Below, in pieces: positions 1-64,000 of a stretch of DNA of 64,000 nucleotides; positions within the stretch are counted from its first letter, which is position 1, and the number at the start of each line of letters is the position of its first letter. A program made the position numbers and the translations under genes. A model generated the notes under the pieces. The model saw only the letters and a list, made by a program, of their open reading frames with translations. It did not search any database and was not told the DNA's origin. Origin of the DNA: a virus; IMG/VR virus record IMGVR_UViG_3300037069_000769, positions 38,322 to 102,321 of that record; one strand, 5' to 3'.

Positions 1-2
1 TT

Positions 3-431
3 GAGAGGTACAACGTCGAGAAGTGTGTTATCGACTCTGGGCCTGAGACGGCTTTGGTTCAGGACTTTCAAGATAACGCTACCTGCGATGTGTGGGCCTG
101 TCGGTACGGCAGTGAGGGCTCCGATAAACGTCGTCGGTATGATACCTCTGACAAGGTGATTAGCATTGACAGAACTGAGGCGTTGGATCGCTCGTTCAGT
201 CAAATCAGGCAGAAGAAGAACATTCTGCCCGTGAATTTCACTGAGATTTTGGACGGGCAGTACGTGTCCGAGATGTGTGATCCTGTTCGCTCGATGGTCG
301 AGGATGATCGGGGAAATAGTAAGTTCGAGTGGACTAAGTGTAAAGATCACCAGCGACATTGTGACACCTATGACATGCTGGCGGCTCAGTTGATTATGGA
401 AGCAACGTTAGACGACATTTCCATTGGTTGA
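3..431 (+). CDS. Terminase large subunit, C-terminal part
   Basis: The frame is open from the window edge, so the 5' end is missing; 142 residues are visible. The segment VIDSGPE near residue 10, a following DRTEALDR region and the late DHQRHCDTYDMLAAQ segment fit the RNase H-like nuclease domain of large terminases, which cuts concatemeric DNA during packaging. It is followed at once by the portal gene, the usual order. The ATPase domain would lie upstream of the window. The identification rests on the nuclease-domain pattern and on position. Confidence 0.8.
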   Translation, partial: ERYNVEKCVIDSGPETALVQDFQDNATCDVWACRYGSEGSDKRRRYDTSDKVISIDRTEALDRSFSQIRQKKNILPVNFTEILDGQYVSEMCDPVRSMVEDDRGNSKFEWTKCKDHQRHCDTYDMLAAQLIMEATLDDISIG

Positions 432-434
432 ATT

Positions 435-448
435 TGCAAACGTTTGCA
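435..448. repeat. Palindrome copy 1 (TGCAAACGTTTGCA)
   Basis: Exact copy of the 14-bp palindrome, between the terminase stop and the portal ATG. Ten bases separate it from the ATG and they hold the Shine-Dalgarno GAGGA. Confidence 0.95.
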
Positions 449-458
449 CGAGGATTTC

Positions 459-2309
459 ATGGCGAACGAGAATACTGATCCCATCGTTCTTGAGGAGGGG
501 CACCCTCTCTCTAAGGCAATTCAAGAGGCTGCTCTTGAGGTTGGGGAAACGGATGAGACCGTCATCGAGGAGATTTTTATCACTGATAACGGTGAGGGCG
601 GCGATAAGCTCATGTCTGAGCTGGAGATCATCAAGTCCGTGCTGGCTTCTAGCATGTCGGGATTTGATAGCACTAAGATTCACAGGGAGGTGAATAATGC
701 CGCCATGTTCGACATGACGAAGACGGCAGACGTGTCTAAGTCTATTGTTGACGGCTCAACTCAGAGCGATTCCGAACTAGGTTGGAATGACCTGTCCATG
801 TATCAGGTTGTTGAGCCTCCGTATCCGCCCCAGTTGATGTCAGCATTTTTGGAGGTGGATTCGACCCACTTCCGATGTGTTCGTACTAAGGTGACGGATG
901 CAGTCGGTAAGGAGTACATGATTGAGCCTGTAACCCTGCCTGACGGCACGCCCTATAAGCCGTTTGAGGGGGAGATTACTAAGCAAGTTGAAGCTGAGAT
1001 CACGGAAGTTAAAAACTTCATTGACGATTGCAATGAGATTATTGGCTTCGACGGTGTGCTCGAACGGGTGGGCATGGACTATGAGGCTATCGGTTGGGGA
1101 GCGATCGAAGTTATTCGTGGTCGGGATATGAAGGTTAAAAAACTTGCCCATCTTCCGGCATCTCGTATCCGAGTGTTGCGAGGGTGGGGAGGCTTCGTCG
1201 AATCTTTGGTAAATGGCAAGTTTATTTACTATCAGAACTTTGGGGACAAGGTTGTATCCACGACAGAAACTGATCCGTTTACTGATAGACCTGTAGCATA
1301 TGATCCTAAACGTGACGGCACCTTGAATGGTAGTAGTGCCAAGTGGAGTTTGATCGATAGGCATTCCGGAAAGCCTACTGCCGATTTCAGCAATTCGGCT
1401 AACGAGGTTATTTGGATTCCTCGACACCACTGCTCGACCATCTATTACGGGTTGACCGACGTGTTGCCGGCTCTCGGTGATCTGCTGGCGAATGTGCATA
1501 TCCGGGATTACTTGCTACAGTTCTTTGAGCATAACACGATTCCACGGTATGCAATCATCATCAAGGGAGCTAAGATTGCTGACGGGGTGAAGAAGGAGAT
1601 TCTCAAATTCTTCAGCGATCATATCAAAGGCAAGGCCCATAAGACTCTGATTATTCCCATCCCTGCGGTACGCGGTGAGGTGGAGATTAAGTTCGAGAAG
1701 CTTGCTGCGGATGTGACTGAGGGCTCGTTTCAAGATACCCGAAAGAACAACTCTCAGGGCATCCTTACTGCTCACGGTGTTAGTCCCGCTATTATCGGCA
1801 TTAACGATGCGGCAAGTCTTGGCTCAGGTAAGGGTATGTCCCAAGCCGAAATCTACAAGGATCGCATCGTAACGCCGTCTCAGCGGCGATTTGCTCGACC
1901 TCTGAACCGATTATTCCGGATTGGACTCGGAATCAAGATTGTAGCTCTGAAGTTTAGCCCTCTCGACATTCGAGATTTGGAAGCTGAGATGCAGATTTAC
2001 ACCGGTTATCTTGATAAAGGTTGCATGACTATCAATGGGGTTATTAAGAAAGTCGGCCTTGGTGATCCCATTGAGGGCGGTGATCGAGCCTTTATTGTGT
2101 TGCCGCACATTGGGATACAGTTTGTCGATGAGATGACTACTCAGGTGAGTCAGCAAATGCAAGACTTGCAGGATCAAGTAGACTCTGCAAAGCAGGAGCT
2201 TCAGAACCGGGCACTCCAACAGAAGGCTCAGCAGGCAGCACAGAATGGTCAAAAACCTCAGCAATCCGCCAAGTCTTCTAAGTCTGCCAACAGTGGAGCT
2301 GGAAAATAG
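459..2309 (+). CDS. Portal protein
   Basis: 616 aa. The start is the ATG preceded by GAGGA, five bases upstream; the longer TTG reading would begin inside the palindrome. The protein has the layout of phage portal proteins: an acidic N-terminus, a central alpha/beta body, and a C-terminal region with the segment ISPAIIG-like (GVSPAIIGINDAASLGSG) and a helical part, ending in a Gln/Lys/Ser-rich tail. Portals form the dodecameric ring at the packaging vertex. The gene sits between terminase and a Mu F-like minor head gene and overlaps the latter by 65 bases, suggesting coupled translation. Confidence 0.85.
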   Translation: MANENTDPIVLEEGHPLSKAIQEAALEVGETDETVIEEIFITDNGEGGDKLMSELEIIKSVLASSMSGFDSTKIHREVNNAAMFDMTKTADVSKSIVDGSTQSDSELGWNDLSMYQVVEPPYPPQLMSAFLEVDSTHFRCVRTKVTDAVGKEYMIEPVTLPDGTPYKPFEGEITKQVEAEITEVKNFIDDCNEIIGFDGVLERVGMDYEAIGWGAIEVIRGRDMKVKKLAHLPASRIRVLRGWGGFVESLVNGKFIYYQNFGDKVVSTTETDPFTDRPVAYDPKRDGTLNGSSAKWSLIDRHSGKPTADFSNSANEVIWIPRHHCSTIYYGLTDVLPALGDLLANVHIRDYLLQFFEHNTIPRYAIIIKGAKIADGVKKEILKFFSDHIKGKAHKTLIIPIPAVRGEVEIKFEKLAADVTEGSFQDTRKNNSQGILTAHGVSPAIIGINDAASLGSGKGMSQAEIYKDRIVTPSQRRFARPLNRLFRIGLGIKIVALKFSPLDIRDLEAEMQIYTGYLDKGCMTINGVIKKVGLGDPIEGGDRAFIVLPHIGIQFVDEMTTQVSQQMQDLQDQVDSAKQELQNRALQQKAQQAAQNGQKPQQSAKSSKSANSGAGK

Positions 2310-3387
2310 CCTTAGGCACGCTCAACGCAAGATCATCATCGTAAAGGCCGCTACTTCCGGTATGCGGTTAATGCTGGAAGATGCGTTTCAGGATCAGCTT
2401 CAGAGATTCATTCGGGCATGGCACGTTCGGCTTAGTCGTCACCTTGAAAGTGTTGAGTACTTCAAACGTGCTGTGACCGATGCTCGAATCCTTAAAGCTA
2501 AGAGTACCTCAATAAGCGATCTTAGGCGTAGAGTTAATACCTCGTTCGCCTCTGATCTTGATCCGCTGCTGGAAGAGTTTCGACGCATTATTGTTACTGC
2601 TCCTATTGAGAAGTACTATGTGCGATGGGCACCTCTGGTGTTTAGCTTAGGGGCTGTGACAACTCTGAACACGTTTGGAGTACATGCTCGAAGTCCCGCT
2701 CTTGAGACTTTTCTTAGGGTGGGTGTTGTCTCCAAGGCGTCGGGGGGCGAAGATTTTACGTTTGAGTTGAGTGATGCTGCGATTATCCATGCCTTAGAGA
2801 GTCGTGGTATTATCGTAGGTGCGGGCTTAACTCACGACATTATCGAGGATGCTCGAAGCTTAATCCGAGACAAGGTGTACTTGGGAGGCTCGGATGTTGC
2901 TGACATTGCTGAGGAGCTGGCTTCTGCCCACGCTATAGCTGACTGGCGTGCTTTGTCTATCGCTAGAACTGAGACGCAGGCCGCGTTCAACCTTGCATCG
3001 TATCGGATGTTTGAGCGGTCAGGCGTACAGAAACAGTTCTGGGTCACAGTTGGAGATAACCGGGTAAGACCTCAGCACGTAGCTAATGAGGAAGCCGGAG
3101 CAGTTCAGATAGGTGTACCTTTTCCTAGCGGTCAGCTTCATCCGGGAGACGGGCCACTATCTGTTAATTGTAGATGCAGCCTTCTCCCTGACTTGAGTGA
3201 TCCGTCGATCTTGTTGAACCCTTGGGATGGGAAGTCTGGACCGTTCTTATCTACGGATGCTGGAGCAACCTTGCCGGCTGTTCGACGATTTAGTAAGAGA
3301 TTGTCAATTCCGCATGGTATCGCTCCGGGAGTGTCAGACGCCCGAGTTGACTTGGCAGATGAAGAGTTACTCTTTCCTGAAGAGTGA
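2245..3387 (+). CDS. Minor head protein, SPP1 gp7 / Mu F family
   Basis: 380 aa. The C-terminal half carries the family pattern: IARTETQAAFN near residue 238, W-x-T-x2-D-x-R-x-R-x2-H near 270, and a HPGDGPLSVNCRCSL stretch near 300-313 with the typical paired cysteines. These proteins associate with the portal and sit inside the head. The start overlaps the end of the portal gene; no strong Shine-Dalgarno is visible there, so a start slightly downstream remains possible. A strong hairpin terminator follows the stop. Confidence 0.8.
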   Translation: MVKNLSNPPSLLSLPTVELENSLRHAQRKIIIVKAATSGMRLMLEDAFQDQLQRFIRAWHVRLSRHLESVEYFKRAVTDARILKAKSTSISDLRRRVNTSFASDLDPLLEEFRRIIVTAPIEKYYVRWAPLVFSLGAVTTLNTFGVHARSPALETFLRVGVVSKASGGEDFTFELSDAAIIHALESRGIIVGAGLTHDIIEDARSLIRDKVYLGGSDVADIAEELASAHAIADWRALSIARTETQAAFNLASYRMFERSGVQKQFWVTVGDNRVRPQHVANEEAGAVQIGVPFPSGQLHPGDGPLSVNCRCSLLPDLSDPSILLNPWDGKSGPFLSTDAGATLPAVRRFSKRLSIPHGIAPGVSDARVDLADEELLFPEE

Positions 3388-3409
3388 TACCTGTTAATAA
3401 GATACGAAT

Positions 3410-3460
3410 TGTCAGCCCCCTTAAAGATTTTTTAGGCGGGGGTTGACAGTTCCTTTTTTA
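3410..3460 (+). terminator. Rho-independent terminator after the head genes
   Basis: TGTCAGCCCCC pairs with GGGGGTTGACA (one G-U pair) across a loop of about 17 bases and is followed by TTCCTTTTTT. The 3' arm also contains TTGACA, see the finding on terminator/promoter overlap. Confidence 0.75.
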
Positions 3461-3518
3461 CAGTGTAGACTGGGTGAATTGCGGCAGTGGTGGTTGGTAC
3501 TTAGTTTCACATTCCTTT

Positions 3519-3532
3519 TGCAAACGTTTGCA
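3519..3532. repeat. Palindrome copy 2
   Basis: Exact copy, four bases before the ATG at 3537, with no Shine-Dalgarno between it and the start. Confidence 0.95.
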
Positions 3533-3536
3533 AACT

Positions 3537-4109
3537 ATGAGTAACCTGCGGGCAGTTCTTAGTCAGCCTTCGTTTACAGCCTTATCCGATGCTGATGCTT
3601 TATCTGCGTTGGAGACACCTGTAATTAAGACTGATAACACTCCTTACACTTGGAGTGGGCTATCAACTCGATTGATTATGAACGGCATGTCGTCGAACAT
3701 GATTATCGGGCTCGATGCGTGGGTCACTTCTATTAATAACTACGGCGGTGCAATGCTCCGTAACTGGCTCAATTCGGGGGGCATTGATTTCACACTCGAT
3801 AGTGTTCGGGAGAATCTGAGCACTCTCCGGCCCAACCTTGACGATACTGGTAAGGCTTACATCGACGCTCTATTGACGGTGGGTCAGTGGGTGATTCCTT
3901 ACTGGCAGGATCAAGGGATTCTCACCAGTGACTTCGGTAACGGTCTTACTCCCCAACTAAGTGACGTGCAGACCGTTCGGGCAACCATCGCATCTGATGC
4001 ACTTAGAGCTAAATGCTCTGATGCCTATAACTCGCTTGTTGTGGCGATGAATGCCGGCACCGTGACGACATGGCAGCAGGTTCAGGCTTTGATCGCAGGC
4101 ATTAGGTAA
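3537..4109 (+). CDS. Hypothetical structural-region protein
   Basis: 190 aa, no domain recognised. The start chosen is the ATG four bases after the palindrome; there is no Shine-Dalgarno. The sequence is mixed alpha helical with many Ser, Thr and Leu residues and no membrane segment. It opens the fibre block and is likely virion associated, by position only. Confidence 0.65.
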   Translation: MSNLRAVLSQPSFTALSDADALSALETPVIKTDNTPYTWSGLSTRLIMNGMSSNMIIGLDAWVTSINNYGGAMLRNWLNSGGIDFTLDSVRENLSTLRPNLDDTGKAYIDALLTVGQWVIPYWQDQGILTSDFGNGLTPQLSDVQTVRATIASDALRAKCSDAYNSLVVAMNAGTVTTWQQVQALIAGIR

Positions 4110-4185
4110 GACGGCCACAGTTTCATCTAAGTTAGAGGCACGGAGCATGCTCATCTAAAACTGCATATCCCCCGCTGGATTCCCA

Positions 4186-4368
4186 GTGAATTCCACAGGT
4201 CTCACTCACGAAGAAGTGATGCGTTCGTGTGAGGAGTCGCGAGTCGCGAATGGTGCGAACTTCCAACCATCGTTGATCGGCGAATGCGTTCGCATCAACG
4301 GGAAGACGTTTCAGATTACCGACGTTCCCGACTATCACTCTTTAACCGTACAGCCGGTGACCTTCTGA
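4186..4368 (+). CDS. Small fibre-associated protein
   Basis: 60 aa from a GTG; the frame is closed by TAA at 4156, so this is the only common start. The segment LIGECVRINGKTFQITDV resembles a repeated unit in the next gene (MIGNAVRITGGG...YYITAV), so it may be a detached fragment or a fibre-associated domain. Codon use is GC-rich, like the next gene and unlike the gene before. Confidence 0.5.
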   Translation: MNSTGLTHEEVMRSCEESRVANGANFQPSLIGECVRINGKTFQITDVPDYHSLTVQPVTF

Positions 4369-4369
4369 A

Positions 4370-5782
4370 ATGGCCATAAACGCTACGGCAGTCTGGCGAG
4401 TACGAACCGGAGGCAATGATGCTAATGGAGCCGGATACGATGCGGGCATTTCAGGAGCCGGTGTTGACTACAGTCAGCAGGATTCGCCTGTCCTCACTTT
4501 GACGGACATTGCGTGCTCAAATACTACTACAGTTACTAGTGCCACCGGCGGATTTACGTCGGCAATGATCGGCAATGCGGTTCGGATCACGGGCGGTGGG
4601 GCGACCTCGGGATATTACTACATTACCGCTGTCGCGAGTTCGACAAGCATCACGGTGCACACGACACCAGGAGCAGTGACCAACGGCACGGGTAAGGTTG
4701 GCGGAGGGGCGGCGACACCCGCAAGGTTGCTCAACATTTCCAACGCAGCAGGTGATAAAGTCGTCCCCGGGAACATTGTGTATATCCGAGGCAGCGGGTC
4801 GTTCACACCATCAACGAACGACTATACGACTACGGGATTCACGCAACTGGCTGTCGGAGACCAGACCAGCGGCCAAATTCAGGTGATTGGTGAGAATGGG
4901 ATGCCTCGCTTGGGTTCCAATGGGCTCATGTGGTATCAGGCGACGGAAGTGTTATTCAAAAATCTCTATTTAGTCGCGTCTTCAAATTCAAACGGAAATC
5001 TTGGCATTTTGAATTTCAATGCGGGGGGGGCGGTCATTGGGTGCGTGGTGGACATGGCTGGGCAAGGTGGACTCAAGGGCATCCTTGGAATCTCAAATGG
5101 CGTTGTGTCTGGATGCGAAATCAAGGGCGGCGCGTCAGGGGCGTCTTCTGGCGCTGACGGGGTTTCGCCTGGGAGCTACGGGGCGACCGTTTTCGGGAAC
5201 TATATTCACGACGTTGGAGGTGTGGCGCTATCGCTATCTGGATTTATGCACCGTGCGCATCAAAACATTATTTCTGGCTCTTGGGGCGATTCAGTGTCAC
5301 TCTCTTTAGCCTCAGCGACGTACGGTTGCGAATTCTTCAATAACACCATCGACGCTGGACATGGGCACGGAATCAATTTCGCCTCCCAAGCGGCTGTTGC
5401 GACCTGGTCGGCCTACAACAACATCATCTCGAACCATGCCGGTGCGAGCAAATTCGGGATGATCGTCACGAGCGGGGTGACTGCAACCAGCGACCGGATG
5501 AAGAAACTCATCGACTACAACAACTTCTATGGCAACACCTCAAACTACAGTAACATCTCTGCTGGTCCGAATGATCTCGCTCTCGACCCTCAGTATGTGA
5601 ATCAGCCGGGTAGGGATTTCCGCCTGAGTGGCTCGAACATGAAGGCCAATGGGTATCCGGGATTGTTCTTGAATGCCGGGTCGAATCAGGCTTATGTGGA
5701 CCGTGGGGCATTGCAGTCGCAGGCGAGTGGCGGATCGGGCGGCATCCTCCACCAGCCTAATTTCAACGGAGGCTACGAATGA
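4370..5782 (+). CDS. Right-handed beta-helix tail fibre / adhesin
   Basis: 470 aa. The N-terminal 110 residues form a small beta-rich module; residues about 170-420 are short beta strands with many Gly, Asn, Ser and Ala residues (NNTIDAGHG, NNIISNHAG, NNFYGN), the pattern of pectate-lyase-like parallel beta helices. A late GRDFRLSGSN segment followed by DRGALQ resembles the closing motif of such proteins from planctomycetes and environmental phages. It probably binds or degrades a surface glycan. Composition is richer in G and C than its neighbours, suggesting separate acquisition with the gene before it. Confidence 0.75.
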   Translation: MAINATAVWRVRTGGNDANGAGYDAGISGAGVDYSQQDSPVLTLTDIACSNTTTVTSATGGFTSAMIGNAVRITGGGATSGYYYITAVASSTSITVHTTPGAVTNGTGKVGGGAATPARLLNISNAAGDKVVPGNIVYIRGSGSFTPSTNDYTTTGFTQLAVGDQTSGQIQVIGENGMPRLGSNGLMWYQATEVLFKNLYLVASSNSNGNLGILNFNAGGAVIGCVVDMAGQGGLKGILGISNGVVSGCEIKGGASGASSGADGVSPGSYGATVFGNYIHDVGGVALSLSGFMHRAHQNIISGSWGDSVSLSLASATYGCEFFNNTIDAGHGHGINFASQAAVATWSAYNNIISNHAGASKFGMIVTSGVTATSDRMKKLIDYNNFYGNTSNYSNISAGPNDLALDPQYVNQPGRDFRLSGSNMKANGYPGLFLNAGSNQAYVDRGALQSQASGGSGGILHQPNFNGGYE

Positions 5783-6426
5783 GCCGTCGCAAAATTGTTG
5801 CGGGCACTGCCAGTAATCTTATACCTGTGTTCGTGAGGGATACTAGTAAGACTGACGGTTCTGGATTATCTGTAGCTTACAACGCCTCCGGCCTAACTGC
5901 TGAGTATCGTCGTAAGGGATCATCGTCTTGGACCTCAATCAGCGTTGTTACGAAAACCCTCGGAGTATTCACAAGTGGGGGTTGGTGTGCGGACGGCAGC
6001 TTAACCGGAGCCCATGAGTTTGCTCCCCCTGACGCTGCTTTTGCTGCTGGGGCAACTTCGGTAGCTCTCAGAGTGTACGGTGTAACTAATATGTTACCCG
6101 TGCTTCTTGAGTTTGAGTTGATGACTTTTAACGATCAGGCTGCTGGAGGTAAAGTACCTGTAGCGGCTAAGGGATTGGCGATAAGTAACTTCGGCTTCAT
6201 TATGCGAAGTTCAACGTCTAAGGCCCCGACTCCCGGTTTGACTGTGACGGCTCAGAGAAGTTTGGACGGTGCAGCGTTTGGGGCCTGTGATAACTCTCCC
6301 TCGGGTATCGGTAGCGGGGCATACAGTATCAATCTAAGCACCGCTGACACCAACGCTAACGTAGCGATGTATATGTTTACGGCTACTGGAGCTGATCCGA
6401 CCTTTGTTGAGATGCTTTTTCAATGA
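5779..6426 (+). CDS. Tail / baseplate-associated beta protein
   Basis: 215 aa; the start overlaps the previous stop (ATGA). The N-terminus (VFVRDTSKTDGSGLSVAY...GLTAEYRRKG) and the FAPPDAAFAAGATSVALRVYG segment match a layout common in phage tail accessory proteins: an immunoglobulin-like beta sandwich describing a saturable ligand module. I cannot assign a precise role. Translation is probably coupled with the fibre gene. Confidence 0.65.
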   Translation: MSRRKIVAGTASNLIPVFVRDTSKTDGSGLSVAYNASGLTAEYRRKGSSSWTSISVVTKTLGVFTSGGWCADGSLTGAHEFAPPDAAFAAGATSVALRVYGVTNMLPVLLEFELMTFNDQAAGGKVPVAAKGLAISNFGFIMRSSTSKAPTPGLTVTAQRSLDGAAFGACDNSPSGIGSGAYSINLSTADTNANVAMYMFTATGADPTFVEMLFQ

Positions 6427-7175
6427 TGATCTTTTGCGGTAACGCGATTGTCGAGGAAAGGTACTTTGAAGGGGATTGGGGCACTGAACTGCGGGGTTTT
6501 TCAGACTCCTTAACTTTGCAAACGTTTGCAATTTTTTTGAGTTCTGTTACGCGGCAGGGTTTTGAAGCTATCAATTTACCGTCTGTCAGTAGTGCGTCAG
6601 GTTCAGTAGGGGTTGGGGTAGTTGGAAGTCTCAGTGCCTCAGCGACTGGCAACCTACAGAGTGGTGATGTGGTGGGAGTTGTAGCCGACCTTGAGTTAAG
6701 TGTCGCAAATTTGTATGCTACCTCAGGGGTTGTGAGTGCTGAGGTATCATTTGCTGCGAACTCGGTGTGCGAACTTCTTCTGACTGCGGTTAATCAACTT
6801 CACGAGGTTATTGAATCTGATGCCGTAGCTAGTGAGATAATGTCGGCTCAAAATGAGCTTGTGGGTAGTCTAACTGAGATCGTTCGGGCTGGCTTATTGG
6901 GGCAGTTGTCAAATTCAATCGCGGATCAGATGACCTTAGGGATTTCGGCCGAGATTGCGTTTTCTGCCGGCAAGCATTACATTGAGAGTTTTGCCCTAGC
7001 CGTGTTGTCCCAACTGGAGCTTGCTGGGGTCTCCGGACGAACGTTTAACGTATTGAGGGTGTTGGGCGAAGCTTTTAAGCAAGCTCTAATGTCCATCGAA
7101 TCTCTCACGCAAGGTGACATGATTGATGAGACGCTTCGAGATAGCGATCTAACTGACGAAACATTTCTTCCTTGA
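6423..7175 (+). CDS. Hypothetical Ser/Ala-rich structural protein
   Basis: 250 aa, overlapping the previous stop. Rich in Ala, Ser, Val and Leu with long stretches of apparent beta or helical propensity and no clear family. An exact palindrome lies in frame at codons about 32-36 and reads LQTFA. There is no good Shine-Dalgarno, so translation is probably coupled. Confidence 0.6.
   Translation: MMIFCGNAIVEERYFEGDWGTELRGFSDSLTLQTFAIFLSSVTRQGFEAINLPSVSSASGSVGVGVVGSLSASATGNLQSGDVVGVVADLELSVANLYATSGVVSAEVSFAANSVCELLLTAVNQLHEVIESDAVASEIMSAQNELVGSLTEIVRAGLLGQLSNSIADQMTLGISAEIAFSAGKHYIESFALAVLSQLELAGVSGRTFNVLRVLGEAFKQALMSIESLTQGDMIDETLRDSDLTDETFLP
6517..6530. repeat. Palindrome copy 3 (inside a gene)
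   Basis: Exact copy within the coding frame of the 6423-7175 gene, read as L-Q-T-F-A. Confidence 0.95.
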
Positions 7176-7186
7176 GGGTGGCACAT

Positions 7187-8044
7187 ATGAAGTGGCTGTT
7201 TCAACTGATCTCCGCTCTGTACCGTGCCTATACCCCCGGCAGCTTGTTCGGTCAGACTACCGTTTTGAACTTCAAGTCTGAGTGTAGAGATTCAGATGGG
7301 AAACTTCGCTGGACGGATGATGTAAACCTCCCAGTGGTGATTGCTGGCAATATCCTTCCGCTATTGGGGCTGTTTGTAGCGTTGTCGCTGCTAGTGCCAT
7401 ACGGCAGTTGGATCGCCTTGGGGTTAGTGACCACCGCGGGCCTCAATAAGTTGCTTGACGCAACCGTTAAGACTGGTTTGACTTCGCCCGCATGGTACGT
7501 TGGGCTTATTGGGGCTAAAGTTACTGACGGTGCGATGACGGCATCGTCGGCTACTTTGACTTCGGCAAGTAATCCGTTTGCATCCGGTGATGTTGGCTTG
7601 CATATCATTGTTCGTGGTGCGGGAGCGGCTGGAGCCGATCTTTACACTACGATCAGTGCTTATACTAATGCTGGCCAAGTTACTCTGGCGGCTACGGCTG
7701 GGACAACTGTAAGTGGGGCTGGGGTAGCCTTCGATCCCCGTCCTGCTGACACGATGGCCTCGCATTCGTTTGTAAGTGTTACTCCGTTCAGTAACTCTAC
7801 TCGACCTGCTTGGACTCCGGGCAGCATCTCTGCGGGGTCTGTGAGTAATTCGGGTTCTCCCGCAGTGTTCACCGTCAATGCTTCGTCATACGTGTTCGGG
7901 GCGTTTCTTGCTGACGATAGCGGTGTTAGCGGTACTACCGGAACTCTGTACGGAGGATCAATGTTTACTGGAGGTATCGCTCGGCAGGTGGCCAGTGGTG
8001 ATACTTTGACTGTAACTGGGACTCTTACAGTGACGGCAGCATGA
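7187..8044 (+). CDS. Hypothetical virion protein with N-terminal hydrophobic segment
   Basis: 285 aa. ATG at 7187 is preceded by GAGGGTGG. Residues about 45-75 are hydrophobic (NILPLLGLFVALSLLVPYGSWIALGL), then a segment TTAGLNKLLDATVKTGLTSPAWYVGLI and a Thr/Ser/Gly-rich beta region to the end. The second segment resembles a widespread phage tail or decoration protein. Its stop overlaps the next start. Confidence 0.65.
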   Translation: MKWLFQLISALYRAYTPGSLFGQTTVLNFKSECRDSDGKLRWTDDVNLPVVIAGNILPLLGLFVALSLLVPYGSWIALGLVTTAGLNKLLDATVKTGLTSPAWYVGLIGAKVTDGAMTASSATLTSASNPFASGDVGLHIIVRGAGAAGADLYTTISAYTNAGQVTLAATAGTTVSGAGVAFDPRPADTMASHSFVSVTPFSNSTRPAWTPGSISAGSVSNSGSPAVFTVNASSYVFGAFLADDSGVSGTTGTLYGGSMFTGGIARQVASGDTLTVTGTLTVTAA

Positions 8045-8400
8045 CCACAACCTTTGAGGTAGATCAGGGAACATCTGCTAGATACTCTGCTACTCTGGTG
8101 GATGAGAATAGTGACCCCATTTCTGGGGCCGATCTCTTTTCATTAGTGTTGACGCTAACTGCTGCTGATGGGAGTTATATTAACTCTCGAAATAGTCAGA
8201 ATGTGTTAAACGCTAATGGAGTGACTGTGGATGATAGTGGGGTATTAGTGTGGGACTTGGCTCCCGCAGATAATCCTATTGTAAGCTCTATCGGGCTCGG
8301 TGGGGTTGAGGAGCACGACGCTCTATTTGAGTTTACGTGGTCGGGTGGGGCAAAAGCTGCCAAGCATCGAATTTCCCTGCTGGTAACTAAGTTGAAATAG
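8041..8400 (+). CDS. Small immunoglobulin-like virion protein
   Basis: 119 aa starting at an ATGA overlap. The sequence (EVDQGTSARYSATLVDENSDPISGADL) has the look of a single bacterial immunoglobulin-like beta sandwich. Probably an accessory tail or capsid protein. The palindrome begins directly after its stop codon. Confidence 0.6.
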   Translation: MTTTFEVDQGTSARYSATLVDENSDPISGADLFSLVLTLTAADGSYINSRNSQNVLNANGVTVDDSGVLVWDLAPADNPIVSSIGLGGVEEHDALFEFTWSGGAKAAKHRISLLVTKLK

Positions 8401-8414
8401 TGCAAACGTTTGCA
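8401..8414. repeat. Palindrome copy 4
   Basis: Exact copy starting on the base after a stop codon, 21 bases before the protease ATG. Confidence 0.95.
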
Positions 8415-8435
8415 ATTTCCTCACAGGTGTGTAGC

Positions 8436-9956
8436 ATGGCAAATGCTGACGGTAAAGAGCTTCTGATGCTTAGCTCCCCTGTGGGCTTTGTGCTGGAGGA
8501 GGTGGATGCGACTCAGACACCTTTAGCGATTAAAGGATTTGTGTCTGTGGAGAGTAAGGACCGCAGTGGGGACTTTGTTCCCGCTGATGGCTTCTCGATT
8601 CAGCAGTTTATGTCGGCTCCGACGATGCTGGTGAATCATGCTTACTGGAACGATGAATTCGGTAATAAGGTTGGAGTCGGAAGACCTCTTTCCTTGACCG
8701 TTGCTAAGCTTGCTTCCATTGCTGGAGACGATGCTAACTGGGCCATCCTCGACGCTGTTAGCGGAGAGCAGGTTAATACTTTTCCGAAAGCTAAGGTTCC
8801 CAATTTGACTGCTGGGGACCGTGGTTTGTTTGTAACCGCCGAGGTGACTAGATGGGATGTCGCTCAGATGGTTGCTCGGGGAGAGCTGGGAGCCTTCTCA
8901 TGGAGGGGATTGGCTCAAGTTGATTACGTTGTGGGAAAAAACAGTGAGATCATACGTCGTCTGACCGGCATTGATTTGTGGGAAGTTAGTCTTGTAAACG
9001 TTCCCAACAACCCCAACGCTACATTCACTGTCGGTAAGAGTGTTCAGGGAGTTCGTGTTGCCAAGTCCCGCTTTGAGGGGGCTGGAGTAGCTTCAGAGTA
9101 TCTAAAGTGTCATGGCGTTTGCCCATGTGACTTGCGTGAGGATAGCGATTTCTATTACGCATCTTTGAAGCCTGTGTCATCCTTTGCGGCCAAATCCTTG
9201 GTATTGACTAAGATGGCTGATGGGGTGGAGATGATTGCCGGAGAAACTGCTGCACCTCCTATGAGTACGATTGCGTGGGACGAACGTGCTTTAGGTGCTG
9301 AACTTGTTGCAAAACTCGCTTTATTTGAAAAGGAAGGGACGATGACTGAAGCTGCCAAAACGGCACCCGCTGCTGAGGGTACTGTTGTGAATCCTCCTGC
9401 TGCGACTGACGTCGCGAACGCTGCGGGCAAGAAGAAGTCTCAAAAGGACTGTGGGCCGAGTCAGACCTACGATCCCGATCAGGACGAGTGCGTTGCTTCC
9501 AAGACCGCTGAGTCTGCCGAAGCCGCGATGAAGAATTTGGGCGAGATGCTTGCCACTAAGACGGTTGAAGGACTCACTGCCGCTTTGACCCCGGTCTTCG
9601 CTGAGATGACCAAGTCCATGACGACCCTCTCTGAGGGTATGCAGAGTATTGCCACCAAGATGGCTGAGTCTCCGACGGCTGCACCCGCTGCCGCTCCTGT
9701 GACGACTCCGGCTGTCGAAACGGCTAAAAACGAAGTCGTATCGGACCCCGTTACCGTATCGAAGTCCGCCGAAGCCTTGCAGGCCATTTTGGCTCCGCTG
9801 GTCAAAGTGGTCGCGGATGTGCAGAAGGCTGTTGATACCGTGTCAAAGACGACTCCGGCCCCGATTGTTCGGGATGAGCGTATTGACACGTCGAAGACTG
9901 TTGCTGAGTCGCCGAATTCGGTGTTCGACAACATCTTTGCGTTCACCAAGAAGTAA
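8436..9956 (+). CDS. Prohead maturation protease fused to a scaffold-like domain
   Basis: 506 aa from ATG 8436 with AGGTG upstream. The N-terminal 210 residues fit the HK97 prohead protease family (U35): a beta strand with His68 in LVNHAYW, Ser155 in GAFSWRG, and WEVSLVNVPNNPNA. Residues about 300-506 are Ala/Thr/Lys/Glu-rich and probably helical, like a delta or scaffold domain. A GPSQTYDPDQDECV segment (near 335-350) links the parts. The gene lies directly before the major capsid gene, so it probably serves as both scaffold and protease during head assembly. Confidence 0.8.
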   Translation: MANADGKELLMLSSPVGFVLEEVDATQTPLAIKGFVSVESKDRSGDFVPADGFSIQQFMSAPTMLVNHAYWNDEFGNKVGVGRPLSLTVAKLASIAGDDANWAILDAVSGEQVNTFPKAKVPNLTAGDRGLFVTAEVTRWDVAQMVARGELGAFSWRGLAQVDYVVGKNSEIIRRLTGIDLWEVSLVNVPNNPNATFTVGKSVQGVRVAKSRFEGAGVASEYLKCHGVCPCDLREDSDFYYASLKPVSSFAAKSLVLTKMADGVEMIAGETAAPPMSTIAWDERALGAELVAKLALFEKEGTMTEAAKTAPAAEGTVVNPPAATDVANAAGKKKSQKDCGPSQTYDPDQDECVASKTAESAEAAMKNLGEMLATKTVEGLTAALTPVFAEMTKSMTTLSEGMQSIATKMAESPTAAPAAAPVTTPAVETAKNEVVSDPVTVSKSAEALQAILAPLVKVVADVQKAVDTVSKTTPAPIVRDERIDTSKTVAESPNSVFDNIFAFTKK

Positions 9957-9983
9957 GTTCCAATCTCAACTGCATTGTCGCTT

Positions 9984-9997
9984 TGCAAACGTTTGCA
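9984..9997. repeat. Palindrome copy 5
   Basis: Exact copy between protease and major capsid genes, 26 bases before the capsid ATG. Confidence 0.95.
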
Positions 9998-10023
9998 AGG
10001 GTCACTTTTTTCTGGGGTGTTGA

Positions 10024-11025
10024 ATGACTGCTGAAATCAAGCTTCCGCTTGGCCAGATGTTTTCGAAGTCGGCAATTGACGAGACTTCGTTGCCGAACTC
10101 CATTCTGAATCGCCAGCAAGCGAATCGATTCATTGACATGGTCGTCGATGAAGCCATTCTGATGAAGAATGTGCGGGTGGTTCGTACGGATACGAACAAG
10201 GGCGAAATCAACAAGTTGGACCTTGGCACCATTGTGACGCAGGGTGCCAGCACTACGAGTCGGGCAACCACTCGTATTCCGACTGAGAAGGTCGTGACCT
10301 ATGATACTGAGAAGTATCGGTCGGCCTTCGATCTGAAGACGGACTTCATGGAGGATAACCTTGAGAAGGGCGGAGCCCGCGATACTCTGCTCGGGATGTT
10401 CTCGAAGCGTATGGCAATCGATACTGAGTTGGCTGCCATCGAAGGTGATAGCACGCTCGCGACCGGCGACTCTCAGTCTGACGAGAACAACCTGCTCGGC
10501 GTGAACGACGGATTCAGCAAGATTTTGCTGGCCAACGTTCCCAGTGCTCAGCAGGTGGATGCAAGTGGAGATGCTCCGAGCAAGCGGCTCTACTACGAGA
10601 TGAAGCGTCGGATTCCCTCGCGTTATCGCGTTGCGAAACCCGATTACGTGTGGATCGTTCCGTCGGGGCCTGCTGATAAGTGGAAGCTGGACTGGTCGGA
10701 TCGTGAAACCGTGGGTGGCGACTCGGCCTTGTCTTCGGGTCTGGTCCCCGGCCCGTGGGGCATTCCGATGCTCGAAGTCCCGCTGATGCCCGAAGACCTG
10801 AGCTTCGGCACCATCGGCACGGATGGATGCCAGATTTGGCTGACCCCGCTCAAGAACCTGATCTACTTTGTCCAGCGGGACATCACGATCGAGTTCGACC
10901 GCCGCCCGCGTCAGGACGTGTGGGAAGTGACCATCCACTTCCGAGTGGACTTCGAGATTGAGAATACGGAGTTGGTCATCATGGCGAAGAATGTTTCGCT
11001 GAGTGGCTCCGACTATACCGGCTAA
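10024..11025 (+). CDS. Major capsid protein, HK97 fold
   Basis: 333 aa. The order of elements fits HK97-type capsid proteins: a helical N-terminal arm, an E-loop region (LDLGTIVTQGAS..PTEKVVTYDTEKYRSAFDLKTDFMEDN), a spine helix (GGARDTLLGMFSKRMAIDTELAAIEGD), and a C-terminal P/A-domain ending in strands that read ITIEFDRRPRQDVWEVTIHFRVDFEI. Codons favour G or C in the third position compared with neighbours, as expected for a very abundant protein. Position directly after the protease supports the call. Confidence 0.88.
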   Translation: MTAEIKLPLGQMFSKSAIDETSLPNSILNRQQANRFIDMVVDEAILMKNVRVVRTDTNKGEINKLDLGTIVTQGASTTSRATTRIPTEKVVTYDTEKYRSAFDLKTDFMEDNLEKGGARDTLLGMFSKRMAIDTELAAIEGDSTLATGDSQSDENNLLGVNDGFSKILLANVPSAQQVDASGDAPSKRLYYEMKRRIPSRYRVAKPDYVWIVPSGPADKWKLDWSDRETVGGDSALSSGLVPGPWGIPMLEVPLMPEDLSFGTIGTDGCQIWLTPLKNLIYFVQRDITIEFDRRPRQDVWEVTIHFRVDFEIENTELVIMAKNVSLSGSDYTG

Positions 11026-11092
11026 TCCCCGATGTTTGGGCGGCTACTGTGAGCGAAATCTCCGGTAGCCGCCTCTTCCTTGTGAGGTGCAC

Positions 11093-12268
11093 ATGGATGG
11101 GTTCAAGGTAGTGGATGGGGAAGAACCTCGTGCCTCGATTCCTGACGGGTGGTTCAGTAAGTCAGATGGTCCCCCTCTTAGAGTTGCGTTGAAGTTTGTT
11201 GGCGGAGTTGGTGACATTACGATGGCTATAGGGGGCACAGCTTCAGCCCTCGACGGGCGGTCTTGTTTCGTTGACGCCTTTGTTCTGCCTCACCAAGTTA
11301 AGTATGCTGCGATACTCTCAGGCATTCGTAAGGCATACCCCGTTGCAAGTTGGAATGAGCCTGAAACACGTTTTCAGTATGATGTGGTCATTGACTTCGC
11401 AGGTGTTCTGAATAACGCCCGAAGCTTGAAGGCCAAAGATTACTACGAATTGATTAGCGAGCGGGTGGGCACGTTAGTCAAGCCGGGATCGTATTTGGGA
11501 TTTACGTTTAAGCCTCAACCGGTAGCATGTGTGGCACTTCACCCCGGAGCAAGTAACCCGAACCGACGTTGGCCTTATTCAAATTGGGATAAGTTAGCAT
11601 ACATGCTGGCATCCCGAGAGCTAGAAGTGTTGTGGCTTGGAACCCGTGACGATTACGGGTTTAACGACGAGAAATGCGGAATTTGGAAGCTGAGTGATTA
11701 CTACGAAGATTTGGTAACTCAGACCAAGAAGCTTGCCACGTTCCGATATTTCATTGGAAATGATTCAGGATTTGCACACATCGCCGGCCTGCTAGGCGTA
11801 CCCGGAGTGGTACTGTTTAGTTCGACCCACCCCGACGATGTGATTGCGAGATACGATTCTTTGAGAGGTGTTCACCGATTCGATTTAGTCGGAGAGCCTA
11901 CTCGAAGTTTGGATAAGAAAGACCGGAGGTCATTGGACGCACTGGAGGCACTTACTCCAGAAGACGTGTTGAATGCCACCCCTTTCAAGGATACTCCTGA
12001 TAAGCAGCAGATAAAAAGGCCGCTGCCTGCTCGAAGACGCAAGATTGTTTTGGTTGGGTCGATCCCACTTGCTGACCGTTTGTACGAGTTCTTAGCCGAT
12101 CTATATGATGTGGAACGGAGTAAGAATGTGTCAGAGAACTTAGAGTACGATGGACTCTTGGTTATCTCTGAGGCTGGTTGTGAATTACGAACGGCAAAAA
12201 ACGTAAGTAGGGTAAACGTGAGTGACTTTGAAAACGTCACTAGGGCAATCCGTGAACGACTTGCGTAG
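11093..12268 (+). CDS. Glycosyltransferase family 9 (heptosyltransferase-like)
   Basis: 391 aa from ATG 11093 with GAGGTG upstream. GT9 features: N-terminal GGVGDITMAIGG, a central ALHPGASNPNRRWPYSNWDKLAYML (donor-binding HPG..RRWP), and GNDSGFAHIAGLLGVPGVVLFSST, the GxDSGxxHxAxxxGxP motif. Family members use ADP-heptose or similar donors. About 80 extra C-terminal residues (VLVGSIPLADRLYEFLADLYD) form a small Rossmann-like piece. It lies between capsid and connector genes, so it could modify a virion protein or a host glycan; which is not visible. Confidence 0.82.
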   Translation: MDGFKVVDGEEPRASIPDGWFSKSDGPPLRVALKFVGGVGDITMAIGGTASALDGRSCFVDAFVLPHQVKYAAILSGIRKAYPVASWNEPETRFQYDVVIDFAGVLNNARSLKAKDYYELISERVGTLVKPGSYLGFTFKPQPVACVALHPGASNPNRRWPYSNWDKLAYMLASRELEVLWLGTRDDYGFNDEKCGIWKLSDYYEDLVTQTKKLATFRYFIGNDSGFAHIAGLLGVPGVVLFSSTHPDDVIARYDSLRGVHRFDLVGEPTRSLDKKDRRSLDALEALTPEDVLNATPFKDTPDKQQIKRPLPARRRKIVLVGSIPLADRLYEFLADLYDVERSKNVSENLEYDGLLVISEAGCELRTAKNVSRVNVSDFENVTRAIRERLA

Positions 12269-12319
12269 AAAGCTTCACCTATGAGCGGAGGCAAGAGCCC
12301 CCGGAAAGGAGGTCTTGAG

Positions 12320-12877
12320 ATGGACGAGACCCCCGTAACGGAGAACAGGGTACTTCACAGTAGAATCAACGACATTGAGGATGATGTTCAAGGGTTCGGG
12401 CAACAGCTAGCTAGCGTCAAGTCCGAGGTAGCTCATATCTCACTCGGGCTTGACAAGTTAGCTAAGGGCTTTGAAACTTTTGCCAGTTCGGTCAGTGTTA
12501 GTAACAAACCGAACTGGCAGACGATCGCAGCGTGGGCTGGCCTTGTTATCGGTATCATGGGGTCTTTGGGATACCTATACCAACAGCCTTTACAGCAGCG
12601 ATTGGATAAGATCGACGGAGATATGCCTGCCATACGGCGGGCTACTGCTGAATACCAAGTAAAGTTTGATGGGATCGAGCGAGAGATCGTACTTCGGGAA
12701 GAACTTCAACAGGAACGCCTGAAGAGACTTGACGAAAAGATCGATCTGTACACCAAACTTTCCATTTACGAGCGAGAGCATCAACGATCATGGCAGTTAC
12801 CGCCAACACGACTACCGTCAGCTCCACTGGGCAAGAAGTTTATGTCGGAGATACTGGATGCACCCTCTTCACCGTGA
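12320..12877 (+). CDS. Membrane-anchored coiled-coil protein
   Basis: 185 aa. ATG 12320 follows a near-perfect Shine-Dalgarno (AAAGGAGG) and is preferred over ATG 12281, which has none. One transmembrane helix at about residues 67-88 (IAAWAGLVIGIMGSLGYLY) is flanked by charged heptad-type helices on both sides. Such proteins in phages can be spanin-, holin-accessory- or membrane-sensor-like; no family match is evident. The last 88 bases overlap the next gene in another frame. Confidence 0.6.
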   Translation: MDETPVTENRVLHSRINDIEDDVQGFGQQLASVKSEVAHISLGLDKLAKGFETFASSVSVSNKPNWQTIAAWAGLVIGIMGSLGYLYQQPLQQRLDKIDGDMPAIRRATAEYQVKFDGIEREIVLREELQQERLKRLDEKIDLYTKLSIYEREHQRSWQLPPTRLPSAPLGKKFMSEILDAPSSP

Positions 12878-13098
12878 CGGTGCCTTCAACTTCAACGCAG
12901 GACGCCCTTGTGAACGTGGCGGGCCTGCACTCCCGATCTACGGACAGCAACAGCACTCCTGTTGACTTCTTCCGCGTGCGTAAGGGAGCTACCCAAACGT
13001 TTCGCATGGAGAAGGGCGGTATTCGCCGAGTGTTTATCAAGGGTGATAGCGGGAATGCTACTGTTGACTGGGGTGTTACAGGACGTACCTCTTTCTAG
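12790..13098 (+). CDS. Small beta-rich virion protein
   Basis: 102 aa, Thr/Val/Ser-rich with alternating polar and hydrophobic residues, consistent with a beta sandwich such as a capsid decoration or head completion protein. The start overlaps the previous gene by 88 bases and has only a weak Shine-Dalgarno. Function not recognised. Confidence 0.55.
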   Translation: MAVTANTTTVSSTGQEVYVGDTGCTLFTVTVPSTSTQDALVNVAGLHSRSTDSNSTPVDFFRVRKGATQTFRMEKGGIRRVFIKGDSGNATVDWGVTGRTSF

Positions 13099-13107
13099 GT
13101 GGACCGT

Positions 13108-13806
13108 ATGGGAAACTACGCAACCGTAGCAGATGTCCGAAACTTCAAAGTTGCTGGTCAGCCTATCGACCTCTCGGGGTTGACTGACGTTGATATTGAG
13201 GACGACATTGCTTTGGCTGAAGAGGTGGTGGAATTAGTTACGGGGGACATCTTTTACGTTAAGACAGAGACGAATAAGTTCGACGGATCGGGCCTTTATT
13301 CTCTGCACTTTGTCCCTCAGATTCCCTACCAGTTGTTGAGTGTCACCTCGATTGAGGATGTTGATCCCGGCAGTCAGGTGATGTACACTTACCAACCCAC
13401 TGACTTCGTGGTGTATCCCTACCATATCGAGTTGACACAGGAATGCGGTGATCCGCGTTACAACTTTGGTAGGTCGGGTGTTTGGCCCCGAGGTCAGCAA
13501 AACATCGTGATTGCGGGAACGTGGGGCAATGCCACCTGCCCTGCGGCAATCAGACGGGCAGTAGTTTTGCTCACTCTTGAGAGGATCATGCCGGGATCAA
13601 CTCAAATGATTCCTGACGGGATTGCTCAAGCTCAGTGGCCTGACTATCTCGTGACGTTCAAAGGTCGAGCAGCTCAAGGAATTACGACAGGGTACGTTGA
13701 GGTGGATTTGCTGCTTGAGAAGCACATCAACCATAACGGTATGTTCATCGTGGTGCCCGATCAGAAGCAGACCTATGACGGTAACCGGATCAAACTGGTG
13801 CACTAA
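13108..13806 (+). CDS. Head-tail connector (gp6-like adaptor)
   Basis: 232 aa from ATG 13108 with AGGTGG five bases upstream. The start ATVADVRNFKV...LSGLTDVDIEDDIALAEEVVELVTGD is typical of head-tail adaptors in which an N-terminal helical bundle describes a lattice-like DNA-end fold, followed by a beta region (FVPQIPYQLLSVTSIEDVD, IVIAGTWG) and a helix AAIRRAVVLLTLERI. This is the HK97 gp6/SPP1 gp15 pattern at the expected place. Confidence 0.65.
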   Translation: MGNYATVADVRNFKVAGQPIDLSGLTDVDIEDDIALAEEVVELVTGDIFYVKTETNKFDGSGLYSLHFVPQIPYQLLSVTSIEDVDPGSQVMYTYQPTDFVVYPYHIELTQECGDPRYNFGRSGVWPRGQQNIVIAGTWGNATCPAAIRRAVVLLTLERIMPGSTQMIPDGIAQAQWPDYLVTFKGRAAQGITTGYVEVDLLLEKHINHNGMFIVVPDQKQTYDGNRIKLVH

Positions 13807-13807
13807 C

Positions 13808-14029
13808 ATGAAAAATTGGGGTTTGATACTGTTGGGAATTTTGCTTGGAGCTGCTCCTTTTCTGTTGGTGCTCTTGTACGTTTGGTTACTGTTCGCAACT
13901 GAAAGTCCTATAGGAGATACTCATGTCGGTTCGTGCGAAGTTTACGTGCTACGAAAAAATCCCCGCGACTGCTCCAGACTGCGATGGCGGTCAGGTCAAG
14001 TTGAGAGCGGTGATCGACGGCAGTGCTGA
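13808..14029 (+). CDS. Possible small membrane protein
   Basis: Up to 73 aa from ATG 13808. Residues 4-30 are strongly hydrophobic (LILLGILLGAAPFLLVLLYV) and read as one transmembrane helix or signal anchor; the rest overlaps the next gene by 107 bases and may have little function. The Shine-Dalgarno is weak. Could be a small holin-like or inner-membrane peptide; unproven. Confidence 0.4.
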   Translation: MKNWGLILLGILLGAAPFLLVLLYVWLLFATESPIGDTHVGSCEVYVLRKNPRDCSRLRWRSGQVESGDRRQC

Positions 14030-14219
14030 GAATGAGGCGTTCTTTCACTACACGCCTTACGGCGAGTTGTCGATGGGAACGATCAATCAGGCCGCATTCG
14101 ATCAGTTTGAGGTAGGGAAGCAGTACTATCTCGACATCTCTTCGGCTGAAGTCCCAACTGTCGCAACTCGTGAGAAGACTCCGGATGAAGAGGCTTCTGA
14201 TCCCAGATACTGCGGTTGA
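13923..14219 (+). CDS. Hypothetical connector-region protein
   Basis: 98 aa, ATG with AGGAG seven bases upstream. Contains VKLRAVIDGSAENEAFFHYTPYGELSMGTIN and FEVGKQYYLDISSAE, a small beta-barrel-like pattern found in other phages near tail genes. No specific function recognised. Confidence 0.6.
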   Translation: MSVRAKFTCYEKIPATAPDCDGGQVKLRAVIDGSAENEAFFHYTPYGELSMGTINQAAFDQFEVGKQYYLDISSAEVPTVATREKTPDEEASDPRYCG

Positions 14220-14222
14220 TTT

Positions 14223-14236
14223 TGCAAACGTTTGCA
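14223..14236. repeat. Palindrome copy 6
   Basis: Exact copy three bases after a stop codon and nine bases before the ATG at 14246; the gap holds GGTGA. Confidence 0.95.
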
Positions 14237-14245
14237 CGGTGATCT

Positions 14246-14626
14246 ATGCCCGCAATTCCCTTGTTTGGTCTGCCTCACAAGATTGACGTTTACAAACTGG
14301 CGGATGCTGACGACGGGGCAGGGGGCGTTATTCCGGGAGGAGCTAGAACTAATCTCTACACTGGGCTTAGGGCTAGAATCTCCCGGATGGTGGACAAAGA
14401 CGAAAACGAACTTTTTGGTCAAGCAACCGGGGAACATTGGCGAGTTGTAGTTGCCCCAAGCAGTATCCCCAAAGGATGCTTCATCACCCTAAACGCCAAT
14501 TGTATTCCGGCTCCTCTTGACCAAGGCGAGGTATGTCAGGTGATCTACGCCAAGAAGGAGATCGATCACGTAGGCAACCATAACCACACTTCAGTAGTTA
14601 TGCACCTATGGACTGGTGACAAGTGA
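14246..14626 (+). CDS. Head closure / stopper-like protein
   Basis: 126 aa. Begins PLFGLPHKIDVYKLADADDGAGGVIPGG and continues with short beta strands, the pattern of SPP1 gp16/HK97 gp7-type head-closure proteins (H-x-h-D-V-h...). It lies between connector and tail-completion genes, where the stopper is normally found, and overlaps the next start by four bases. Confidence 0.55.
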   Translation: MPAIPLFGLPHKIDVYKLADADDGAGGVIPGGARTNLYTGLRARISRMVDKDENELFGQATGEHWRVVVAPSSIPKGCFITLNANCIPAPLDQGEVCQVIYAKKEIDHVGNHNHTSVVMHLWTGDK

Positions 14627-15120
14627 CCGCAGTACTCTCAGTAACTCTGGATAGTTTAGGTACTATTGACGCTCGCATTGCTGTGATGATGGCCTCATTT
14701 CCCCAAAGATTGGGGCAGGCCATGTTCACTTCAGCGTACGATACGGTAGTGCCTGCGGTTCAAGCTCAGATCAGAGCTAACACCTCAGTCTTTCGAGGTG
14801 GGTTGCATCAGCGAGTATCTCCCTCAGTTACAGTAAGTAACACTGGTGCAGTTCTCGTAATCGGGTCTTTGGGAGTTCAGTACGGATTGTTCGTGGAGGA
14901 GGGAAGTCTTCCTCGCGTAATGAGTGCGGCGGAAATTAGGCAGATGCCCGCATGGGTAATGGCTAAGGGAATTACGCCTGATCCCGTAATAGCTGCAAGG
15001 ATTGCATGGAACATTATCCGAGCAATTCAGTCAAAGGGAAATAAACCTCACCCGTATCTTGTGCCCGCGTGGGTAGCAACACGGGATGCGTTCTTTGCTG
15101 GCGTCTTAGCGAGGTTCTAG
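14623..15120 (+). CDS. Tail completion protein, HK97 gp10-like
   Basis: 165 aa from GTG 14623, overlapping the previous stop. RLGQAMFTSAYDTVVPAVQAQIRAN followed by a basic middle, VQYGLFVEEGS, and a conserved end HPYLVPAW resemble gp10-type proteins that join head and tail. Placement between stopper and tail terminator supports this. Confidence 0.6.
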   Translation: MTAVLSVTLDSLGTIDARIAVMMASFPQRLGQAMFTSAYDTVVPAVQAQIRANTSVFRGGLHQRVSPSVTVSNTGAVLVIGSLGVQYGLFVEEGSLPRVMSAAEIRQMPAWVMAKGITPDPVIAARIAWNIIRAIQSKGNKPHPYLVPAWVATRDAFFAGVLARF

Positions 15121-15121
15121 T

Positions 15122-15568
15122 ATGCTGGACGCTTTGTACAATGCAATCATTCAAAAACTTCGAGGCGACGGGCAGCTTGTTAGCTTAACTGAGCATACTG
15201 TTTCCCCGCCTGACTTTCGGATAGGTAGAGGGCATCCCACTACGGTAGGCAAAAAGCCTTACCTTGCCGTAGATGCTATGGTCTCCACCCCATTGACTCC
15301 TGATGTATCGGCAGTTGAGAAAGCACGCATAGTTTTTACTGCGATCTCCTCTGATCCGGTAAAGTGCATGCAAATTGCTGGACGAGTAAAGGCTCTCCTG
15401 AGTAATCAAACGCCTCGTGACTATTGGAACTTCACAAACTCCAGTATTGTAAACAAAGGCACGACCTACAAGGGTTACGGTAAGATTCTTGAGTATGATG
15501 ACAACTTGAAATGTTACAGCACCGAAGTTCATGCGGATGCTGTTTGGTCAGACGGCCCCTGTAGTTGA
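15122..15568 (+). CDS. Tail terminator-like protein
   Basis: 148 aa. ALYNAIIQKLRGDGQLVSL at the start and an alternating strand/helix body (ARIVFTAISSDPVKCMQIAGRVKALL) fit the small alpha/beta tail terminator family that caps the tube. It stands directly before the tube gene. Call by pattern and position. Confidence 0.55.
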   Translation: MLDALYNAIIQKLRGDGQLVSLTEHTVSPPDFRIGRGHPTTVGKKPYLAVDAMVSTPLTPDVSAVEKARIVFTAISSDPVKCMQIAGRVKALLSNQTPRDYWNFTNSSIVNKGTTYKGYGKILEYDDNLKCYSTEVHADAVWSDGPCS

Positions 15569-15586
15569 TTCAGTTTGGAGAGTTAA

Positions 15587-16069
15587 ATGTCTGGAAATGC
15601 TAACAACATCTTGGTTGGAGCCGCACAGGTTTCGATCAACGGAAGTGATGTTGGGTACACCAAAGGCGGCAGTCAGGTTCGCTACGAGCCTGAATTTCTT
15701 GACATCATGGCCGATCAGGCTATTGGTGTGGTCAAGAAAAACCGTACTTCTGAACGCATGTACGTGAAGTTTACGGTGCTGGAGGTGACTCTGGCTCGTA
15801 TCCGACAGGCGTTTATGATGCCCTCCGCTAACTTGAGCGGCAGCACGTTGACCCTCGGATACAACTCTGCCTGTTGGACGGATCAGGTGGCGTTGGTTCT
15901 CGTTGGTGTGTCTCCGTCATGCGGAACCCGTACCTTCACCTTCTCCAACTGTACCACCTTCGGCAAGAAGGAGTACAACATGAAGCGTGAGGAAGAGACC
16001 ATGTTCGAGATGGAGTTTGAAGTCTTGAAGAATTCCAGTGGAGTCTTCGGGACGATCATTGACTCGTAA
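15587..16069 (+). CDS. Major tail tube protein
   Basis: 160 aa, ATG with GGAGAG upstream. VSINGSDVGYTKGGSQVRYEPEFLDIMADQAIGVVKKNRTSERMYVKFTVLEV and a C-terminal FEMEFEVLKN are typical of the tube fold: a beta barrel with a hairpin that stacks rings. Position before chaperone and tape-measure genes supports it. No sheath gene is nearby, so the tail is probably non-contractile. Confidence 0.75.
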   Translation: MSGNANNILVGAAQVSINGSDVGYTKGGSQVRYEPEFLDIMADQAIGVVKKNRTSERMYVKFTVLEVTLARIRQAFMMPSANLSGSTLTLGYNSACWTDQVALVLVGVSPSCGTRTFTFSNCTTFGKKEYNMKREEETMFEMEFEVLKNSSGVFGTIIDS

Positions 16070-16081
16070 AGGGGGTGATCC

Positions 16082-16309
16082 TTGAGTCACACGGCAAGTA
16101 GTGAGACAGGTTCATACGTTAAGACTGAGGTGGATCATCTCGGCATTTCGACGTATGAGGAATTGCAGGCTTTCCGTGCTCTGCCCCGACGGCTGGGTAA
16201 CATGAACACGGCATTGGCTGCGGTTGCTACTGCTCGAAGAAAGCAGTGGCAGAGTCGTAAGCGGATGAGAAGTGATGCTCTCCGCTTGTTCCGTGAGGGA
16301 CAGTTGTAG
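16082..16309 (+). CDS. Small hypothetical tail-region protein
   Basis: 75 aa from TTG 16082 with GGGGGTGAT upstream. Polar, with a basic second half (ARRKQWQSRKRMRSDALRLFRE) that should be helical. No family recognised. Confidence 0.5.
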   Translation: MSHTASSETGSYVKTEVDHLGISTYEELQAFRALPRRLGNMNTALAAVATARRKQWQSRKRMRSDALRLFREGQL

Positions 16310-16313
16310 GAAG

Positions 16314-16327
16314 TGCAAACGTTTGCA
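16314..16327. repeat. Palindrome copy 7
   Basis: Exact copy five bases after a stop codon and 31 bases before the ATG at 16359. Confidence 0.95.
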
Positions 16328-16358
16328 CTCCAGTTCTTGAGTTTGGGAGTTTCAAAGC

Positions 16359-16730
16359 ATGGGACATGATTTTTCATTCGCCGGGGGTATGGGTGACTTC
16401 ACGGTCACCAAGAGTAACCCTTCGGGCAATATCGTGAAGTTCACGATTACCGACTCGGGACATCTGCTGACCACCAGTAAGATGATTCGCTCGGTGCTGG
16501 AAGACGCCATCGACCAGTTCATCGCCATTGAGCGTGCTGATCTGAACACTAACGGCGACTCTTCCGTGAAGGGTTACGATCAGTACGATCCCCGCCATGT
16601 CGGTGATGGGTACGGTGCGTTCACTTGGAACTTCGCCGGCAAGTATGCTCAGGTTACCCTGACCGCTCTGACTAACATTGCGGCCACTGGTACGATCACT
16701 GTCAGTATTCCTTACGGGGATACGGTCTAA
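16359..16730 (+). CDS. Hypothetical tail-region protein
   Basis: 123 aa, mixed beta (MGDFTVTKSNPSGNIVKFTITDSGH) and a helix (MIRSVLEDAIDQFIAIERADLN). GC-ending codons suggest good expression. Possibly a minor tail protein; no family recognised. Confidence 0.6.
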   Translation: MGHDFSFAGGMGDFTVTKSNPSGNIVKFTITDSGHLLTTSKMIRSVLEDAIDQFIAIERADLNTNGDSSVKGYDQYDPRHVGDGYGAFTWNFAGKYAQVTLTALTNIAATGTITVSIPYGDTV

Positions 16731-16746
16731 CGCAAACTGAGTGGTT

Positions 16747-16760
16747 TGCAAACGTTTGCA
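16747..16760. repeat. Palindrome copy 8
   Basis: Exact copy 13 bases before the ATG at 16774, with GGAG in the gap. Confidence 0.95.
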
Positions 16761-16773
16761 CTGGAGTAAGAGT

Positions 16774-17091
16774 ATGAGCACCGATACGATTGATCCTCTC
16801 ACAAATCAGCCGTCAACCACCTTCCGCACCAAAGATACGGCACAAGCGGCCTTTCTTTGGTGTCGGACAGGTGTGAAATTGTTAAGCGTCGAAGGTCAAG
16901 GGAAGACTGTGTTCTTCTCGTTTCATGTTCCGTTGGATGAGCGGGACATGACTGCCCTCGTCCTATCTTATGCAAATGGTGAGACTACGGTCGAGCCCAA
17001 ACTGTTTGTGCAAAAGCAGAATGATCTCCGTGATCTGATCCACGGCATTCTGAAGATGCCCAAACGTGATACGAAAGAGGTACGAACATGA
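16774..17091 (+). CDS. Small conserved protein, DUF5659-like
   Basis: 105 aa from ATG 16774. TTFRTKDTAQAAFLWCRTGVKLLSVE followed by VFFSF and a C-terminal helical half resembles small phage proteins of the DUF5659 type, in which a truncated-ferredoxin-like fold is proposed. Function unknown. Overlaps the next start by four bases. Confidence 0.5.
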   Translation: MSTDTIDPLTNQPSTTFRTKDTAQAAFLWCRTGVKLLSVEGQGKTVFFSFHVPLDERDMTALVLSYANGETTVEPKLFVQKQNDLRDLIHGILKMPKRDTKEVRT

Positions 17092-17546
17092 GTATTGAAT
17101 CCGCAATCAAGGCAGACGTTGAAGCTGTTGGCGGTAAGGTTCTCTCCGAAGCTGAGCGTATGTTCAACTTGGGCGAGACCATTGTTACCAAGACTTTGGG
17201 CAAAATCACCGTCAAAGAATTGTCGCTTGAGAGTCTGCTCGGAATGAGTCAGTCACTCGTGGCGATTTTAGGGGAAGTCCAAACCCTTGCGGCAAAGCTC
17301 GGCCCGAAAGCTGACCCCTTCGCATGGGTGTCCGCCGTTCTCACTGATCCCAAGCTGATGGACGTGTTGAAGTCCCTCGCCGCCGCAGCGACTGGGATCG
17401 ATGTGAGTAAGTTCAACAATCTTCCCATTTCTGATTGGGTGAAGATCGGAACTTCGCTTGCCCATGTGACTGACTTTGCGGAGATTCAGCAGCTTTTTCA
17501 AATGATTCTCCCGACTCTTCAGGCTCTGAAGCCGAGTTCGCCGTAA
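17088..17546 (+). CDS. Tail assembly chaperone G
   Basis: 152 aa, Ala/Leu-rich and helical, immediately before the tape measure, as lambda gpG-type chaperones are. Overlaps the previous stop (ATGA). A second frame (-1) opens at 17474 and runs to 17863 with no usable start, which is the usual G/GT arrangement; see the next entry. Confidence 0.7.
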   Translation: MSIESAIKADVEAVGGKVLSEAERMFNLGETIVTKTLGKITVKELSLESLLGMSQSLVAILGEVQTLAAKLGPKADPFAWVSAVLTDPKLMDVLKSLAAAATGIDVSKFNNLPISDWVKIGTSLAHVTDFAEIQQLFQMILPTLQALKPSSP

Positions 17547-17863
17547 ACAATGCGGCTCAACTGGTAGACGAGTTAGCTCGGGAGTATAGTTGGACTGTTG
17601 AATATATTATCAGCAAGTCCTACCATCAGTTAAAAGAGTTGCAGAATCAGATAGAGATACGGCGATACTACGACCGTCGCCTACTCTGCCTGATCCAAAG
17701 AGCATCCTCGGGGATGGCACCCGCTTCTGACATTGAAGGGTTTTTGAATACTCTGAAACCTACCATTAGAGGAAAGAGGACGCAACCCTCGCTGGTGCCT
17801 GATTTCGAGGGCCCAAGTTTCGTCGATACCGACGGAATTTTCAGCTACAACAGCAAGGGGTGA
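17474..17863 (+). CDS. Chaperone T extension (-1 frameshift product GT)
   Basis: The -1 frame is open from just after TGA 17471-17473 to the stop at 17863 and encodes AAQLVDELAREYSWTVEYII then a basic helical region and an acidic tail. It has no ATG or GTG and only one TTG (17639), without a Shine-Dalgarno and inside the conserved-looking part. Frame 0 carries CTTTTTC at 17493-17499, where a TTT codon can slip back one base to TTT. A -1 shift there would give about 258 aa. Lambda-like phages make GT this way. The exact slip site is inferred. Confidence 0.65.
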   Translation, partial: LCGDSAAFSNDSPDSSGSEAEFAVNNAAQLVDELAREYSWTVEYIISKSYHQLKELQNQIEIRRYYDRRLLCLIQRASSGMAPASDIEGFLNTLKPTIRGKRTQPSLVPDFEGPSFVDTDGIFSYNSKG

Positions 17864-17866
17864 CTC

Positions 17867-20800
17867 GTGGCGTTCACCGACACTTTAGGTCAAGCGGTAA
17901 TCCGTGTTGTCGCTGACATTAGCGGAGCCCTCAGCGGCCTTCGTGCTCTCGGTGCGGCTGTAAACCAATTTGGAAATACCGTGGCCAGCGTTGGTCGCGG
18001 TATTTCCTCATTTGGTGCGTCTGCCGCCATTCTCTCAGCATCTTTGACAGGGTTGTTCACTCCTACCATTCTGGACGGTAGTAAGTTCGAGCAAACCATG
18101 TCAGCGGTCAAGGCCGTTGTCGATGATCTCGCAAAAGACATTGGCGATGCTAAAGGTAACTTCGATACCCTGACCGATGCTGCCCGTGCTTTGGGTAACG
18201 GTAAGTACGGCCCTGTTGCCGTCGCCGAAGCTATGAAGTCGTTGGGTCAAGCGGGCCTAACGTCTAGTCAAATCTTGGCAGGTATCAAACCTGTGCTTGA
18301 TTTGGCGGCTGCCGGCGAGATGCAACTCGGGGCTGCGGCTGACCATGCTGCCGACTCTATGAATGCGTTCGGTCTGAGAGCTTCAGACTTGAACCGCGTC
18401 GTAGATGCTATGGCGGCTGCTGCTTCTGCTTCGACCATTAACATCAGCGACATGGCGGAGACGTTGAAATACGCCTCCCCGCTTGCTGCTGCCTTGGGTC
18501 AAAGTATTGAAAGCGTGTCCACCGGTATCGGTCTGCTAGGTAATGCAGGCTTGAAAGGTTCGATGGCCGGCACCGGTCTGGCCCACGTCTTCCAGCAGTT
18601 AAGTAAGAAGGCTGACGAAGCTGATGAGATGCTTCGACGATACGGGTCGAGCTTTGCTGCTGTTGATCCGCAGGTTAAATCGCTCACTGAGATTGTGTTG
18701 GAGTTTCAGCGTGTAGGTGTATCTACTGCTGATATGATGGACTTCTTCGGAGCGTTCGCTGGCCGAGCTATGCTCAGCTTGAAGAACACTACGACTGAGG
18801 CCATTGCCAAAATGACTGAAGCTTTGCAGAACAATCTCGGCTCTGCCGCAGATCAGGCTGCAATCCGACTACAGAACGTCAGGGGAACATGGGCTGAGTT
18901 GCGGTCTGCTTTGCAGAATCTGAACATCGAAGTCTTTAATGCTATGAAGCAGCAGATTTCGGAGGTTCTTAAGACTGCTACGCAACTCATTATTAAGTTC
19001 CAACTTTGGGCAAGTGAAAACTCCAAAATCGTCGCCACTATTGGCACGGTTGCTGGAGGATTGGCCGCGTTCGCTGCGGCAGTCGCTGCTGTCGGCGTGC
19101 CTCTCGGCGTAACCGTTATGGCCTTGGGTAACCTTGCAGCGGCAGCAGGAACTGTCATTGCAGCCCTCGGAAATATCGAAGTTGCTATCGGGGCGGGACT
19201 TGCTGCGGCCTTTACCGGGTTGCTCATTCCCATCCTAATATCGTTGGGCCAGCACTTCGACGAACTCAAGGAGATTGCATCTCTGACATGGACTCAGGGA
19301 ATTGAGCCCTTTATCGCAGGTATGCAGGAAGGATTTCCTACTGCTCTCGCCGGGGTGCAGGAAGCCTTTAGTGGACTTAATACCGCCGTTGGGGGTGCTC
19401 TCGGTCATTGGAAGGAAGCCCTTCAGAATCTTGACCCCGCAAAAGTTTCTGACTTTGGCAATCTTTTTGTTCAGATTATGGGGCAGATCGCTGAAGCTGT
19501 AATTAACGCTTCGACGATCATCGTCAAAAACCTGAAGCTGATCTACGAAGGGTTGAAATTGGTTATCCCCGGATTGGGGGTAGTGTTCGATCTTTCTGAG
19601 AAATTGTTAGGTGAGGCCAGCGGAGGAGCGGCTGAGGTCAAGAAATCCTACGATGAACTCGTAGCAATCTTCGATGAGTTGAAGCTTCGGGCCGACGCCT
19701 TCACTGAGAGTAGTGGGGAACAGGTTGAGAATGCTCGAAAGGTAGTCAAAGAGCAGCAGGAACTCGTCTCACTGTTGGAGCGTCAAAGCCACCTCAAACC
19801 TTCAGAATTTGGGAAGCTTGGGGATTTGATGGATCGTAACCCGAACATGCGGGGCGATCTTGAGAACTCTGTAGATGCTACGAAGGCTCAACTCACTAAG
19901 GCTGAGCAAGAGCTTGCTAAGGCAAAAGCGGCCCAGCGTGATCTTGCTCCCAATTCCGATCTTTATGCTCAGGCCGGAGAACGTATCCGTGCTTTGACCG
20001 AGGTCGTACGTCGATGGCGGGACACTCTTGCAACTGCTGAACGAAACCTTAAAGACTTCGACAAAGCGTTGGAAGATAACCCCGGCATGCTCGATAAGGA
20101 TGCTGACGGGTTCCGAAAGCTTTCTGCCGAGTTGCGGGAATACGAAGCAGCAATTAACAAAGCTAAAGCTGCTCAAGAGGCGATGGGCAAGGGTGAGAAC
20201 AAGTTCCAGCGTGCTGTTGACTCCATTGACGAGCCTAAGCAAACGGGAACGGCTGGCGAGCTTCAAAAAGCTGACCAACTTAAGGAGAAAAACGAGGAGA
20301 TTCTCAAGCAGCGTAGGGAGCAACTCTCTGCGATGATTGAAGGTATGGAAGCTGCTGGAGCGATGAACGACCGGTTTGACGATCAGATTAAGAAGCTGAA
20401 GGAGCAGCGAGAACTTCACAAGGATAACGCTGAAAAGGTTGCAGAACTCGATAAGCGTTTGAAGGTGTTGAACGATGCTCAGCAGGCAGCCAACGCTAAT
20501 CGGATCGAGAGTGAACTCAGGGTTAAGGAATTGCGGGAGGATCGTGATAAAGTAGACGAGCTTCTTATCAAGAATCAGGCCAATACTGAGGATAAGAAGA
20601 CTAAGATCATGGAGCAGGCTGAGCAGAAGCGTAAAGCTCACTTGCTCGACCTCGAAGCTGATGCTGCCCGCGAGAAGGGTAATCACACTCTACAGGCTAA
20701 GAAGGAAGCTGAGAAGTTTCTTGAGGAGGAAAAGAAAAAGCTTGACGATTTGTATCAGCTTGACGGCGTAAACGACGCTAAGATCACGGCTGAACGTCAA

Positions 20801-21895
20801 GCGGCTGAGGAGGCTGCTGAACGCAAAGCCCAAGCGATGCGTGAGAAGGGTATCAAGGAAGACGCTCAGGCCAAGAAGAAAAAGGCTAAGGATGTTCTCG
20901 GGGATGCTGAGAAAGCTGCTGAGCAATCACTCGCAAAGCAGGTTCATTCGGTCGAGCAGTTGTACGCCTTGTATCAGGCCATTGCAGCTATTCGACGGGA
21001 TCAGGAGCATCGGGCTGAGATGGCTGCTCTGAAAGCATTGGAGTTGGAACGTCAAGCCCAGAATAAAGCGGCTAAGGCTGTTGCACGTCCTACCGACGCA
21101 GTTGCTCAAAACCGTGCCCTTCAGGCTCAGAACGCTGCACGAGTAGCTAAAGCTTTTGCCAGTGCTCGGGCTAATCAAGCCGGAGTTGAAGACCCGTTTG
21201 GGGAAGCATCCGATCTCGGGATGAAAGTCCATGAGAATCAGGTACGGAATTCGGCCCGAGCTGCTGTTAATCTTCGCAAGACGATTGACGGGGCTCTTGA
21301 TACTATCTTCTCCCGCTTTGAGGAATTGCAGGAGCGGATTTCCAGCGTAGGAGAAACGCTAGCCACCTCATTCGGGTCTGACAAGTTTCAGCCCCTTATT
21401 GACGGCGTGTACGAGTTACGCGACAATATCATTAACGCTTTGGATAGTATTCAGAACGAATTCACGTTCGCTCCTGAGAAATGGTCGTCAGCCTTTTTGG
21501 CAGCGTGGCAGGGAGCGGCCCAGCAAATCGTCGATGCTGTAATCTCCACGATGGAGCAAATTAAGCATGAGATGGACCCCGAAACTAAGCATAGCCCTTC
21601 ACTGGTCGATGTTTGGAATATGAACGTTGATACTGTTCGGGGAGGTATCAATCGAATCGGGTCAGTGCTGTCTAAGTTTGGCCCGCAAATGTCGGGGCTA
21701 AGTTTGGGAACTTTGGTTCACCCCAGACCTCATCCGATGATTGCGGGAGTTCCGACTCAAGTTGGGTCATCTTCGACCATTAACGACCATCGAAGTATGA
21801 CCATGCACGTAAACACCTCGTACGGTCTTGCTGACATGAAGCGTCATGTCGGTAATGTCATCGGGGATGCCTTTGCTGCCAAGGGAACTCGTTAA
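17867..21895 (+). CDS. Tail tape measure protein, TP901 family
   Basis: 1342 aa from GTG 17867 with AAGGGGTG upstream. Residues about 80-270 fit the TP901 core (MSAVKAVVDDLAKD, AAEAMKSLGQAGLTSSQI, GLLGNAGLKGSMAGTGL). Hydrophobic Ala/Gly-rich segments lie near 380-480, then a very long charged coiled-coil-rich region (about 590-1110), then a C-terminal part with TKHSPSLVDVWN. Tape measures set tail length and help DNA entry; 1342 residues suggests a tail of roughly 200 nm if the usual 1.5 angstrom per residue applies. Confidence 0.9.
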   Translation: MAFTDTLGQAVIRVVADISGALSGLRALGAAVNQFGNTVASVGRGISSFGASAAILSASLTGLFTPTILDGSKFEQTMSAVKAVVDDLAKDIGDAKGNFDTLTDAARALGNGKYGPVAVAEAMKSLGQAGLTSSQILAGIKPVLDLAAAGEMQLGAAADHAADSMNAFGLRASDLNRVVDAMAAAASASTINISDMAETLKYASPLAAALGQSIESVSTGIGLLGNAGLKGSMAGTGLAHVFQQLSKKADEADEMLRRYGSSFAAVDPQVKSLTEIVLEFQRVGVSTADMMDFFGAFAGRAMLSLKNTTTEAIAKMTEALQNNLGSAADQAAIRLQNVRGTWAELRSALQNLNIEVFNAMKQQISEVLKTATQLIIKFQLWASENSKIVATIGTVAGGLAAFAAAVAAVGVPLGVTVMALGNLAAAAGTVIAALGNIEVAIGAGLAAAFTGLLIPILISLGQHFDELKEIASLTWTQGIEPFIAGMQEGFPTALAGVQEAFSGLNTAVGGALGHWKEALQNLDPAKVSDFGNLFVQIMGQIAEAVINASTIIVKNLKLIYEGLKLVIPGLGVVFDLSEKLLGEASGGAAEVKKSYDELVAIFDELKLRADAFTESSGEQVENARKVVKEQQELVSLLERQSHLKPSEFGKLGDLMDRNPNMRGDLENSVDATKAQLTKAEQELAKAKAAQRDLAPNSDLYAQAGERIRALTEVVRRWRDTLATAERNLKDFDKALEDNPGMLDKDADGFRKLSAELREYEAAINKAKAAQEAMGKGENKFQRAVDSIDEPKQTGTAGELQKADQLKEKNEEILKQRREQLSAMIEGMEAAGAMNDRFDDQIKKLKEQRELHKDNAEKVAELDKRLKVLNDAQQAANANRIESELRVKELREDRDKVDELLIKNQANTEDKKTKIMEQAEQKRKAHLLDLEADAAREKGNHTLQAKKEAEKFLEEEKKKLDDLYQLDGVNDAKITAERQAAEEAAERKAQAMREKGIKEDAQAKKKKAKDVLGDAEKAAEQSLAKQVHSVEQLYALYQAIAAIRRDQEHRAEMAALKALELERQAQNKAAKAVARPTDAVAQNRALQAQNAARVAKAFASARANQAGVEDPFGEASDLGMKVHENQVRNSARAAVNLRKTIDGALDTIFSRFEELQERISSVGETLATSFGSDKFQPLIDGVYELRDNIINALDSIQNEFTFAPEKWSSAFLAAWQGAAQQIVDAVISTMEQIKHEMDPETKHSPSLVDVWNMNVDTVRGGINRIGSVLSKFGPQMSGLSLGTLVHPRPHPMIAGVPTQVGSSSTINDHRSMTMHVNTSYGLADMKRHVGNVIGDAFAAKGTR

Positions 21896-21898
21896 ACT

Positions 21899-21912
21899 TG
21901 CAAACGTTTGCA
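21899..21912. repeat. Palindrome copy 9
   Basis: Exact copy three bases after the tape measure stop and 25 bases before the next ATG. Confidence 0.95.
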
Positions 21913-21937
21913 AAACTTCAGTTAAGAGTGACGACAC

Positions 21938-22327
21938 ATGACTTGGCCTAAGATTGCTACGCTGAATGGCACTAACCTGCCCGTTCAGTTTTCATACAAG
22001 CCGTACATCCCGAAGAAGCGTAACACCACGACAGCAACTGCTAACGGTGTTGTGATTCAGTACGCGAATCCTCAGATTGTGCATGGTGAGGGAACTCTTC
22101 CTTTCACCATTCCGGGATGTACACCACCGGAGTATCAGACTCTCTGGACCCTGTACAATACCTCAACCCCAACAGGCTACACGTTTGTTGGGTATTGGGG
22201 AGAAACCCTGACCGTGTATTTCTCCACTTTGGATGAACCCACGGTCAGGAGCAGATTCTTTGACGTTTCAGGAATGCTGCAAGTATTGAGTATCGATGTA
22301 GATTACAATCCCGAGTGTGAGGGGTAA
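21938..22327 (+). CDS. Distal tail-like protein
   Basis: 129 aa directly after the tape measure, beta-rich (GTNLPVQFSYKPYIPKKRNTTTATANGVVIQY, FDVSGMLQVLSIDVDYNPE). Size and position fit a distal-tail or tail-tip adaptor, but no family motif is decisive. Confidence 0.55.
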   Translation: MTWPKIATLNGTNLPVQFSYKPYIPKKRNTTTATANGVVIQYANPQIVHGEGTLPFTIPGCTPPEYQTLWTLYNTSTPTGYTFVGYWGETLTVYFSTLDEPTVRSRFFDVSGMLQVLSIDVDYNPECEG

Positions 22328-22329
22328 GC

Positions 22330-24846
22330 ATGGGTTCCGAAGTAAGTCAATATCTGTACAGTTACGCCATCCAGCCTTCGAGAGATTGGAGGTACGACTA
22401 CGCACTTGATATTCCGTTGTTAATTGCTCCCCGCAATAATACGAATATGTGCGTAGAAAATATCGACTGGCTGCTTGACGGCACTCCGTTTGAGGAAGGT
22501 GGGAACAGCGGTATTGACTTGGTGTGGACTTCAGTAACGGGAGCGGAGTATTACATCCTTCAGTGGTGTAACAACTCTAGCTTCCGTGGGCCTACGTTAC
22601 GAGCCCTGCAAGTTGCTGACTCCGGCAACCTGTACACAACCTACACGCTGAAGTATATCACCGATGTATGGTACGGTGAGACCATCTATTGGCGGGTGAT
22701 TGCGTATAACACTCACGGTGGAGTTGGAGCTAAGTCGGATACTTGGCAGGCCACTTACGACTGTCCCGGAGGTAACAAGTCTAAGCAGCCTCAAAAGCCG
22801 AGCAACAACGACAGTCAAATCTGTGACAAGTTCGGAGTTCGGATTACTCTGGACGGTCCTGAGCATATGATGTGCTGCGATAAGCAGATGTACACACTGA
22901 ATGCTCAGTACTCGTGCACCGCTGATGATGGGGCACCGATCACAATTTATGCTGTGAACTATGCGATCGCTCAGGGATCGGTAGGCGGCGTATCAATCAT
23001 TCAGCAGAATGACAAGTTAGTAGTCGTCGAGATTGCGGCCACAGCTACTAACAGCTTTACCCTGACTGCCTCTATTACGTTCCAAGTCACTACTGACGAA
23101 GGGACTAAGTTTTTTACGTGCACCGGGCACAAGAAGATTTACACAGACTGTCTGACAGGTAAGGCCAGTGAAAAACCTTGGCTGAAGCTTGCGTATTACC
23201 CTTTGCCCGGCGTGGTGTTCTACACCGATCCATTCTACTCGGGAGATATGGTAGGCACGGACGACACGATGGACCCCGGTCTAGCAGTTCCGGGTATTCT
23301 TGGTCAGGCTCCTTACTGCGTTTCAAATATCCATGACGGGCTTCTTGCCAGTCTTGGGCAGAATGGGGCATACTCTGTTGACCTGATTGCCGTCGGTCCA
23401 GTAATTGAGATCAATCGAACCTACAATTACTTCTATTACGATAATGGAGGGTGCTCCAGCGGCATCCCTATCGGAGAACTCACGTATCAGATCAATGAGG
23501 CCCGCGTTCATATTCCGGTAGGATGTGGTCTGTGGTACGATGCTGAGTACGGGCTCCGTGCTGACAAACGTATGGCCGGTCGAGGATTGGGTTGGGGCTC
23601 AGACGCTTGGGGAGCTAGTACGGATCATCGGAGAGACTGTCAGTTAGGCATTCACACTTGTGGAGGATTTTTCGGGTTTAATACCTACCTAGGTGGTCCC
23701 GATGGAGCTTGCGATGGGTGTCCTCCGGGAACCTCTCCCCAAGATTTCGGTATCGGCGAAGCATTGTTTCCGATTGCAAGCGAGTTGATCGATAACGTAT
23801 TTCTGGGTAACACTCCCGCACTTCCCAACACTGATCCCGTATCTGCTAGCGGCGGTCCTATTGTCATGGGATGGACTGCGGCCTCAATGGGCTCGCTGGA
23901 TAGTACTTGGTGTGGGTCCGGATACGTTCTTGCCCTCAATTACGACTGCTCTTTGAAGGTTACTGCTGGTGCGGGTTGGGCAAATCAAACCGCTCTTGGA
24001 GTAGATACCGACCATCTTGCGGGCAGAGGTCTTCTCACTCAGATAGACGAGCTTTGTGATAAACTGCAAGTTGACTTAGGTTGCGGTTTGGCCCTTGATG
24101 GTAATCAGATTGTCATAAACGGCTCAGACCTTGGAGGTGCGGGCATCGCAGCGGGAAGTGGGTGCTCGTTAAGTGTTATCACCGGATGTGGTACTTACAT
24201 CGATCCAGATACGCACGCTGTCACGTTTAATGGCTCTGACGTAGCTGGAAACGGTCTGGTTGTTGGGGGAACGGGGTGCTCTCTTGATGTGAATCCCGGT
24301 TGCGGTATCTACATTTCAGCCGATCAAGTTACCGTCAAACGTGATGACCTTATTGGGAATGGGTTGAAAGCTGGATACGGTACGTGTTCGATTGACATTA
24401 ACTACGGTTGTGGTCTCACCTTGTCCTATGGTGCTCTGATCGTCAATAAGTCAACTTTGGCAGGCAAGGGGCTGCAAGCTGCGGGCTTATCTTCGTCCTG
24501 TGCTCTTGACGTGTTTGTGGGATGCCACCTCACTATTGAGACCGATAACAGTATTGGGGTAAGTACTGACGACGGCTTGTGTGGTGACGGTCTTACAAAT
24601 GGAACTAGCGGTTCCTGTGAGAACATTAATATCAATCCCGGATGTGGTTTGAAGATCAGTGGAGGCACGGGAACGGGCGGAGCTGTAATGGTAGATAACT
24701 CTGCTCTTGCCGGTGCCCACCTTGTAACCTCAGGAACTTGTGCTCTTGCTGTGAATGTTACTTCCCAAACTGTAGTTACGGGAGTAACCTGTAATGGTGA
24801 TGGGACGATTACAGTAACTACCGCAACGGTAAATGTCGTGGTGTGA
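22330..24846 (+). CDS. Tail-tip / receptor-binding protein with Cys-paired tandem repeats
   Basis: 838 aa. Residues about 50-140 look like a fibronectin type III domain (SVTGAEYYILQW...TIYWRVIAYNTHGG). From about residue 580 the protein is built of tandem units of 35-40 aa with a GCG or GCH turn (near bases 24080, 24184, 24298, 24406, 24520, 24640), a short strand pair, and SxLAGxGL plus CxLxV. Each unit carries two cysteines. This resembles a repetitive fibre shaft or an adhesin. The position after the distal-tail gene makes a receptor-binding role likely. Confidence 0.65.
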   Translation: MGSEVSQYLYSYAIQPSRDWRYDYALDIPLLIAPRNNTNMCVENIDWLLDGTPFEEGGNSGIDLVWTSVTGAEYYILQWCNNSSFRGPTLRALQVADSGNLYTTYTLKYITDVWYGETIYWRVIAYNTHGGVGAKSDTWQATYDCPGGNKSKQPQKPSNNDSQICDKFGVRITLDGPEHMMCCDKQMYTLNAQYSCTADDGAPITIYAVNYAIAQGSVGGVSIIQQNDKLVVVEIAATATNSFTLTASITFQVTTDEGTKFFTCTGHKKIYTDCLTGKASEKPWLKLAYYPLPGVVFYTDPFYSGDMVGTDDTMDPGLAVPGILGQAPYCVSNIHDGLLASLGQNGAYSVDLIAVGPVIEINRTYNYFYYDNGGCSSGIPIGELTYQINEARVHIPVGCGLWYDAEYGLRADKRMAGRGLGWGSDAWGASTDHRRDCQLGIHTCGGFFGFNTYLGGPDGACDGCPPGTSPQDFGIGEALFPIASELIDNVFLGNTPALPNTDPVSASGGPIVMGWTAASMGSLDSTWCGSGYVLALNYDCSLKVTAGAGWANQTALGVDTDHLAGRGLLTQIDELCDKLQVDLGCGLALDGNQIVINGSDLGGAGIAAGSGCSLSVITGCGTYIDPDTHAVTFNGSDVAGNGLVVGGTGCSLDVNPGCGIYISADQVTVKRDDLIGNGLKAGYGTCSIDINYGCGLTLSYGALIVNKSTLAGKGLQAAGLSSSCALDVFVGCHLTIETDNSIGVSTDDGLCGDGLTNGTSGSCENININPGCGLKISGGTGTGGAVMVDNSALAGAHLVTSGTCALAVNVTSQTVVTGVTCNGDGTITVTTATVNVVV

Positions 24847-24877
24847 CCTAGCGGGATCACCTCAAATGTGCTACAAT

Positions 24878-24912
24878 ACCCTGAGTCTCATTTGAGGCTT
24901 GGGGTTTTTCTT
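24878..24912 (+). terminator. Rho-independent terminator after the tail genes
   Basis: ACCCTGAGTCTC pairs with GAGGCTTGGGGT over an ATTT loop (a two-base mismatch inside) and runs into TTTTTCTTTT. A second overlapping repeat, CCTCAAATG with CATTTGAGG (24860-24898), is also present. Confidence 0.7.
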
Positions 24913-24913
24913 T

Positions 24914-24927
24914 TGCAAACGTTTGCA
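24914..24927. repeat. Palindrome copy 10
   Basis: Exact copy between the terminator and the ATG at 24940, 12 bases before it. Confidence 0.95.
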
Positions 24928-24939
24928 CGGAGTTTAGGT

Positions 24940-25362
24940 ATGCCATCAACAACTTTTGCTTGTGCTTGTTGCGGCGGGGGCGGCGGGGGATGTTCCGCAT
25001 GTACCGGAGTCGGGTCTACCTTAACGGTAACTATCAGCAATGCCCCAAACCTAGTTTGCGGCACGTGTAGTGTTATTACGACACCTCGTACTGTGACTAA
25101 GATTGCAGACTGCGAGTGGGAGTCATCTACGTTTAATACTTGCAGTAGGACTTGGAAGCTGGGGGTGATTGTCTTTACCTCTGCGGGAGTACGCCACGTC
25201 CGAGTATCTCTTACTTGCGTATCAGCGGGATGTTCTGATCTGATCTCGTGGACAACTCCGGCTCCTAATGCGTGTCCTCCTCAATCCGGCATTCCGGTAG
25301 ATGGTGGCGGTGGGGGCTCGGCCGCTTGCGACTTCAGTGCTAGCACGGCAGCCGTTGCTTAA
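24940..25362 (+). CDS. Cys/Gly-rich tail-region protein
   Basis: 140 aa from ATG 24940. Starts with ACACCGGGGGGCSACTG, has about twelve cysteines, and ends in a Gly run and Ala/Ser tail. The body is short beta strands. The Cys richness links it to the preceding repeat protein; it may be an extracellular disulphide-rich tail cap or an exported protein, although no signal peptide is visible. Confidence 0.6.
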   Translation: MPSTTFACACCGGGGGGCSACTGVGSTLTVTISNAPNLVCGTCSVITTPRTVTKIADCEWESSTFNTCSRTWKLGVIVFTSAGVRHVRVSLTCVSAGCSDLISWTTPAPNACPPQSGIPVDGGGGGSAACDFSASTAAVA

Positions 25363-25380
25363 ACTTTCTCATATTTACTA

Positions 25381-25409
25381 TTGACACCATGTCAATATAT
25401 CGTTATAAT
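25381..25409 (+). promoter_or_regulatory. Sigma70-type promoter for the accessory block
   Basis: TTGACA (25381-25386), 17-base spacer, TATAAT (25404-25409). Both hexamers are perfect consensus. It lies after the tail operon and before a run of small genes. Confidence 0.85.
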
Positions 25410-25457
25410 AAACTAACGTTTACACCGTTGGGGGAAAGTATATACATTACTCAACAT

Positions 25458-25471
25458 TGCAAACGTTTTCA
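25458..25471. repeat. Degenerate palindrome (TGCAAACGTTTTCA)
   Basis: One mismatch from the 14-mer (G to T in the right half). Lies between the promoter at 25381 and the first small gene. Confidence 0.7.
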
Positions 25472-25494
25472 CAAATCTACTAAGAATACCCGAT

Positions 25495-25707
25495 ATGACA
25501 CAAGAAAAACACAAAACGGGCGGTGATTCTGGGTTGCCCGAACCTTTGCCAAGGGTGTACGTCATTCTTCTGAATACCAAAGCAGGCCCGGCTGTTCGGG
25601 AAATGCTGCGTCGGGAATGGAACGAGCAAGTAGCGGGCTCTCCTATCTCTGGCATTCCTTTGGTGATACTCGGGCCGGGAGTAGAATCGGTGGAGGTACT
25701 TCCCTGA
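25495..25707 (+). CDS. Small hypothetical protein
   Basis: 70 aa, first gene after the consensus promoter. Contains LPRVYVILLNTKAGPAV and SGIPLVILGPGVESVEVLP, short strands around a helix. Weak Shine-Dalgarno. No family recognised. Confidence 0.5.
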   Translation: MTQEKHKTGGDSGLPEPLPRVYVILLNTKAGPAVREMLRREWNEQVAGSPISGIPLVILGPGVESVEVLP

Positions 25708-25751
25708 AATCTGCTTTCGTAATCTCGGTCCTGAAGTGAGAACGTTTGAAA

Positions 25752-25994
25752 ATGTTTACTACCCTTGATCCTAGTAGTACCTACAAACCCCATCCTGACG
25801 GAATCTCAGTAATTTCTGGGGATGGGGTTTTGGTTGCCCGAATTGCTTGGTGGTCTGATGATCCGGTAAGAGACGGTATAGGTGAGGCCCGAACTGTTGT
25901 AGCTTGGTATCACAAACGCGGAATTGACGTTACCCGTATTGTACTTGATAGATCGGGTAATGAGCTATTTAGGTGCAGTGGGGAAGACCTATGA
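25752..25994 (+). CDS. Small hypothetical protein
   Basis: 80 aa. Strand-turn-strand start (DGISVISGDGVLVARIAWW) and a helix region; looks like a small alpha/beta domain. The half palindrome AACGTTTGAAAA lies directly before the ATG. Overlaps the next start by four bases. Confidence 0.55.
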   Translation: MFTTLDPSSTYKPHPDGISVISGDGVLVARIAWWSDDPVRDGIGEARTVVAWYHKRGIDVTRIVLDRSGNELFRCSGEDL

Positions 25995-26230
25995 CAGATA
26001 TTTCTGATGTGGCCCGACTCTCTGACATTGAGAAGTGCTTTCTCCGTCGGCCTGTGAAAGATTTGCAAGCGTTTGCAAAAGAGCAGGGGTTCACTGTTCG
26101 CATCGTAGCTGTGAATGGCTATAGATGTGTGGTGACTCAAGGCTTCAACCCTAACCGAGTAAACATCGGTGTTGGGTCTTTGCCCGGAGAACTCGACGGC
26201 CAGATCACTAGCTTTGAAGGGGTTGGGTGA
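25991..26230 (+). CDS. Small hypothetical protein
   Basis: 79 aa from ATG 25991 with GGGGAAG upstream. Helical N-terminus and a strand region FTVRIVAVNGYRCVVTQGF. A degenerate palindrome at 26064 reads LQAFAK in frame. Shares an overlap with the next start. Confidence 0.55.
   Translation: MTDISDVARLSDIEKCFLRRPVKDLQAFAKEQGFTVRIVAVNGYRCVVTQGFNPNRVNIGVGSLPGELDGQITSFEGVG
26064..26077. repeat. Degenerate palindrome inside a gene
   Basis: TGCAAGCGTTTGCA: one mismatch (A to G) from the 14-mer, in frame as L-Q-A-F-A-K. Confidence 0.7.
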
Positions 26231-26556
26231 TGAGTAACACTCTGAGTATTGATTTTCTCAAGCGACTTCTTATGGCTAATCAACTTGGGATCAGACTTGA
26301 GCGGATGGATGGCCATAGGCGGTTGCTGTACTCTGTCACCGATTACCCCGGACCCTGCGATGAGGTCAGCTTTGACGAGATGTACCTGCTGAAGTCCGGA
26401 CGGCATGCTCCCATGAAGGAATACGGGTCTCCTTCTGATGCTCTTGACAAAATTGATGCTTGTCTGAAAGATTTGAGCATGCCACCCCTTCTTGAGCAGT
26501 TTCACGATACTTGGGCCGGAGATTGGGCCTTAGCTTGGGGTATAGCCGATGAGTGA
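26230..26556 (+). CDS. Small hypothetical protein
   Basis: 108 aa. Acidic to neutral, helical, with DFLKRLLMANQLGIRLERMDGHRRLLYSV. No family recognised. Overlaps the next start by eight bases. Confidence 0.55.
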   Translation: MSNTLSIDFLKRLLMANQLGIRLERMDGHRRLLYSVTDYPGPCDEVSFDEMYLLKSGRHAPMKEYGSPSDALDKIDACLKDLSMPPLLEQFHDTWAGDWALAWGIADE

Positions 26557-26866
26557 TCCTGATTCAATTATTGTCCCGAAAGCTTTGGGAGAAGCCGTTG
26601 TTAGGTTTACCCGAGCCCGCGAAGTGGCCGAGACTGCACGGGAACTCCGTCTGGCCTTTCGGGACTGTTGGAGTATGTGGTTCAAATGGTTCCGACGGCG
26701 AGAGTTTGAGAGACGCAAGCAGCGTTTGAAGGCGGCATGTCAACGTATGTCGGCTTTAATAACCTCTGCGTATATTGACTCGGACCCCGAGGTAGATGCT
26801 GCTCTACGGGATGATTTAACCCGTATCTTGCAAGACGTTGAAGCGGAGTTCTTTCATGGCAAGTGA
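26549..26866 (+). CDS. Small helical hypothetical protein
   Basis: 105 aa, almost wholly helical with a basic middle (WFKWFRRREFERRKQRLKAACQRM) and an acidic end. Could bind nucleic acid, but there is no recognised motif. Confidence 0.55.
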   Translation: MSDPDSIIVPKALGEAVVRFTRAREVAETARELRLAFRDCWSMWFKWFRRREFERRKQRLKAACQRMSALITSAYIDSDPEVDAALRDDLTRILQDVEAEFFHGK

Positions 26867-27056
26867 TCCCTCTGAGGGGTTATTCGGAGAAGATCGGAAA
26901 CCTGTTATGGTAAAGATATGGGGCAAATGGGTTTTGGTTTCGCCCGAATTGTGTCGTACGGCTGTCTGCCAATACCGCAATTGCATGCAGGCCGGACTTG
27001 AGTGGTGGGACTTCTCAGTACTTTCAACTGTTCTTAACCTCTTGCTGCACGGTTGA
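26856..27056 (+). CDS. Small hypothetical protein
   Basis: 66 aa from ATG 26856, overlapping the previous gene by 11 bases, with GGAG upstream. Contains KIWGKWVLVSPELCRTAVCQYRNC with three cysteines; function unknown. Confidence 0.5.
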   Translation: MASDPSEGLFGEDRKPVMVKIWGKWVLVSPELCRTAVCQYRNCMQAGLEWWDFSVLSTVLNLLLHG

Positions 27057-27116
27057 TCTGAAATGCGATACTTGTAGTACACGACTCCGATTGCCCTAAG
27101 TGTAAGGGAGAGTAAT

Positions 27117-27359
27117 ATGGGAGATTTTCCCCGAAATGTTGATGCTCGAACTAAGCCGATTGAGTCCTATGAGATAGCTCAATGGCACCCACTTCCTGAC
27201 GGTAAGGGTAAGCCAACCGCTGTGTGCTTCATCCTTAATGTTAAGGGTGAACCCCCGAAGGCTATGCGGATGAAGTCACGTCGAGCAGTTGACGAGCTTA
27301 TTGAAGCTTTGATCCTGCACCGTGATTCTGTTTTCCCCGAACCTGAGAAGAAGGTTTGA
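27117..27359 (+). CDS. Small hypothetical protein
   Basis: 80 aa, ATG preceded by GGGAG. A two-strand core (VCFILNVKGEPPKAMRMKSRRAVDELIEALILHRD) with a helix resembles small phage proteins with a single alpha/beta fold. No function recognised. Confidence 0.6.
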   Translation: MGDFPRNVDARTKPIESYEIAQWHPLPDGKGKPTAVCFILNVKGEPPKAMRMKSRRAVDELIEALILHRDSVFPEPEKKV

Positions 27360-27370
27360 CCCTTTTCGAT

Positions 27371-27384
27371 TGCAAACGTTTGCA
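27371..27384. repeat. Palindrome copy 11
   Basis: Exact copy 11 bases after a stop codon and 22 bases before the ATG at 27407. Confidence 0.95.
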
Positions 27385-27406
27385 GTCTTTAGTTGGAGAA
27401 TGTGAG

Positions 27407-27727
27407 ATGAGGTTCGGTCGAATCTACAAGCCTTACATCCGTCGGGTGCTCGGAGAGATAGTTGAGGGTAAATTCTCTACTGTTGGAGCACTGACGGATA
27501 GGTTTGATAGTCGGGGTAAACCCACCGTTGCTGAGCTTGAGAGTTGGTACGTCTACCATTACGTGACCCGATTCAGTTTGATGCCCGAATCCCCAAAAAC
27601 CGCCGCAGCCTTTGCTGAGGCTGTCAGACAGGCCCTGAAAAAATTCCGGGAAACTCCCATTGCGGACAGTTATACCATGTTGTATAATACATACTCGGAA
27701 TTTCGGGATCGGTTTCCGAACATTTGA
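27407..27727 (+). CDS. Small helical hypothetical protein
   Basis: 106 aa from ATG 27407 with TTGGAGAA upstream. Helical, with KAAAFAEAVRQALKKF-type segment; no family recognised. Its 3' part contains a promoter-like sequence at 27660-27688. Confidence 0.55.
   Translation: MRFGRIYKPYIRRVLGEIVEGKFSTVGALTDRFDSRGKPTVAELESWYVYHYVTRFSLMPESPKTAAAFAEAVRQALKKFRETPIADSYTMLYNTYSEFRDRFPNI
27660..27688 (+). promoter_or_regulatory. Possible internal promoter
   Basis: TTGCGG, 17 bases, TATAAT preceded by TG (extended -10). It lies inside the 27407 gene and would serve the genes from 27742. The -35 is only partly consensus. Confidence 0.4.
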
Positions 27728-27741
27728 TAGGAGAGTGTGCC

Positions 27742-27972
27742 ATGTCCGAATCTAAGATTCCTCAAGTCGGCGATAAGTTCTATCCGGGATTTGAGGATGA
27801 GTATCTCGATCCCCCGAAACCTGAAACTCAGTTGGTAAGGATTGCCAAAATTGGGCAGATGATTGAGATGGACGGTCATGAGGGTCGTGCTGTCTTCGTT
27901 GAAGATCAAGGTTGGTATGACTGCTTTTGGAGTACGAAACTTAAGCAGTTTGTCGCAGTTCTTGAGACGTAA
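27742..27972 (+). CDS. Small hypothetical protein
   Basis: 76 aa, ATG with TAGGAGAG upstream. VGDKFYPGFEDEYLDPPKPETQLVRIAKIG and MIEMDGHEGRAVFVEDQGWYDCF suggest a small beta barrel. No family recognised. Confidence 0.55.
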   Translation: MSESKIPQVGDKFYPGFEDEYLDPPKPETQLVRIAKIGQMIEMDGHEGRAVFVEDQGWYDCFWSTKLKQFVAVLET

Positions 27973-27992
27973 CTTTAGCTATTGAGGGTATC

Positions 27993-28214
27993 ATGGTTGA
28001 GAAGATTCAAGTCGATGCGTACAAGACGGCTGATGGGAAAGTGTTCAACGATTCGCAGGAAGCGAAGGATCACGAGGATGTGTTCCTGCTGACTCGATTT
28101 TGCGAGATACATTCGCAAAGCAACCCATGTCCTGATGATCCTACCGGCCTTGCTGATTGGTTGCTTGAGCATGCCAAGGAGTTGCACTCCCTGCTCTCAA
28201 CCATAAAGCCCTGA
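27993..28214 (+). CDS. Small hypothetical protein
   Basis: 73 aa, ATG with GAGGG upstream. AYKTADGKVFNDSQEAKDHEDVFLL is a pattern seen in many small phage proteins of unknown role (a short beta hairpin with a helix). Confidence 0.55.
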   Translation: MVEKIQVDAYKTADGKVFNDSQEAKDHEDVFLLTRFCEIHSQSNPCPDDPTGLADWLLEHAKELHSLLSTIKP

Positions 28215-28227
28215 CTTTGGAGGTAGG

Positions 28228-28590
28228 ATGAGTCGTGAAGTATTTGTTCAGTTGATGCAGGAGATGGCCGATCTTACGAAGCCGGCATGTGCGTCTTGTC
28301 GAGTACCTCATGCTTGCTGTGATGGGATGTACTGCGGCATTGCGATTGAGTACGCTAAGAATGTGTGGGGCGTAGCTCTTGAGCCTACAGGTCACCCCGA
28401 TCTTCCTCTGATGGGTGAGACTGGCTGTACTGCTCCACCCCACCTCAGACCTATTTGTACTCTTCATGCTTGCAGTATCGCGGGCATAGGAGCTTCCAGC
28501 GATCCTAAGTGGGATGATCGGTACTATCAACTGCGTGATAAGATCATGGAAACGTATGTTGCCCTCGAAGAAATGGGTGACATGGTGTAG
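28228..28590 (+). CDS. Cys-rich small protein, possible metal or Fe-S site
   Basis: 120 aa, ATG with TTTGGAGG upstream. CASCRVPHACCDGMYC and later GCTAPPHLRPICTLHAC give eight cysteines in an arrangement that could hold zinc or an iron-sulphur cluster. Similar proteins occur in other phages without known function. Confidence 0.55.
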   Translation: MSREVFVQLMQEMADLTKPACASCRVPHACCDGMYCGIAIEYAKNVWGVALEPTGHPDLPLMGETGCTAPPHLRPICTLHACSIAGIGASSDPKWDDRYYQLRDKIMETYVALEEMGDMV

Positions 28591-28597
28591 CTTAGTT

Positions 28598-28696
28598 GCC
28601 CCGGTCCCATGAAAGCTGTTGGGGAGGTATCGCTTAGCCAGTTGACGCCATCAGCAGTATTTGGAAATGGCATGGGTTCGAGTCCCAGCCGGGGCA
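28598..28696 (+). tRNA. tRNA-like element with abnormal middle (probable pseudo-tRNA)
   Basis: A perfect 7-bp acceptor stem (GCCCCGG 28598-28604 with CCGGGGC 28689-28695) plus discriminator A, and a T arm ATGGG-TTCGAGT-CCCAG (one mismatched pair). The span is 99 nt, and the 67 nt between acceptor and T arm do not give a 5-bp anticodon stem with a 7-nt loop; a GCCAT/ATGGC pair with a 14-nt loop is the best stem. It may be a decayed tRNA, an insertion-bearing tRNA, or a tRNA mimic. No amino acid can be assigned. Confidence 0.45.
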
Positions 28697-28700
28697 TTTT

Positions 28701-28714
28701 TGCAAACGTTTGCA
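28701..28714. repeat. Palindrome copy 12
   Basis: Exact copy four bases after the tRNA-like element and 12 bases before the macro-domain ATG. Confidence 0.95.
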
Positions 28715-28726
28715 CGAAAGGGAGAT

Positions 28727-29179
28727 ATGAACGTTCAATACAAGAAGGGCGACCTTCTCGAAGCTACTGAGGACATCATTGCTCATGGCTGTAACTGTGT
28801 GGGCATAATGGGAGCTGGGGTTGCCAGAGTTATCAGTGATCGATGGCCTGTGGTGTTTCCGGCTTACTCGAAGGCTTGCAATGCTGGACTGTTCCAGTTG
28901 GGAACGTGTCAGTTGTTGCAGGTGTCCATTCCGTTTCCAGTCCCTACTCGGGGTATGAGGATTGCCTACGTGGCGAATTTGGGAACTCAGCATGCTCCCG
29001 GCCCAGACTTCAGATTGTCGGCCCTGCGGACGGCTTTGGATAACTTGGTTCTCCGTGTTGGGCGTGAACGTGTAGCCATCCCTAAGATTGGGGCGGGGTT
29101 AGGCGGAGGAAATTGGCACGAGATCGAGAGGGTTCTCTTTGACACCCCTCTGAACTTTACAGTCTATGTCTTGGAGTAG
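28727..29179 (+). CDS. Macro domain protein (ADP-ribose binding)
   Basis: 150 aa, a single macro domain. ATG 28727 has AAGGGAGAT upstream. Family signs: YKKGDLLEATEDIIAHGCN at the N-terminus with the Asn that contacts the distal ribose, GIMGAGVARVI (first phosphate loop), and IPKIGAGLGGGNW (second loop). Poa1p/ALC1-like macro domains remove or bind ADP-ribose, and DarG-type macro antitoxins reverse DNA ADP-ribosylation. In a phage this suggests handling of NAD-derived signals or reversal of ADP-ribosyl damage. Which substrate it uses is not visible. Confidence 0.85.
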   Translation: MNVQYKKGDLLEATEDIIAHGCNCVGIMGAGVARVISDRWPVVFPAYSKACNAGLFQLGTCQLLQVSIPFPVPTRGMRIAYVANLGTQHAPGPDFRLSALRTALDNLVLRVGRERVAIPKIGAGLGGGNWHEIERVLFDTPLNFTVYVLE

Positions 29180-29181
29180 CC

Positions 29182-29418
29182 ATGCGTAAGTATTTGAAAT
29201 TTATCGATGCTGTGCGGACTACGGCGTATGGTGTGTCTTTTTGCATACTTGCTACGGTCTGCTACAGCATGATGTATCGATTGGGAAGTTTGGAATCTCG
29301 GGTGCACCAACTTGAGGATGCCAAGTATCAGCAGTTTCTCAAGGAGGAGATGGAGAAAGTTCCCGGTCCTATGCTACTGCCTCCAAAGCGTGGACGCGAT
29401 CCTCTAGCTCGCAGGTAG
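29182..29418 (+). CDS. Small single-pass membrane protein
   Basis: 78 aa, two bases after the macro gene. One transmembrane helix at about residues 13-31 (AYGVSFCILATVCYSMMY) then a short coiled coil and a Pro/Arg-rich tail. Function unknown. Confidence 0.6.
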   Translation: MRKYLKFIDAVRTTAYGVSFCILATVCYSMMYRLGSLESRVHQLEDAKYQQFLKEEMEKVPGPMLLPPKRGRDPLARR

Positions 29419-29421
29419 ACC

Positions 29422-29718
29422 GTGCGGAGATTTGTCGGTAAACCTCGATTCAGTAATTGCTGGATGACTTGTGCTTGCCTATTTCTGGCAGGACGATTAC
29501 GAGGTGTTGTTATCATTTTTCCAGCAGGTCAAGTAATGCCTCATTTGATTGGCATAACCCGTAGGGGTAAGTTGATTCACTTGATTCACTGTCGTGATCC
29601 TTACTGTGATTGTTGGAACTACATCTTTTGGGGAAGACTTCAAGTTTTTTCACCCAAGTTGTTTGATCGTCGTAGAGGGTGTCCTTATTATGTGTTAGGA
29701 AGACTATGCCTGATATGA
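29422..29718 (+). CDS. Small basic hypothetical protein
   Basis: 98 aa from GTG 29422. Hydrophobic and basic (ACLFLAGRLRGVVIIFPAGQ, LIHLIHCRDPYCDCW) with paired cysteines. Overlaps the next gene by 13 bases. The weak start keeps confidence moderate. Confidence 0.45.
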   Translation: MRRFVGKPRFSNCWMTCACLFLAGRLRGVVIIFPAGQVMPHLIGITRRGKLIHLIHCRDPYCDCWNYIFWGRLQVFSPKLFDRRRGCPYYVLGRLCLI

Positions 29719-29930
29719 CGATCAACAATTCGAGCATTCAGCGTAGGGCTTTCTCTTTTGAGTATACGGGCAATGTTGACAGTGAGCCTACTGCGATGCG
29801 GTGGGAGCATTGGATGGAAGATGTGATGAAGTTCATTGACGGTATCGAACCTAAGTGTTTGGTGAATGTCATTGAGCATGGCCATGTCGGGAAACACATC
29901 ATTATCGTTTGGTATTGGAGAGTGCTGTGA
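29706..29930 (+). CDS. Small hypothetical protein
   Basis: 74 aa from ATG 29706 with TAGGAAG upstream. AFSFEYTGNVDSEPTAMRWEHWMEDVMKFID and VIEHGHVGKHIIIVWYW read as a strand-helix-strand domain; no family recognised. Confidence 0.55.
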   Translation: MPDMTINNSSIQRRAFSFEYTGNVDSEPTAMRWEHWMEDVMKFIDGIEPKCLVNVIEHGHVGKHIIIVWYWRVL

Positions 29931-30154
29931 TCCCTCTGACAGGATTTCATCGACAAATGCCTGAGTTACGGATGACCGAGGATGAAGAGAATCGATTGAT
30001 GGTTCGTAAGGTCTCCGGTGGGGTACTCATTAAGAATAACCGAGCTAGGTGCGTTTGTCGTCAGAGTGCAAAGTCTCGTCGAGATATTCCTCTGTTGGAC
30101 CGTCGGGCCGAAAAGAAACGAGAACGTCAAGCACGCCGTCGAAATAGGTCTTGA
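29927..30154 (+). CDS. Small basic hypothetical protein
   Basis: 75 aa from GTG 29927 with GGAGAG upstream, overlapping the previous stop. The C-terminal third is strongly basic (AEKKRERQARRRNRS), compatible with nucleic acid binding. No family recognised. Confidence 0.5.
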   Translation: MIPLTGFHRQMPELRMTEDEENRLMVRKVSGGVLIKNNRARCVCRQSAKSRRDIPLLDRRAEKKRERQARRRNRS

Positions 30155-30179
30155 CAGTTGTTCATTTGAGCGGTATAAT
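30151..30179 (+). promoter_or_regulatory. Sigma70-type promoter before a non-coding stretch
   Basis: TTGACA (30151-30156), 17 bases, TATAAT (30174-30179): perfect consensus. It overlaps the stop of the preceding gene and faces about 250 bases without a convincing gene. Confidence 0.85.
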
Positions 30180-30185
30180 CCAATA

Positions 30186-30434
30186 GCAACGACCGTGCCA
30201 ATCCGGTTGGGATGTTTACCCTCAAGACCGACAATGGAGGGAGAGTTAGTGATCTTTGCTACATAGGGTCCATTCGGAGTGTTTCCGCATAACTCGCAGC
30301 CTCGATTGGTTACTTAGGCAGGTAGGTAAGGCAGGGTAACGGTTAAGATGGTCTAACGCTCCTGTGATTGCACTGGGTTGTAGTCAGCGATCCAGCCCTA
30401 TACTTGTCGAGTTGACTTCTGTAAGGAGAATGAA
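30186..30434 (+). ncRNA. Candidate leader or non-coding RNA
   Basis: Between the promoter and GTG 30435 no gene is supported. Short hairpins follow one another: CCAA/TTGG near 30200, CCCTC/GAGGG near 30222-30244, CGGA/TCCG near 30270-30285, GTTA/TAAC near 30342-30357, CTGG/CCAG near 30373-30395. It may be a long 5' leader of the 30435 gene or a separate RNA. No known RNA family was recognised and the stems are short. Confidence 0.4.
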
Positions 30435-30632
30435 GTGGGTGGTTCGGTAACGTACGATGTGTACACGTATCGCATGGGCAAATTTTGGCTGTGCGATAGT
30501 TTCGAGAGTGAGGAGATGAATAAGACTCCGGAACTGCTCGCACAGATCAACGATCCTACGTTACGTCATCGAGGACGGTGGCGGGTGGTGAAACGTCAGG
30601 GTAAGAAGGCTCGGGCATTCCTGCCTGCGTAG
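30435..30632 (+). CDS. Small hypothetical protein
   Basis: 65 aa from GTG 30435, AAGGAG upstream with six bases spacing. Begins GGSVTYDVYTYRMGKFWLCDSF and has a basic end. Under the 30151 promoter. No family recognised. Confidence 0.5.
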   Translation: MGGSVTYDVYTYRMGKFWLCDSFESEEMNKTPELLAQINDPTLRHRGRWRVVKRQGKKARAFLPA

Positions 30633-30645
30633 TTCTTACCTTGTC

Positions 30646-30715
30646 TAAGTCGTAGCTCAAACAGGCAGAGCGTCGGAGAATTCCGAGGTTGTGGGTTCAA
30701 ATCCCACCGGCTTAG
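30646..30715 (+). tRNA. tRNA-like gene with shortened anticodon loop
   Basis: A full cloverleaf except for the anticodon loop: acceptor TAAGTCG/CGGCTTA, D stem GCTC/GAGC with a GG-bearing loop, anticodon stem TCGGA/TCCGA, T arm GTGGG-TTCAAAT-CCCAC, discriminator G. The anticodon loop is GAAT, four bases instead of seven, and lacks U33; reading a 4-bp stem gives a six-base loop AGAATT. Total length is 70 nt. GAA (Phe) is the only familiar triplet, but charging and decoding by this loop are doubtful. Confidence 0.6.
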
Positions 30716-30718
30716 GTT

Positions 30719-30732
30719 TGCAAACGTTTGCA
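30719..30732. repeat. Palindrome copy 13
   Basis: Exact copy three bases after the tRNA-like gene and 16 bases before the ATG at 30749. Confidence 0.95.
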
Positions 30733-30748
30733 AAGGTGAGTTCCAAGA

Positions 30749-31204
30749 ATGTCTGACGAATACATCAGTATCAAAGCTGCTTGTAAACTTGCAGGCGTAT
30801 CCCAAGGCACACTATACTTAGAGATCGATCGAGGTAATCTGAAAGCTCTGAAAGCTACTGTCGGTCTTAACAAATATAGACGCACACAGTATCGAATCCT
30901 CCGATCTGATTTTGAGGTATGGGTCAACTCTTACAGACTTACCCGACCGTCTACGAATGCGGCGGGTGTTTGTGTATTCTGCGGTAAGGCTTGTTCAACC
31001 GCAGTTACCAGTTGCGATACTTGTCCCTCTCAGGAAATCATTGCTAAGGGCACTGCTGAAGCTCGGGCAGAGTGGGACGCGGTTACTGAGTTGGGAAGAC
31101 GGGCATCCGGAAAACCTGTTGAGTTTACCTTGCCTCGATTTATTCCTCGCACAAGACGTGAGAGGGATATTGTCCATAACCTAAGTCGTGAGGCAACCGG
31201 TTGA
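30749..31204 (+). CDS. MerR/excisionase-type HTH protein with zinc-like Cys motif
   Basis: 151 aa. Residues 3-60 (YISIKAACKLAGVSQGTLYLEIDRG, then RRTQYRILRSDFEVWV) are the helix-turn-helix DNA-binding unit of the excisionase/HTH_17 type. Residues about 73-92 hold CVFCGKACSTAVTSCDTC, four or five cysteines suited to zinc. The C-terminus is basic. It could be a phage regulator. Palindrome copy 13 directly upstream makes it a candidate for autoregulation, but MerR-type proteins usually prefer other operator shapes. Confidence 0.7.
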   Translation: MSDEYISIKAACKLAGVSQGTLYLEIDRGNLKALKATVGLNKYRRTQYRILRSDFEVWVNSYRLTRPSTNAAGVCVFCGKACSTAVTSCDTCPSQEIIAKGTAEARAEWDAVTELGRRASGKPVEFTLPRFIPRTRRERDIVHNLSREATG

Positions 31205-31692
31205 AGATTTCCCTGTTGACATTAGGGCCGGGTGATTGCGGTATCCGAAGATTCTTTTGCAAAGAGGATCGGATATACACTGAAGAGACTGTGCCCTTTC
31301 AAGTACTTCGATGGGATGATGTAAGATGCGTGCTGTGGATGGCTGATGGCACAATTATTACGGATATTCCGTCTCGACAGGTTCGAGTAGTTCCAAACGA
31401 GGAGTTTGAGGATGTCCTCTCCGACTTCAGCTTCATCCGATCCGAAGTTGCCAAGGGAGACCGTAACCGCAAGGCTGTACGAGCAAAAAGCAGACTCCGG
31501 GTATTCCCTGATCCACGAAGGGAGGTGCCTGATATGGGGCACCCTCCTCGGATTGTGTGTTGGAGTAATCGAATGTTCTTGCTTTACGATACTCTCTATT
31601 GGATGGAGGGCTTTGTAGATTATCGTGAGATTAAGGACATGTGCTGGATGCCCACCGAAACTCAACCCGATGCGAGGGACCGATTGCCGTGA
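31201..31692 (+). CDS. Hypothetical protein
   Basis: 163 aa from TTG 31201 overlapping the previous stop (TTGA), with GAGG upstream. Two similar halves: FQVLRWDDVRCVLWMADGTII and YDTLYWMEGFVDYREIKDMCWM, a possible duplicated beta-rich unit. No family recognised. Confidence 0.55.
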   Translation: MKISLLTLGPGDCGIRRFFCKEDRIYTEETVPFQVLRWDDVRCVLWMADGTIITDIPSRQVRVVPNEEFEDVLSDFSFIRSEVAKGDRNRKAVRAKSRLRVFPDPRREVPDMGHPPRIVCWSNRMFLLYDTLYWMEGFVDYREIKDMCWMPTETQPDARDRLP

Positions 31693-31871
31693 TTGAGTTA
31701 AAGATTTGTTCGGTGATTGTGACTGCCTTGCTTGCCTTGCTCGTGAGAAGTATCTGCCTCCAGCAACGCATCTCAATGTGGGAGTGTTTGATTGATGCTC
31801 TCGAAGACACCTATGGTTGGGTGATTCGGTGGAAGATACGATTTCGTAGGTTTAGGGAGCGTAGAAGGTAA
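31689..31871 (+). CDS. Small membrane protein
   Basis: 60 aa from GTG 31689 with GAGGGA upstream. Residues 5-23 are a transmembrane helix (ICSVIVTALLALLVRSI); the end is very basic (RWKIRFRRFRERRR). Overlaps both neighbours by a few bases. Function unknown. Confidence 0.5.
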   Translation: MIELKICSVIVTALLALLVRSICLQQRISMWECLIDALEDTYGWVIRWKIRFRRFRERRR

Positions 31872-32467
31872 TGACGCATGAACTGGTGATCGCTCACTAT
31901 GCAGAGAGTTTGGATTGGGTTAGAGGTCAGGAGTGGGCTTCCCCTCAAATCTACTCTAAAGGGCAGACCGTAGCGACACCCTTGCCGATTGTTGATCTTC
32001 TTCCAAATGTGGGCCGAGAGGCTCACACTTACCTGCATTACCTGATTACCCGATACGACAGTTTGCCTGACTATGTTGGGTTCTGTCAGGGCAATCCCTT
32101 CGATCATTGCAGAACGTTTATCCCTGAGCTGAGAGCCGCGTTCAGAAGGCCGAAACCGTTTAGTGGTTTTGGGTGGCAGTTACACTGCGATCCAAGAGGG
32201 TGTCCTGAGCATTGTGGGCTCCCTCTCGGGTTTTACTCGGATCGACTATTTGCCCGAAAGTTTTCAGAATTTGACTTTCAAATTGGGGCACAGTTCGTAG
32301 TCAGTGCCGAGAGAGTTAAGCGTCATCCTAAGTCATTTTACGAATGGCTGTATGTGTTTACCCGCGAGGATGAGGTAATGCCGTGGGTACTTGAACGACT
32401 GTGGGCAGTAATCTTCGATGGTTGTACGAACCTACGGAGACACGCTATTCCGGGAGACGGACCTTGA
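31871..32467 (+). CDS. DUF3431 protein
   Basis: 198 aa. ELVIAHYAESLDWV near the start, NVGREAHTYLHYLITRYDSLPDYVGFCQGNPFDHC in the middle and the Cys-containing CDPRGCPEHCGLP match the DUF3431 pattern (iyNKG, NvGREaHTYL, FlQG-PfdH). The family has a glycosyltransferase-like fold and is often next to glycan genes. Two more glycosyltransferases follow in this phage. The precise reaction is unknown. Confidence 0.75.
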   Translation: MTHELVIAHYAESLDWVRGQEWASPQIYSKGQTVATPLPIVDLLPNVGREAHTYLHYLITRYDSLPDYVGFCQGNPFDHCRTFIPELRAAFRRPKPFSGFGWQLHCDPRGCPEHCGLPLGFYSDRLFARKFSEFDFQIGAQFVVSAERVKRHPKSFYEWLYVFTREDEVMPWVLERLWAVIFDGCTNLRRHAIPGDGP

Positions 32468-32589
32468 GTTGGGATCAAGCTTGGTGGTGGAGTATTCGAG
32501 GATTTGCCGCCGCAATTACGTGTGTACTGATAGTTATCGGCCTGATCCTCACGTCTTGTAGTGAGTACCCCTATGACGATCAGATGTGA
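32464..32589 (+). CDS. Very small lipoprotein-like membrane peptide
   Basis: 41 aa from TTG 32464 overlapping the previous stop. A hydrophobic segment (AAITCVLIVIGLILTSC) ends in a lipobox LTSC, leaving a ten-residue acidic end. Size recalls Rz1-like outer-membrane lipoproteins, but there is no proline-rich part and no Rz partner. Could also be an entry-exclusion or sensor peptide. Confidence 0.45.
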   Translation: MSWDQAWWWSIRGFAAAITCVLIVIGLILTSCSEYPYDDQM

Positions 32590-32593
32590 CCTA

Positions 32594-32622
32594 TTGACAA
32601 GTTATTGTCAGTATGGTACAAT
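32594..32622 (+). promoter_or_regulatory. Sigma70-type promoter of the structured RNA
   Basis: TTGACA (32594-32599), 17 bases, TACAAT (32617-32622). Start of transcription is expected near 32629-32631, about ten bases before the first long stem. Confidence 0.85.
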
Positions 32623-32628
32623 AGGTAA

Positions 32629-32812
32629 ATGAAATTGAATCTCGGCCCCTAGAACAGACTCTTAGACCGGGAGACTGTAAGCTGCGGGGCGGCTTTTCGG
32701 GGGAAGCTAGGGGCCGAGTGCTTCTAAAGCTGCTTACTACTTATCAAGTCGGAAGGGCCTCAATCTCCTCTGGACCCCGTTCCGCTACTTATAGTAGTAA
32801 GCAGTTTTCTTT
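32629..32812 (+). ncRNA. Novel structured non-coding RNA, two-domain
   Basis: No gene is supported here. Domain 1 is closed by a perfect 12-bp stem, CTCGGCCCCTAG (32641-32652) with CTAGGGGCCGAG (32707-32718), enclosing a hairpin ACAGACTC/GAGACTGT (one A-A mismatch). Domain 2 is a long hairpin: CTGCTTACTACT (32730-32741) with AGTAGTAAGCAG (32793-32804), continuing inside as AAGT/ACTT, CGGAA/TTCCG and GGG/CCC, and extended at its base to 16 bp. It runs into TTTTCTTTT, so it also works as a terminator. A consensus promoter stands just upstream. I recognise no known RNA family. Confidence 0.7.
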
Positions 32813-32825
32813 TGTTGATGGAAAA

Positions 32826-32973
32826 ACCTTGGTGCAATGCCAAGGTGGTCTCTCTTGAGATCGAGTGATGTGCACTCCGGGGCGAACCCGGACCCCATTG
32901 TAATGGTGAGTAAAGTCCTCAGAATCCTTTGACTCATCGGGAGAGGCGTAACGCACCTGCCGACAAATCGGCA
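32826..32973 (+). ncRNA. Chain of hairpins downstream of the structured RNA
   Basis: Consecutive stems with small loops: ACCTTGG/CCAAGGT (32826-32846), GGTCTC/GAGATC (32847-32862), GAGTG/CACTC (32863-32877), TCCGGG/CCCGGA (32876-32892), TGAGT-AAAG/CTTT-ACTCA (32907-32936), TGCCGA/TCGGCA (32958-32973). The two middle ones overlap by two bases, so they may alternate. This could be a second RNA, a 3' part of the same transcript after read-through, or a long leader of the 33030 gene. Confidence 0.5.
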
Positions 32974-32983
32974 ACATCGCTTT

Positions 32984-32997
32984 TGCAAACGTTTGCA
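32984..32997. repeat. Palindrome copy 14
   Basis: Exact copy after the hairpin chain, 32 bases before the ATG at 33030. Confidence 0.95.
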
Positions 32998-33029
32998 ATT
33001 CCTCGCTCTCTATCTGAAAGTGTTCTCCC

Positions 33030-33350
33030 ATGAAGCAGGATTTCAAATCCAATCAGTTTAGTGATGTTAACGGTAACCCCGCAGGGGGTCAGACGTTCGG
33101 GCCGGGAGTTTGTGTTGCATGGCAAAACGGTCCTTTGGCCGTTGACGGGGAGCGTAAGGAACCTAACGGCTGCTTTGTTGAGACAATCATCGCGATTGCT
33201 ATTGATCGTTTGAACTTTTATGAGCAGAGCAAGTTTGCGAGTGATTACAACAAGTCAGCGTTGCATCACCTCCATTTGGCTATGGCGGCACTTGAGCAGC
33301 GAACAAAGGACCGCGAGGCTCGTGGCGTTGAAGGTACTCATAAGGTCTGA
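33030..33350 (+). CDS. Conserved small phage protein
   Basis: 106 aa. FGPGVCVAWQNGPLAVDGERKEPNGCFVETIIAIAIDRL, then a helix and AALEQRTKDREARGVEGTHKV. I know this pattern (short N-terminal loop, two long helices, VEGTH end) as widely conserved in unrelated phages. A helical hairpin of this kind could be compared with the Acb2/Tad1 anti-defence fold, but I cannot confirm that from sequence. Confidence 0.7.
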   Translation: MKQDFKSNQFSDVNGNPAGGQTFGPGVCVAWQNGPLAVDGERKEPNGCFVETIIAIAIDRLNFYEQSKFASDYNKSALHHLHLAMAALEQRTKDREARGVEGTHKV

Positions 33351-33383
33351 ACGATCAGTTGCTACCGTTTGAAAGGTTTGAGG

Positions 33384-34820
33384 ATGTCTCCTGATCGATA
33401 TATTGAAGCTTTGCACGCCGAAATCGGAAAAACTAAGTTTTTCGATTATCAGCCTAGTTCTGAGACTTCACGTCTTATCGAAATGTACTCGGATGGGTCA
33501 GTCCTTGATCCTCGAAAGAAAGTGTCATCTTGGGATGTTGTTCTTGGCGGTCCCCGCAAAGATACCCCAACTCTGAGATTACACAATGATGGAGAGATAC
33601 TTGTCTTGATGGCTCTCACGTCTCAAGGTACGTGGCAGGGTCGGGATCGTCGTGGTGGGGGTCGATGTTTGATCGTCCCGCAACCCAAAGATGGGCTTAC
33701 GCGGTGGGACATTATCGCAAACCCCTACAAGTATTTCTCTGAGTTCAAACCTGATGACGATGAGGCCGAGTTTCGGTATCAGGAAAGTCTTCCGGTCCAG
33801 ATCGACTGGGCTCCTCACGAGTGGGACATTCGTAAGTTAATCAAGCATCCTGAGCGGTACGCTCGAAGCGACACTGCTGTATGTCTGCTTGCTAACGATC
33901 GACCGGATTACTTTAAGCAGGTGGTGCAAACGCTTGCAAAAAATCCTGAAATTAAGGCTGGAATGCCTGTGTTCGCATTTCTGGACCTGCCTCTCGAACA
34001 GGAATTTTTGAACTGTCAGAGAGTGCAAACCGAAATCCTGAACGAGCTTATCCCCAATGCCGTAGTGATCTGGAGAAAGGTCAACTTCGGGTGCGGGAGA
34101 AATCTCATTGATGCCCGTAAGCAGTTGTTCGACCACTTGGGATTCGAGTATGTGTTCATGTTTGAGGACGATATGATCGTCTCCCCCGATTACATGGATA
34201 CCTGTATTCGACTGATGCGGTGGTGTCAGAGATTCTATGACAACGTTGGGGCAGTGCAGGCTTGGAACCCTTGTCGGCATTCTACGGATTGGAAACTTAA
34301 GGCTTCCAACTTAGTGCGTCCAACGTTTGAGAATCTGTGGGGTTATCTGATGTCCAAGCGGGCATGGGATGCCATCAAGGCTCAGATGTATACCTACACC
34401 AACTTGTTTCTTGGTGGTGATTATCGTCTGAGACCTCATAAGTCTATTGCCCACTGGTTTAGGCTTAAAACCAACCGTAAGCAGCAGCGGGTAGGATCAA
34501 CTCAATTTCCGCTCGATGTTGAGTTTGCAACAAATCGACAGTTGTATATCGACGGGCCTCCAACTGGACAGGATGCTGCTACCGCACTGCTTCTTGATTG
34601 TGCGGGATTTGTCCGTGTGACTACTGTCGTAAATCGAGGGATGAATATCGGGAAGGTCGGTCTGCATATGACACCTACCCGATGGATGCAGCAAGGCATG
34701 GACGAGATTGCCTTGGACGCCGTACCTACCCCTGATACTTTTGAAGTGCAGGGTCAGGTTGAAACTCCAAAAGATGCGGAGTCACCCGTTGAGGGGTTTG
34801 AATACATTAGGAGGACGTAA
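33384..34820 (+). CDS. Glycosyltransferase, GT-A fold (GT2/GT13-like)
   Basis: 478 aa from ATG 33384 with AAAGG upstream. The catalytic region starts near residue 170 (DTAVCLLANDRPDYFKQVV), contains GCGRNLIDARKQLF and FEYVFMFEDDMIVSPDYM, whose EDD is the metal-binding DxD-type motif, and WGYLMSKRAWDAIK. The N-terminal 165 residues are unassigned and the C-terminus is a short acidic tail. A degenerate palindrome at 33925 reads VQTLAK. Probably transfers a sugar onto a phage or host target. Confidence 0.75.
   Translation: MSPDRYIEALHAEIGKTKFFDYQPSSETSRLIEMYSDGSVLDPRKKVSSWDVVLGGPRKDTPTLRLHNDGEILVLMALTSQGTWQGRDRRGGGRCLIVPQPKDGLTRWDIIANPYKYFSEFKPDDDEAEFRYQESLPVQIDWAPHEWDIRKLIKHPERYARSDTAVCLLANDRPDYFKQVVQTLAKNPEIKAGMPVFAFLDLPLEQEFLNCQRVQTEILNELIPNAVVIWRKVNFGCGRNLIDARKQLFDHLGFEYVFMFEDDMIVSPDYMDTCIRLMRWCQRFYDNVGAVQAWNPCRHSTDWKLKASNLVRPTFENLWGYLMSKRAWDAIKAQMYTYTNLFLGGDYRLRPHKSIAHWFRLKTNRKQQRVGSTQFPLDVEFATNRQLYIDGPPTGQDAATALLLDCAGFVRVTTVVNRGMNIGKVGLHMTPTRWMQQGMDEIALDAVPTPDTFEVQGQVETPKDAESPVEGFEYIRRT
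33925..33938. repeat. Degenerate palindrome inside a gene
   Basis: TGCAAACGCTTGCA, one mismatch (T to C in the right half), in frame as V-Q-T-L-A-K. Confidence 0.7.
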
Positions 34821-35098
34821 TGTCTACCATTGTCGAGATGTTTCAGAAGACTTTGAGTCTTGCTAAGGCCCTCATTACCGGTACGGATGTAAGTGAGGAC
34901 CGGCTCCGGGCACGCCTTGAGATTTGTTCGACGTGCGATAAGGTTAAGCATGATGGCAACACCATGCGATGCGGGATTTGCGGCTGTAAGTTGGCCGATA
35001 CTGGTCTTGTGAACCTTGCTCGATACGAGGAAGACCCTGACAAGAAGTACGGCTGCATGCACCCCGATGGAAGCCGGTGGAAGGCTAAGGGTGTGTGA
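34820..35098 (+). CDS. Small zinc-ribbon-like protein
   Basis: 92 aa. The middle carries CSTCDKVKHDGNTMRCGICGCKLADTG and a later GCMHPDGSRW, giving a four-cysteine zinc ribbon plus one Cys/His. Similar short proteins are common in phages near glycosyltransferases; function unknown. Its stop overlaps the next start. Confidence 0.6.
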   Translation: MSTIVEMFQKTLSLAKALITGTDVSEDRLRARLEICSTCDKVKHDGNTMRCGICGCKLADTGLVNLARYEEDPDKKYGCMHPDGSRWKAKGV

Positions 35099-35280
35099 TG
35101 CCTCAAAAGAATTATCGGTCAGTGCTAATTTCCGACCAAGCGTTTATGGAACTTAGGCGAAACTCTGCTAATATGAGAGTACCTCAGCAGAGATTCCTCA
35201 GTGATCTGATTCTTTTGGTTGTGGAAAAGCATCCTGAGATTCTTGCTGAATTGCAGGAATCTTATTCAGCGGGAGAGTGA
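35098..35280 (+). CDS. Small ribbon-helix-helix-like protein
   Basis: 60 aa. SVLISDQAFMELRRNSANMRVPQQRFLSDLILLVVEKHPEIL fits a ribbon-helix-helix dimer: one strand followed by two helices. It may be a small DNA-binding regulator and is a candidate for operator binding. The call is by pattern only. Confidence 0.5.
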   Translation: MPQKNYRSVLISDQAFMELRRNSANMRVPQQRFLSDLILLVVEKHPEILAELQESYSAGE

Positions 35281-35281
35281 G

Positions 35282-35509
35282 ATGCTGGAGTTCTTGTTAA
35301 TCATTCACAGCTTGATGCCGTTAGGTGTGGAACTTTGGGATAAGTGTTATCCCCACAGAGTAGGTAACTTGCAATTAGCAAGAGAGAGTGCCGATGAAGA
35401 TTGCGATCGTCAGCGAGGGCCTGTCAACGCCGAGCGGGTTTGGGCAGCAGGTCAGGCTATTATCAGCGGGTCTGGCGAAGAGGGGCCACGAGGTAACGGT
35501 TGTTTCTAG
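35282..35509 (+). CDS. Possible small hydrophobic protein
   Basis: 75 aa from ATG 35282 with GGAGAG upstream. N-terminal MLEFLLIIHSLMPLGVEL is hydrophobic; the second half overlaps the next gene by 116 bases and looks unlike a normal protein. Possibly only a leader reading frame. Confidence 0.35.
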   Translation: MLEFLLIIHSLMPLGVELWDKCYPHRVGNLQLARESADEDCDRQRGPVNAERVWAAGQAIISGSGEEGPRGNGCF

Positions 35510-37160
35510 GAATACTCGTTATCCCGAAGCTCCCTCAGGAGTCAACGAGTGGCGACTGGTAACCCTTGATAATCTTGACCATCTTGATCGAGCCTTACAT
35601 CAATTGCAGCCTGATGCTGTGATCGTGTTGTGGTTTACCTCGATGGTTATTCACTTGAGTGGCATGAAGGCAGCTCCGGGTAACTGCCCGGTGTTCTTCT
35701 GGTTCCCTTGGGAGGGAAGTACCGTTCCTAAGGAAGCTGTCAACTGGATGGCTGGAACTCCCCGTGGGTCTGTCGTGCATCTGAGTCAGTTTGCTCAGAA
35801 GTTGTGGGACAAGACCACAGTAGGGTCGGATACCGTGATTCCTCATGGAGTCGATCTGACCATTTTCAAGAAGCTTCCGGAACGCACTCTGGATGTAGTG
35901 GAGAATCTCCGTGAGAAGTGGAGTGAGAGGCTTAACGCCAATCTTCACAGCTCATTCTTGGTGTTGAATGTTGATCGAAACATTCGACATAAGCGTTGGG
36001 ATGCGACGTATGCCTTTTTGCAAACGTTTGCAAAACGATCCGGCAAGAAGGTCAAGTTAATTGCCCACACTCACAAGGTTGGGGAAAAGCTTGATGGAGG
36101 ACTGTCTAGCTATGATCTCGGTAGGCTTGAAGAGGCGTACGATCTTCGAGGTAAGACAGCCTATACCGGATTTGATTGGGGTAACGGGCTTTCTCGTGAG
36201 GAAGTAGCTGAGTTGTACCATCTGGCCGATCTTCGGATCAGTACGTCTGAGGGTGAGGGCTTTGGCATTCCCACTATTGAGGCGGCTGCTTGCGGTTGTC
36301 CTCAAGTGCTTACTCGGCATACGGTTATGTCAGAATTGCTTCCCGAGAATAGCCCCTCTTTAGTGCCTCCAGCTTTCATGGAGTTTGATCGAGATTCCCT
36401 TTGGGCCGTTCCCAACGTTACGGCGATGGTTGATCGCACTCTTGAAGTGATGATGGACGCCGATACGTATGAGAATGTGATTGAACCCAACTACCGACAC
36501 GTCATCGAGAAGTTTGATTCGGAGGTTGTGTGCGATCAGTGGCATAATCTGCTGACTGGTAAAGCAGCCACCTCGACTAAGCGGGAGTTGTGGAATTCGC
36601 ATAGGTGGGGATTCCGTGGGGCCATTGAACGTCAGTTGGCCATTCGGGCTCTTGTAACTACCCTTGCCAAGTTTCAGATTCGCAAGGTGTTCGAGGTAGG
36701 ATCGTTTGACGGTAGATTTTTGGCTATGGCTCTCGAAATCGGCTTGGATGCCACGGGCCTTGAGCCGGACATTGAAGCTTTACAGCAGGCTGATCTCCGA
36801 GTTCGTACTCGGATAAAGTCTGATGTTGTGGTGAATCACAGTTGGCCCGCAGCTAATGCCGTAGTTCTGAATGATTCGCTGGGAATGGTCTCGGCATTGC
36901 ACAAGTCTGAGGGTGTGCGGATTGTGCTTGACCGAGTGTCGGGCTACCCGTTTGCGTTTATTCAGAACAGCCCGTTGTATATGTGGAAGGAAGAGATTCC
37001 TGACTTGTCGTATGTCTCGGATTACCTGCAATCCAAGAATATGACAAGACGCCATGACCTTGAAATTCTTGCTAAAAAACAAGATCAGTTCTTTGTGCAT
37101 GAAATCTGGCAGCAGGGTCAGGACACTTCGCACGTTCCTCCCCAATTAGCGAGTTCGTAG
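35394..37160 (+). CDS. Glycosyltransferase GT4 fused to a methyltransferase-like domain
   Basis: 588 aa from ATG 35394 with AGAGAGAG upstream. Residues 1-400 are GT-B fold: KIAIVSEGLSTPSGFGQQVRLLSAGLAKRGHEVTVVSR at the start and the donor-site region SEGEGFGIPTIEAAACGCPQVLT (E-x7-E of GT4). Residues about 425-560 begin with IRKVFEVGSFDGRFLAMALEIGLDATGLEPD, a motif I-like SAM-binding loop (ExGxxxG). An exact palindrome at 36019 reads LQTFAK. The pair could add and methylate a sugar. Confidence 0.75.
   Translation: MKIAIVSEGLSTPSGFGQQVRLLSAGLAKRGHEVTVVSRNTRYPEAPSGVNEWRLVTLDNLDHLDRALHQLQPDAVIVLWFTSMVIHLSGMKAAPGNCPVFFWFPWEGSTVPKEAVNWMAGTPRGSVVHLSQFAQKLWDKTTVGSDTVIPHGVDLTIFKKLPERTLDVVENLREKWSERLNANLHSSFLVLNVDRNIRHKRWDATYAFLQTFAKRSGKKVKLIAHTHKVGEKLDGGLSSYDLGRLEEAYDLRGKTAYTGFDWGNGLSREEVAELYHLADLRISTSEGEGFGIPTIEAAACGCPQVLTRHTVMSELLPENSPSLVPPAFMEFDRDSLWAVPNVTAMVDRTLEVMMDADTYENVIEPNYRHVIEKFDSEVVCDQWHNLLTGKAATSTKRELWNSHRWGFRGAIERQLAIRALVTTLAKFQIRKVFEVGSFDGRFLAMALEIGLDATGLEPDIEALQQADLRVRTRIKSDVVVNHSWPAANAVVLNDSLGMVSALHKSEGVRIVLDRVSGYPFAFIQNSPLYMWKEEIPDLSYVSDYLQSKNMTRRHDLEILAKKQDQFFVHEIWQQGQDTSHVPPQLASS
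36019..36032. repeat. Palindrome copy 15 (inside a gene)
   Basis: Exact copy in the GT4 gene, read as L-Q-T-F-A-K. Confidence 0.95.
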
Positions 37161-37164
37161 AAGG

Positions 37165-39003
37165 ATGACACTACAAACAGATATTAAGTCTTGGAATGCT
37201 TCCTACGCGATGCGTGGGAGCTTCGAGGGCACGGTTGTACTTACTAACGAGGATGGGACTTACACCACCTCGGATTTAAGATGGACCCCGTTTGTAGTGT
37301 CTCTTCAGTCTGCCGTCGGCGGATCAATTGGGATTGAGGATACGTCATGTTTTGCTGGCACTGTTGATTGGATCAACGGTATCGTGCAAAGTGTTGACGA
37401 CTCTGAGCAGTTGTCCGAGCGAAGTGTGACGTTGAAGGTGCGGTCGTATTTTGCTCAGTTGGCGAAGAAGCCCATTGAGACGTACTATATCGTCACAAAC
37501 ACCACGGACGCTATTAACGCAACATTGCAGATTTTTGGTGCCATCCCGGCAAGTTTTATTGACTTGACCGAGATGACCACCAATAACTACTTCTTCAGTG
37601 TGATCTCCGGGAATAATCTCCTTGACGAACTTACTAAGGTTTGTCAGGTAGCCGAGTCTGACGTGTTTGTTCAGGTCGGCGGCAAGATGACGGTTATCCC
37701 GTGGAAGGATAACAGAAGCTCTGTTGAGATTACAATTCCAGATGTTGCAGTTATCAGTGCTGAACTGACTCGCAACGATGATCCCTTGCCTAGTCGTATT
37801 GTTGGGCGGGGTCGATTTGTCTCGTACTATCGATGCGGATGGCAGACTGCGGGAGGTGATGGTAATCCTCTCGAAGCTCAGCCCTTCGACCCGAGTAAAG
37901 ACCCATTGACTCGCGGCTCTCAAACGAAGTGCTTGCAGAACGGAGCATACACTTCATCGGTCACTGTACCTGTACCTAACGCTCAGGGCAACAGTGAGTC
38001 GGCCCGCAATAGTGTTGTCACTGAGACGAGTGGAAACGGTGAAGTTTCTGCGTTGTCCCCTGATGGCACTCAGGCTGAAGTTACCGGCCCAAGCGGCAGT
38101 GCCCTTACTGACGGTAGTTTGACTTTAACTATCAGTCAGGAAATTCGCCAGAAACCTCCTAACGAGTATCAGGCGGCTAATGCCAAGCAAGGGCCTTTGT
38201 CACCTATCGTGGCCAGCGGGAATGAGATTCTCAAGAAAATCTATGATCGTTTGACAGATCATCACGATTTTACTCAGGGGCAGGGAGGTGGGGGAAACTC
38301 CGATGCGACCGCTCAGACTCCTGATCCAATTCAGATGACAATGTTTGTGGACGATAGTGCCCTTAAGGCCCAGTTCGGAGTGATCTACGATCAGTACGAG
38401 AATGAGTACATTTCTGATTTTGAAACTCTGTTTGACGTGATCGTCCGACGGTTTCAAGAGTCGAAGATGGCTCGTAACTCATGGAAGGTTGAGTGCGTGT
38501 ACTTGCCCTGTTTGAAGTTGGGGCAGGTTGTGCAGTTTAACACTCCGAAAGACGGTCGTACGATCACTGGGTTGTTGGCAGCTATCTCACTTCCATACGA
38601 AGCCGCCCCATCCGCTCGCATGACCTTGACGGTCTTGTCATTTGAGGAGCTTGGCAGCACTACCTACGTTTCAGGTAATCTGTTCCGATACCCTGAAATG
38701 TGTGGGTATAACGGCGAGGACTGGTTTGTTACTGGCGTGGTTGGTATGAATGGGGGTTATGCCACGATACGGAGTGGTGCAACCCTAAATCAGACTCTGC
38801 TGTTGGAGGTCGGGGCAGATTACACTCTTAGCTATGAGAGTACAGGTGGAACTATCACAGCAACTGTGACTGATACTGGAGGTACTGTTATGACGGGTGC
38901 TGGAACGTTCACCGCCCGCAACATTGCCAACACGTTTACGTTTGCCGCCTCTGGAGTAACGTTTTTCGGCAGACCTTACGTATATAAAACGGTGGTCAGG
39001 TAA
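37165..39003 (+). CDS. Large tail protein outside the tail cluster
   Basis: 612 aa. Beta-rich throughout with SGNNLLDELTKVCQVAESDVFVQVGGKMTVIPW, a tail-hub-like pattern, a Gly/Asn/Ser linker near residues 370-395, and a small C-terminal beta domain. Resembles hub or tip proteins of siphoviruses, in which a central GNNLLDEL-type segment recurs. It lies more than 12 kb away from the other tail genes, after the glycosyltransferases. Call by pattern only. Confidence 0.5.
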   Translation: MTLQTDIKSWNASYAMRGSFEGTVVLTNEDGTYTTSDLRWTPFVVSLQSAVGGSIGIEDTSCFAGTVDWINGIVQSVDDSEQLSERSVTLKVRSYFAQLAKKPIETYYIVTNTTDAINATLQIFGAIPASFIDLTEMTTNNYFFSVISGNNLLDELTKVCQVAESDVFVQVGGKMTVIPWKDNRSSVEITIPDVAVISAELTRNDDPLPSRIVGRGRFVSYYRCGWQTAGGDGNPLEAQPFDPSKDPLTRGSQTKCLQNGAYTSSVTVPVPNAQGNSESARNSVVTETSGNGEVSALSPDGTQAEVTGPSGSALTDGSLTLTISQEIRQKPPNEYQAANAKQGPLSPIVASGNEILKKIYDRLTDHHDFTQGQGGGGNSDATAQTPDPIQMTMFVDDSALKAQFGVIYDQYENEYISDFETLFDVIVRRFQESKMARNSWKVECVYLPCLKLGQVVQFNTPKDGRTITGLLAAISLPYEAAPSARMTLTVLSFEELGSTTYVSGNLFRYPEMCGYNGEDWFVTGVVGMNGGYATIRSGATLNQTLLLEVGADYTLSYESTGGTITATVTDTGGTVMTGAGTFTARNIANTFTFAASGVTFFGRPYVYKTVVR

Positions 39004-39019
39004 AATCGCAGTAGCTCTA

Positions 39020-39048
39020 TTGACCTACCTAGCCCGTACCTGTATAAT
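39020..39048 (+). promoter_or_regulatory. Sigma70-type promoter of the replication genes
   Basis: TTGACC (39020-39025), 17 bases, TATAAT (39043-39048) with TG before it. The -10 ends only six bases before ATG 39055, so transcription should start on or beside the start codon. Confidence 0.85.
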
Positions 39049-39054
39049 CGAAGC

Positions 39055-39948
39055 ATGGATAGCAAATTCATTCACCTTATCGAGAACCTAAGTAAGCAGT
39101 CGGTATCGAATGATGCTGTTGTCGCTTATATGGTTATGCGATGCGAGGTGACTGCTGGGAATACGTCAACCTCGAAAGCATGGAAAGTTCGAGGTGGGCT
39201 GGTATCCGGGCTCGATTTGCAAACGCTTGCAAATCGGACTCGGGTAAATCTTCTGACGGCCCAGCGGCTTGTGGATGAGTTAGTACGAGCTGAGTGGATA
39301 CGACCGAAGCGTGACTCTGGCGACTTGGTGTATCAGTTAGGTGAGATCAAGGATTTCACTGCTGAGTGGTTCGCTGATAGTACTGCTGAGATAGTTGTGG
39401 TGGAGAAGGTTGAAAAACCTTCAGATAGAATCCGAGCAATGCTTGCTGAAAAGCGTGCACGGGATTCTGCACGGCATGAGCCTGTGAGATTGTCAACTGA
39501 TGCAAAACGCAAGATGCTTGCCGATGCGGGCATAGTTGAGACTACTAAGAACTCAAGTACGTTGTTCGTGGAAATCTATAACAAGAAATTCCGCGAAGTG
39601 TTCCATGCTGAACCGAAGGGTGTCAAGGGCGATGTAGAATCTCGACCCTCTCCGCAGACCTACGTGTATGTGGGACGGATGTTGAAGATTCACAACCGAA
39701 AGCTTGAAATCGCGGTTGAGTTCATGGACTGGGTATTCTCCAATTGGGAGAAGTTAGCGACTGCTGCTAAGGTGTCGGGAAACCCGACCCTGAACATTCT
39801 GTGCACTAAGTCATTTATCGACACTTTCAGAGGTTGGCGAATCTCTGGAATCCCCGAACGTAGGGTGCCGGTGAGTGATAAAGATGGAATTGGAAAGAGA
39901 GCAGACTCCGCAGCAATTGAAGAAGCCGCCGATCTCGGCTGGTCGTAA
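39055..39948 (+). CDS. Replication initiator-like winged-helix protein
   Basis: 297 aa. Residues about 15-85 (AVVAYMVMRCEV... LQTLANRTRVNLLTAQRLVDELVRAEWIRP) form a winged helix-turn-helix as in phage O/DnaD-type replication proteins. The C-terminal half has TYVYVGRMLKIHNRKLEIAVEFMDWVFSNWEKL. Directly followed by helicase loader and helicase. It overlaps the next gene by 65 bases. A degenerate palindrome at 39218 reads LQTLAN. The start has no leader, see the promoter entry. Confidence 0.65.
   Translation: MDSKFIHLIENLSKQSVSNDAVVAYMVMRCEVTAGNTSTSKAWKVRGGLVSGLDLQTLANRTRVNLLTAQRLVDELVRAEWIRPKRDSGDLVYQLGEIKDFTAEWFADSTAEIVVVEKVEKPSDRIRAMLAEKRARDSARHEPVRLSTDAKRKMLADAGIVETTKNSSTLFVEIYNKKFREVFHAEPKGVKGDVESRPSPQTYVYVGRMLKIHNRKLEIAVEFMDWVFSNWEKLATAAKVSGNPTLNILCTKSFIDTFRGWRISGIPERRVPVSDKDGIGKRADSAAIEEAADLGWS
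39218..39231. repeat. Degenerate palindrome inside a gene
   Basis: TGCAAACGCTTGCA, same T to C change as at 33925, in frame as L-Q-T-L-A-N. Confidence 0.7.
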
Positions 39949-40531
39949 AATCCCTTTGACGCCTGACGTGTTAGAGAGGTTACAGATTCCCCGTGTTCAC
40001 TGGAACACGAAGGCGAGTCTTATTCCTGACTCCTGTAAGCACAAGAAGCTTATAGTTGAGTATGTTGAGAATATCTCTGCAAACGTTTGCAAACCGCGAG
40101 GCTTGCTTCTGTTTGGGACGTATTCTGCTGGAAAATCCGGATGTGCGGCAATCTGTTTGAAGGCTGCCGCTTTCCGAGGGTGTATCGGTTTGTGGTTGGT
40201 CGCCAACAGCGTGCCGACTGTTCAGATCGAGAAGACGCCTTTCGACGAAGAAGTTACTTTGTACGAGAGGGCATGTTCCGTACCACTGTTAGTTCTTGAC
40301 GAGTTGCAGATTCGCAGCGAAGTTAAGGGCATCGAGCAGTACGTAGAGCGACTGATTAGGTTGAGAGTGGATGCTAAGCTGGCAACCATCATCACCACTA
40401 ATCACACCCCTGCTGAGGTTTCTGCGAAGTTTCCCGCATTAGCTGCGGCCCTATTGGAGGCCGTAGTGCCTATGAAGGTCGATGGGCACGACTTTCGCAA
40501 AGAAATCTCTAACGGACTCTTGAAGGGCTAA
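39884..40531 (+). CDS. DnaC-like helicase loader ATPase
   Basis: 215 aa (a GTG at 39875 is an alternative start). Walker A is GTYSAGKS at residues 78-85, Walker B LLVLDEL near 137, and a sensor-like IITTNHTPAE near 170. Loaders of this class place the replicative helicase on DNA. It lies between the initiator-like protein and the DnaB-like helicase and ends one base before the helicase start. An exact palindrome at 40078 is in frame as S-A-N-V-C-K. Confidence 0.72.
   Translation: MELEREQTPQQLKKPPISAGRKIPLTPDVLERLQIPRVHWNTKASLIPDSCKHKKLIVEYVENISANVCKPRGLLLFGTYSAGKSGCAAICLKAAAFRGCIGLWLVANSVPTVQIEKTPFDEEVTLYERACSVPLLVLDELQIRSEVKGIEQYVERLIRLRVDAKLATIITTNHTPAEVSAKFPALAAALLEAVVPMKVDGHDFRKEISNGLLKG
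40078..40091. repeat. Palindrome copy 16 (inside a gene)
   Basis: Exact copy in the helicase-loader gene, read as A-N-V-C-K. Confidence 0.95.
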
Positions 40532-40532
40532 A

Positions 40533-41831
40533 ATGTCTGAAGAAGTCAAAACAGACCCTTTGGGCAAGCGTCTTGTCTATGCCCTGCTCAATGAGAAAAA
40601 TCCGTCTATCCTGACTCTGGCTGGGGTAACTGAAAATGACATTTTTGGCGATGGTCGAGAAGCTTACGCATGGTCGTTGAAATTCCTGAGTGAGACTGGG
40701 GACTGGCCAACCCCGAGAATCCTTGAGGAGAACTTGGGGATGGTGCTCCCCGAGTATGAGGAGAAGCTTGAATACATTGCTGATCTTGTACGAAAGCGGA
40801 GTCTCGGAAATGTTCTCCATCGAGAGTTACGAGCTTCTGCGGAACTGCTTGATCGACGGGAGCCGGATGCGGCTCTTAAGCATTTAACCTCAGTTGCTTT
40901 GAAGCATAGTGGAGGACGCCGGGGAGGTGCAGTTAGTTATCGGGCCTCGGGTCCTGACCGTATTGAAGCCTACAAAAGCATCAAAGAGCATGGTATTCCC
41001 GGAGTACCTACCCCGTGGGATACTTTGGATTTGATGATTCAGGGATGGTGTAATGGAACGCTTAACGTCGTAATGGCTATGCAGAACACCGGCAAAAGTT
41101 GGTTTATTTGCATTACCGCTGAACACTGTTTGAGATTGAAGAAGAAGGCTCTTGTCGTAACGATGGAGATGCCTGTATCTCGTATTCAGCGACGCATTGA
41201 CTCCATTCGCCACAAGATACCTTTCAAATTGTTGCGGGATACTTCGCTTGATTTGATCTCTGAAGATCGATGGATGGATATGCTGACGGAGGATGTTTCT
41301 GGGGACGGTGACATTATCCTTGCTGACAAGAAGTTGGTGAAGCGTGTCTCGGATGTGACTGCTTTGGTATTGGAACATAGGCCGGACATTGTGCTGATTG
41401 ATGGCGGTTATCGATTTGACGGCAAGCAGCCGGGGCAATGGGAGTCTACTGTCGAGATTGTAGGGGAGTTGCAAACATCTGCGGAGATGACGAACATTCC
41501 GTGGGTTGTTACCACTCAGATGGGTGACTCTAATGAGACTGGTAAGACAGGGAAGAAGGGTGTTCCCGGATCGTCGATGCGAGCATGGAATGTTCGCTAT
41601 GGTAAGGAATGGGTAATCAATCCGGACGTTGTGATTGGTATGTACCAAGACAACGATCTGCGGCTCATGAAGGAGATGGTGTTAGTTCTCCTTAAAATGC
41701 GTGATTCAGCCGGGGAGGGAATCTTTAATGACTTCCGCATCAAATGGGATCAGGGCATTATGGACTTCGCTGAAGTTCCGCGTGTTGCGGGTGAGGTTGT
41801 GGTTGACAGTACTATGGAGGTTAGTTACTGA
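40533..41831 (+). CDS. DnaB-like replicative helicase
   Basis: 432 aa. RecA-type motor: MQNTGKS at residues 183-189 (Walker A; Gln replaces the usual small residue), ALVVTMEM after it, IVLIDGG (Walker B) and VVTTQMGDS. An N-terminal helical part of about 130 residues precedes it. It unwinds DNA at the fork. Placed between loader and primase genes, as in many phages. Confidence 0.8.
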   Translation: MSEEVKTDPLGKRLVYALLNEKNPSILTLAGVTENDIFGDGREAYAWSLKFLSETGDWPTPRILEENLGMVLPEYEEKLEYIADLVRKRSLGNVLHRELRASAELLDRREPDAALKHLTSVALKHSGGRRGGAVSYRASGPDRIEAYKSIKEHGIPGVPTPWDTLDLMIQGWCNGTLNVVMAMQNTGKSWFICITAEHCLRLKKKALVVTMEMPVSRIQRRIDSIRHKIPFKLLRDTSLDLISEDRWMDMLTEDVSGDGDIILADKKLVKRVSDVTALVLEHRPDIVLIDGGYRFDGKQPGQWESTVEIVGELQTSAEMTNIPWVVTTQMGDSNETGKTGKKGVPGSSMRAWNVRYGKEWVINPDVVIGMYQDNDLRLMKEMVLVLLKMRDSAGEGIFNDFRIKWDQGIMDFAEVPRVAGEVVVDSTMEVSY

Positions 41832-41853
41832 TCGACCTTTTCGGGATTTGGAT

Positions 41854-42072
41854 TTGCAAACGTTTGCAATTGAAGAGAAAGAGTACTTAGTAATTAAGTA
41901 CCCTGTCTCAATGCCGTACCATAGTAGGCATCAGTTAGCCCTAATGATTCATAGGTTGATGCCGATAGACGCAGATACCCAGTTGGGCAGAGTTCTCTTA
42001 GTTCCGCAAGATTTCGACTTTACGAAGTGTCGCATAGATGACCTTGGACGAATTGAAGTTGATCCTTCGTAG
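41854..42072 (+). CDS. Small protein starting inside palindrome copy 17
   Basis: 72 aa. The frame lacks ATG or GTG at its start; the TTG at 41854 overlaps the palindrome and would give QTFAIEEKEYLVIKYPVSM. GGGAT lies eight to thirteen bases upstream. The body (QLALMIHRLMPIDADTQLGRVLLVPQDF) looks coding. Overlaps the primase start by 35 bases. Function unknown. Confidence 0.5.
   Translation: MQTFAIEEKEYLVIKYPVSMPYHSRHQLALMIHRLMPIDADTQLGRVLLVPQDFDFTKCRIDDLGRIEVDPS
41855..41868. repeat. Palindrome copy 17 (overlaps a start codon)
   Basis: Exact copy whose first base lies in the TTG start codon of the 41854 gene. Confidence 0.95.
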
Positions 42073-43039
42073 ATTGTCGATCCCATGCGACAACTTGAAA
42101 CCTTGGGGCAAAGAGAAGGATCAAGTTCAGATTCCCTGTCCTCTGGCTCCGTGGTTTCATTCGAGTAAGACTGACTCTCACCCATCCCTGTCGATTAAGT
42201 TTGAGAATAAGACAGGATGGACAGTATTTAAGTGTTGGGCTTGCAAGGAGCAAGGTAAGCTTTGGGAGTTGGTGCAATCTCTCGGAGCATTAAGGAAGGA
42301 TGATTCGCTGTTAGAGTTGGCTAATCAGCTACACGATAGTGATCGGCCTACTTTGACAGCCCTATTTGAGTCTATGTCTCAAGGAATTGAGAAATGGACA
42401 TTAGATAAACACGTCGCCGGGCCGATGGTGCTTAGCGAGGATGTTTTCAAGCATTTTCACCCCGCTTGGGAGCATTCAGTCAGTCGGGTGTATTTGAGTG
42501 GACGAGATGTTTCTCCTGAACTGTGTACGGAGTTTGGGCTTCTCTATGACACTCGCCAAGAGCGTGTTGTATTTCCTGTACGCGATAGGTCAGGAAACCT
42601 TGTTGGGGGTGTTGGTCGAGCAATCACCGGAAGAGAGCCTCGCTACTTTAACTATCTTAATTTTCCCAGTGGTGCTACTCTTGGGGGACATGATCGACTG
42701 GATAACGAGCGACCGTTTCTCATTGTGGTTGAAGGATTTTTTGATCTGCTGAGATGCTACCGCTGGGCACATGATGTCGAATCTGACATTGTGTGTACTT
42801 GGAAATCTGAGGTGGCCGAAGCTCAAGCTGATCTGATATTGCAGCTTGACAAAAGTATCCAGATTTGGTATGATGGAGATGAAGCTGGACGCGAAGGTTG
42901 GAACAAAGCGTCTAGGTCGTTGGGGCCTGTAGCCCTAGGTTTACGGCGAGCTACACTACCGGAAGATAAAGACCCCGGTGAGTTAGTCGAAGCCGAATTT
43001 CTTTCTGTGTTTCGCTCTACTATGGGAGCACTTCGATGA
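42038..43039 (+). CDS. DnaG-type primase
   Basis: 333 aa. N-terminal zinc-binding region (IPCPLAPWFHSSKTDSHPSLSIKF followed by FKCWACKEQGK) and a central TOPRIM domain with LIVVEGFFDLLR (catalytic Glu) and IWYDGDEAGREG (DxD). It makes the RNA primers for the phage fork. Overlaps the next start (ATGA). Confidence 0.82.
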   Translation: MTLDELKLILRRLSIPCDNLKPWGKEKDQVQIPCPLAPWFHSSKTDSHPSLSIKFENKTGWTVFKCWACKEQGKLWELVQSLGALRKDDSLLELANQLHDSDRPTLTALFESMSQGIEKWTLDKHVAGPMVLSEDVFKHFHPAWEHSVSRVYLSGRDVSPELCTEFGLLYDTRQERVVFPVRDRSGNLVGGVGRAITGREPRYFNYLNFPSGATLGGHDRLDNERPFLIVVEGFFDLLRCYRWAHDVESDIVCTWKSEVAEAQADLILQLDKSIQIWYDGDEAGREGWNKASRSLGPVALGLRRATLPEDKDPGELVEAEFLSVFRSTMGALR

Positions 43040-43713
43040 GTGATGAAAGTTTGCCTCCGTGGATGACTGGTGCCGGGCTTGATGATGATATGAAGGGCGA
43101 CCCCTCCGGGAGTAGCTCGGTGTATCGCTTCTGGATGCCGAAAGGCACCTCCCGCAATGTTGTCTTCCTGACTGACGGGAATAAGTCTCCGATCATTTGG
43201 GAGCATAACTACCAGTATCGGGGGAATTGGAGAAACTGGCTGACCTGTCTTTCCGGAATGGGGGTAAGATGCCCCATGTGTGACTTCCACGAGAAGGAAG
43301 GTAAATACGGTAGGTACAAGATTCAACTCTTCACTGTCATCGACTGTAACAAGTTCACTGACAAGAAGGGTGTCGTTCGTGAGAACGAGAAGCGTGTCGT
43401 CTGTGCCAAGAAGGATTCCTGCGAGGTCATTGCCCGACGTTGGAAAACGTTGATGGAGAATGGCAATACTCTGCGGTACGCGATGTTCAAAGTGCATCGC
43501 GGAAACAGTGATAAGTCAGCAGGTGTTGGTGACGATTACGAGTTCATCAAGATGGTCGATCCTGCAACCATTGCGGACCCGGCTCCTATGGACTACAAGG
43601 AGCTGTTTGCTCCCCAGCCCGAGAAGATGGCTCGTGTTGTTGAAATCTTGTCGTCTAAGGTAGCAGCGGGAGAAGATGCTCCCGAGGGAACTGATACCTC
43701 AGTCGCATACTAA
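43036..43713 (+). CDS. Single-stranded DNA-binding protein-like
   Basis: 225 aa. SVYRFWMPKGTSRNVVFLTDGNKSPIIWEHNYQ, a CPMC pair, YKIQLFTVIDCNKF and an acidic C-terminus resemble T4 gp32-like ssDNA-binding proteins of phages, with an OB fold and zinc pair. The place between primase and polymerase supports it. Confidence 0.65.
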   Translation: MSDESLPPWMTGAGLDDDMKGDPSGSSSVYRFWMPKGTSRNVVFLTDGNKSPIIWEHNYQYRGNWRNWLTCLSGMGVRCPMCDFHEKEGKYGRYKIQLFTVIDCNKFTDKKGVVRENEKRVVCAKKDSCEVIARRWKTLMENGNTLRYAMFKVHRGNSDKSAGVGDDYEFIKMVDPATIADPAPMDYKELFAPQPEKMARVVEILSSKVAAGEDAPEGTDTSVAY

Positions 43714-43737
43714 GTCGGTTTTCCAGTTGGGTGGGTT

Positions 43738-43751
43738 TGCAAACGTTTGCA
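43738..43751. repeat. Palindrome copy 18
   Basis: Exact copy 29 bases before the DNA polymerase ATG, flanked by TTTGAAAG. Confidence 0.95.
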
Positions 43752-43780
43752 AACCCATCCTTTTCCTTTGAAAGCATATC

Positions 43781-45769
43781 ATGAGTACCGTTGAAGAAAC
43801 GATGTCACCGGCTCAGGTGCGTGCTCGAAACTTTGTAGCGGCTGCTAAGACCTACAAGCGTTTCGCATTTGACATTGAGCATGATCCAAATGTGGAGCCA
43901 ACCGACGTTGGTTTCATCATTCACGGATGTAGTTTCTGCTGTGAAGATATGGTCTTCTATGAGACCGATCTAAGCATTGTGCAGCTCATCCTGCTTGACC
44001 TGTTTGACGATCCCGAACTTGAGGCTATTGCCTTTAACGGTAAGTACGACCTGAAGTGTCTCATCTCTTCGGGCATCATCACGCAGTATCAGTACCCCAA
44101 GAGTTTCGTTGACCCGATGATCGGGGTGAACCTCTTGGACGATAATCGAAAGAAAGGCGAGATGGGCCTTAAGTCGATTATCTATGATAAATACAAGCAC
44201 GTTATGGTTCACTTCGAGGAGGCTATCGTTGATGGGCTGACCTCGGTGAAGTTCCGTCTGTATGCTGAGGATGATGCTCGACAGGAGTATCGTCTTTGGT
44301 CTGACATTCGCCCGGAACTTGAGAAGTCCAACCTGCTAAAGGTGCTGACGAAGGTTTTGTGTCCGGCCAGCTTGGTCTTTGCGGATATGGAGCTTGCGGG
44401 ACTGCACTGGGACTTGAAGGGAGCCCGAGACTTACTTCGAGGGTATCAGGCTTTGCGTGACGAGTTTCACGCTATGGCTTTGAAGGAACTCGGGCCGATT
44501 AATTTGGCATCCGGGGATCAATTGGCCAAGAGATTGTTTGAGGAATTGGGATATTCTACTGAGGGTGTGCCTCTCACTAAGTCGGGTAAACGGTACAGCG
44601 TCGATGCTGATACGATGGAGATGCTTGCGAAGAAGTATCCTATCTGTCAGAAAATTGCCCGGTATCGTACTGCTGAGAAGATGATAAACACGTACGTTGA
44701 GCCGATCACCCGAAAGTGTCTGGCCGATGTGAATCGTCGAGTGCATCCTTCATTCTGGCAGATTTCGGCCACTGGCCGTACTCGGTGCGAAGACCCCAAC
44801 TTCCAGAACATCCCATCATTTCTTGCGAAGGAGTTTTCGCACCTCTCGATCAAGAAGAACTTCATTGCAGCTCCGGGGCATAAGTTCATCATCGCTGACC
44901 TTTCGCAGATTGAGTTGCGACTGGTAGCCCATATTACGCAAGACCCTCTGTTCCTTGCAGCGTACAAGAATTGGACTTGTACGGCATGTGGGCAGAAGGG
45001 TACTTCGGATAAGATTTTGCACTCATGTCCTAACTGTGGGCAGGCTGAAGTTGAAGCTATTTTGCAAACGTGCCCAAATCCGAAGTGTAAAACTCCTCAC
45101 GTCAACTTCGACAAGAAGACCAAGACCTGTGGTGTATGTCGCGGCGAGGTGACCAAGGAAGTCGCCACGATTAGAGGTTTTTGGCACGGGCTGGACTTGC
45201 ACCAAATCACGACCGATAAGGTGTCTGCTCTAGGCGGGGAACGCCAGAACGGTAAGGTCGCTAACTTTGCTCTGGTGTATTGTGCTACGGCAACCCGCAT
45301 GCACTACGAATACCCTGATATGAGCAAATCTCAGTGGCAGAGTATTATCGATCAGTACATGGAGACGTACAAGGGCGTTGCTAGATGGCATGAGCGAATG
45401 GAGCGAGGTTTGCATGAGAGCGGCGTGGGCATCGACATCTTTGGACGTCGCCGCAGAATTCCCCGCTTTACGATTCAGCAGAACAAGAAGCACGCTCTGA
45501 ACCAGTTCGTCAACTTCGGGCCTCAAGCTGGGGCCTGTGAGATGATGCAGTTGTCTATGAGCCGAATCCGTGAGGAGTGCATCGGACTTGGGACTTGGAT
45601 CAATGAGATTGTTCAAGTCAACATGGTGCATGACGAAGGTGTATGGGAAGTCAAGGAAGACAAGGTTGAGCAGCATGCGGCCATCATTCAGAAGCACCTC
45701 GAAAACTCTGTGCAGCTTCGCGTGCCAGTTCGCACCAGCTTAATCGTCAGTGACTGCTGGTCTAAGTAA
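43781..45769 (+). CDS. DNA polymerase I family with Cys-rich insertion
   Basis: 662 aa. 3'-5' exonuclease domain: FDIEHD (Asp31, Glu33), AFNGKYDLK and YAEDDARQEYRLW. Polymerase motifs: TGRTRCEDPNFQNIP, motif A ADLSQIELRLVAH, motif B K-x3-F-x3-Y (KVANFALVYC, with Cys where most families have Gly), and motif C VHDEGVW. Between A and B, residues about 397-466 contain CTAC, CPNC, CPNPKC and CGVC, as in a double zinc ribbon. It is the replicative polymerase of the phage. Confidence 0.88.
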   Translation: MSTVEETMSPAQVRARNFVAAAKTYKRFAFDIEHDPNVEPTDVGFIIHGCSFCCEDMVFYETDLSIVQLILLDLFDDPELEAIAFNGKYDLKCLISSGIITQYQYPKSFVDPMIGVNLLDDNRKKGEMGLKSIIYDKYKHVMVHFEEAIVDGLTSVKFRLYAEDDARQEYRLWSDIRPELEKSNLLKVLTKVLCPASLVFADMELAGLHWDLKGARDLLRGYQALRDEFHAMALKELGPINLASGDQLAKRLFEELGYSTEGVPLTKSGKRYSVDADTMEMLAKKYPICQKIARYRTAEKMINTYVEPITRKCLADVNRRVHPSFWQISATGRTRCEDPNFQNIPSFLAKEFSHLSIKKNFIAAPGHKFIIADLSQIELRLVAHITQDPLFLAAYKNWTCTACGQKGTSDKILHSCPNCGQAEVEAILQTCPNPKCKTPHVNFDKKTKTCGVCRGEVTKEVATIRGFWHGLDLHQITTDKVSALGGERQNGKVANFALVYCATATRMHYEYPDMSKSQWQSIIDQYMETYKGVARWHERMERGLHESGVGIDIFGRRRRIPRFTIQQNKKHALNQFVNFGPQAGACEMMQLSMSRIREECIGLGTWINEIVQVNMVHDEGVWEVKEDKVEQHAAIIQKHLENSVQLRVPVRTSLIVSDCWSK

Positions 45770-45778
45770 GTTTCCTTG

Positions 45779-45792
45779 TGCAAACGTTTGCA
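45779..45792. repeat. Palindrome copy 19
   Basis: Exact copy two bases before the ATG at 45795. Confidence 0.95.
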
Positions 45793-45794
45793 AA

Positions 45795-47156
45795 ATGCGA
45801 CCCTGTATTCTCAATCGACTGTTGTGGGTTCCCAAGGAAGCCGTAGATGTGAGTAGGGTAAAGTCTCAGTTGACTTTGCATACTACCCCGTTTATTGGCA
45901 AGCCTGAAGAAATCCCGTTGTACGTTGATGGAAACGACTACCTCGGCGTGCCTCGAAACTGGGGATACGAGAATCGATGGGTGCATGCTAAGACTACCAT
46001 CGAAGATCGGATGGTGCAACCTTTCTATGGATGGCCCGACATTCAGTTTCCCGGAGATGGGACGTACTGGGCAGGTCAAAAGGAATCCATTGAGGGTATG
46101 TATTCCTTCCTGCGACCTAATTGTGGGGGCCTGCTTGAGGCGGGATGCGGTGCCGGGAAAACCCTTATGGGCATGGATATTGCTTCCCGGTTTCACACCC
46201 CAACTCTGATCCTAGTTCACAAGACTGATCTTGCTGACCAGTGGCATGAGACTGCCAAAACTTTCTTTCCGACCGTATTGGCGGGGCATGTTCAGGGTGA
46301 CGTGTGGAACTGGCGAGGTAAGCATTACGTTGTCGCAACTGCTCAAACGATTGTATCAAGAAAGGATGCTCTTGATCCCGAGTTTATCGCCAATTTCGGT
46401 TGTGTGATCTTCGACGAAGGGCATCGTTATCCTGCTAGAACGTTTGAGCAGATTTTGGGAATGTTTCCCGCTAGACGGCGGTTGGCCGTATCAGCAACTT
46501 GGCGTAGAAACGACGGGCTCGAAGCCGTATGGCATTGGCACGTCGGGCATGTCGGGTGGAGAACTAAGAGTGTACGCCTGACTGGTGAGTATGTTCAAGT
46601 TGAGTGGCGTACGTCCATCAAAGAGCGAGATATTCTCCAGTACGGTAAGTTGAATATCTCGAAAGCGTTGGAGCAGATTACGGCCAGTTCGCTGTATAAC
46701 GAGTGGTTGACCAAAAGCTTGATGGCGGGAGCAGGTGTTGACCGCAAAGTACTGCTTGTTAGCGATCGTATTGAGCATCTTGTTGATATTCGACGACGTT
46801 TGATGCTCGCCGGATGTGATCGCACTGTAGGGATGTACGTTGGGCAATGGCCTGATGCTGCGGGTAAGCGGAAGGTCGTTAAGAAGGATGAGCTTGAGCA
46901 GGCCAAGTCCTGTGACATTATCCTCGCAACCTACAAGAAGATGAATGAGGGGACTGACATTCCTGCCCTCGATACCCTGATTTTGGGAACTCCGAAGTCG
47001 GATGTTGAGCAGGTGGTCGGAAGAATCCAACGACATAAGGAAGATAAGCGTAAGTTGCTTATCATTGACCCTGTGTTTCAAACACCATCCCTGATTCGCA
47101 TGGGCGAGAAGAGGGAAAAGGTGTATAAAAATTTAGGATTTGTGAGGCAATCATGA
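45795..47156 (+). CDS. SF2 DNA helicase (UvsW-like)
   Basis: 453 aa. Walker A GCGAGKT with Lys122, DEGH box (Asp207-His210), AVSATWRR (motif III) and a C-terminal helicase domain with QVVGRIQRHKE (motif VI). Such helicases remodel replication and recombination intermediates. ATG 45795 comes two bases after the palindrome and has no Shine-Dalgarno; an upstream GTG at 45750 overlaps the polymerase. Overlaps the next start by four bases. Confidence 0.8.
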   Translation: MRPCILNRLLWVPKEAVDVSRVKSQLTLHTTPFIGKPEEIPLYVDGNDYLGVPRNWGYENRWVHAKTTIEDRMVQPFYGWPDIQFPGDGTYWAGQKESIEGMYSFLRPNCGGLLEAGCGAGKTLMGMDIASRFHTPTLILVHKTDLADQWHETAKTFFPTVLAGHVQGDVWNWRGKHYVVATAQTIVSRKDALDPEFIANFGCVIFDEGHRYPARTFEQILGMFPARRRLAVSATWRRNDGLEAVWHWHVGHVGWRTKSVRLTGEYVQVEWRTSIKERDILQYGKLNISKALEQITASSLYNEWLTKSLMAGAGVDRKVLLVSDRIEHLVDIRRRLMLAGCDRTVGMYVGQWPDAAGKRKVVKKDELEQAKSCDIILATYKKMNEGTDIPALDTLILGTPKSDVEQVVGRIQRHKEDKRKLLIIDPVFQTPSLIRMGEKREKVYKNLGFVRQS

Positions 47157-47503
47157 TTGAGGATGATGTTGGTAGTGATGGTATTGCGGCCCCCAGCAGT
47201 GGCTCACTGATGGTGAATCGCATGTACTACGCGAGTAAGGTGCTCACGAAAGAGGAGGCTACCGAGGAAACCATCGAGGTCCGCAAACCCGCTGTGGGCA
47301 TCCCTCTGGCTCAAGTGTCGGTTGGCGGCAGCATGACTGTTAACATGGGCAACTTTGAGAGTGTTAAGTTGTACGTGGGCGTGACCCTTCCTTGCTATGT
47401 TGAGGAAGTGGACTCATGTTACAGCGTTGCTAAGTTGTTTGTCGATAAACATTTGAACCTTGAGATTGCGGCCCTCCGCGATCATCGTGATTCTAAGAAG
47501 TAG
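47153..47503 (+). CDS. Conserved small protein next to RecA
   Basis: 116 aa. The centre reads VSVGGSMTVNMGNFESVKLYVGVTLPCYVEEV, a beta-rich pattern I know from many phage and Bacteroidetes proteins close to recombination genes. Role unknown. Ends ten bases before the RecA start. Confidence 0.6.
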   Translation: MIEDDVGSDGIAAPSSGSLMVNRMYYASKVLTKEEATEETIEVRKPAVGIPLAQVSVGGSMTVNMGNFESVKLYVGVTLPCYVEEVDSCYSVAKLFVDKHLNLEIAALRDHRDSKK

Positions 47504-47512
47504 GGGAACTCT

Positions 47513-48637
47513 GTGGCCAAGAAGAAAGAGAAGGATGAGAAGCTCGGATCAGGCTTGTCCCCCACGGTTGATGCGTGGCGGGATAAGGTGAATAAGGTGT
47601 ATGAGTCCGAGGTCATCGCTGACGGTGGAAAATTTGCAGCGTTAAAGATGCTGAGATTCTCTTCCGGGATTCTTACCCTCGATCTTGCATTGGGTGGGGG
47701 ATGGCCATTCGGTCGTGTGGTTACTGTAGCTGGTGACTTCTCTACCGGTAAGACCGTAACTGCTATGAAGGCAGCTTGCGAGATTATGAACTACGATCAT
47801 GTGTACCATGTGCATAAGGATCGGTTGGCCAAAGTTGCACCTACTGCTACGTTTCAACCCTGTCGAGCCCTCTTTATGGACGTTGAGGGCACGTTTGATT
47901 TGGAGTGGGCCGAAGCGAACGGATTTGATCCCAAGTATCACGAGGTAAGTAGGCCAGCCTACGCAGAGCAGTGCATCGACGTTGTTGATGACGCTATTAG
48001 GTCAGGGCTGTTCGATCTGGTGATTGTAGACTCTCTTGCTGCCTTGACTCCGACTGCTGAGATTGAGTCCAGCACGGAAGAGTGGCAAATGGGTTTGCAG
48101 GCCCGCCTGATTAACAAGGCTATGCGGAAATGGAATTCCGCTGTAGTTACCCGCTCGCAACAGTGTCCGACGGGAGTGCCTACTGTGTTCTGCTTGAACC
48201 AGTTCCGCCTGAAGATCGGTGTTTACATGGGTGATCCTCGTGTGATGCCGGGCGGGGAAGGGCAGAAGTTTTGTAATTCCATTATCATCTACACCAAGTC
48301 CGCTGACTACGATGATAGCAAGGACGAGGAGTTGGATGAGGTTGAGTTGCGGGGCCTCGTATTCAAGAATAAGACTGCGATCCCGAAACAAAATTATACT
48401 TTCACCTTGACTTTGAAAGACAAGGATGGTATAAAAAAGGGTACGGTAAAAAATGTCAATGATTTGTTCGACTTTGGAGTGGCGTACGGGCTCATCGTTA
48501 AGACGCCTTCTGTGAAGTTTAACGGGGTTGAGTATCCGACACAAAAGGCATTGAAAGATTACCTGAATGTTTCGGATGCAAGTCGAAGGTTGTTGTGGAA
48601 GTCGATTGTGCATCAAGCTACTGGTCAGCTTGTGTGA
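47513..48637 (+). CDS. RecA/UvsX-like recombinase
   Basis: 374 aa from GTG 47513 with GGGGAA upstream. Walker A GDFSTGKT (residues 74-81; Lys80), Walker B LVIVDSLAAL, and a shortened L1/L2-type segment near QMGLQARLINKAMRK, plus a PGGEGQKFCNSIII stretch typical of RecA motor cores (PGGxAxxF). It pairs homologous DNA strands for recombination and repair. Neighbours are a helicase, nuclease and resolvase. Confidence 0.85.
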   Translation: MAKKKEKDEKLGSGLSPTVDAWRDKVNKVYESEVIADGGKFAALKMLRFSSGILTLDLALGGGWPFGRVVTVAGDFSTGKTVTAMKAACEIMNYDHVYHVHKDRLAKVAPTATFQPCRALFMDVEGTFDLEWAEANGFDPKYHEVSRPAYAEQCIDVVDDAIRSGLFDLVIVDSLAALTPTAEIESSTEEWQMGLQARLINKAMRKWNSAVVTRSQQCPTGVPTVFCLNQFRLKIGVYMGDPRVMPGGEGQKFCNSIIIYTKSADYDDSKDEELDEVELRGLVFKNKTAIPKQNYTFTLTLKDKDGIKKGTVKNVNDLFDFGVAYGLIVKTPSVKFNGVEYPTQKALKDYLNVSDASRRLLWKSIVHQATGQLV

Positions 48638-48639
48638 TT

Positions 48640-48653
48640 TGCAAACGTTTGCA
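48640..48653. repeat. Palindrome copy 20
   Basis: Exact copy two bases after the RecA stop and ten bases before the ATG at 48664; the gap holds AGGTGAG. Confidence 0.95.
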
Positions 48654-48663
48654 AAGGTGAGCG

Positions 48664-48909
48664 ATGGGCCGTCAGACTGCTGAGATAGCCACCCGACATA
48701 GGTTGATGGTGAAGTTGGCCATCAAGGCCCTCTGGCGGTTGAATGCTCCGTTAACGTCTCGGCAAATTGCCACTCACACCGGCTTGACAATCTGGTGTGT
48801 GAACCAGATACTGCGTCGGAATCTGGACATATTCAGGCGGGTCGATGTGCCCACTAAGGGCGGTCGAATCCATAGTAGGGGTGTTCAGGTGTATTGGGAG
48901 CTGTACTGA
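48664..48909 (+). CDS. Small winged helix-turn-helix protein
   Basis: 81 aa. LAIKALWRLNAPLTSRQIATHTGLTIWCVNQILRRNLDIFRRV is a winged HTH with recognition helix near residues 44-56. Likely a transcription regulator. Its operator is unknown. The stop overlaps the next ATG (TGATG). Confidence 0.6.
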   Translation: MGRQTAEIATRHRLMVKLAIKALWRLNAPLTSRQIATHTGLTIWCVNQILRRNLDIFRRVDVPTKGGRIHSRGVQVYWELY

Positions 48910-49361
48910 TGTCTCTTGATCGTGCGGGACGAAAGCAGCCGGGAGCCCCAAAGTTGGGGTCAAAGAAGTCTGGAAAGGCTGCTGTAAACGAGCATGAGTA
49001 TGAGTTAGCTGAGAAACTGGGAGGTCGGCGACAGCCTGCCTCGGGAGCCTTAGCTGCTCATAAGGGAGACATTAAGACCCGAGATTTCCTGTTTGATTCG
49101 AAGGAGACGGAAGCAACTGCAATCAGTGTGTTCGGCACTGATCTTACGAAGATTACTCGTGAGGCTCGGGGTGAGGGTAAACATCCGGGCCTTGTTTTGA
49201 CTATTCGAGGGGTGCCGTCAACCACTGACAGTGAGTGGGCGTGCATCCCCTTGGATGTATTTGCAAGTATTCTTGCAGAATTGGAGAATCAACGTGAAGC
49301 CCTCAGAAAAAATCCGTCAGATGGTACAGCAGGCTCGGGACTCGGGGGAAGTAGTTCCTGA
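48909..49361 (+). CDS. Hypothetical protein
   Basis: 150 aa from ATG 48909. The middle (KHPGLVLTIRGVPSTTDSEWACIPLDVFASILAELENQ) is a possible small alpha/beta unit; the start is basic and Gly-rich. No family recognised. Overlaps the next gene by 68 bases. Confidence 0.55.
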   Translation: MSLDRAGRKQPGAPKLGSKKSGKAAVNEHEYELAEKLGGRRQPASGALAAHKGDIKTRDFLFDSKETEATAISVFGTDLTKITREARGEGKHPGLVLTIRGVPSTTDSEWACIPLDVFASILAELENQREALRKNPSDGTAGSGLGGSSS

Positions 49362-49938
49362 CGATCACCCTAGCAAGCATCCTCTTACTGCGAAGGTGTA
49401 TGAGTATATTTGTAATGGGCATTTGCCTGCTACGAATGCTCCAAGACTTCGCGGAGCAACTGATGAGGAGATTGCTGCTGCTTTTCCGGACGTGGCCCAT
49501 AATAATGTGCGATGGGCTCGTTGGAGTATGACCAAGAACGGATACATCCTTGATTCGGGAATCCGTAGGGCCAAGTTGAAGAATCGCGGGCAGGCAAAAG
49601 TTTGGGTAAAGGCTGATGTGCCTGAGAAGAAGCGAGGCCGAGGTGTAATCAAGCCTCAGTCGATCTTCAATGAGATGTTGGGCATCATCCTGATGTATCC
49701 GCAAAGTGAGTGGCCTCTTCTGCTGGAGCAGTTAGCCTCTGACTTCAAATTGAACTTTGATATGGATGATTTCAGGAAGAGGCTACAAAGTGTTGGAGGC
49801 ATTCAAACTAGCGGAGACTTTGAAGTCCGCTCCGTCAGTTCCGGAGGCGGAGGTGAGATCATCCTCATCGACCCCCGTAACTCTGAAGGATCGCGAAGCT
49901 CCCAAGATGCTGGAGATCAAGAACCCAGCTCTGCTTAA
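49294..49938 (+). CDS. Hypothetical HTH-like protein
   Basis: 214 aa from GTG 49294 with GGAG upstream. KHPLTAKVYEYICNGHL...ATDEEIAAAFPDVAHNNVRWARWSMTKNGYI is a helix-turn-helix-like region; the C-terminus is Ser/Gly-rich and acidic. Overlaps both neighbours. Possibly a DNA-binding protein. Confidence 0.5.
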   Translation: MKPSEKIRQMVQQARDSGEVVPDDHPSKHPLTAKVYEYICNGHLPATNAPRLRGATDEEIAAAFPDVAHNNVRWARWSMTKNGYILDSGIRRAKLKNRGQAKVWVKADVPEKKRGRGVIKPQSIFNEMLGIILMYPQSEWPLLLEQLASDFKLNFDMDDFRKRLQSVGGIQTSGDFEVRSVSSGGGGEIILIDPRNSEGSRSSQDAGDQEPSSA

Positions 49939-50890
49939 CGTTACGAAAGCAGTTAATGCTTGGGTTGATTCGTGGCCCAACCAGAACTCCTACACAGATT
50001 TCCTTCGAGCATCATCTCTGCATGGGGTGTGTCCGAGGGAGTTTGTGTTTAATTATTGGCAACCGAAGGCTAATCGCAGTTTCGACGCTAAGTCCCGTGT
50101 TCTCATGTCTATCGGGACTCATTTGCACTCATTGAAGCAGAACCAGGTTCTTGGACCCTTGGGCATTCTATGGGGCACTTGGAAGTACGTGGGCAGCTCT
50201 GAGGCTTTGAAGACCCACGAAGGGTTCCATCCTGACCCTGATGAAGCTGTATGGGCGATGGTACATGAGAAGGAGCAGAAGTGGGAGTATGTTGAGCCCG
50301 AGGTGTGGGATGAGAAGTATAGAATCAAAGGGCACATTGACGGGTTGATTGATGTTGGTAGGTTAGAGTGGTTGAATTCCAATCTGCCTCTGCTGAAGAA
50401 AGACCCGATTTCAACTTGCAAACGTTTGCACGCGATGGCTCCTACACAGCGAATGCTGTTTGAATTGAAGACAACTGGTAGTTTTGTCTTTGACAAGTTG
50501 GTAGCACCCAAAGACATTGCTGACTACTACCAGATGCAGGCGTGTATCTACCAGAGATTGATGGGCGTGTCTCATACTCTGTTCTGGTATGTGAATCGAG
50601 ATACTGCGGCGTCCAAGTTGTTGTTGTACGCTTACGATGCTGGCTGGTGGCGGGATGCTACAAGAAAGGCTAGGATCATTTGGGAGAGTATTAGAGATGA
50701 AGTCCTGCCGGAGGCATTGATGCCCTGTCACTCTCCAACTGATAAGCGTGCTAAGGAATGTGTGCACTGTCCAGTGTGCTTCGGGAAGTTGGACTTTAAG
50801 AAGTACGTTGAGTCGGGTAAGGAGAGAGCTGCTAAGGAAGGTCGAAAGTTGCTCGATTTGCGAGGGATTAGTTTTGAAACGCCTGCGTGA
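49790..50890 (+). CDS. PD-(D/E)XK nuclease (Cas4/RecB-like)
   Basis: 366 aa from GTG 49790, preceded by AGGAAGAGG; ATG 49907 is a possible shorter start. Catalytic pattern GHIDGLID with Asp184, then FELKT with Glu225 and Lys227, and Gln in ADYYQMQACIYQRL. Three cysteines at the C-terminus (CVHCPVC) plus an earlier Cys suggest an iron-sulphur cluster as in Cas4/AddB types. It lies in the recombination block. An exact palindrome at 50417 reads T-C-K-R-L-H. Confidence 0.72.
   Translation: MLEAFKLAETLKSAPSVPEAEVRSSSSTPVTLKDREAPKMLEIKNPALLNVTKAVNAWVDSWPNQNSYTDFLRASSLHGVCPREFVFNYWQPKANRSFDAKSRVLMSIGTHLHSLKQNQVLGPLGILWGTWKYVGSSEALKTHEGFHPDPDEAVWAMVHEKEQKWEYVEPEVWDEKYRIKGHIDGLIDVGRLEWLNSNLPLLKKDPISTCKRLHAMAPTQRMLFELKTTGSFVFDKLVAPKDIADYYQMQACIYQRLMGVSHTLFWYVNRDTAASKLLLYAYDAGWWRDATRKARIIWESIRDEVLPEALMPCHSPTDKRAKECVHCPVCFGKLDFKKYVESGKERAAKEGRKLLDLRGISFETPA
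50417..50430. repeat. Palindrome copy 21 (inside a gene)
   Basis: Exact copy in the nuclease gene, read as C-K-R-L-H. Confidence 0.95.
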
Positions 50891-51341
50891 TATAATCGAT
50901 CAGATAGAAGACACCGTTAAGGTGTTGCGGTCGTTTTATCTCTACGCCAGCATTAAACCTCAAGCTAAGCAGTCAGTGGCGTTTGGGAAAGGGCATGGGT
51001 TTACTCCACCCAAAAAGCGGGCCTACTTGAAGAATTTGGGTAAGAAGTTGGCAGAAAGTTACCCCACTCAAATGAAGGTATGTGGGCTCGTTCGTCTGAC
51101 TGTCCTGCTTTCGTTTCCTTGGCGAGAGACCGATTGTAAGAGTTTGCTGTGGGCGTTAATGGAAGAATCGCCTGATGTTGATAATCTCTACAAGCCTGTT
51201 GCTGATAGCTTGCAGGAGATATGCTTGAAGAATGACTCTCAAGTAGTGTCAATTCGGGTGCAGAAGATTAGGTCCGAGGATGTCGGAATTCTAGTCAAAG
51301 TCGAGGAAGTTATGGCAAATAGAGCAATTCAGCTAGGTTAG
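50874..51341 (+). CDS. RusA-like Holliday junction resolvase
   Basis: 155 aa from TTG 50874 (GAGGG upstream), overlapping the nuclease stop by 17 bases. VAFGKGHGFTPPKKRAYLKNLG at the N-terminus and PDVDNLYKPVADSLQ (D-x-D-N-x2-K) with a following DDSQV-like segment (NDSQVVSIRVQK) fit the RusA family. These enzymes cut four-way junctions before packaging. The start is the least certain part. Confidence 0.68.
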   Translation: MKRLRDIIDQIEDTVKVLRSFYLYASIKPQAKQSVAFGKGHGFTPPKKRAYLKNLGKKLAESYPTQMKVCGLVRLTVLLSFPWRETDCKSLLWALMEESPDVDNLYKPVADSLQEICLKNDSQVVSIRVQKIRSEDVGILVKVEEVMANRAIQLG

Positions 51342-51440
51342 GAAGACCTCTGTAAAGTGCCCTCCAGAGCGTGCGTTCAAAATTTCCGACTCACGTATCG
51401 CCAAACTTAGTCGTGCTGCTAGCGTGATCCCAGAGAATTT

Positions 51441-51465
51441 CGACAAATTTTATGGAATTTTGTCG
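51441..51465. promoter_or_regulatory. Inverted repeat upstream of the 51.5 kb promoter
   Basis: CGACAAA and TTTGTCG separated by 11 bases, ending eight bases before the -35. It could be an operator or the stem of an upstream terminator. The 100 bases before it (51342-51440) hold nothing I recognise. Confidence 0.5.
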
Positions 51466-51473
51466 GATTCCTC

Positions 51474-51502
51474 TTGACAACGATTTGTGCGTATGCTACT
51501 AT
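51474..51502 (+). promoter_or_regulatory. Sigma70-type promoter of the leader
   Basis: TTGACA (51474-51479), 17 bases, TACTAT (51497-51502) with TGC before it. Confidence 0.75.
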
Positions 51503-51582
51503 CGGATCATTGTTCGAGGTCTCAGGTTGAACCTCGTAGCCGGACACGCCTACCAGATAGTTTTTCAGAGAGAGTGTTGAAG

Positions 51583-51633
51583 ATGCTTGGTGCAATTGGT
51601 GTGAGTGCAAACGGTTTGCAAAATTCGTTATAA
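51583..51633 (+). CDS. Mini-ORF, possible leader peptide
   Basis: 16 codons (MLGAIGVSANGLQNSL) with GAGAGAG nine bases upstream. Its second half overlaps a palindrome variant. The Shine-Dalgarno and position in a promoter leader suggest real translation, perhaps regulatory. Confidence 0.4.
   Translation: MLGAIGVSANGLQNSL
51606..51620. repeat. Palindrome variant with one extra base
   Basis: TGCAAACGGTTTGCA: both half-sites exact, but spacing increased by one G at the centre. Confidence 0.6.
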
Positions 51634-51649
51634 ATCGGGGCGAAATTCC

Positions 51650-51678
51650 TTGACTTTCTGACCCGGAAATGCGATACT
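51650..51678 (+). promoter_or_regulatory. Promoter of the TGCGATA type
   Basis: TTGACT (51650-51655), 17 bases, GATACT (51673-51678) preceded by TGC. Member of the promoter group also seen near 53.6, 55.4, 61.3 and 62.5 kb. Confidence 0.75.
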
Positions 51679-51725
51679 TAACTTATCAAACGTAATGTAT
51701 CGCAACCCCAGAAAGGAAGGAAAAC

Positions 51726-51929
51726 ATGCCAGCCGACAACTTGCGAATCGGAACTTACAAGGGTCAGCCTATGGTAGTCTTCGGACCGGCTGACGACAAG
51801 TTCCCCTTCCAATTCCAGAAGGGGAAGGCCGCGAAGATCGTTGAGGCGATTGCTGCTCATGGGTTGCATCAGGTGCTGGAGTCGATCTACACGGTCGCTG
51901 GGGTGCCGATGCCGTCCGATCTGTGCTAA
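51726..51929 (+). CDS. Small hypothetical protein
   Basis: 67 aa, ATG with AAGGAAGG upstream, first gene after the 51650 promoter. YKGQPMVVFGPADDKFPFQFQKGKAAKIVEAIAAHG suggests a strand-helix fold; no family recognised. Confidence 0.65.
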   Translation: MPADNLRIGTYKGQPMVVFGPADDKFPFQFQKGKAAKIVEAIAAHGLHQVLESIYTVAGVPMPSDLC

Positions 51930-51935
51930 GGGATT

Positions 51936-51949
51936 TGCAAACGTTTGCA
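51936..51949. repeat. Palindrome copy 22
   Basis: Exact copy seven bases after a stop codon and 42 bases before the ATG at 51992. Confidence 0.95.
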
Positions 51950-51991
51950 AGTCGTACTTTCAACCAACTGTAGCTGTTAGGAGAGTGTGTC

Positions 51992-53026
51992 ATGGCCAAG
52001 AAAACGAAAAGTTCGTCCGGCGTGGTGCCGGCTGACAAGACCCTGCCCGCAACGGGCGAAACGAAGGAAGCGAGTACGAAGATGAGTGACGAAGTGACCA
52101 CTACCCCTGCTCCCGAAGTGGCCGGCGAGGCCGAAGTGCTGACTCCGGAAGCTGAAACGAAGATCATCACGACCGGCAAGGCGACCGATCTGCTCGCCGA
52201 AGGTGGTGGGGTGTTTCTCCCGTCGGCCCTGAAGGGCGTGACCGATTTGGCCCAGCGTCAGGAGATGACCCGCCAGTACATCAAGCAGGCGGCTCAGGTC
52301 AGCGATCGGCTGAACCTCGTGGCCGGCGAGCTGCTGTTCGAGTGTGCCAAGAACGCCTACTGGAAGGAGTGGGAGTTCACCGACGAGAAGGGCGAGACCC
52401 GCAAGTACGCCAAGTTCGAGGAGTACTGCGATCACGAGTTCTCGCTCGGCTACCGGAAGGCCATGTACCTGATCTCGATGTACGAGAAGTTCATCGTCGA
52501 GCTGGACCTGCCCATCGACGTGCTCGGAGGTCTCGACTGGTCGAAGGCCAAGGAACTGGTGCCGGTCATCACGAAGGAGAATGCGGCAGACCTGCTCGAC
52601 AAGGCCAGCCACATGACCTTCAAGCAGGTGCAGGAACTGGCGAAGTCGATGAAGGCCGCGGCGAAGACCGGCACTGCCGGTGCTGCGACCGGAGCGTCCG
52701 AGCCCGCCGAGGTGAAGGAGAAGATCGCTTTCACGGTCCCGAAGGAGAAGGCCGAGACGATCCGTGCGGCACTCGCTCTGGCCGAAAGCCTGTCCGGGTC
52801 CGCTGATCCGGGAAGTCAGCTCGATTTCATCTGCTCCGACTTTACGGCCTCTTCCAGCGGCATGGGCACCGATGGTGCTCTCTCCAAGCTCGATGTCATC
52901 ATCAAGAACATCGAGCGGACGTTCCACGTCAAGCTGGAGATCACCAGTGTCGATGCCGATCACTACAAGACGGCTGCGGCTCCCGAAGTCCCCGCCGAGG
53001 GCGAAGTGCTCACTCCCGGTGCGTAG
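51992..53026 (+). CDS. Abundant-looking DNA-associated protein, DUF3102-like core
   Basis: 344 aa, ATG with AGGAGAG upstream. Clearly GC-richer with G/C-ending codons, like the capsid gene, suggesting strong expression. Residues about 110-165 (LLFECAKNAYWKEWEF..YAKFEEYCDHEFSLGYRKAMYLISMYEKF) resemble the DUF3102/ParB-linked helical domain that reads as a substrate- or DNA-binding helix bundle. Related APEV.GEAEVLTP and APEVPAEGEVLTP segments stand near both ends. Role unknown; a chromatin-like or regulatory role is possible. Confidence 0.55.
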   Translation: MAKKTKSSSGVVPADKTLPATGETKEASTKMSDEVTTTPAPEVAGEAEVLTPEAETKIITTGKATDLLAEGGGVFLPSALKGVTDLAQRQEMTRQYIKQAAQVSDRLNLVAGELLFECAKNAYWKEWEFTDEKGETRKYAKFEEYCDHEFSLGYRKAMYLISMYEKFIVELDLPIDVLGGLDWSKAKELVPVITKENAADLLDKASHMTFKQVQELAKSMKAAAKTGTAGAATGASEPAEVKEKIAFTVPKEKAETIRAALALAESLSGSADPGSQLDFICSDFTASSSGMGTDGALSKLDVIIKNIERTFHVKLEITSVDADHYKTAAAPEVPAEGEVLTPGA

Positions 53027-53114
53027 TCTCCGGGCCTGAGTGAGGAACATTCCTTGCAAGGGGTTGCAGGAAGATGGGGAGTGGGGATTCGTTCCCTGCT
53101 CCCCATTCCTGTTT

Positions 53115-53128
53115 TGCAAACGTTTGCA
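53115..53128. repeat. Palindrome copy 23
   Basis: Exact copy 16 bases before the ATG at 53145, with TTGGAG in the gap. Confidence 0.95.
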
Positions 53129-53144
53129 AATTTGGAGAAATCTA

Positions 53145-53627
53145 ATGAGAGTGCTAACTCTCCAAGCGATGAAGAAGTTCGTCAAGTTCCCCGCTTACCT
53201 GTACACCAAGGATAAGTTGCAGCACTGGTGTGACCGGCTCACCTTGGACGAAGATGGTAAGGTTCTGCGAAGTCGGTATGCTTTGACCGGCAATGTGTCC
53301 TGCATGTGCCAGCAGTTCGCGGAGAACTTCAATACTACCCGAACCTGCTTGCACTTGCAACTGTTGACCGGGAAGTTTCCGGACGTGCTGGGCATCAGTC
53401 GAGTTGAAGCCATCGACGAGTGGACAAAGTTGATTGCGGGATTGCGGGGAGAGCACCCCGATTTGGTACAGACTATTGACGGAGAGATGGCTGAGATAAA
53501 TGTCCCTGACATCGTTGAGGCTATTTTTGTCCGGATTGCCTCGCAAGCTAAAGACTTCGACAGGTTGATCTATCGAGCTGAAGCTGAGTCGGGCAGTTCG
53601 TATTGGGTGTGCCTCATTTCTTCGTAA
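53145..53627 (+). CDS. Hypothetical protein
   Basis: 160 aa from ATG 53145. Mixed helical sequence (MCQQFAENFNTTRTCLHLQLLTGKF, VDIVEAIFVRIASQAKDFDRL-type segments). No family recognised. Followed directly by a TGCGATA promoter. Confidence 0.6.
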   Translation: MRVLTLQAMKKFVKFPAYLYTKDKLQHWCDRLTLDEDGKVLRSRYALTGNVSCMCQQFAENFNTTRTCLHLQLLTGKFPDVLGISRVEAIDEWTKLIAGLRGEHPDLVQTIDGEMAEINVPDIVEAIFVRIASQAKDFDRLIYRAEAESGSSYWVCLISS

Positions 53628-53635
53628 ATCTCTCT

Positions 53636-53663
53636 TGACTTTTTGTCGCCGATGTGCGATAAT
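53636..53663 (+). promoter_or_regulatory. Promoter of the TGCGATA type
   Basis: TTGACT (53636-53641), 16 bases, GATAAT (53658-53663) preceded by GTGC. Drives the SWIM-MoxR gene. Confidence 0.8.
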
Positions 53664-53718
53664 ACTCCTACAAACGTCGGGTTCGGAAACGATTTTCGTA
53701 AGAAAGGATTAGGAGTAG

Positions 53719-55239
53719 ATGGCTGCAACCCCAATTAAGATGAACAAGGTGGTGGAGCTTTATATCCGGACGGGAGAGAGAACGTTCAAAGCCTTCCGCC
53801 TGATCGCATGGAAGTGCCGGGCATCTGCCGACTTGGAGGTCTTGTCTGTTGACGGAGACAAGGTCACAAAGGTCTCCTGCTCATGTGTGAAGTTCAAGGC
53901 CGAAAGTAAGTGCGATCACTCTGCTGCCCTGATCGGAGGTGTGTCTTATGCGGCCACGTCTCACGATGGGTGGAGTGAGATTGAGACTGTCGGCACGATG
54001 CGGGCCACCCTCAAGCGAACTGCCCTGATCGCTGACGATGTTCACGGTCTCGGAGTGCTGGCTGTTGTTCACCCGTCGCTGCCCGATCTGAACTTGGTGA
54101 ACTTTGGCTGGTTGATGTCGAACGCTGTGACTGAGGGCATTCGAGCCCAGACTGGCACCCTACGGCCTCAGCGGTTGTTTGACGAGAGCGTGCTGTCTGT
54201 TGAGAAGGGCTTTACGTTCGAGCATGCTGAGGTGACCGCCAAAGGTAAAGCCTGTACGGCGACTCAGTCCGAGGATGACGTTAAGCACATCATTACGGAG
54301 TTCGGGTTGTCTGAGTTCAAAGGATTTGCTCACGTCTCGGGAGGGATTCCGATGGGTGAGTCCTCTGAGCCCGAGCCTCCGGCCAGCAAGGCCCCGAGCA
54401 AAGCTAAGCCGTGGAACGACATCAAGCGTCCTGATCCCAGTACGTTCTACGTTGATCGGGATACGTGGACCCAGATGGTCTACGGTATGTTGAACGGCAA
54501 GAACATTCTGCTGACCGGACCGTCGGGGTCTGGAAAATCTGAGTTGTGTTATCAGGTGGCTGCTGCCTGCGGTCGCAAGCTGGAAGCGTTCAACATGGGG
54601 GCCATGAGTGAGCCTCGCACCAGCCTGATCGGTAACACTCACTTCGACCGAGAGAAGGGGACATGGTTTGCTATGTCCCGGTTTGCCCGAGGTGTGCAGA
54701 CGCCTAACGGAGTAATCTTGTTGGACGAGATGACCCGCTCTGATCGTGGAGCGTTCAACATTCTGCTGCCGCTGCTGGACCGTCAGGGCTATTTGGCTCT
54801 CGATGAATCCGAGGATGCGACAGTGATTCGCAAGGCTGAGGGTGTGTGCTTCCTCGTTACTGCGAATATCGGTATGGAGTACACTGGCACTGAAGCGATG
54901 GACAAGGCGGTGCTGGATCGCAATGCCATCGTGATTGACATGCAGTTTCCGCCTGCCGCCAGCGAAGTGCAGGTCTTGCTGGGTCGATGTCACGGTCTCT
55001 CCAACTTGCTCGCGAAGCGGTTGGTGGACTTGGCCGAGAGCCAGCGGCAACTGTGGCGTTCAGGAGACATGCAAACGGCGATCAGCACCCGAATGCTCAT
55101 TGAGGCTGGTGAGCAGATTTCGCGGGGAATGGACTTCAAGTTGGCCTGTAGGTTCTGTGTCGAGAATCACTTCTCCAACGAGGGTGATGACGACTCGGAG
55201 CGAACCAAGGTCAAGCAGCTTGTTCAGAAGGGCGGCTGA
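53719..55239 (+). CDS. MoxR-type AAA+ ATPase with N-terminal SWIM zinc finger
   Basis: 506 aa, ATG with AGGATTAGGAG upstream. A SWIM-type finger near residues 54-67 (Cys54-x-Cys56-x8-Cys65-x-His67), then a spacer with Pro/Ala/Lys, then an AAA+ core: Walker A GPSGSGKS (267-274; Lys273), Walker B LLDE (Asp336-Glu337), sensor-like FLVTANIG, and a late arginine-containing stretch. MoxR/CobS ATPases act as unfoldases that work with VWA partners; the next large gene is such a partner. A SWIM finger on a MoxR protein is not something I know as usual. Confidence 0.78.
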   Translation: MAATPIKMNKVVELYIRTGERTFKAFRLIAWKCRASADLEVLSVDGDKVTKVSCSCVKFKAESKCDHSAALIGGVSYAATSHDGWSEIETVGTMRATLKRTALIADDVHGLGVLAVVHPSLPDLNLVNFGWLMSNAVTEGIRAQTGTLRPQRLFDESVLSVEKGFTFEHAEVTAKGKACTATQSEDDVKHIITEFGLSEFKGFAHVSGGIPMGESSEPEPPASKAPSKAKPWNDIKRPDPSTFYVDRDTWTQMVYGMLNGKNILLTGPSGSGKSELCYQVAAACGRKLEAFNMGAMSEPRTSLIGNTHFDREKGTWFAMSRFARGVQTPNGVILLDEMTRSDRGAFNILLPLLDRQGYLALDESEDATVIRKAEGVCFLVTANIGMEYTGTEAMDKAVLDRNAIVIDMQFPPAASEVQVLLGRCHGLSNLLAKRLVDLAESQRQLWRSGDMQTAISTRMLIEAGEQISRGMDFKLACRFCVENHFSNEGDDDSERTKVKQLVQKGG

Positions 55240-55250
55240 TCGGCTACGTT

Positions 55251-55264
55251 TGCAAACGTTTGCA
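55251..55264. repeat. Palindrome copy 24
   Basis: Exact copy one base before the ATG at 55266. Confidence 0.95.
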
Positions 55265-55265
55265 A

Positions 55266-55349
55266 ATGTTCGTGATCGCATATCTGATTGGAATGATTGT
55301 GCTTGCAGGATTGTGGGCAGTTCTTGGAGTGCGGATCAGAAAACTCTAA
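55266..55349 (+). CDS. 27-residue transmembrane peptide
   Basis: MFVIAYLIGMIVLAGLWAVL followed by GVRIRKL: one transmembrane helix and a basic end, the shape of small phage membrane peptides. The ATG follows the palindrome by one base, without a Shine-Dalgarno. It lies between the two partner genes. Real translation is likely but unproven. Confidence 0.45.
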   Translation: MFVIAYLIGMIVLAGLWAVLGVRIRKL

Positions 55350-55368
55350 AAAACGCTCGCAACTTCTA

Positions 55369-55397
55369 TTGACAATCAGAGTACAGCTTGCGATAAT
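55369..55397 (+). promoter_or_regulatory. Promoter of the TGCGATA type
   Basis: TTGACA (55369-55374), 17 bases, GATAAT (55392-55397) preceded by TTGC. Drives the HExxH-VWA gene. Confidence 0.82.
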
Positions 55398-55439
55398 ATA
55401 TCGGTAGTCGATTCCCGCAACCCCGCAGGAGCAGGTATT

Positions 55440-58226
55440 ATGTCGTCGTGGTTCACTGAGGTTCGAGCAGTCCTGCTGGATGATTATCATCTGAAGTGGG
55501 ACAAGCTTGCCACGAAGGAGCGGGCTTATCTCGCCAAGCTTCGATCTGAGGGTTACTCTCCGTACGATGCGGCTCACAAGCTGTTCATGTCGGAAGAAGT
55601 TCTCGTTGAGGACGAAGCGAAACTTATCAGCGAGTTGACCGAAGAGTACGCTGTGATCTCCGAGTCTGACGAGGAGACAGGGTACATTGGCGATCTGTTG
55701 GGTCGGCTGTCAAAGTACGAGGGCAGCGATACTAAAACCTTGTCCTCTGCGTGGACTCGGGGCAGGTCTAAGAAGAAGGAGCCGCGAGGTATCGTTCTTG
55801 ATCTCATTAAGATCAAGAACGGTGTCCGCAGTCTGTTGCGGGCTCACGGCGTCCCGAAGAACCTCAAGTTGGAGCTTGCCAACATTACGGCAGGTGCCAG
55901 CGGCATGGCCGGATTCCATGACATTGGGACTTGGCGAAGGCCGTTCATCTTCCTTGACACGAAGGTGTACGACTCTTGCGATGCCCGCGAAGTGTACGAT
56001 GTGTACTGCGGGATCGGGCTGCATGAGGCCAGCCATATCAAGCATACCCGAACAATGTATGAGCGGTTAAAGTCCGGAAAGTTGGACAGTACTACCCGCC
56101 GTGCAATGTGGGAAGGCTTGTTCGAGGACGAGCGGATTGAGGAGTTGGTTCGACAGGAATCGCCCGGTTATGCTGGGTATCTCCAGATCATGCGTCGGGC
56201 CTTGTTTGAGAAGAAGGCGTTTGGTTGTGCCATGCGTAAATGGCATAACAAGATGACTGACCTTGACCGAGTGTGTTTGCTGATCTTCGGCCTCATTCGG
56301 TGTCCCTACCTGCTCAGCCCTGAGATGAAGGAATGGCGGACTCTCAAAGGTGAGTGTGTTTTCGAGAGTCTAAAGAAGTTGTTCCCGACGATCCCCGAAT
56401 CCGAAAGGATCGTGGAGATTTACGGTGAGCGACTGGAGAAATTCTGGACTCGCCTCCAAGCTGAATACAAGGAGCTGGCTAAGGCCCGTAAGGAGGAACT
56501 CGATAAGCTTCGGGGGAAGGACAAGCCTGCGAAGGATGACAAATCCGGGGAGTCTGCTGAAGGCACCCTAGTACCTACTGACACAGGGGAGACTGCTGAT
56601 GGACGAGTCAGCGATTCGGATGGTGGGATCAAAGGCGACAGTTCGGGAGCTGACTCCGGAGACGGAAGTTCTAGTGGTGACGACAGTGAACGGGGAGCCT
56701 CATCTGATTCCGACGAATCAGAAGAACTTGGAGATAGTGTTGGAGAGGGCGAAGATGATGCAGACGAGACCTCTGAACGAGCGGCCGAGAGAGTTGATCG
56801 AGGCGGAGTACGCGAAGGCTGTGAGACAGCCGGAAGTGACGTTGGCGACACAGGGGAGAGAGAACCGGAAGGATCGCTTGGCGAAGAAGGCGAGACTGAA
56901 GCGGGAGAGTTCGAGGAAACTCTCGAAGGCAGCCCGTCGGATGAAGAAGATGGTGAAGTAGACGATGAGCTTGAGCGGTTGAGAATGCAACTCGATGCCG
57001 ATGAGCGGGACGCTGAATTCTCTCGCCTTGCTGGTGAGTTGCATTCGATCATCAAGACGGCTGGGGATCGAGCTGCACGTCGAGCTTCTATGGATTTAAC
57101 GGAGGCCATGAAGGGCGGCAAAACCCTTAAAGACCTCTTCCCCGAAGTAGGGGTAGGTGGCGATGCCCGAGAAGCCTTGGAGAGAGCCTTCTCTGACCGC
57201 GAGGATGAGGGTAGATTCTCCATCGAAGATATTCGGCACATGATGGAGGTATTGGACGTAGTTACTGACTCGCTTGATGCTGAAGAAAGTACCGAGCTTG
57301 AGAAGGTGACGAAAGAGCGGATCGAATTCGGGGACGAGTGGTCTGCTGATGAGCGTCGAAAGTCCGAAGGTAGTCGATCTCACGCCGAGAAGCTTGACCG
57401 CAGAACTGTTATCATCCATCCGCAAGTGACTCAGTATGAGAAAGATAAGTATAATGCCTATCTCGACAAAGTTCGAGGTCAGGTCATGCGGATGCGGGGT
57501 GTTTTCCGTCTGAGATTGGGTAAGCGTCTCTACCAAGAGAATGAGCGGATCGAGGGCCGTCTCCATCGTCGGAAACTCAGTCAGATTATGAGTACCGATC
57601 GAGTGTTCTTCCAGCGTAATGAGAAGCATGCTCACGGGTTGGCCATCTGTTTGCTGCTCGATGAGTCAGGGTCGATGGGTAATGCCGGGCCGCACCCCAG
57701 TCGCAGCCCCAACCGAGCCCAGATTGCTCTCGAAGTAGCTATCCTGATCTCCGAGGCTCTTAAGGGACTTCCGGGTGTTGAGCTTGAGGTGTACAGCCAT
57801 GCAAGTTGCGGTGACTCTGACATGGACTGTCAGGTCAAGTATCTGTACGGTAAGAATAATCCCAAGTTGCAGGCTATAGCGGGCTTCGAGTCTGGGGCTC
57901 AGAATTACGATCATATGGCCCTGAAGACTGCTGGCGACCTGTTCATCGCTAACACTCAGAACACCAGCAGACTGATGATTGTCTTGTCCGACGGATCACC
58001 TTGCGGCTACATGTACGGTGGGGCAGTTGCCAACCGGCAGACTCGACAGGCCGTTCAGAATCTGGAGAAGCGTGGGGTCAAGGTGATGGGAGTAGCCATC
58101 CACGATTACAACGCATCCGCGATCTACGGGAAGAATACACTGAAGTTCCTTGACCTGTCTGACCTTATCAACCGCATGAGGCGGCTGGTGGTTCAGGTGA
58201 TTAAGCAGAATTCGTCGCTCGAATGA
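55440..58226 (+). CDS. Giant HExxH-VWA protein, partner of the MoxR ATPase
   Basis: 928 aa, ATG with GCAGGAG upstream. Residues about 150-330 form a metallopeptidase-like domain: HEASH (His195-Glu196-x2-His199) and downstream FEDERIEE with Glu229 or Glu231 as likely third ligand. About 360-545 is a long Ser/Asp/Glu-rich acidic region. After a helical part, residues about 735-925 are a von Willebrand A domain with MIDAS DESGS (Asp741-Ser743-Ser745) and VLSDGSP. The order matches CobT-like/DUF2201 partners of MoxR ATPases. Confidence 0.78.
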   Translation: MSSWFTEVRAVLLDDYHLKWDKLATKERAYLAKLRSEGYSPYDAAHKLFMSEEVLVEDEAKLISELTEEYAVISESDEETGYIGDLLGRLSKYEGSDTKTLSSAWTRGRSKKKEPRGIVLDLIKIKNGVRSLLRAHGVPKNLKLELANITAGASGMAGFHDIGTWRRPFIFLDTKVYDSCDAREVYDVYCGIGLHEASHIKHTRTMYERLKSGKLDSTTRRAMWEGLFEDERIEELVRQESPGYAGYLQIMRRALFEKKAFGCAMRKWHNKMTDLDRVCLLIFGLIRCPYLLSPEMKEWRTLKGECVFESLKKLFPTIPESERIVEIYGERLEKFWTRLQAEYKELAKARKEELDKLRGKDKPAKDDKSGESAEGTLVPTDTGETADGRVSDSDGGIKGDSSGADSGDGSSSGDDSERGASSDSDESEELGDSVGEGEDDADETSERAAERVDRGGVREGCETAGSDVGDTGEREPEGSLGEEGETEAGEFEETLEGSPSDEEDGEVDDELERLRMQLDADERDAEFSRLAGELHSIIKTAGDRAARRASMDLTEAMKGGKTLKDLFPEVGVGGDAREALERAFSDREDEGRFSIEDIRHMMEVLDVVTDSLDAEESTELEKVTKERIEFGDEWSADERRKSEGSRSHAEKLDRRTVIIHPQVTQYEKDKYNAYLDKVRGQVMRMRGVFRLRLGKRLYQENERIEGRLHRRKLSQIMSTDRVFFQRNEKHAHGLAICLLLDESGSMGNAGPHPSRSPNRAQIALEVAILISEALKGLPGVELEVYSHASCGDSDMDCQVKYLYGKNNPKLQAIAGFESGAQNYDHMALKTAGDLFIANTQNTSRLMIVLSDGSPCGYMYGGAVANRQTRQAVQNLEKRGVKVMGVAIHDYNASAIYGKNTLKFLDLSDLINRMRRLVVQVIKQNSSLE

Positions 58227-58657
58227 CCAAGCGTGATGGACATCGACTGAGTGTGTGGATTCCAAAGGCAGACGAGTGGATGTTGCGGACTATGGACCGC
58301 CTTCGCAAGTCTGCCGAGGAAGCTGGTATCCCTGTCACTGAGGGAGAGTTGGTAAGATTGGCGTTGGAGGAGTACCTGCTGCCCAAAGCTTCAGATGGTG
58401 ATGTTGCAGAGTATGAAAGTAAGAGCAAGACTCCGCCTGCTCCCAAGGGGAACAAGCGGATGATTGTGTTCCGCAAGGAATTCGCCGAGGTACTTGCTAA
58501 ACTGGATCGGATCGTCCAGATGAAAACGCTCTCCGGAATATCCACCAGCTTTAGCTACGAAGTAGTGCGTCTAGTTCGTAACGCATTAACCCGTACCGTA
58601 ACGGGCTCCGATCTTGACCGATCAATCCTGAGTGATTCCAGTGCTGATAAACCTTGA
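58223..58657 (+). CDS. Ribbon-helix-helix-like protein
   Basis: 144 aa overlapping the previous stop (ATGA). HRLSVWIPKADEWMLRTMDRLRKSAEEAGIPVTEGELVRLALEEYLLP has the strand-helix-helix layout of ribbon-helix-helix repressors, and KRMIVFRKEFAEVLAKLDRIVQ looks like a second such unit. It is a candidate DNA-binding regulator. Confidence 0.5.
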   Translation: MTKRDGHRLSVWIPKADEWMLRTMDRLRKSAEEAGIPVTEGELVRLALEEYLLPKASDGDVAEYESKSKTPPAPKGNKRMIVFRKEFAEVLAKLDRIVQMKTLSGISTSFSYEVVRLVRNALTRTVTGSDLDRSILSDSSADKP

Positions 58658-58682
58658 CCTGTTGTCCCATTTCTGTAACGTT

Positions 58683-58937
58683 ATGACTGTTGTGCTGGGC
58701 TGTGATTGGATAGTCCATGCAGCAGTAACGAGAACCGGGGAGTACGCCAGAACCATGATTGGCGACTGCTTAGTTACTCTGCGGGTGCCTGCCGGAAGTC
58801 AGCATGGAGCTGCTTTCAAGGTGTGCTCCTCTGATGGGAATACCCTTGAAACCCTTGAGAAGACTTGGATGTCGGTGATGTCACAATCACCAGAAAGTTC
58901 CTCTGATGACGGAGCAGTTAAAGAACCCGGTAACTGA
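58683..58937 (+). CDS. Small hypothetical protein
   Basis: 84 aa from ATG 58683; a longer frame back to GTG 58632 overlaps the previous gene. Beta-rich start (TVVLGCDWIVHAAVTRTGEYARTMIGDCLVTLRV) with cysteines. No family recognised. Overlaps the next gene by 32 bases. Confidence 0.45.
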   Translation: MTVVLGCDWIVHAAVTRTGEYARTMIGDCLVTLRVPAGSQHGAAFKVCSSDGNTLETLEKTWMSVMSQSPESSSDDGAVKEPGN

Positions 58938-59382
58938 TGCGGAGTTTAAGAGTTTCGGGGAGTATATTGACTCCCTGACTAAGAGTTGGCAAGACCTGCA
59001 AATTCAGCAGTACCAACTGGATCAAAGTAAGGCAGCTATCCTCGCGGTAGCCGTAAATGCTGCAAAGGAGGCAAGTCCCGACACTGTGCGGGGCTCTGTG
59101 AAACTCGAAGGAGTTGTCACCCAACTGAAAGTGGTGTTTAAGCAGAGTGCATCCTATCCCCGAGAGCGGGGTGCCGTCCATCCGTTAAGGCTGCTCGCTC
59201 AAGACTTTCCTGAACTTGAAGACATGATTCGAGTTGACATTGAGGAGAGTGGGTCCAAGATTGAAAAATTCTTGGAGCGTGGTGACTACGACGATCACGA
59301 ACGCGAGTTGGCTGAGAAGCTTAGGGATATTCGGATAGTGAAGGATGGGAAGCCTTCGCTCGAAGCTGTCAACAAGGACTGA
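58906..59382 (+). CDS. Small helical hypothetical protein
   Basis: 158 aa. Helical N-terminus and VRGSVKLEGVVTQLKVVFKQSASYPRERGAVHPL, typical of small phage proteins near recombination or nucleotide genes. No function recognised. Confidence 0.55.
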   Translation: MTEQLKNPVTDAEFKSFGEYIDSLTKSWQDLQIQQYQLDQSKAAILAVAVNAAKEASPDTVRGSVKLEGVVTQLKVVFKQSASYPRERGAVHPLRLLAQDFPELEDMIRVDIEESGSKIEKFLERGDYDDHERELAEKLRDIRIVKDGKPSLEAVNKD

Positions 59383-59403
59383 TACTGCCGAATAACCCTA
59401 ACT

Positions 59404-59417
59404 TGCAAACGTTTGCA
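59404..59417. repeat. Palindrome copy 25
   Basis: Exact copy three bases before the ATG at 59421. Confidence 0.95.
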
Positions 59418-59420
59418 ATT

Positions 59421-59696
59421 ATGACCAAGCACAACGCCAGCCGAGTCCATTGGGCAAAAATCTGGAAGATTATCCGCAAGGATAATAAGACTGCCCTGTA
59501 CGATATTGCTAAGACTTTTGGGGTTGACCGCCATGACGTTGAGTTCTTGAAGGCCGTCGATCAGCTTGTCCAGCAGAATCGAGTTCGGCAAGCAATGGGG
59601 CACACCGAGGAAGGTATGCTCTGCGTGTGCTTGATTCCCAACCGAGACTTCTTTGACGAGCCTGACGACAATGAAGAAGACACAGACGACGAGTGA
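59421..59696 (+). CDS. Small helix-turn-helix-like protein
   Basis: 91 aa from ATG 59421, no Shine-Dalgarno after the palindrome. KIIRKDNKTALYDIAKTFGVDRHDVEFLKAVDQLVQQNRV is an HTH/winged helix pattern and the end is acidic. Overlaps the next gene by 26 bases. Confidence 0.5.
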   Translation: MTKHNASRVHWAKIWKIIRKDNKTALYDIAKTFGVDRHDVEFLKAVDQLVQQNRVRQAMGHTEEGMLCVCLIPNRDFFDEPDDNEEDTDDE

Positions 59697-60258
59697 TACC
59701 GGGGCCAAGAGAAGCTCAGATGCCGATGGGATGAGATTTGATCTCATTAGTCCTATCGGCCTTGCTAGACTGGCTAAGACTTACGGTGAGGGAGCTAAGA
59801 AGTACAAGCCTCACAACTACTTGAAAGGTTTCAAGGCAAGTGGGCTGCTCTGCCATGCAATCCGTCATTTGATGATGTGGTTGTTTGGAGACCGAGGCCA
59901 AGATCACCTCGGCCACGCCGCATGGAATATATTCACCCTGATGCACTTTGAGGTACTGCGGCCTGAGTTGATGGACGTGCCACCTTACCTCAAGGGGATA
60001 ACTGCTAAAGGGGTTGAGCAGATGTGGGATATGTATCAAGTTCCAAATGAGGAAAGACTCAAAATAATTGAGAACCTCATTGAGAGTAGTACCGGAGCCA
60101 CGTTCTGTGAGTTCCCCAAAGTAAAGAAGGTGAAGAATGCTACCATCCGAAAGTCTGCGGCAAGACGAAAACCCACCTCAGCCCGAAAGCCTGCAAAAAG
60201 GTCAGGAAATCCTAACGCCCAAGAGCGTGCTGGAAGACCTCCGGTGGAAAAAGTTTGA
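59671..60258 (+). CDS. DUF5664 protein (dATP/dGTP diphosphohydrolase N-terminal-like)
   Basis: 195 aa. MRFDLISPIGLARLAKTYGEGAKKYKPHNYLKGF, then HAIRHLMMWLFG and HLGHAAWNIF match DUF5664, related to all-alpha NTP pyrophosphatases of the MazG type (E/GExx and HxxxHxxAAWN). The family is found in many phages and may hydrolyse deoxynucleoside triphosphates. The C-terminus is Lys/Arg-rich. It precedes ThyX with a 122-base overlap. Confidence 0.7.
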   Translation: MKKTQTTSDTGAKRSSDADGMRFDLISPIGLARLAKTYGEGAKKYKPHNYLKGFKASGLLCHAIRHLMMWLFGDRGQDHLGHAAWNIFTLMHFEVLRPELMDVPPYLKGITAKGVEQMWDMYQVPNEERLKIIENLIESSTGATFCEFPKVKKVKNATIRKSAARRKPTSARKPAKRSGNPNAQERAGRPPVEKV

Positions 60259-61219
60259 GTGTGGGAGTGACGGGTATGTGTGCCTCGTCGATACGATGGG
60301 CACAGATCACGATGTCATTCAGGCTGCCCGCGTTAGCTTTGGACAGGATGTCCGGGCAAACCGAGATGCCTTTGAGATGACTCCCTCTGACCAGACTCTC
60401 TTGCGGTACTTGCTCAGGCATCATCACACTACTCCGCTGGAGATGGTGGAGTTTAAGTTCCTGATCCGCTGTCCGATGGATGTCTGGCGTCAGTGGATTC
60501 GGCATCGAACGGCTAGCGTCAACGAGTACTCTACTCGCTACAAGCCTGCAATCGACAGTATGAATACGGTTGATGCGGAGCAGTGGCGGGCTCAGTCAAA
60601 GAACAATAAGCAGGGAAGCTCCGGACTGGTTGAGACCTTCCCTGAGAATTGGAGGTTCCTGCGTGATCCCAAGGGTGAAGATTTTCTGCATGTGTACATC
60701 GGTGATGTGCTGCATCAAGTTCTCCAGTGGGATCGTGACTCTGCTTTGCCTACACCTCAGCAGTGGTTGAGTACTCGTGAGGAGTGGCTCCAAAATGAGA
60801 TCACCGAAGTTTACAAAGAGCGGTTGAAGTTTGGGGTGGCGAATGAGCTGGCCCGAAAGGACCTGCCCCTCTCGAACTACACCGAGGCGTATTGGAAGAT
60901 CGACTTGCACAATCTGCTGAATTTCCTCCGCCTGCGTATGGATTCGCATGCTCAGCAGGAGATTCGGGAGTTTGCGAACGCAATCGGGAACCAGATTGTC
61001 AAGCAACTGTGTCCGGTTACATGGGGGGCGTTCGAGGATTACTGTCTGAACTCGATGCAGCTTTCGGCCAACGAGGTGACGGTGATCTATAAGCTGCTGG
61101 AGAACCTCGGAGTGCAAGTTTCCTCTGAGGTGGTTCAAAGTCTGAACCTCAGTCAGTTGAGTGGGCGGGAGTTCGAGGAGTTGCAAGCGAAGTTGACACG
61201 TATCGGACTGATGGCGTGA
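60137..61219 (+). CDS. thyX: Flavin-dependent thymidylate synthase ThyX
   Basis: 360 aa, ATG with AAGGTGA upstream. The hallmark RHR-x7-S is at residues 122-132 (Arg122-His123-Arg124, Ser132) in RHRTASVNEYSTRY, preceded by PLEMVEFKFLIRCPMDVWRQW. ThyX makes dTMP from dUMP with methylenetetrahydrofolate and FAD. The protein is longer than the roughly 220-250 residues of bacterial ThyX: about 40 at the N-terminus and a C-terminal extension of about 60 residues. Confidence 0.92.
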   Translation: MLPSESLRQDENPPQPESLQKGQEILTPKSVLEDLRWKKFECGSDGYVCLVDTMGTDHDVIQAARVSFGQDVRANRDAFEMTPSDQTLLRYLLRHHHTTPLEMVEFKFLIRCPMDVWRQWIRHRTASVNEYSTRYKPAIDSMNTVDAEQWRAQSKNNKQGSSGLVETFPENWRFLRDPKGEDFLHVYIGDVLHQVLQWDRDSALPTPQQWLSTREEWLQNEITEVYKERLKFGVANELARKDLPLSNYTEAYWKIDLHNLLNFLRLRMDSHAQQEIREFANAIGNQIVKQLCPVTWGAFEDYCLNSMQLSANEVTVIYKLLENLGVQVSSEVVQSLNLSQLSGREFEELQAKLTRIGLMA

Positions 61220-61238
61220 AAACCTACGGCGAGTTGAG

Positions 61239-61270
61239 AAGCCTCCAGTGTAAAGCTGGGGGCTTTTCTT
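61239..61270 (+). terminator. Rho-independent terminator after thyX
   Basis: AAGCCTCCAG and CTGGGGGCTT with a seven-base loop (one G-T pair), then TTCTTGTTT. Confidence 0.8.
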
Positions 61271-61307
61271 GTTTCAGTGGGAATCCGAAATTCCGGGCCG
61301 ATTTCTC

Positions 61308-61336
61308 TTGACTTTCAGACTCGGGTGTGCGATACT
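61308..61336 (+). promoter_or_regulatory. Promoter of the TGCGATA type
   Basis: TTGACT (61308-61313), 17 bases, GATACT (61331-61336) preceded by GTGC. Confidence 0.8.
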
Positions 61337-61373
61337 ATTCCTAACGTTTCGGTAATACAAACTCACGGAGAGA

Positions 61374-61601
61374 ATGATGACCCCGGAAGAGCATGACCTC
61401 CAAGCATTGCATGAGGCTCAAACGAAGGAGTATGAGAACTTCAGCCACAATGCCCGTACTTATCTTTGCTTTACTGGCGAGGATTTGAAAGCTGCGGGCC
61501 ACGAGTCGATAGGAGCGGCTCTGCTTTATGCTACTCAGCAGCATGCTAAGAGATTGGCGAAGTTGATCGCCGATCATGTCAAGAAGTGGCCCGACAAGTA
61601 G
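61374..61601 (+). CDS. Small helical hypothetical protein
   Basis: 75 aa, ATG with GGAGAG upstream, under the 61308 promoter. Wholly helical (DLQALHEAQTKEYENFSHN, LLYATQQHAKRLAKLIADHV). Function unknown. Confidence 0.6.
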   Translation: MMTPEEHDLQALHEAQTKEYENFSHNARTYLCFTGEDLKAAGHESIGAALLYATQQHAKRLAKLIADHVKKWPDK

Positions 61602-61609
61602 GAGCAGTG

Positions 61610-61924
61610 ATGACTGTCAAGTTGAAGGTGTTGAAACGACTGCATGAGGTGCTCACCGCAGCAAGTGCTTGCGGCTTATTGGACGATCTTCAGGAGTACG
61701 TTCCTGACCCTGACATGCTGAATGACGTGTGCGATGGTGTCTACAGTTTGTTGACTGAGAGTCGTACTGCGATTCAAAGCTCAGGTGTCACGGCTGATCG
61801 TGGGTTACTGTGGGTAAACGGTAAGTCGTTGGACGCCCCGGAGGCAGATGCTGTCGCCCGTCATCATGGTTTTGCATTCGCTGAAGACTTAGTGAAGTTT
61901 CTTAGTGAGAATCCTGTCTTCTAG
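61610..61924 (+). CDS. Small helical hypothetical protein
   Basis: 104 aa from ATG 61610 with TAGGAG upstream. LKVLKRLHEVLTAASACGLLDDLQEYVPDPDML and a C-terminal helix; no family recognised. Confidence 0.6.
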   Translation: MTVKLKVLKRLHEVLTAASACGLLDDLQEYVPDPDMLNDVCDGVYSLLTESRTAIQSSGVTADRGLLWVNGKSLDAPEADAVARHHGFAFAEDLVKFLSENPVF

Positions 61925-61980
61925 CACAAGACGTATCAACCCCTGCATGGTAAGGGCCGGATAGTAAGGAGTAAGTGACT

Positions 61981-62478
61981 ATGGCATGGTGGAAACGCCG
62001 TCGTAACACCTTGATGGCCCTTCAAGACGGCAGGTGCTATTGGTGCTTTCGCAAAGTTGAGATTATCCGTGGAGATGTTACAATGCCTCCACCGGACCAT
62101 ATGGCAACAATCGATCACCTGTACGACAAGTATGACTCTCGACGCCAAGGGTATGTACGGGGAGAGACGCCCAAATGCGTTACTGTTCTTGCATGCTACA
62201 AGTGCAACAACTCTCGGGGGCAGCAAACAGCACGAGATGCTGTCTCGATTCGAGAGTCGATGCTCTCAGTGGCGATAGAGAGGATTCGAGAGTTGGGAAT
62301 TGGAAACCAGCGAGGTGACCTGTTCACAAAGGCCGAGTGTTCGCAGGTTTTGCTCAACGTGATTGACGAGTATGAGAGCAATTCTAGCAGAGCAAGTAAT
62401 GTCTGTGGTCGTCTCCGAGCTTGTGTCATATTGGCGATGAAATATCATGCTCACCCAGATAAACCTTTGCTAGAGTAG
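61981..62478 (+). CDS. HNH endonuclease-like protein
   Basis: 165 aa from ATG 61981 with AAGGAG upstream. DGRCYWCFRKVEI with a CxxC, TIDHLYDK (the catalytic-type His), and LACYKCNNSRGQQ with the second CxxC and Asn are the HNH fold with a zinc site. It may cut DNA (homing or packaging) or act on host DNA. The rest is helical. Confidence 0.75.
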   Translation: MAWWKRRRNTLMALQDGRCYWCFRKVEIIRGDVTMPPPDHMATIDHLYDKYDSRRQGYVRGETPKCVTVLACYKCNNSRGQQTARDAVSIRESMLSVAIERIRELGIGNQRGDLFTKAECSQVLLNVIDEYESNSSRASNVCGRLRACVILAMKYHAHPDKPLLE

Positions 62479-62488
62479 GAAAGCAATT

Positions 62489-62502
62489 TGCAAACGTTTG
62501 CA
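62489..62502. repeat. Palindrome copy 26
   Basis: Exact copy 10 bases after a stop codon; a promoter lies between it and the next gene (62594). Confidence 0.95.
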
Positions 62503-62521
62503 AAAATCGGGCAAATTTCTC

Positions 62522-62550
62522 TTGACTTCGGTAGTGCTTTGTGCGATATT
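62522..62550 (+). promoter_or_regulatory. Promoter of the TGCGATA type
   Basis: TTGACT (62522-62527), 17 bases, GATATT (62545-62550) preceded by TGTGC. Palindrome copy 26 ends 19 bases upstream of the -35. Confidence 0.78.
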
Positions 62551-62593
62551 ACTCCTATCGGAAACATGCAAACCGGGCAGTAAGGAGTAAGCG

Positions 62594-62845
62594 ATGGGAC
62601 TGAGCAAGAAGCAGTATAAAGAGAAACGTCTCGCACGACTTCGGGAGCTGGTGCCGATCCTAGCAAAAGGTGTATGTCCCGAGTGCGGGTGTAAGCTGTA
62701 CCCGAACCACTCCATAACGGGCTGGATCATGTGTGGGCACAAAGGCTCTCCGGGATTCCAGAAGGAGCCGGGGCCTGAGTGTAGTTGGGACTGCGTGTTC
62801 GATCCCAACGAGGAAGAGTTGGCAATCCTGTACCCTGATCTCTGA
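62594..62845 (+). CDS. Small zinc-finger-like protein
   Basis: 83 aa, ATG with AAGGAG upstream. Basic helical N-terminus (LSKKQYKEKRLARLRELV) then CPECGCKLYPNH and CGHKGSPGFQKEPGPECSWDC, cysteines suited to a zinc ribbon. Function unknown. Confidence 0.6.
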   Translation: MGLSKKQYKEKRLARLRELVPILAKGVCPECGCKLYPNHSITGWIMCGHKGSPGFQKEPGPECSWDCVFDPNEEELAILYPDL

Positions 62846-62854
62846 GAAGATGTG

Positions 62855-63307
62855 ATGACTGATATAAAGTATGCTGAGAAATTTGAGACTCCTGAAGATT
62901 GTCAGGTGATTGCTGTCGTCGGGCCAACTGGGAGACTCTGCGGAAGTGTTGCCCCTGACTATCACGAGAGAGCAAACTTTGGAGCAGATTGTAGGTATCT
63001 GTATCTGACCTTTGAAGACCTAAATCTGCTCAAATCGTGGTGGGAGAGTGCTTGGGGTAAGAAGCTTCGGGAGACTAGCCCTCTCGATGATCCAGACAAA
63101 ATCTGGGCAGCTTTAAGACTCTGGGACGAGGGGACTGAGTGTCTTGTTGAGGGGCATGCTGATAGTCTCGGGTACGATTATTCAGACATGGGCATATATG
63201 AGTTGTCTAAGACCCTCCTTGATCTGGCGGAGTCTGAAGAGGATTTTCCTGATAAGAGTGATCTTTGTGACTACCTTCGGCATGTGATCTCCAGAATCCC
63301 TCACTGA
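62855..63307 (+). CDS. Hypothetical protein
   Basis: 150 aa from ATG 62855. Acidic, alpha/beta (VIAVVGPTGRLCGSVAPDYHE, LYLTFEDLNLLKSWWE) and a helical C-terminus. No family recognised. Confidence 0.55.
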   Translation: MTDIKYAEKFETPEDCQVIAVVGPTGRLCGSVAPDYHERANFGADCRYLYLTFEDLNLLKSWWESAWGKKLRETSPLDDPDKIWAALRLWDEGTECLVEGHADSLGYDYSDMGIYELSKTLLDLAESEEDFPDKSDLCDYLRHVISRIPH

Positions 63308-63313
63308 CAGGTC

Positions 63314-63350
63314 ACCCTCCTTTTGAGGACCCTCCTTTAGAAGACCCTCC
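63314..63350 (+). repeat. Triple ACCCTCC repeat, period 15
   Basis: ACCCTCC at 63314, 63329 and 63344, exactly 15 bases apart, between a stop and the ATG at 63364. Confidence 0.8.
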
Positions 63351-63363
63351 GTAGGAATGTGTG

Positions 63364-63600
63364 ATGAGTACTCCGTATAAACCTCAGAAGTACGACCTTG
63401 CCGGATTTGATCTGGTAGGGTACAGACAGCCTGATGGCTCGATTCGGCTGGGCTCCAAGGTGATCGTCTCTGAGTTTCCACCCGAGGTTGAGCTGATCGG
63501 AGTTGTGTACACTCTGGAGGAGATTGTGGTGAACGACAAGGATGGTACGTTGTCTGAAGACCATCCGGGCAAGCATTTGATGTGGGGCATTTACGTTTAG
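63364..63600 (+). CDS. Small hypothetical protein
   Basis: 78 aa from ATG 63364. YDLAGFDLVGYRQPDGSIRLGSKVIVSEFPPEVELIGVVYTLEEIVV reads as a small beta domain. The leader holds three CCTCC-containing repeats that could mask a ribosome site. Confidence 0.55.
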   Translation: MSTPYKPQKYDLAGFDLVGYRQPDGSIRLGSKVIVSEFPPEVELIGVVYTLEEIVVNDKDGTLSEDHPGKHLMWGIYV

Positions 63601-63663
63601 CTGTGTGATCTCCAAGTATGTAGCTGGAGAGATTGATCGCAACCCCCCAGAGAGGGGTATGAG

Positions 63664-64000: not shown

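Follow-up and report, generated by a model that had tools for sequence, protein, structure and literature searches.

It has long been asked why phages carry tRNA genes, and the explanations commonly offered, namely codon supply and resistance to cleavage, assume that the encoded molecules decode. The body of a tRNA is read by RNase P, the 3' processing enzymes, the CCA-adding enzyme and EF-Tu, and its anticodon loop is what the ribosome reads and what anticodon nucleases cut. Non-decoding tRNA mimics as a kind are already known: the mascRNA of MALAT1 and the tRNA-like RNAs of murine gammaherpesvirus 68 are eukaryotic, non-decoding cloverleafs handled by tRNA enzymes, and the tRNA-like domain of tmRNA comprises an acceptor and a T arm without an anticodon. 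A tRNA-like molecule was reportedly described by Burroughs and Aravind in 2016 together with the SPFH modules of RNA-repair systems. Phage tRNAs with altered anticodon loops are, in turn, understood to keep decoding. The mutations in their anticodon loops let them evade host tRNases, according to one account (PMC10264068). The Y RNA YrlA, another tRNA mimic encoded in RNA-repair operons, is presented as no substrate of the anticodon nuclease and as a possible competitive inhibitor of it (Hughes et al. 2020, PMC7790460).

The locus analysed here lies in a window of 64,000 bases, corresponding to bases 38322-102321 of a virus record of 102,321 bases; coordinates are those of the window unless stated otherwise. 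ARAGORN calls a single gene in the window, at 30645-30716 on the plus strand, to which it gives the type 'tRNA-???' and no amino acid, and it calls no tRNA-type gene in the other 38 kb of the record; neither ARAGORN nor Rfam detects a tmRNA in the window. The Rfam tRNA family (RF00005) matches 30646-30715 over its full length with 50.2 bits, against a curated cut-off of 29 (E 8.7e-08), and at E<=1 this is its only place in the entire record. The cloverleaf thus scores above the family cut-off, and what is absent is the seven-base anticodon loop, of which only four positions are occupied in the RF00005 alignment. The predicted fold of the element, at -29.1 kcal/mol, is far more stable than that of shuffled sequences (-16.6 kcal/mol; z -4.2; 0 of 200 shuffles).

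The body spans 30646-30714 and is followed by the discriminator G30715, which, as read from the sequence, might form an eighth acceptor pair with C30645. The acceptor stem TAAGTCG/CGGCTTA (30646-30652 with 30708-30714) is paired at all seven positions, once as G-T, and the D stem GCTC/GAGC (30655-30658 with 30668-30671) and the variable region GGTT were likewise read directly. The anticodon arm TCGGA-GAAT-TCCGA (30673-30686), which is seen in the sequence, the RF00005 alignment and the minimum-energy fold alike, consists of a fully paired stem (30673-30677 with 30682-30686) closed by the loop GAAT (30678-30681), three bases below the standard seven. The T arm GTGGG-TTCAAAT-CCCAC has its stem at 30691-30695 with 30703-30707 and the loop TTCAAAT. 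No CCA is encoded. The bases that we take to make the usual tertiary contacts are present, namely U8, A14, A15 with U48, G18 and G19, and TTC. The sequence-only reading had reported a tRNA-like gene with every arm paired and a loop of only GAAT, and this description is upheld by ARAGORN, RF00005, the fold and the sequence. An anticodon loop of only four bases rules out normal decoding by the element. In this respect it is unlike the tRNase-evading phage tRNAs, with which it shares being a phage gene altered in the anticodon loop. Unlike YrlA, which accompanies Ro60/Rsr, it occurs in a record without a TROVE match and with no Y-RNA family among its Rfam matches.

Bacterial genomes offer a further comparison. 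The pattern applied to viral contigs below, in which conserved D and T arms stand 3 to 4 bases closer together than normal, recovers at least 119 bacterial loci; of the unique intact sequences among the matches listed, 32 of 70 combine a fully paired 5-pair anticodon stem and a 4-base loop. Pfam searches of sample neighbours found RtcR in L310, SPFH/Band-7 in L310, L342, L285, L338 and L331, and RtcB in L338. By local tblastn, at least one of Band-7, RtcB and RtcR lies at 61 of the 119 loci listed (Band-7 at 57, RtcB at 26 and RtcR at 15, some of them perhaps paralogues), and rough ORF calls place the start of the Band-7 gene mostly some 130-500 bases downstream of the tRNA-like. A separate set of 51 of the 119 listed loci carries short-loop tRNA-likes without Band-7, RtcB, RtcR or DUF6353. 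Among the matches listed, GNRA or UNCG caps close 16 of 32 4-base loops in the repair loci (10 of 19 once relatives are merged at 80%) and 5 of 15 where neither partner is present. In the same listed matches, 11 of 57 short-loop sequences from repair loci and 7 of 47 from the loci without either partner have an encoded CCA. The GAAT-loop element resembles what we take to be the general form of the tRNA-like from SPFH/Band-7 and RtcB repair operons, a cloverleaf with acceptor, D and T arms, and the bacterial loci compared share with it an anticodon loop of about four bases. It differs from the repair-operon forms, which adjoin Band-7, RtcB or RtcR and are in tandem at 9 of 17 bacterial loci scanned, in that its record has no Band-7 or RtcB match and its loop GAAT is neither a GNRA nor a UNCG cap. 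Viral carriers are mostly without the partner genes of repair operons: in a profile sample of 49 virus records, comprising the window's record, G009 and 47 carriers, RtcB and TROVE were each found in 0 of 49 and Band-7 in two (G040 and G065), and local tblastn at the 212 viral loci listed placed RtcB at one (L249) and Band-7 at none.

The same record contains a second tRNA-like, the 'other element' of the sequence-only reading, which occupies 99 bases at 28598-28696 on the plus strand and has an abnormal middle. Its acceptor GCCCCGG/CCGGGGC forms seven of seven pairs and its T arm four of five, with the loop TTCGAGT, and it is without a standard anticodon arm. The overall fold of 28599-28698 is no better than that of shuffles (z -0.17), and the tRNA-Sec family RF01852 gives only 19.3 bits (E 1.5). 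A scan of the record for an acceptor plus T arm finds just these 2 elements, against a mean of 0.03 and a maximum of 1 in 100 dinucleotide shuffles. The phage thus has a pair of tRNA-likes, and the searches of its record turned up no tRNA able to decode. In the stretch 28598-28730, the second tRNA-like ends directly before a macro-domain gene (PF01661); macro domains of this type can remove ADP-ribose, and the pair might possibly mark a counter-defence neighbourhood. Elsewhere in the window (53719-58226), a MoxR/CbbQ-type AAA ATPase adjoins a protein of 928 aa whose C-terminal part gives a weak vWA match, and a cobalamin-riboswitch-like match at 51613 was set aside as below its cut-off.

Relatives of the phage identified through the portal protein (40-62% identity) show a comparable pattern in part. 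RF00005 matches at E<=1 in 3 of the 24, and in one of these above the cut-off: G024 has a normal tRNA-Pro, and G009 and G004, with weak matches, carry tRNA-likes with abnormal middles. That of G004 (L042 117-232) has 116 bases, an acceptor with seven of seven pairs and a T arm with five of five, and it sits shortly before an ATG. That of G009 (L043 17641-17898, minus strand) consists of a 5' and a 3' tRNA-like half, separated by about 250 bases, whose acceptor strands match, and has a GAAA-capped hairpin preceding the T arm; a group I intron as the source of its length was rejected, there being no match at E up to 1. A further acceptor-plus-T-arm match, at 1206-1354 of L044 from a relative, appears fortuitous. 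A direct search for kin of the GAAT-loop element, with two patterns against the viral_contigs set, from which the records nearest to the window's may be missing, found no relative, and no close relative with a normal loop was found. The best full-length phage match is a normal tRNA-Arg of Hydrogenobaculum phage 1; a match in Pan3 was discarded as a relative, given that it has no ARAGORN gene and no clear cloverleaf.

Short-loop tRNA-likes as such recur in many viral contigs. The pattern described above gives at least 120 rows with many different sequences, a second scan admits 2 to 17 missing bases between the D and T arms and yields listed matches that are a lower bound, and the combined viral set comprises at least 212 loci and at least 247 unique sequences. 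The analysis of stems was confined to sequences with at least 6 of 7 acceptor pairs and at least 4 of 5 T-stem pairs, and expectations were drawn from random deletions of 34 normal tRNAs and, as a second null, from shuffled arms. At a D-to-T spacing of 24, three bases short, 30 of the 62 viral matches listed combine a fully paired anticodon stem and a shortened loop, against 25% expected from random 3-base deletions and 4% from shuffled arms. The excess is not made by kinship, since 24 of 50 of the matches listed retain such a stem when relatives are collapsed at 80% identity and loci known from the family scan only are left out. Among the viral matches listed, perfect stems amount to 11 of 22 at spacing 25 (29% expected) and 2 of 11 at spacing 22 (4% expected); at spacing 23, the size class of the GAAT-loop element, they amount to 6 of 22 against an expected 27%, that is, without excess. 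The argument that decay would break stems first thus holds at the level of the class, on the strength of spacing 24, and gains no support at the spacing of the element from which it was drawn.

The free-size scan lists 119 viral sequences, of which 30 have a spacing of 24, 30 a spacing of 25 and eight a spacing of 23, and the notion of a size peak at exactly three missing bases was given up because spacings 24 and 25 are equally common. The scan shows a second mode at spacing 12-13, with 15 unique sequences among the matches listed; in 13 of these 15 the acceptor and T arms are intact and the space left cannot hold an anticodon arm. Examples of this form, with paired acceptor and T arms, a conserved D arm and 12-13 bases from D to T, include L178, L180, L183, L185, L197, L201 and L226, among others, and CCA is encoded in 0 of 14 sequences of spacing 12-14 among the matches listed. 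In the viral matches listed, CCA is likewise encoded in just 10 of 106 short-loop sequences versus 20 of 34 normal-length ones from the same loci (9 of 94 versus 14 of 26 with relatives collapsed). GNRA or UNCG caps occur on 2 of the 22 viral 4-base loops listed, with no clear preference; by eye, the 5-base loop TCGCG caps differing anticodon stems in L101, L102, L165, L170 and L217, four of which were counted.

Within the stretch examined, ARAGORN calls the short-loop element as the sole tRNA-type gene at 36 of 62 viral loci. The viral set is a mixture, in which some members look like young deletions, such as L053 with its 83.8% identity over 93% to a tRNA-Asn of Gordonia phages, and others do not. 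A common downstream protein was sought and dropped, since only 4 similar pairs occur among 60 ORFs. One phage contig (L055) has two short-loop tRNA-likes, at 6974-7026 and 8040-8091, with 3- and 4-base loops, and the same 4-base form is present in the genome of Phocaeicola vulgatus ATCC 8482 (L298). Such genes are easily overlooked, because ARAGORN may label them tRNA-???, as in the window, or, as with several other viral short-loop elements, assign an amino acid or miss them. That short-loop genes are common in viral contigs, some of them too short to hold an anticodon arm, emerged as a by-product of the analysis. The literature searched, to which subscription papers mostly do not belong, contains no description of short-loop phage tRNA-likes, which is weak evidence of novelty.

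One group within this set permits a closer look at selection. DUF6353, a phage gene to which no function is assigned, lies near short-loop tRNA-likes at 19 of 212 viral and 7 of 119 bacterial loci among the matches listed, L054, L083, L091 and L273 being among them. The tRNA-like stands 45 to 664 bases upstream of it in 22 of the 26 rows, the exceptions being L061, L139, L184 and L319, and across those 22 rows the identity of the DUF6353 protein to the query drops from 100% to 27%. In an alignment of 17 distinct sequences, in which L058 is misaligned in the anticodon arm, 89.9% of the cells of the cloverleaf are paired. Compensatory cells number 38, versus 13.0 in shuffles and at most 14 in controls with slid structures, and the covariation score is 0.347 versus 0.142 in shuffles. 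Changes on both sides affect three of the five anticodon-stem pairs, the best being column pair 29-38 (A-U, U-A, G-C). Two of the five covariation measures show no excess over shuffles: the 10 pairs with double changes are reached by 76 of 500 shuffles and the 23 further pair types by 130 of 500, neither being exceptional. In 10 of the 17 sequences the arm lacks its innermost pair, so that many of them have a 4-pair stem and a 6-base loop. The compensatory stem changes show that phage short-arm tRNA-likes can be kept by selection, as far as this one family goes. PF19880 (DUF6353) has no match in the window's record, and seven named actinophage regions, from 221 records with a DUF6353 match, have no tRNA-like by ARAGORN or arm scan.

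Directly behind the GAAT-loop element, at 30717-30734, lies the perfect 18-base palindrome TTTGCAAACGTTTGCAAA. The sequence-only reading had placed the end of the gene three bases before a palindrome and had seen a link between the two; the palindrome itself stands, and the distance does not, since it begins one or two bases past the tRNA body. Nor is the link a specific one. The window (433-63915) contains 31 copies of TTTGCAAACGTTTGCAAA at up to 3 mismatches, eight of them exact, where shuffles predict 0, and a search of the record for the 16-base core, with up to 2 mismatches allowed, finds 51 sites, versus 10 for a reversed control pattern. In nine relatives the core is absent from seven and present in two as one 2-mismatch copy each. 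We therefore rejected the palindrome as a part of the tRNA-like: it is a generic repeat, whose position says nothing special about the element. By eye, many copies lie shortly upstream of start codons, and TTTGCAAACGTTTGCAAA resembles LacI-family operators; a genome-wide repressor or stoperator system is a possible explanation of the repeats. An 89-aa ORF at record position 23760-24029 gives a sub-threshold LacI-HTH match.

The genes around the element, all on the plus strand, bear on what it might do in the transcript. A small upstream ORF of 65 aa (30435-30632, by translation with a guessed GTG start) ends 12 bases before it, and a gene for a 151-aa helix-turn-helix protein (30749-31204; HTH_17 PF12728, with the excisionase-type matches phrog_66 and phrog_2907) starts 32 bases past it; no relative of this protein was found in viral_contigs, from which the nearest records may be missing, or in 6 portal relatives. 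The predicted fold includes a possible 8-pair helix closing the region 30635-30740, formed by CTTACCTT (30635-30642) and AAGGTGAG (30733-30740), which would tentatively pair the ribosome-binding site of the next gene. The main functional rival to a mimic is an RNA-processing signal, whereby RNase P and the 3' enzymes would cut a polycistronic transcript and separate or activate the downstream HTH gene, whose ribosome-binding site the removal of CTTACCTT would free. The position between two ORFs of the same strand, the predicted helix over the ribosome-binding stretch, the circumstance that a tRNA body alone suffices and the precedents of mascRNA and of the C4 RNA of phage P1 all speak for such a signal. 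We nonetheless consider it unlikely. The helix is weakly supported, since shuffling the 5' flank gives an energy as good in 35 of 2000 cases and shuffling both flanks does so in 236 of 2000; the second tRNA-like has no comparable flank helix by eye; and the ORFs downstream of the viral elements share no gene, with the exception of DUF6353 in one group. Far less probable is an attP copied from a host tRNA gene, for which the excisionase-like HTH domain of the next gene would speak. We give this origin hardly any credence: the record, which is possibly incomplete, has no match to the tyrosine integrase PF00589, which is present in 13 of 39 records tested, the window's record being one of the 39. 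That the element belongs to an RNA-repair system or to the Y RNAs, as a YrlA-type or SPFH-associated tRNA-like, is very improbable as well: the anatomy is that of the bacterial tRNA-likes beside RtcR, Band-7 and RtcB, yet RtcB (PF01139), Band-7 (PF01145), TROVE (PF05731) and the PF09414 RNA ligase are all without a match in the possibly incomplete record, and membership was rejected in the absence of these partner genes.

A more serious contender is that the element is a recently inactivated phage tRNA, having suffered a 3-base deletion in its anticodon loop with the remainder yet to decay. This would require the simplest event, some copies, L053 among them, look like normal phage tRNAs that lost bases only lately, shortenings by 2 and by 3 bases are equally common, and the stems of spacing 23 are kept no better than after random deletion. 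Against it stand the want of any normal-loop close relative, the abnormality of the second tRNA-like of the same phage and the existence, near DUF6353, of a family in which a short arm has long been kept. The missing CCA, at odds with its frequent presence in the normal-length viral tRNAs listed, is a weak counter-argument, as CCA-less genes are common. Given that no relative was found and that the nearest records may lie outside the set searched, recent decay stays a likely enough history, holding about a third of our belief.

The reading to which we lean, though with no great confidence, is that the GAAT-loop element is a structurally kept, non-decoding tRNA mimic, perhaps serving as an uncleavable decoy against tRNA-targeting defence. 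The parts that are read by the body-binding enzymes have been kept and the part used by the ribosome and the nucleases has been lost, which favours a mimic acting outside translation. The intact cloverleaf with the loop alone changed, the abnormal second tRNA-like and the want of a decoding tRNA point in the same direction, as do the abnormal-middle forms of G004 and G009, the many viral short-loop cases and the compensatory changes near DUF6353. Further support comes from the bacterial counterparts listed, with their Band-7, RtcB or RtcR neighbours and GNRA/UNCG caps. The mimic is weakened by the failure to find a relative, by spacing-23 stems that look as they would after random deletion, by the lack of a cap preference among viruses and by a record with no match to RtcB, Band-7, TROVE, PF09414 or DUF6353; the DUF6353 family itself contributes two measures of five at shuffle level and the misaligned L058. 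In outline, the element would be transcribed together with its neighbours, host RNase P and 3' processing enzymes would recognise the tRNA body and trim the transcript, and the trimmed mimic could then occupy proteins that bind tRNA bodies. Because the part cut by anticodon nucleases is missing, its most likely use would be to engage the host enzymes that attack tRNAs in infection, as a competitor or as a decoy that they cannot cleave. An idea of this kind has been published for the related bacterial RNA YrlA (Hughes et al. 2020). For the viral element, the decoy step is a guess by analogy with the bacterial counterparts, about half of which, among the matches listed, are in RNA-repair operons. 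The alternative proposal of a charged-tRNA mimic is less favoured, in view of the lack of an encoded CCA here and its rarity in the viral short-loop sequences listed, even though CCA can also be added after transcription.

A wider interpretation, possible and rather doubtful at present, is that tRNA mimics unable to decode form a class so far not described, carried by phages of many lineages, and that they bait either the host immunity directed at tRNAs or the sensing of damaged tRNAs that triggers host repair and defence. If true, the class would range from forms with a trimmed anticodon loop to forms with no anticodon arm, the tRNA body being kept throughout, and it would correspond, on the viral side, to the tRNA-like RNAs of bacterial RNA-repair operons. 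A recurrent non-decoding class in viruses would separate the tRNA body from the reading function, and if such an RNA helps phage growth, the benefit must come from the binding of the tRNA body.

Follow-up and report, generated by a model that had tools for sequence, protein, structure and literature searches.

Catalogues of phage non-coding RNAs lag far behind those of phage proteins, and roles are known for few of these RNAs. The tRNA cluster of phage T4 gives rise to stable RNAs of unknown function, and in Gram-positive bacteria there are regulatory RNAs with C-rich loops, in which the pyrimidine-rich apical loop can pair with ribosome-binding sites. Two other kinds concern bacterial immunity. 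The RNA anti-CRISPRs (Racrs) are reported to be small phage non-coding RNA genes that serve counter-defence by mimicking CRISPR repeats as solitary repeat units (PMC10651486), and cabRNA is reported to be a structured phage RNA, transcribed from the terminase genes, that activates CBASS and triggers defence (PMC10686824).

The locus considered here lies in a window of 64,000 nucleotides, i.e., the whole stretch of DNA that was analysed, which forms the end of a virus contig that is 102 kb long and may be incomplete. In this window a stretch of ~185 nt without recognizable gene, located 3′ of a promoter and organized in two domains, constitutes a predicted non-coding RNA on the + strand (32628–32812, start and end being inferred), the prediction being based on its fold z and on ORFs devoid of a family match. 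We hold it to be just about probable that the stretch is a phage gene that stands alone and whose product, a structured non-coding RNA, would be made by the host polymerase and would act in trans.

Promoter and coding content

The putative gene is preceded by a σ70-type promoter on the + strand (32594–32622) having the form TTGACA-17-TACAAT, with 11 of the 12 consensus positions matched, a 17-bp spacer and a −10 element extended by the TG ahead of it; the inverted repeat TGACAA-GTTA-TTGTCA is contained within it. The consensus promoter proposed by the first-pass annotation is thereby confirmed as a near-consensus one. The local consensus scan around the RNA yielded three sites vs 5.9 expected, which is not above chance. 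On the scale of the whole 102-kb contig, sites matching at least 10 of the 12 positions are 23 in number and all of them are on the + (coding) strand, so that the promoter set, taken as a whole, is not random. At least one of these 23, that at 3443, is perhaps no promoter; it overlaps a terminator-like hairpin (3405–3460) whose 3′ arm includes TTGACA. The distance separating the promoter at 32594 from the next ORF is 407 nt, the longest among the 18 promoters examined (2–255 nt for the other 17), and both this distance and the membership in the one-stranded set of 23 sites count in favor of a stand-alone RNA. The promoter-linked stretches at 30185 and 25414, with a fold z of +0.67 and −0.41, respectively, fold no better than their shuffles.

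As to the coding potential, none of the small ORFs overlapping the RNA or just following it matches a PHROG family, and a 46-aa ORF running over the RNA on the + strand matched no phage record in a tblastn search. Judging from the sequence only, the interval combines the attributes of a stand-alone small RNA gene, namely a promoter of its own, the absence of a recognizable coding sequence and a predicted intrinsic terminator. Another apparent non-coding gap of the greedy ORF map (2310–3473) was discarded, its sequence reading as a gene with a terminator-like hairpin at the end, and for this reason the gaps of this map are not taken as evidence alone. A 62-aa ORF without a family match (32401–32589) lies just upstream of the promoter; it includes a hydrophobic stretch as well as the residues LTSC, which resemble a lipobox.

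Predicted fold and search for relatives

In the predicted fold, domain 1 (32641–32718, + strand) is closed by a perfect 12-bp stem (32641–32652/32707–32718), whose arms CTCGGCCCCTAG and CTAGGGGCCGAG are 54 nt apart and enclose three hairpins that meet in a four-way junction. Domain 2 (32726–32812, + strand) is a predicted intrinsic terminator consisting of a second perfect 12-bp stem (32730–32741/32793–32804; arms CTGCTTACTACT and AGTAGTAAGCAG, 51 nt apart), inside which lie an imperfect helix and the loop UCAAUCUCCUCU, and after which comes TTTTCTTTT. Stem 2 directly abuts TTTTCTTTTG at its 3′ side, which gives the RNA a terminator-like end and substantiates the T-run terminator with which the second domain had been said to close.

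Perfect 12-bp inverted repeats with loops of at most 80 nt occur four times in the window vs 0.05 expected from dinucleotide shuffles of the whole window, and two of the four are the neighboring stems of the RNA, both falling within 165 nt. The energy of the fold of 32628–32815 is −77.7 kcal/mol, the shuffles averaging −57.8 (z −4.46, with none of the 200 shuffles as good), and the pair probability is higher than 0.96 for nearly all the stem pairs, also when the transcript is made longer, the innermost pair of stem 2 being at 0.73. The earlier description of ~180 gene-free nucleotides arranged in two domains with perfect 12-bp stems is upheld by these stem counts and by the fold z; furthermore, the fact that stems so far above chance, a z of −4.46 and a terminator-like end are found between a promoter and the next gene argues for a stand-alone RNA. 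When corrected for GC, the fold energy at 32628 ranks 4th among the 2,555 contig windows of 188 nt; the site is among the most structured places of the contig, yet it is not alone, and that other places fold as well counts against a stand-alone RNA. According to the mechanism that we propose, the host RNA polymerase would initiate at the promoter at 32594 and yield ~185 nt, transcription would be halted by domain 2 and the U-run, and the compact RNA thus freed would be expected to resist RNases on account of its two closed domains.

A search of the window with Rfam 15 under strict conditions returned only the tRNA at 30646 as reaching the gathering threshold, and a permissive search of 32400–33100 gave weak matches, the best having E values of 6.7 and 9.1. 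The RNA thus has no match in Rfam 15, in line with the first-pass annotation, which had been unable to name a family for it. Likewise, no relative was obtained by blastn against phage and plasmid records, no homologue by the stem patterns tried in viral contigs and bacterial genomes, and no match by a covariance model of the RNA, be it in 26 loci or over the full length of 25 related records, this model being derived from one sequence, so that diverged relatives could escape it. Searches based on the neighboring genes gave one partial match for the Tad1-type gene described below, 16 loci, none with the RNA, for the DUF3431 gene and no matches for the genes at 33369 and 37165; bacterial genomes gave no relative of the capsid protein. 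Since no homologue was found in the collections searched, there is no covariation that would speak for or against the selection presumed by the first-pass annotation, and this lack of covariation is counted against a stand-alone RNA.

A few candidates were considered and rejected. Four exact matches in viral contigs were obtained with 19 nt taken from the domain 2 loop; they are not regarded as homologues, because in three of them the covariance model sees the loop only, without flanking stems, and because their other strand is possibly protein-coding (PEEIEA-like). A weak match in two relatives falls inside a glycosyltransferase gene and is attributed to chance. The identity with a bacterial Y RNA, the partner of Ro60/Rsr, was dropped because no TROVE domain is present in the contig and the RNA has no Rfam match, although the host could still encode a Ro/TROVE protein.

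The accessory island and the Tad1-type gene

The RNA is located in an island of ~8.5 kb (24868–33350, + strand) lying between the genes at 22330 and 33369 (glycosyltransferase). Six related phage contigs, found through their capsid protein (71–78% identical) and of which the regions were fetched (two of the six, L034 and L035, being near-copies of each other), lack the whole island at the same place, as expected of the accessory region postulated earlier: the homologue of the 22330 gene is followed by that of the glycosyltransferase directly in four of the six and with one other ORF in between in the remaining two. The island comprises many small genes, a DarG-like macro-domain gene, a tRNA-like gene, an excisionase-like HTH gene, a DUF3431 gene, the RNA and a Tad1-type sponge gene; the DarG-like gene and the sponge gene are, respectively, the “macro-domain gene” and the “conserved small phage gene” to which the first-pass annotation had drawn attention.

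The Tad1-type gene (33030–33350, + strand), which starts 218 nt after the end of the terminator, matches profile A2 with E 3.3e-27 and retains the conserved columns, including the C-terminal RGVEGT region of the solved Tad1 proteins; by this test it is a Tad1-type gene, and its product is predicted to be a sponge for signal molecules. The molecules that Tad1 proteins sequester are immune signals of Thoeris and CBASS (PMC12043709). The presence of the Tad1-type and DarG-like genes in the island speaks for a stand-alone RNA, the counter-defence neighborhood being an association only.

Between the RNA and the Tad1-type gene is a structured non-coding stretch (32816–33029, + strand; z −3.7), which contains at 32982 one copy of a genome-wide palindrome. 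Its hairpins at 32816–32929 include CCGGGGCGAACCCGG, resembling a tRNA T-arm, and no tRNA model matches there. The tRNA-like gene of the island (30645–30716) has good acceptor and T arms and a shortened anticodon arm with a predicted 4-nt loop (TCGGA-GAAT-TCCGA); ARAGORN could assign no anticodon to it, and it might mimic a tRNA or serve as a decoy.

Since the consensus scan found no further promoter with at least 9 of 12 matches between 32622 and 33030, the main rival of the stand-alone RNA is a cis-acting leader, in which the RNA would be the 5′ part of the Tad1-type gene mRNA and domain 2 a conditional terminator (attenuator) allowing partial read-through. This possibility, which we deem unlikely but worth serious consideration, gains from the position of the Tad1-type gene, downstream and on the same strand, from the structured nature of the intervening stretch and from a 7-codon ORF (MKLNLGP) that extends from the predicted transcription start as far as the last position of the 5′ arm of stem 1, an ORF that could be due to chance. 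What weighs against a leader is that both domains are predicted to be rigid and to fold independently, that the predicted folds contain no antiterminator, be the 5′ part masked or the transcript longer, and that the terminator and the gene are so far apart. Indeed, the predicted terminator hairpin persists when the first 28 or 37 nt are masked, as they would be under a translating ribosome, and this speaks against a simple leader-peptide attenuation. If true, the leader would be an example of phage control over a sponge gene.

The mosaic nature of the island, the other terminator-like long stems of the contig and the lack of a homologue of the RNA would also suit an ordinary cassette junction, in which the promoter of one imported module would stand ahead of a long-loop terminator and a hairpin, without any function at the RNA level. 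This we regard as improbable, because termination does not account for domain 1, which has no U-run after it, a strong promoter feeding only a terminator would make no sense as a mere junction and the stability of the fold is well beyond that of the shuffles. Finally, it is very improbable that the perfect 12-bp repeats, which are also palindromes of the DNA, are remnants of a small mobile element or protein-binding sites, given that they are single copy in the contig, that target-site duplications are not seen at their ends and that a promoter and a U-run suit an RNA.

Some other structures of the contig can be recorded here. The 14-bp palindrome TGCAAACGTTTGCA is present in 44 exact copies in the 102-kb contig, about one per 2.3 kb, at gene junctions as well as in gene interiors (in the window, e.g., at 3517, 30717, 32982, 36017, 43736, 48638, 53113, 55249 and 62487), and its outer flanks are not conserved. 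The palindrome, which we take to resemble a LacI/PurR-type operator, is found in one of 14 related records (G013/L015, four copies in 11.4 kb), and its 18-bp form has no match in the window shuffles. A comparable genome-wide palindrome of 17 bp and unknown function is carried by Cluster O mycobacteriophages (PMC4351075). Near the left end of the contig and outside the window (contig 435–662, L059), the 9-mer TGTGCAAAC, which includes a half-site of the palindrome, forms a tandem array with 25 copies; array and palindromes suggest that a single DNA-binding protein has both arrayed and paired sites, in the manner of partition or silencing systems. A candidate for this binder is an 89-aa HTH protein (contig 23760–24029; L060 4260–4529) that has its own strong promoter and a sub-threshold match to the LacI-family HTH (E 0.003). 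After GC correction, no fold in the contig is stronger than the one near the tandem array at contig ~720–980 (L059), which has the perfect 16-bp stem TAGGCACTAGACGTAA, and at contig ~24490–24570 (L060 4990–5070) a perfect 15-bp stem, whose 48-nt loop contains AAGGAGG and ATG, is followed by TTTTTACTTTT; a start codon might be concealed in this stem, or the stem might function as a long-loop terminator.

Possible action and comparison with known systems

The first-pass annotation had spoken of a functional RNA, and a functional promoter-driven non-coding RNA is still the best reading of the anatomy, whereas the function itself is what we infer. A stand-alone RNA would probably act in trans in host takeover or in counter-defence, and two modes of action, each of them a tentative suggestion with rather low odds of being right, can be envisaged: the exposed C/U-rich loop of domain 2 may act through its complementarity to ribosome-binding sites, or domain 1 may present a decoy to an RNA-binding protein of the host. 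As regards the former, a duplex scan of the domain 2 loop in the window gave a mean of −10.1 kcal/mol at gene starts vs −8.9 inside genes; the strongest match is inside a gene and no clear specific target emerges among the gene starts of the window. This start-site bias is slight, as a pyrimidine-rich loop of this kind would give, and the case for ribosome-binding sites is weak. It is rather doubtful, though conceivable, that the two-domain RNA represents a new class of RNA counter-defence factor, which would mimic or sequester a nucleic-acid-binding part of the host immune system.

Structured RNAs of phages are a known kind, and the predicted RNA falls in no described family among those tested. 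At present, it is one orphan RNA with a putative role; nevertheless, a well-bounded predicted RNA gene that has no relatives in the collections searched and lies in an island of counter-defence type is a concrete candidate for an RNA directed against bacterial immunity.

Like the RNAs of the T4 tRNA cluster, it would be a small structured phage RNA near a tRNA gene, and unlike them it has no Rfam match, no sequence relation to them being shown. With the C-rich-loop RNAs of Gram-positive bacteria it shares a pyrimidine-rich apical loop, the difference being that no specific target stands out for it. It resembles the Racrs in being a putative small phage non-coding RNA gene, here beside protein genes of counter-defence type, and differs from them in that nothing repeat-like was recognized in it, as judged from its own sequence. 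Unlike cabRNA, the phage RNA has its own promoter and resides in an accessory island; likened without homology, both are structured phage RNAs tied to cyclic-nucleotide signaling, the tie being here the neighboring Tad1-type sponge.

Follow-up and report, generated by a model that had tools for sequence, protein, structure and literature searches.

We consider it somewhat more probable than not (about 55%) that two neighbouring phage genes, here called gene A and gene B, encode a machine that uses ATP to remodel proteins and carries a zinc-dependent domain, probably a peptidase, and that this machine acts on the replication-recombination apparatus of the phage. The genes lie in a stretch of 64,000 nucleotides of viral DNA, which we refer to as the window. 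Our analysis establishes the domain make-up of the two proteins, the conservation of their motifs, the linkage of the genes, the fold class of the predicted model and the gene neighbourhood. A CobS-like AAA+ gene next to a CobT-like VWA gene marks the two-gene 'cobST' cluster of tailed viruses, and the pair belongs to this cluster as a SWIM-fused variant. The cluster has already been described, and PMC8651126 reads it as a cobaltochelatase borrowing the CobN of the host. Both arrangements share the neighbouring ATPase and VWA protein; the pair described here differs in the SWIM-like fusion at the N-terminus of the ATPase and in a longer gene B, whose acidic linker spans about 188 residues.

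Domain organization of the two proteins

Gene A is a member of the CbbQ/NorQ/CobS-type MoxR ATPases. Pfam models AAA_5 (E 2.6e-13, 50.6 bits, curated cut-off 22) and CbbQ_C (E 2.4e-12, 47.3 bits, curated cut-off 20.6) both match above their cut-offs, and the fold comparison places NorQ and CbbQ nearest (Z 22-25 across some 250 residues), followed by the McrB family at 18. The protein also carries LLDE at residue 334. Gene B supplies the VWA partner: VWA_2 matches at 3.6e-5, slightly below the curated Pfam cut-off, and a five-row gene B profile reached the CobT chain 9uka_G at 3.6e-29. The CobT chains of this sequence search are absent from the fold-search matches, which may reflect the April 2026 end date of that library. 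The proposal of a MoxR-VWA machine made in the initial annotation is upheld, and its gene coordinates, HExxH with Glu196 and downstream Glu, acidic linker, MIDAS VWA domain and MoxR Lys273 are all as it described them (Table 1).

The initial annotation had also placed a SWIM zinc finger on the ATPase. Its motif (CSCVKFKAESKCDH) fits a pattern that was produced five times when gene A was shuffled 2000 times. C54, C56, C65 and H67 are unchanged in all seven SWIM-fused proteins compared, namely the window protein and six others that are 32-43% identical to it; of 18 loci retrieved with A4, 15 show the CxCx8CxH pattern. Pfam models, SWIM included, gave no match to the motif region of nine motif-bearing proteins at E values up to 10, in a search that easily misses short divergent zinc fingers. 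The motif itself is invariant, and 'SWIM' is used here as a label for the CxCxnCxH motif only.

Some searches were unproductive. No Pfam domain covers the HExxH region in any of the 64 members scanned, a profile of the HExxH domain alone found no match among PDB sequences, and scanning viral contigs with single proteins recovered no relatives.

Table 1. Features of the gene pair and its surroundings (positions in the window)
Feature	Position	Strand	Remarks
Cas4/RecB-like exonuclease (context)	49757..50890	+	phrog_2506 2.6e-16
RusA-like resolvase (context)	50748..51341	+	phrog_140 2.1e-18
Upstream gene (phrog_17202), possible partner	51992..53026	+	homologue upstream in 18/18 SWIM-clade loci examined
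Promoter-like site 5' of gene A	53635..53663	+	10/12 consensus bases; ends 55 bp 5' of gene A
Gene A, SWIM-like motif and CbbQ/NorQ/CobS-type MoxR AAA+ ATPase, 506 aa	53719..55239	+	AAA_5, CbbQ_C; NorQ/CbbQ nearest folds
CxCx8CxH (SWIM-like) motif of gene A, residues 54-67	53878..53919	+	C54, C56, C65, H67
Walker A of gene A, GPSGSGKS, residues 267-274 (K273)	54517..54540	+	invariant in A7
Palindrome between genes	55249..55266	.	one of 31 dispersed copies in window
27-residue hydrophobic ORF between genes	55266-55349		
Promoter-like site 5' of gene B	55369..55397	+	11/12, TG before -10; ends 42 bp upstream; best of scanned region
Gene B, HExxH zincin-like domain, acidic linker and VWA domain, 928 aa	55440..58226	+	
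HExxH of gene B (HEASH), residues 195-199, Glu196	56022..56036	+	H, E, H in 71/99 viral relatives
Glu229-Asp230 of gene B, candidate third metal ligand and neighbour	56124..56129	+	70/71 and 71/71 HExxH-bearing proteins
Acidic linker of gene B, residues 353-540 (~188 residues)	56496..57059	+	34% Asp+Glu
MIDAS motif DESGSM of gene B, residues 741-746	57660..57677	+	D741, S743, S745, D851 in 99/99

Conservation and predicted fold of the HExxH domain

When gene B was shuffled 2000 times, an HExxH pattern turned up in 83 cases, so that HExxH by itself would be weak evidence; at the sequence level, the case for the motifs is carried by conservation and not by their occurrence alone. H195 and E196 are kept in 71 of 99 viral relatives. 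This non-redundant set holds only complete ORFs of 500 aa or more and was obtained from 132 such ORFs by removing 33 near copies. All 71 also have H199 and D230, and all save one have E229. In the 28 relatives without HE, E229 and D230 are mostly gone as well while the MIDAS residues stay, which indicates that the machine can work without the HExxH site. On the tree the HExxH state switched only about four times, two of these switches being forced, and the coupled loss therefore rests on few events.

HExxH was also present in 34 of 34 representatives reached via the ATPase gene, HExxH and the Asp are retained in nine of nine named phages, and the SWIM-like motif and HExxH are both invariant in the seven SWIM-fused proteins. 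Conservation of HExxH in homologues had been set beforehand as one of two points on which the proposal could fail, and the 71 of 99 viral proteins and the 34 representatives bear it out. Other sets are to be read with their sampling in mind. One locus set was fetched by patterns that included HExxH (59 of 60 representatives with the VWA pattern, 32 of 60 with HExxH); alignment A5 (64 rows) consists mostly of HExxH-bearing members, so its invariance is not independent evidence; and the cellular loci, with HExxH in 73 of 79 that have a VWA ORF, are biased because they were fetched by a pattern beside the site.

A conserved HExxH with a conserved downstream Glu is the motif of gluzincin-type metallopeptidases. 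As Glu196 would be the catalytic base and not a metal ligand, its invariance points to chemistry rather than to metal storage only. The AlphaFold model of gene B residues 96-352 is confident (pLDDT 93.2, pTM 0.91) and suggests that the HExxH domain is zincin-like. Of the top 24 rows in the Z-ranked list of its fold neighbours, 20 are metallopeptidase entries, among them zincin-like 3e11, selecase, jannalysin, abylysin, a DNA-protein-crosslink protease, Ste24, 3c37, BlaR1 and HtpX. The individual matches are weak (best Foldseek E 0.17; Z no higher than 8.2, a level also reached by models without a clear match), and iron oxygenases with HExxH stand lower in the same lists. The domain shares HExxH and the downstream Glu with minigluzincins and SprT/M48-type metallopeptidases (selecase, abylysin, the DNA-protein-crosslink protease and HtpX), which are its nearest solved folds, but it is unrelated to them in sequence (4-17% identity) and is embedded in a VWA protein with an ATPase of its own. 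Our literature searches found nothing linking a minigluzincin with phage or a SWIM domain with YehQ, nor, among the papers listed, a SWIM zinc finger with bacteriophage or cobalamin.

Gene linkage and neighbourhood

Gene A and gene B are linked in most relatives, so that the second refuting point of the initial annotation, the two genes lying apart in relatives, does not go against the proposal either. Among 80 loci retrieved through the ATPase, 60 have both genes together (6 clear exceptions, 14 truncated), as do 72 of 80 retrieved through gene B (1 exception, 7 truncated), although in Microcystis phage Mel-JY01 they are about 13 kb apart. In locus L174 a domain related to the product of the upstream phrog_17202 gene is fused to the ATPase.

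As a raw count, seven of nine named phages have genes for replication, recombination or repair within the fetched flank. These flanks hold UvsX and an exonuclease; primase and helicase; gp46/47 with gp45/44/62; ligase and DNA polymerase III; ligase and RepC; or endonuclease V. UvsX is no more than 10 kb away in all 11 SWIM-clade records searched and at least 11 kb away in five of seven other records with both genes, so that this proximity is not general.

Both genes had been assigned promoters of their own. The sites listed in Table 1 are good matches individually, but the scanned region holds 11 -35/-10 matches against 10.0 in shuffles, and without such enrichment they are suggestive only. 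A search for the promoter pair in relatives led nowhere, and a shared promoter motif, TTGAC-N19-GATAATA, was rejected, having two matches, below chance, and a spacing other than that of these sites. The palindrome and the membrane peptide noted earlier between the genes both exist, but neither is part of the system: the palindrome is dispersed genome-wide and was not found in the loci of 11 relatives, and a similar 27-residue ORF occurs in none of 10 SWIM-fused relatives checked.

A proposed mechanism and its alternatives

By homology, gene A would assemble into a CbbQ/NorQ/CobS-type AAA+ hexamer, a ring on which the VWA domain of gene B would dock as NorD does on NorQ. The N-terminal zincin-like domain, tethered through the acidic linker, would be brought to a client protein; ATP turnover would twist and stretch gene B and so remodel the client, which the putative H-E-x-x-H...E-D site would most likely hydrolyse. 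The CxCxnCxH domain of gene A probably recruits clients or DNA. The probable client is either a component of the phage replication-recombination complex or a host protein that blocks this complex.

The same architecture might serve metal insertion or activation, with metal at the HExxH site delivered to, or removed from, a phage or host metalloenzyme by an ATP-driven stretch. The precedent is NorQD, which, according to PMC13036017, puts iron into nitric oxide reductase through a twist of the NorD linker. NorQ-NorD and CbbQ-CbbO (metal insertion, Rubisco activation) have the nearest ATPase folds, and gene B has the same order of N-domain, long linker and VWA; their partners differ from gene B, which bears the HExxH zincin-like domain. 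We regard this reading as unlikely, given that a storage site needs no HExxH glutamate, yet it is kept in 71 of 71 proteins, and that no conserved client gene was identified. There is only a very slim chance that the domain is a non-hydrolytic metal enzyme, such as an iron oxygenase, which the ATPase would power or gate: the Fe2+/pterin enzyme SnPolE and an HExxH oxygenase are among the weaker fold matches, but metallopeptidases rank higher throughout the lists.

In the published view of viral cobST, genes A and B would take the roles of CobS and CobT, commandeer the CobN of the host and so increase vitamin B12 for nucleotide synthesis that depends on it (PMC8651126). The pair resembles genuine CobS-CobT in its adjacent genes, in the VWA domain and the helices preceding it, and in a weak likeness of the ATPase to CobS; however, the TIGR01650 score is 36.8 bits against a cut-off of 558.55. 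TIGR01651 has no match in the virus record, with a positive Caulobacter control, and PF06213, the CobT N-terminal family, matches genuine CobT but neither gene B nor any of seven relatives. The one genuine CobT examined lacks the HExxH that the viral proteins keep, and since the HExxH domain profile matches it weakly (hhalign P 0.06), homology of the two N-domains is unproven. CobN (PF02514) was found in none of 34 virus records, which may be fragments and do not cover hosts. Seven of the 34 records, and none of the 13 from the SWIM clade, have a ribonucleotide reductase, all classes considered. These data argue against the cobaltochelatase reading, which we reject as a family assignment and hold to be rather improbable as a function.

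The initial annotation had linked the pair to MoxR-VWA ternary conflict systems, that is, to anti-defence or immunity. The general likeness of MoxR plus VWA is there, and rare metallopeptidase effectors are noted in such systems (PMC7159879). This link did not hold up: the bpMoxR score of 22.7 bits falls short of the cut-off of 27 and the ATPase groups with CbbQ/NorQ/CobS, PADLOC matches gene A only weakly, as an ATPase, and gene B not at all, no third component was seen nearby (four neighbours are without a Pfam match), and the position among replication genes is conserved in unrelated phages. We consider a conflict role highly improbable.

The remodelling machine with a zinc-dependent domain thus remains our preferred reading. 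A sharper version, which we put forward as tentative and rather doubtful, is that viral 'cobST' works with the replisome as an AAA+ metalloprotease machine, stripping off or cleaving proteins stuck on DNA, with the gene A ring motor feeding the gene B zincin in analogy to p97 and SPRTN. Cyanophage P-RSM4 has the pair, with a gene B annotated as 'peptidase' that carries HEVGH and EDARIE; PMC8651126 calls this label mistaken for such genes. Viral cobS and cobT have repeatedly been counted as vitamin B12 auxiliary metabolic genes, and these counts include core genes of marine cyanophages (PMC8651126, PMC9503304 and PMC11705849). Sequence comparison suggests that the vitamin B12 enzyme label of the relatives is wrong. 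If the metalloprotease version were true, thousands of viral 'vitamin B12' annotations would be wrong and the 'peptidase' label of cyanophage core genes right. If gene B is an AAA+-driven zinc hydrolase beside replication genes, the ecological inference about B12 fails, and a large class of phages would carry a dedicated ATP-driven machine for protein processing.

A cellular parallel is found in the E. coli yehLMPQ cluster. It has no HExxH, gene A gives no BLASTP match to YehL and YehP matches gene B at only 2e-4, but MoxR ATPase, VWA and SWIM occur there as separate genes in one cluster, with two CxCxnCxH motifs in YehQ and a MIDAS in YehP.

The gene pair and its SWIM-fused ATPase

The pair formed by genes A and B is of a known kind, viral cobST, and what is new in it is the SWIM fusion of the ATPase. 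The initial annotation had given coordinates and residues for both genes that proved correct on re-reading, and the window is the final 64 kb of a virus record of 102,321 bases in total.

Features of the pair and its upstream neighbor
Feature	Position	Length	Description
phrog_17202 gene	51992-53026 (+)		upstream of gene A
Gene A	53719-55239	506 aa	AAA+ domain from ~240 to end, Walker A Lys273
CxCx8CxH motif	gene A residues 54-67		
Gene B	55440-58226	928 aa	HExxH, acidic stretch, VWA domain
HEASH	gene B residues 195-199		
Acidic stretch	gene B residues 353-540		
DESGSM of VWA domain	gene B residues 741-746		

In Pfam, AAA_5 (2.6e-13) and CbbQ_C (2.4e-12) match gene A above their cut-offs and bpMoxR falls below its own, while midasin, CobS, CbbQ and NorQ are its PDB sequence matches. 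The AlphaFold model (pLDDT 81.8 overall, at least 90 across most of the ATPase) finds its nearest folds in NorQ and CbbQ (Z 22-25 over ~250 residues), followed by McrB (Z 18). These sequence matches and the predicted fold place gene A in the CbbQ/NorQ/CobS branch of MoxR ATPases.

The N-terminal third of gene A has no match in Pfam. Its CxCxnCxH residues are invariant in 7/7 relatives. When the alignment of these seven SWIM-clade proteins was used to fetch loci, 15 of 18 had the pattern, and it is also seen in 7 of 424 ORFs (300-1000 aa) from a set of related loci. Every one of the seven ORFs with the pattern in a separate list was a SWIM-fused ATPase (one contig counted twice). In two relatives' loci, L262 (7519-8109) and L264 (7519-8133), the SWIM-fused ATPase and the HExxH-VWA gene are separated by a stand-alone ORF that has a CxCxnCxH motif itself.

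Conservation and fold of the HExxH domain

A profile built from five phage homologues of gene B reached CobT (9uka_G, 3.6e-29) and NorD (3.0e-8). MIDAS positions are unchanged in all 99 non-redundant viral relatives of gene B, and 71 of them keep His195 and Glu196. Among these 71, His199 and Asp230 are always present and Glu229 is found in 70; in the other 28 the HExxH positions are taken by Gln, Asn, Leu and further residues, and positions 229-230 are mostly Asn-Thr. Relatives reached via the ATPase gene, a sample without selection for HExxH, carry the motif in 34/34 representatives. On a tree made with the N-terminal columns left out, the window groups with six SWIM-clade proteins (support 100); the HExxH state needs about four changes, two forced by supported branches, so that only a small number of events underlies the coupled loss.

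Nine named phage records (MT835482, BS162P1, LR756508, ICP2, P-RSM4, Mel-JY01, CRP-810, SSU5 and RHph_Y2_11) all have HExxH and, by alignment, the Asp. The Glu is also present in eight, ICP2 having Val there, and the P-RSM4 homologue bears the annotation 'peptidase'.

Residues 96-352 of gene B, aligned with 63 relatives, gave a model (pLDDT 93.2, pTM 0.91) of two N-terminal helices, three strands, the HExxH helix and a Glu-Asp helix. The first eight rows of a Foldseek search against the PDB were selecase/jannalysin and DNA-protein-crosslink protease (E 0.17-0.40). Realignment placed the zincin-like protein 3e11 on top (Z 8.2, 101 residues, 3.5 Å), with selecase, crosslink protease, Ste24, abylysin, jannalysin, M48, BlaR1 and HtpX below it at Z 5-7; according to the tool, Z values of this order may arise by chance. 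Metallopeptidase entries, judged by title or by the identity of the named proteins, make up 20 of the first 24 rows; selecase, BlaR1, Ste24 and HtpX are HExxH peptidases. These matches of a predicted zincin-like fold become persuasive through their agreement with the HExxH motif. Against a viral structure library, VWFA and CobT-labelled phage proteins lead, with SprT-like proteins lower.

The cobaltochelatase label

Viral cobST has been read as a cobaltochelatase in a PLoS Biology paper (PMC8651126). Against this label stand the score of gene A with the CobS model (36.8 bits, cut-off 558.55); the CobT model, which matches its positive control and nothing in the virus record; PF06213, which matches genuine CobT from a Sphingomonas plasmid and none of seven relatives; the absence of HExxH from that genuine CobT; and, within the limits of fragmentary records and of a host that may supply it, CobN, found in 0/34 virus records. 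For most of the family, this is evidence that the functional label in current use is mistaken. Ribonucleotide reductase occurs in 7 of the 34 fragmentary records and in none of the 13 from the SWIM-clade. Many plasmids, among them 110-kb ones of Acinetobacter, also carry CobT/CobS-like pairs, and the plasmid CobT-like pair examined (L282, 2888-6199) has lost HExxH.

Linkage and gene neighborhood

The partner gene is present in 60 of 80 ATPase-fetched loci (six lack it despite flanks of 3 kb or more in each direction, 14 are truncated), in 72 of 80 gene B-fetched loci (one and seven, respectively) and in 14/14 SWIM loci. UvsX, a Cas4-like exonuclease, RusA and thymidylate synthase surround the window's pair. 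Replication, recombination or repair genes occur in the fetched flank of 7/9 named phages (raw count): UvsX before the pair and an exonuclease after it in BS162P1 and MT835482, primase and helicase in ICP2, gp46/47 before and gp45/44/62 after in P-RSM4, endonuclease V in CRP-810, ligase and DNA polymerase III in SSU5, and ligase and RepC in RHph_Y2_11. None were seen in the Mel-JY01 flank or near the pair in the portion of LR756508 examined. By raw count, UvsX lies within 10 kb in 11/11 SWIM-clade records searched and in only 2/7 other records having both genes. The gene after gene B (58223-58657) resembles a ribbon-helix-helix protein by eye, and an annotated ribbon-helix-helix gene also follows genuine cobT in locus L281.

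A phrog_17202 homologue lies upstream of the ATPase in 18/18 SWIM-clade loci examined, near copies included. The cellular pair of L174 (3488-6956) comes from a planctomycete-assigned contig (Isosphaeraceae MAG). Identity across its ATPase region is 43%, and the partner has HEVGH; a phrog_17202-like domain (9.1e-10) replaces the SWIM-like region at its ATPase N-terminus. Given this position and this fusion, the phrog_17202 gene may be a recruiting partner and possible third component. The pair is present in 1/45 Isosphaeraceae genomes, as would be expected from mobile acquisition. Gut Clostridia contigs (L175-L252) hold a recurring 624-aa ATPase and ~750-aa HELGH-VWA protein, possibly on mobile elements.

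Proposed mechanism

In NorQD, according to cryo-EM work (PMC13036017), a VWA finger sits inside the hexamer pore and ATP turnover stretches the linker. The order of parts is common to gene B and NorD. By this likeness, gene B would be coupled to gene A as in NorQD, and its zincin domain would be the part that does the work. Because the HExxH glutamate is invariant, the sequence favors hydrolysis over metal storage as the putative role of this domain. The client of the pair and its DNA link are guesses based on where the genes lie and on the SWIM-like and phrog_17202 domains.

Dispersed palindromes

A tRNA-like gene whose anticodon is not readable lies at 30645-30716. The palindrome TTTGCAAACGTTTGCAAA has 31 copies across the window (1-64000, up to three mismatches), where none are expected, and its exact core TGCAAACGTTTGCA has 27. 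We take the core to be reminiscent of LacI/PurR-type sites. The copies are spaced ~2 kb apart, mostly at gene junctions, and the palindrome looks like a phage-wide operator. It was not found in the loci of 11 relatives. In a related phage (L255, 1-13470), four copies of a distinct palindrome, CGCACACGTGTGCG, lie within 13.5 kb; this palindrome may be a phage-specific form of such an element.
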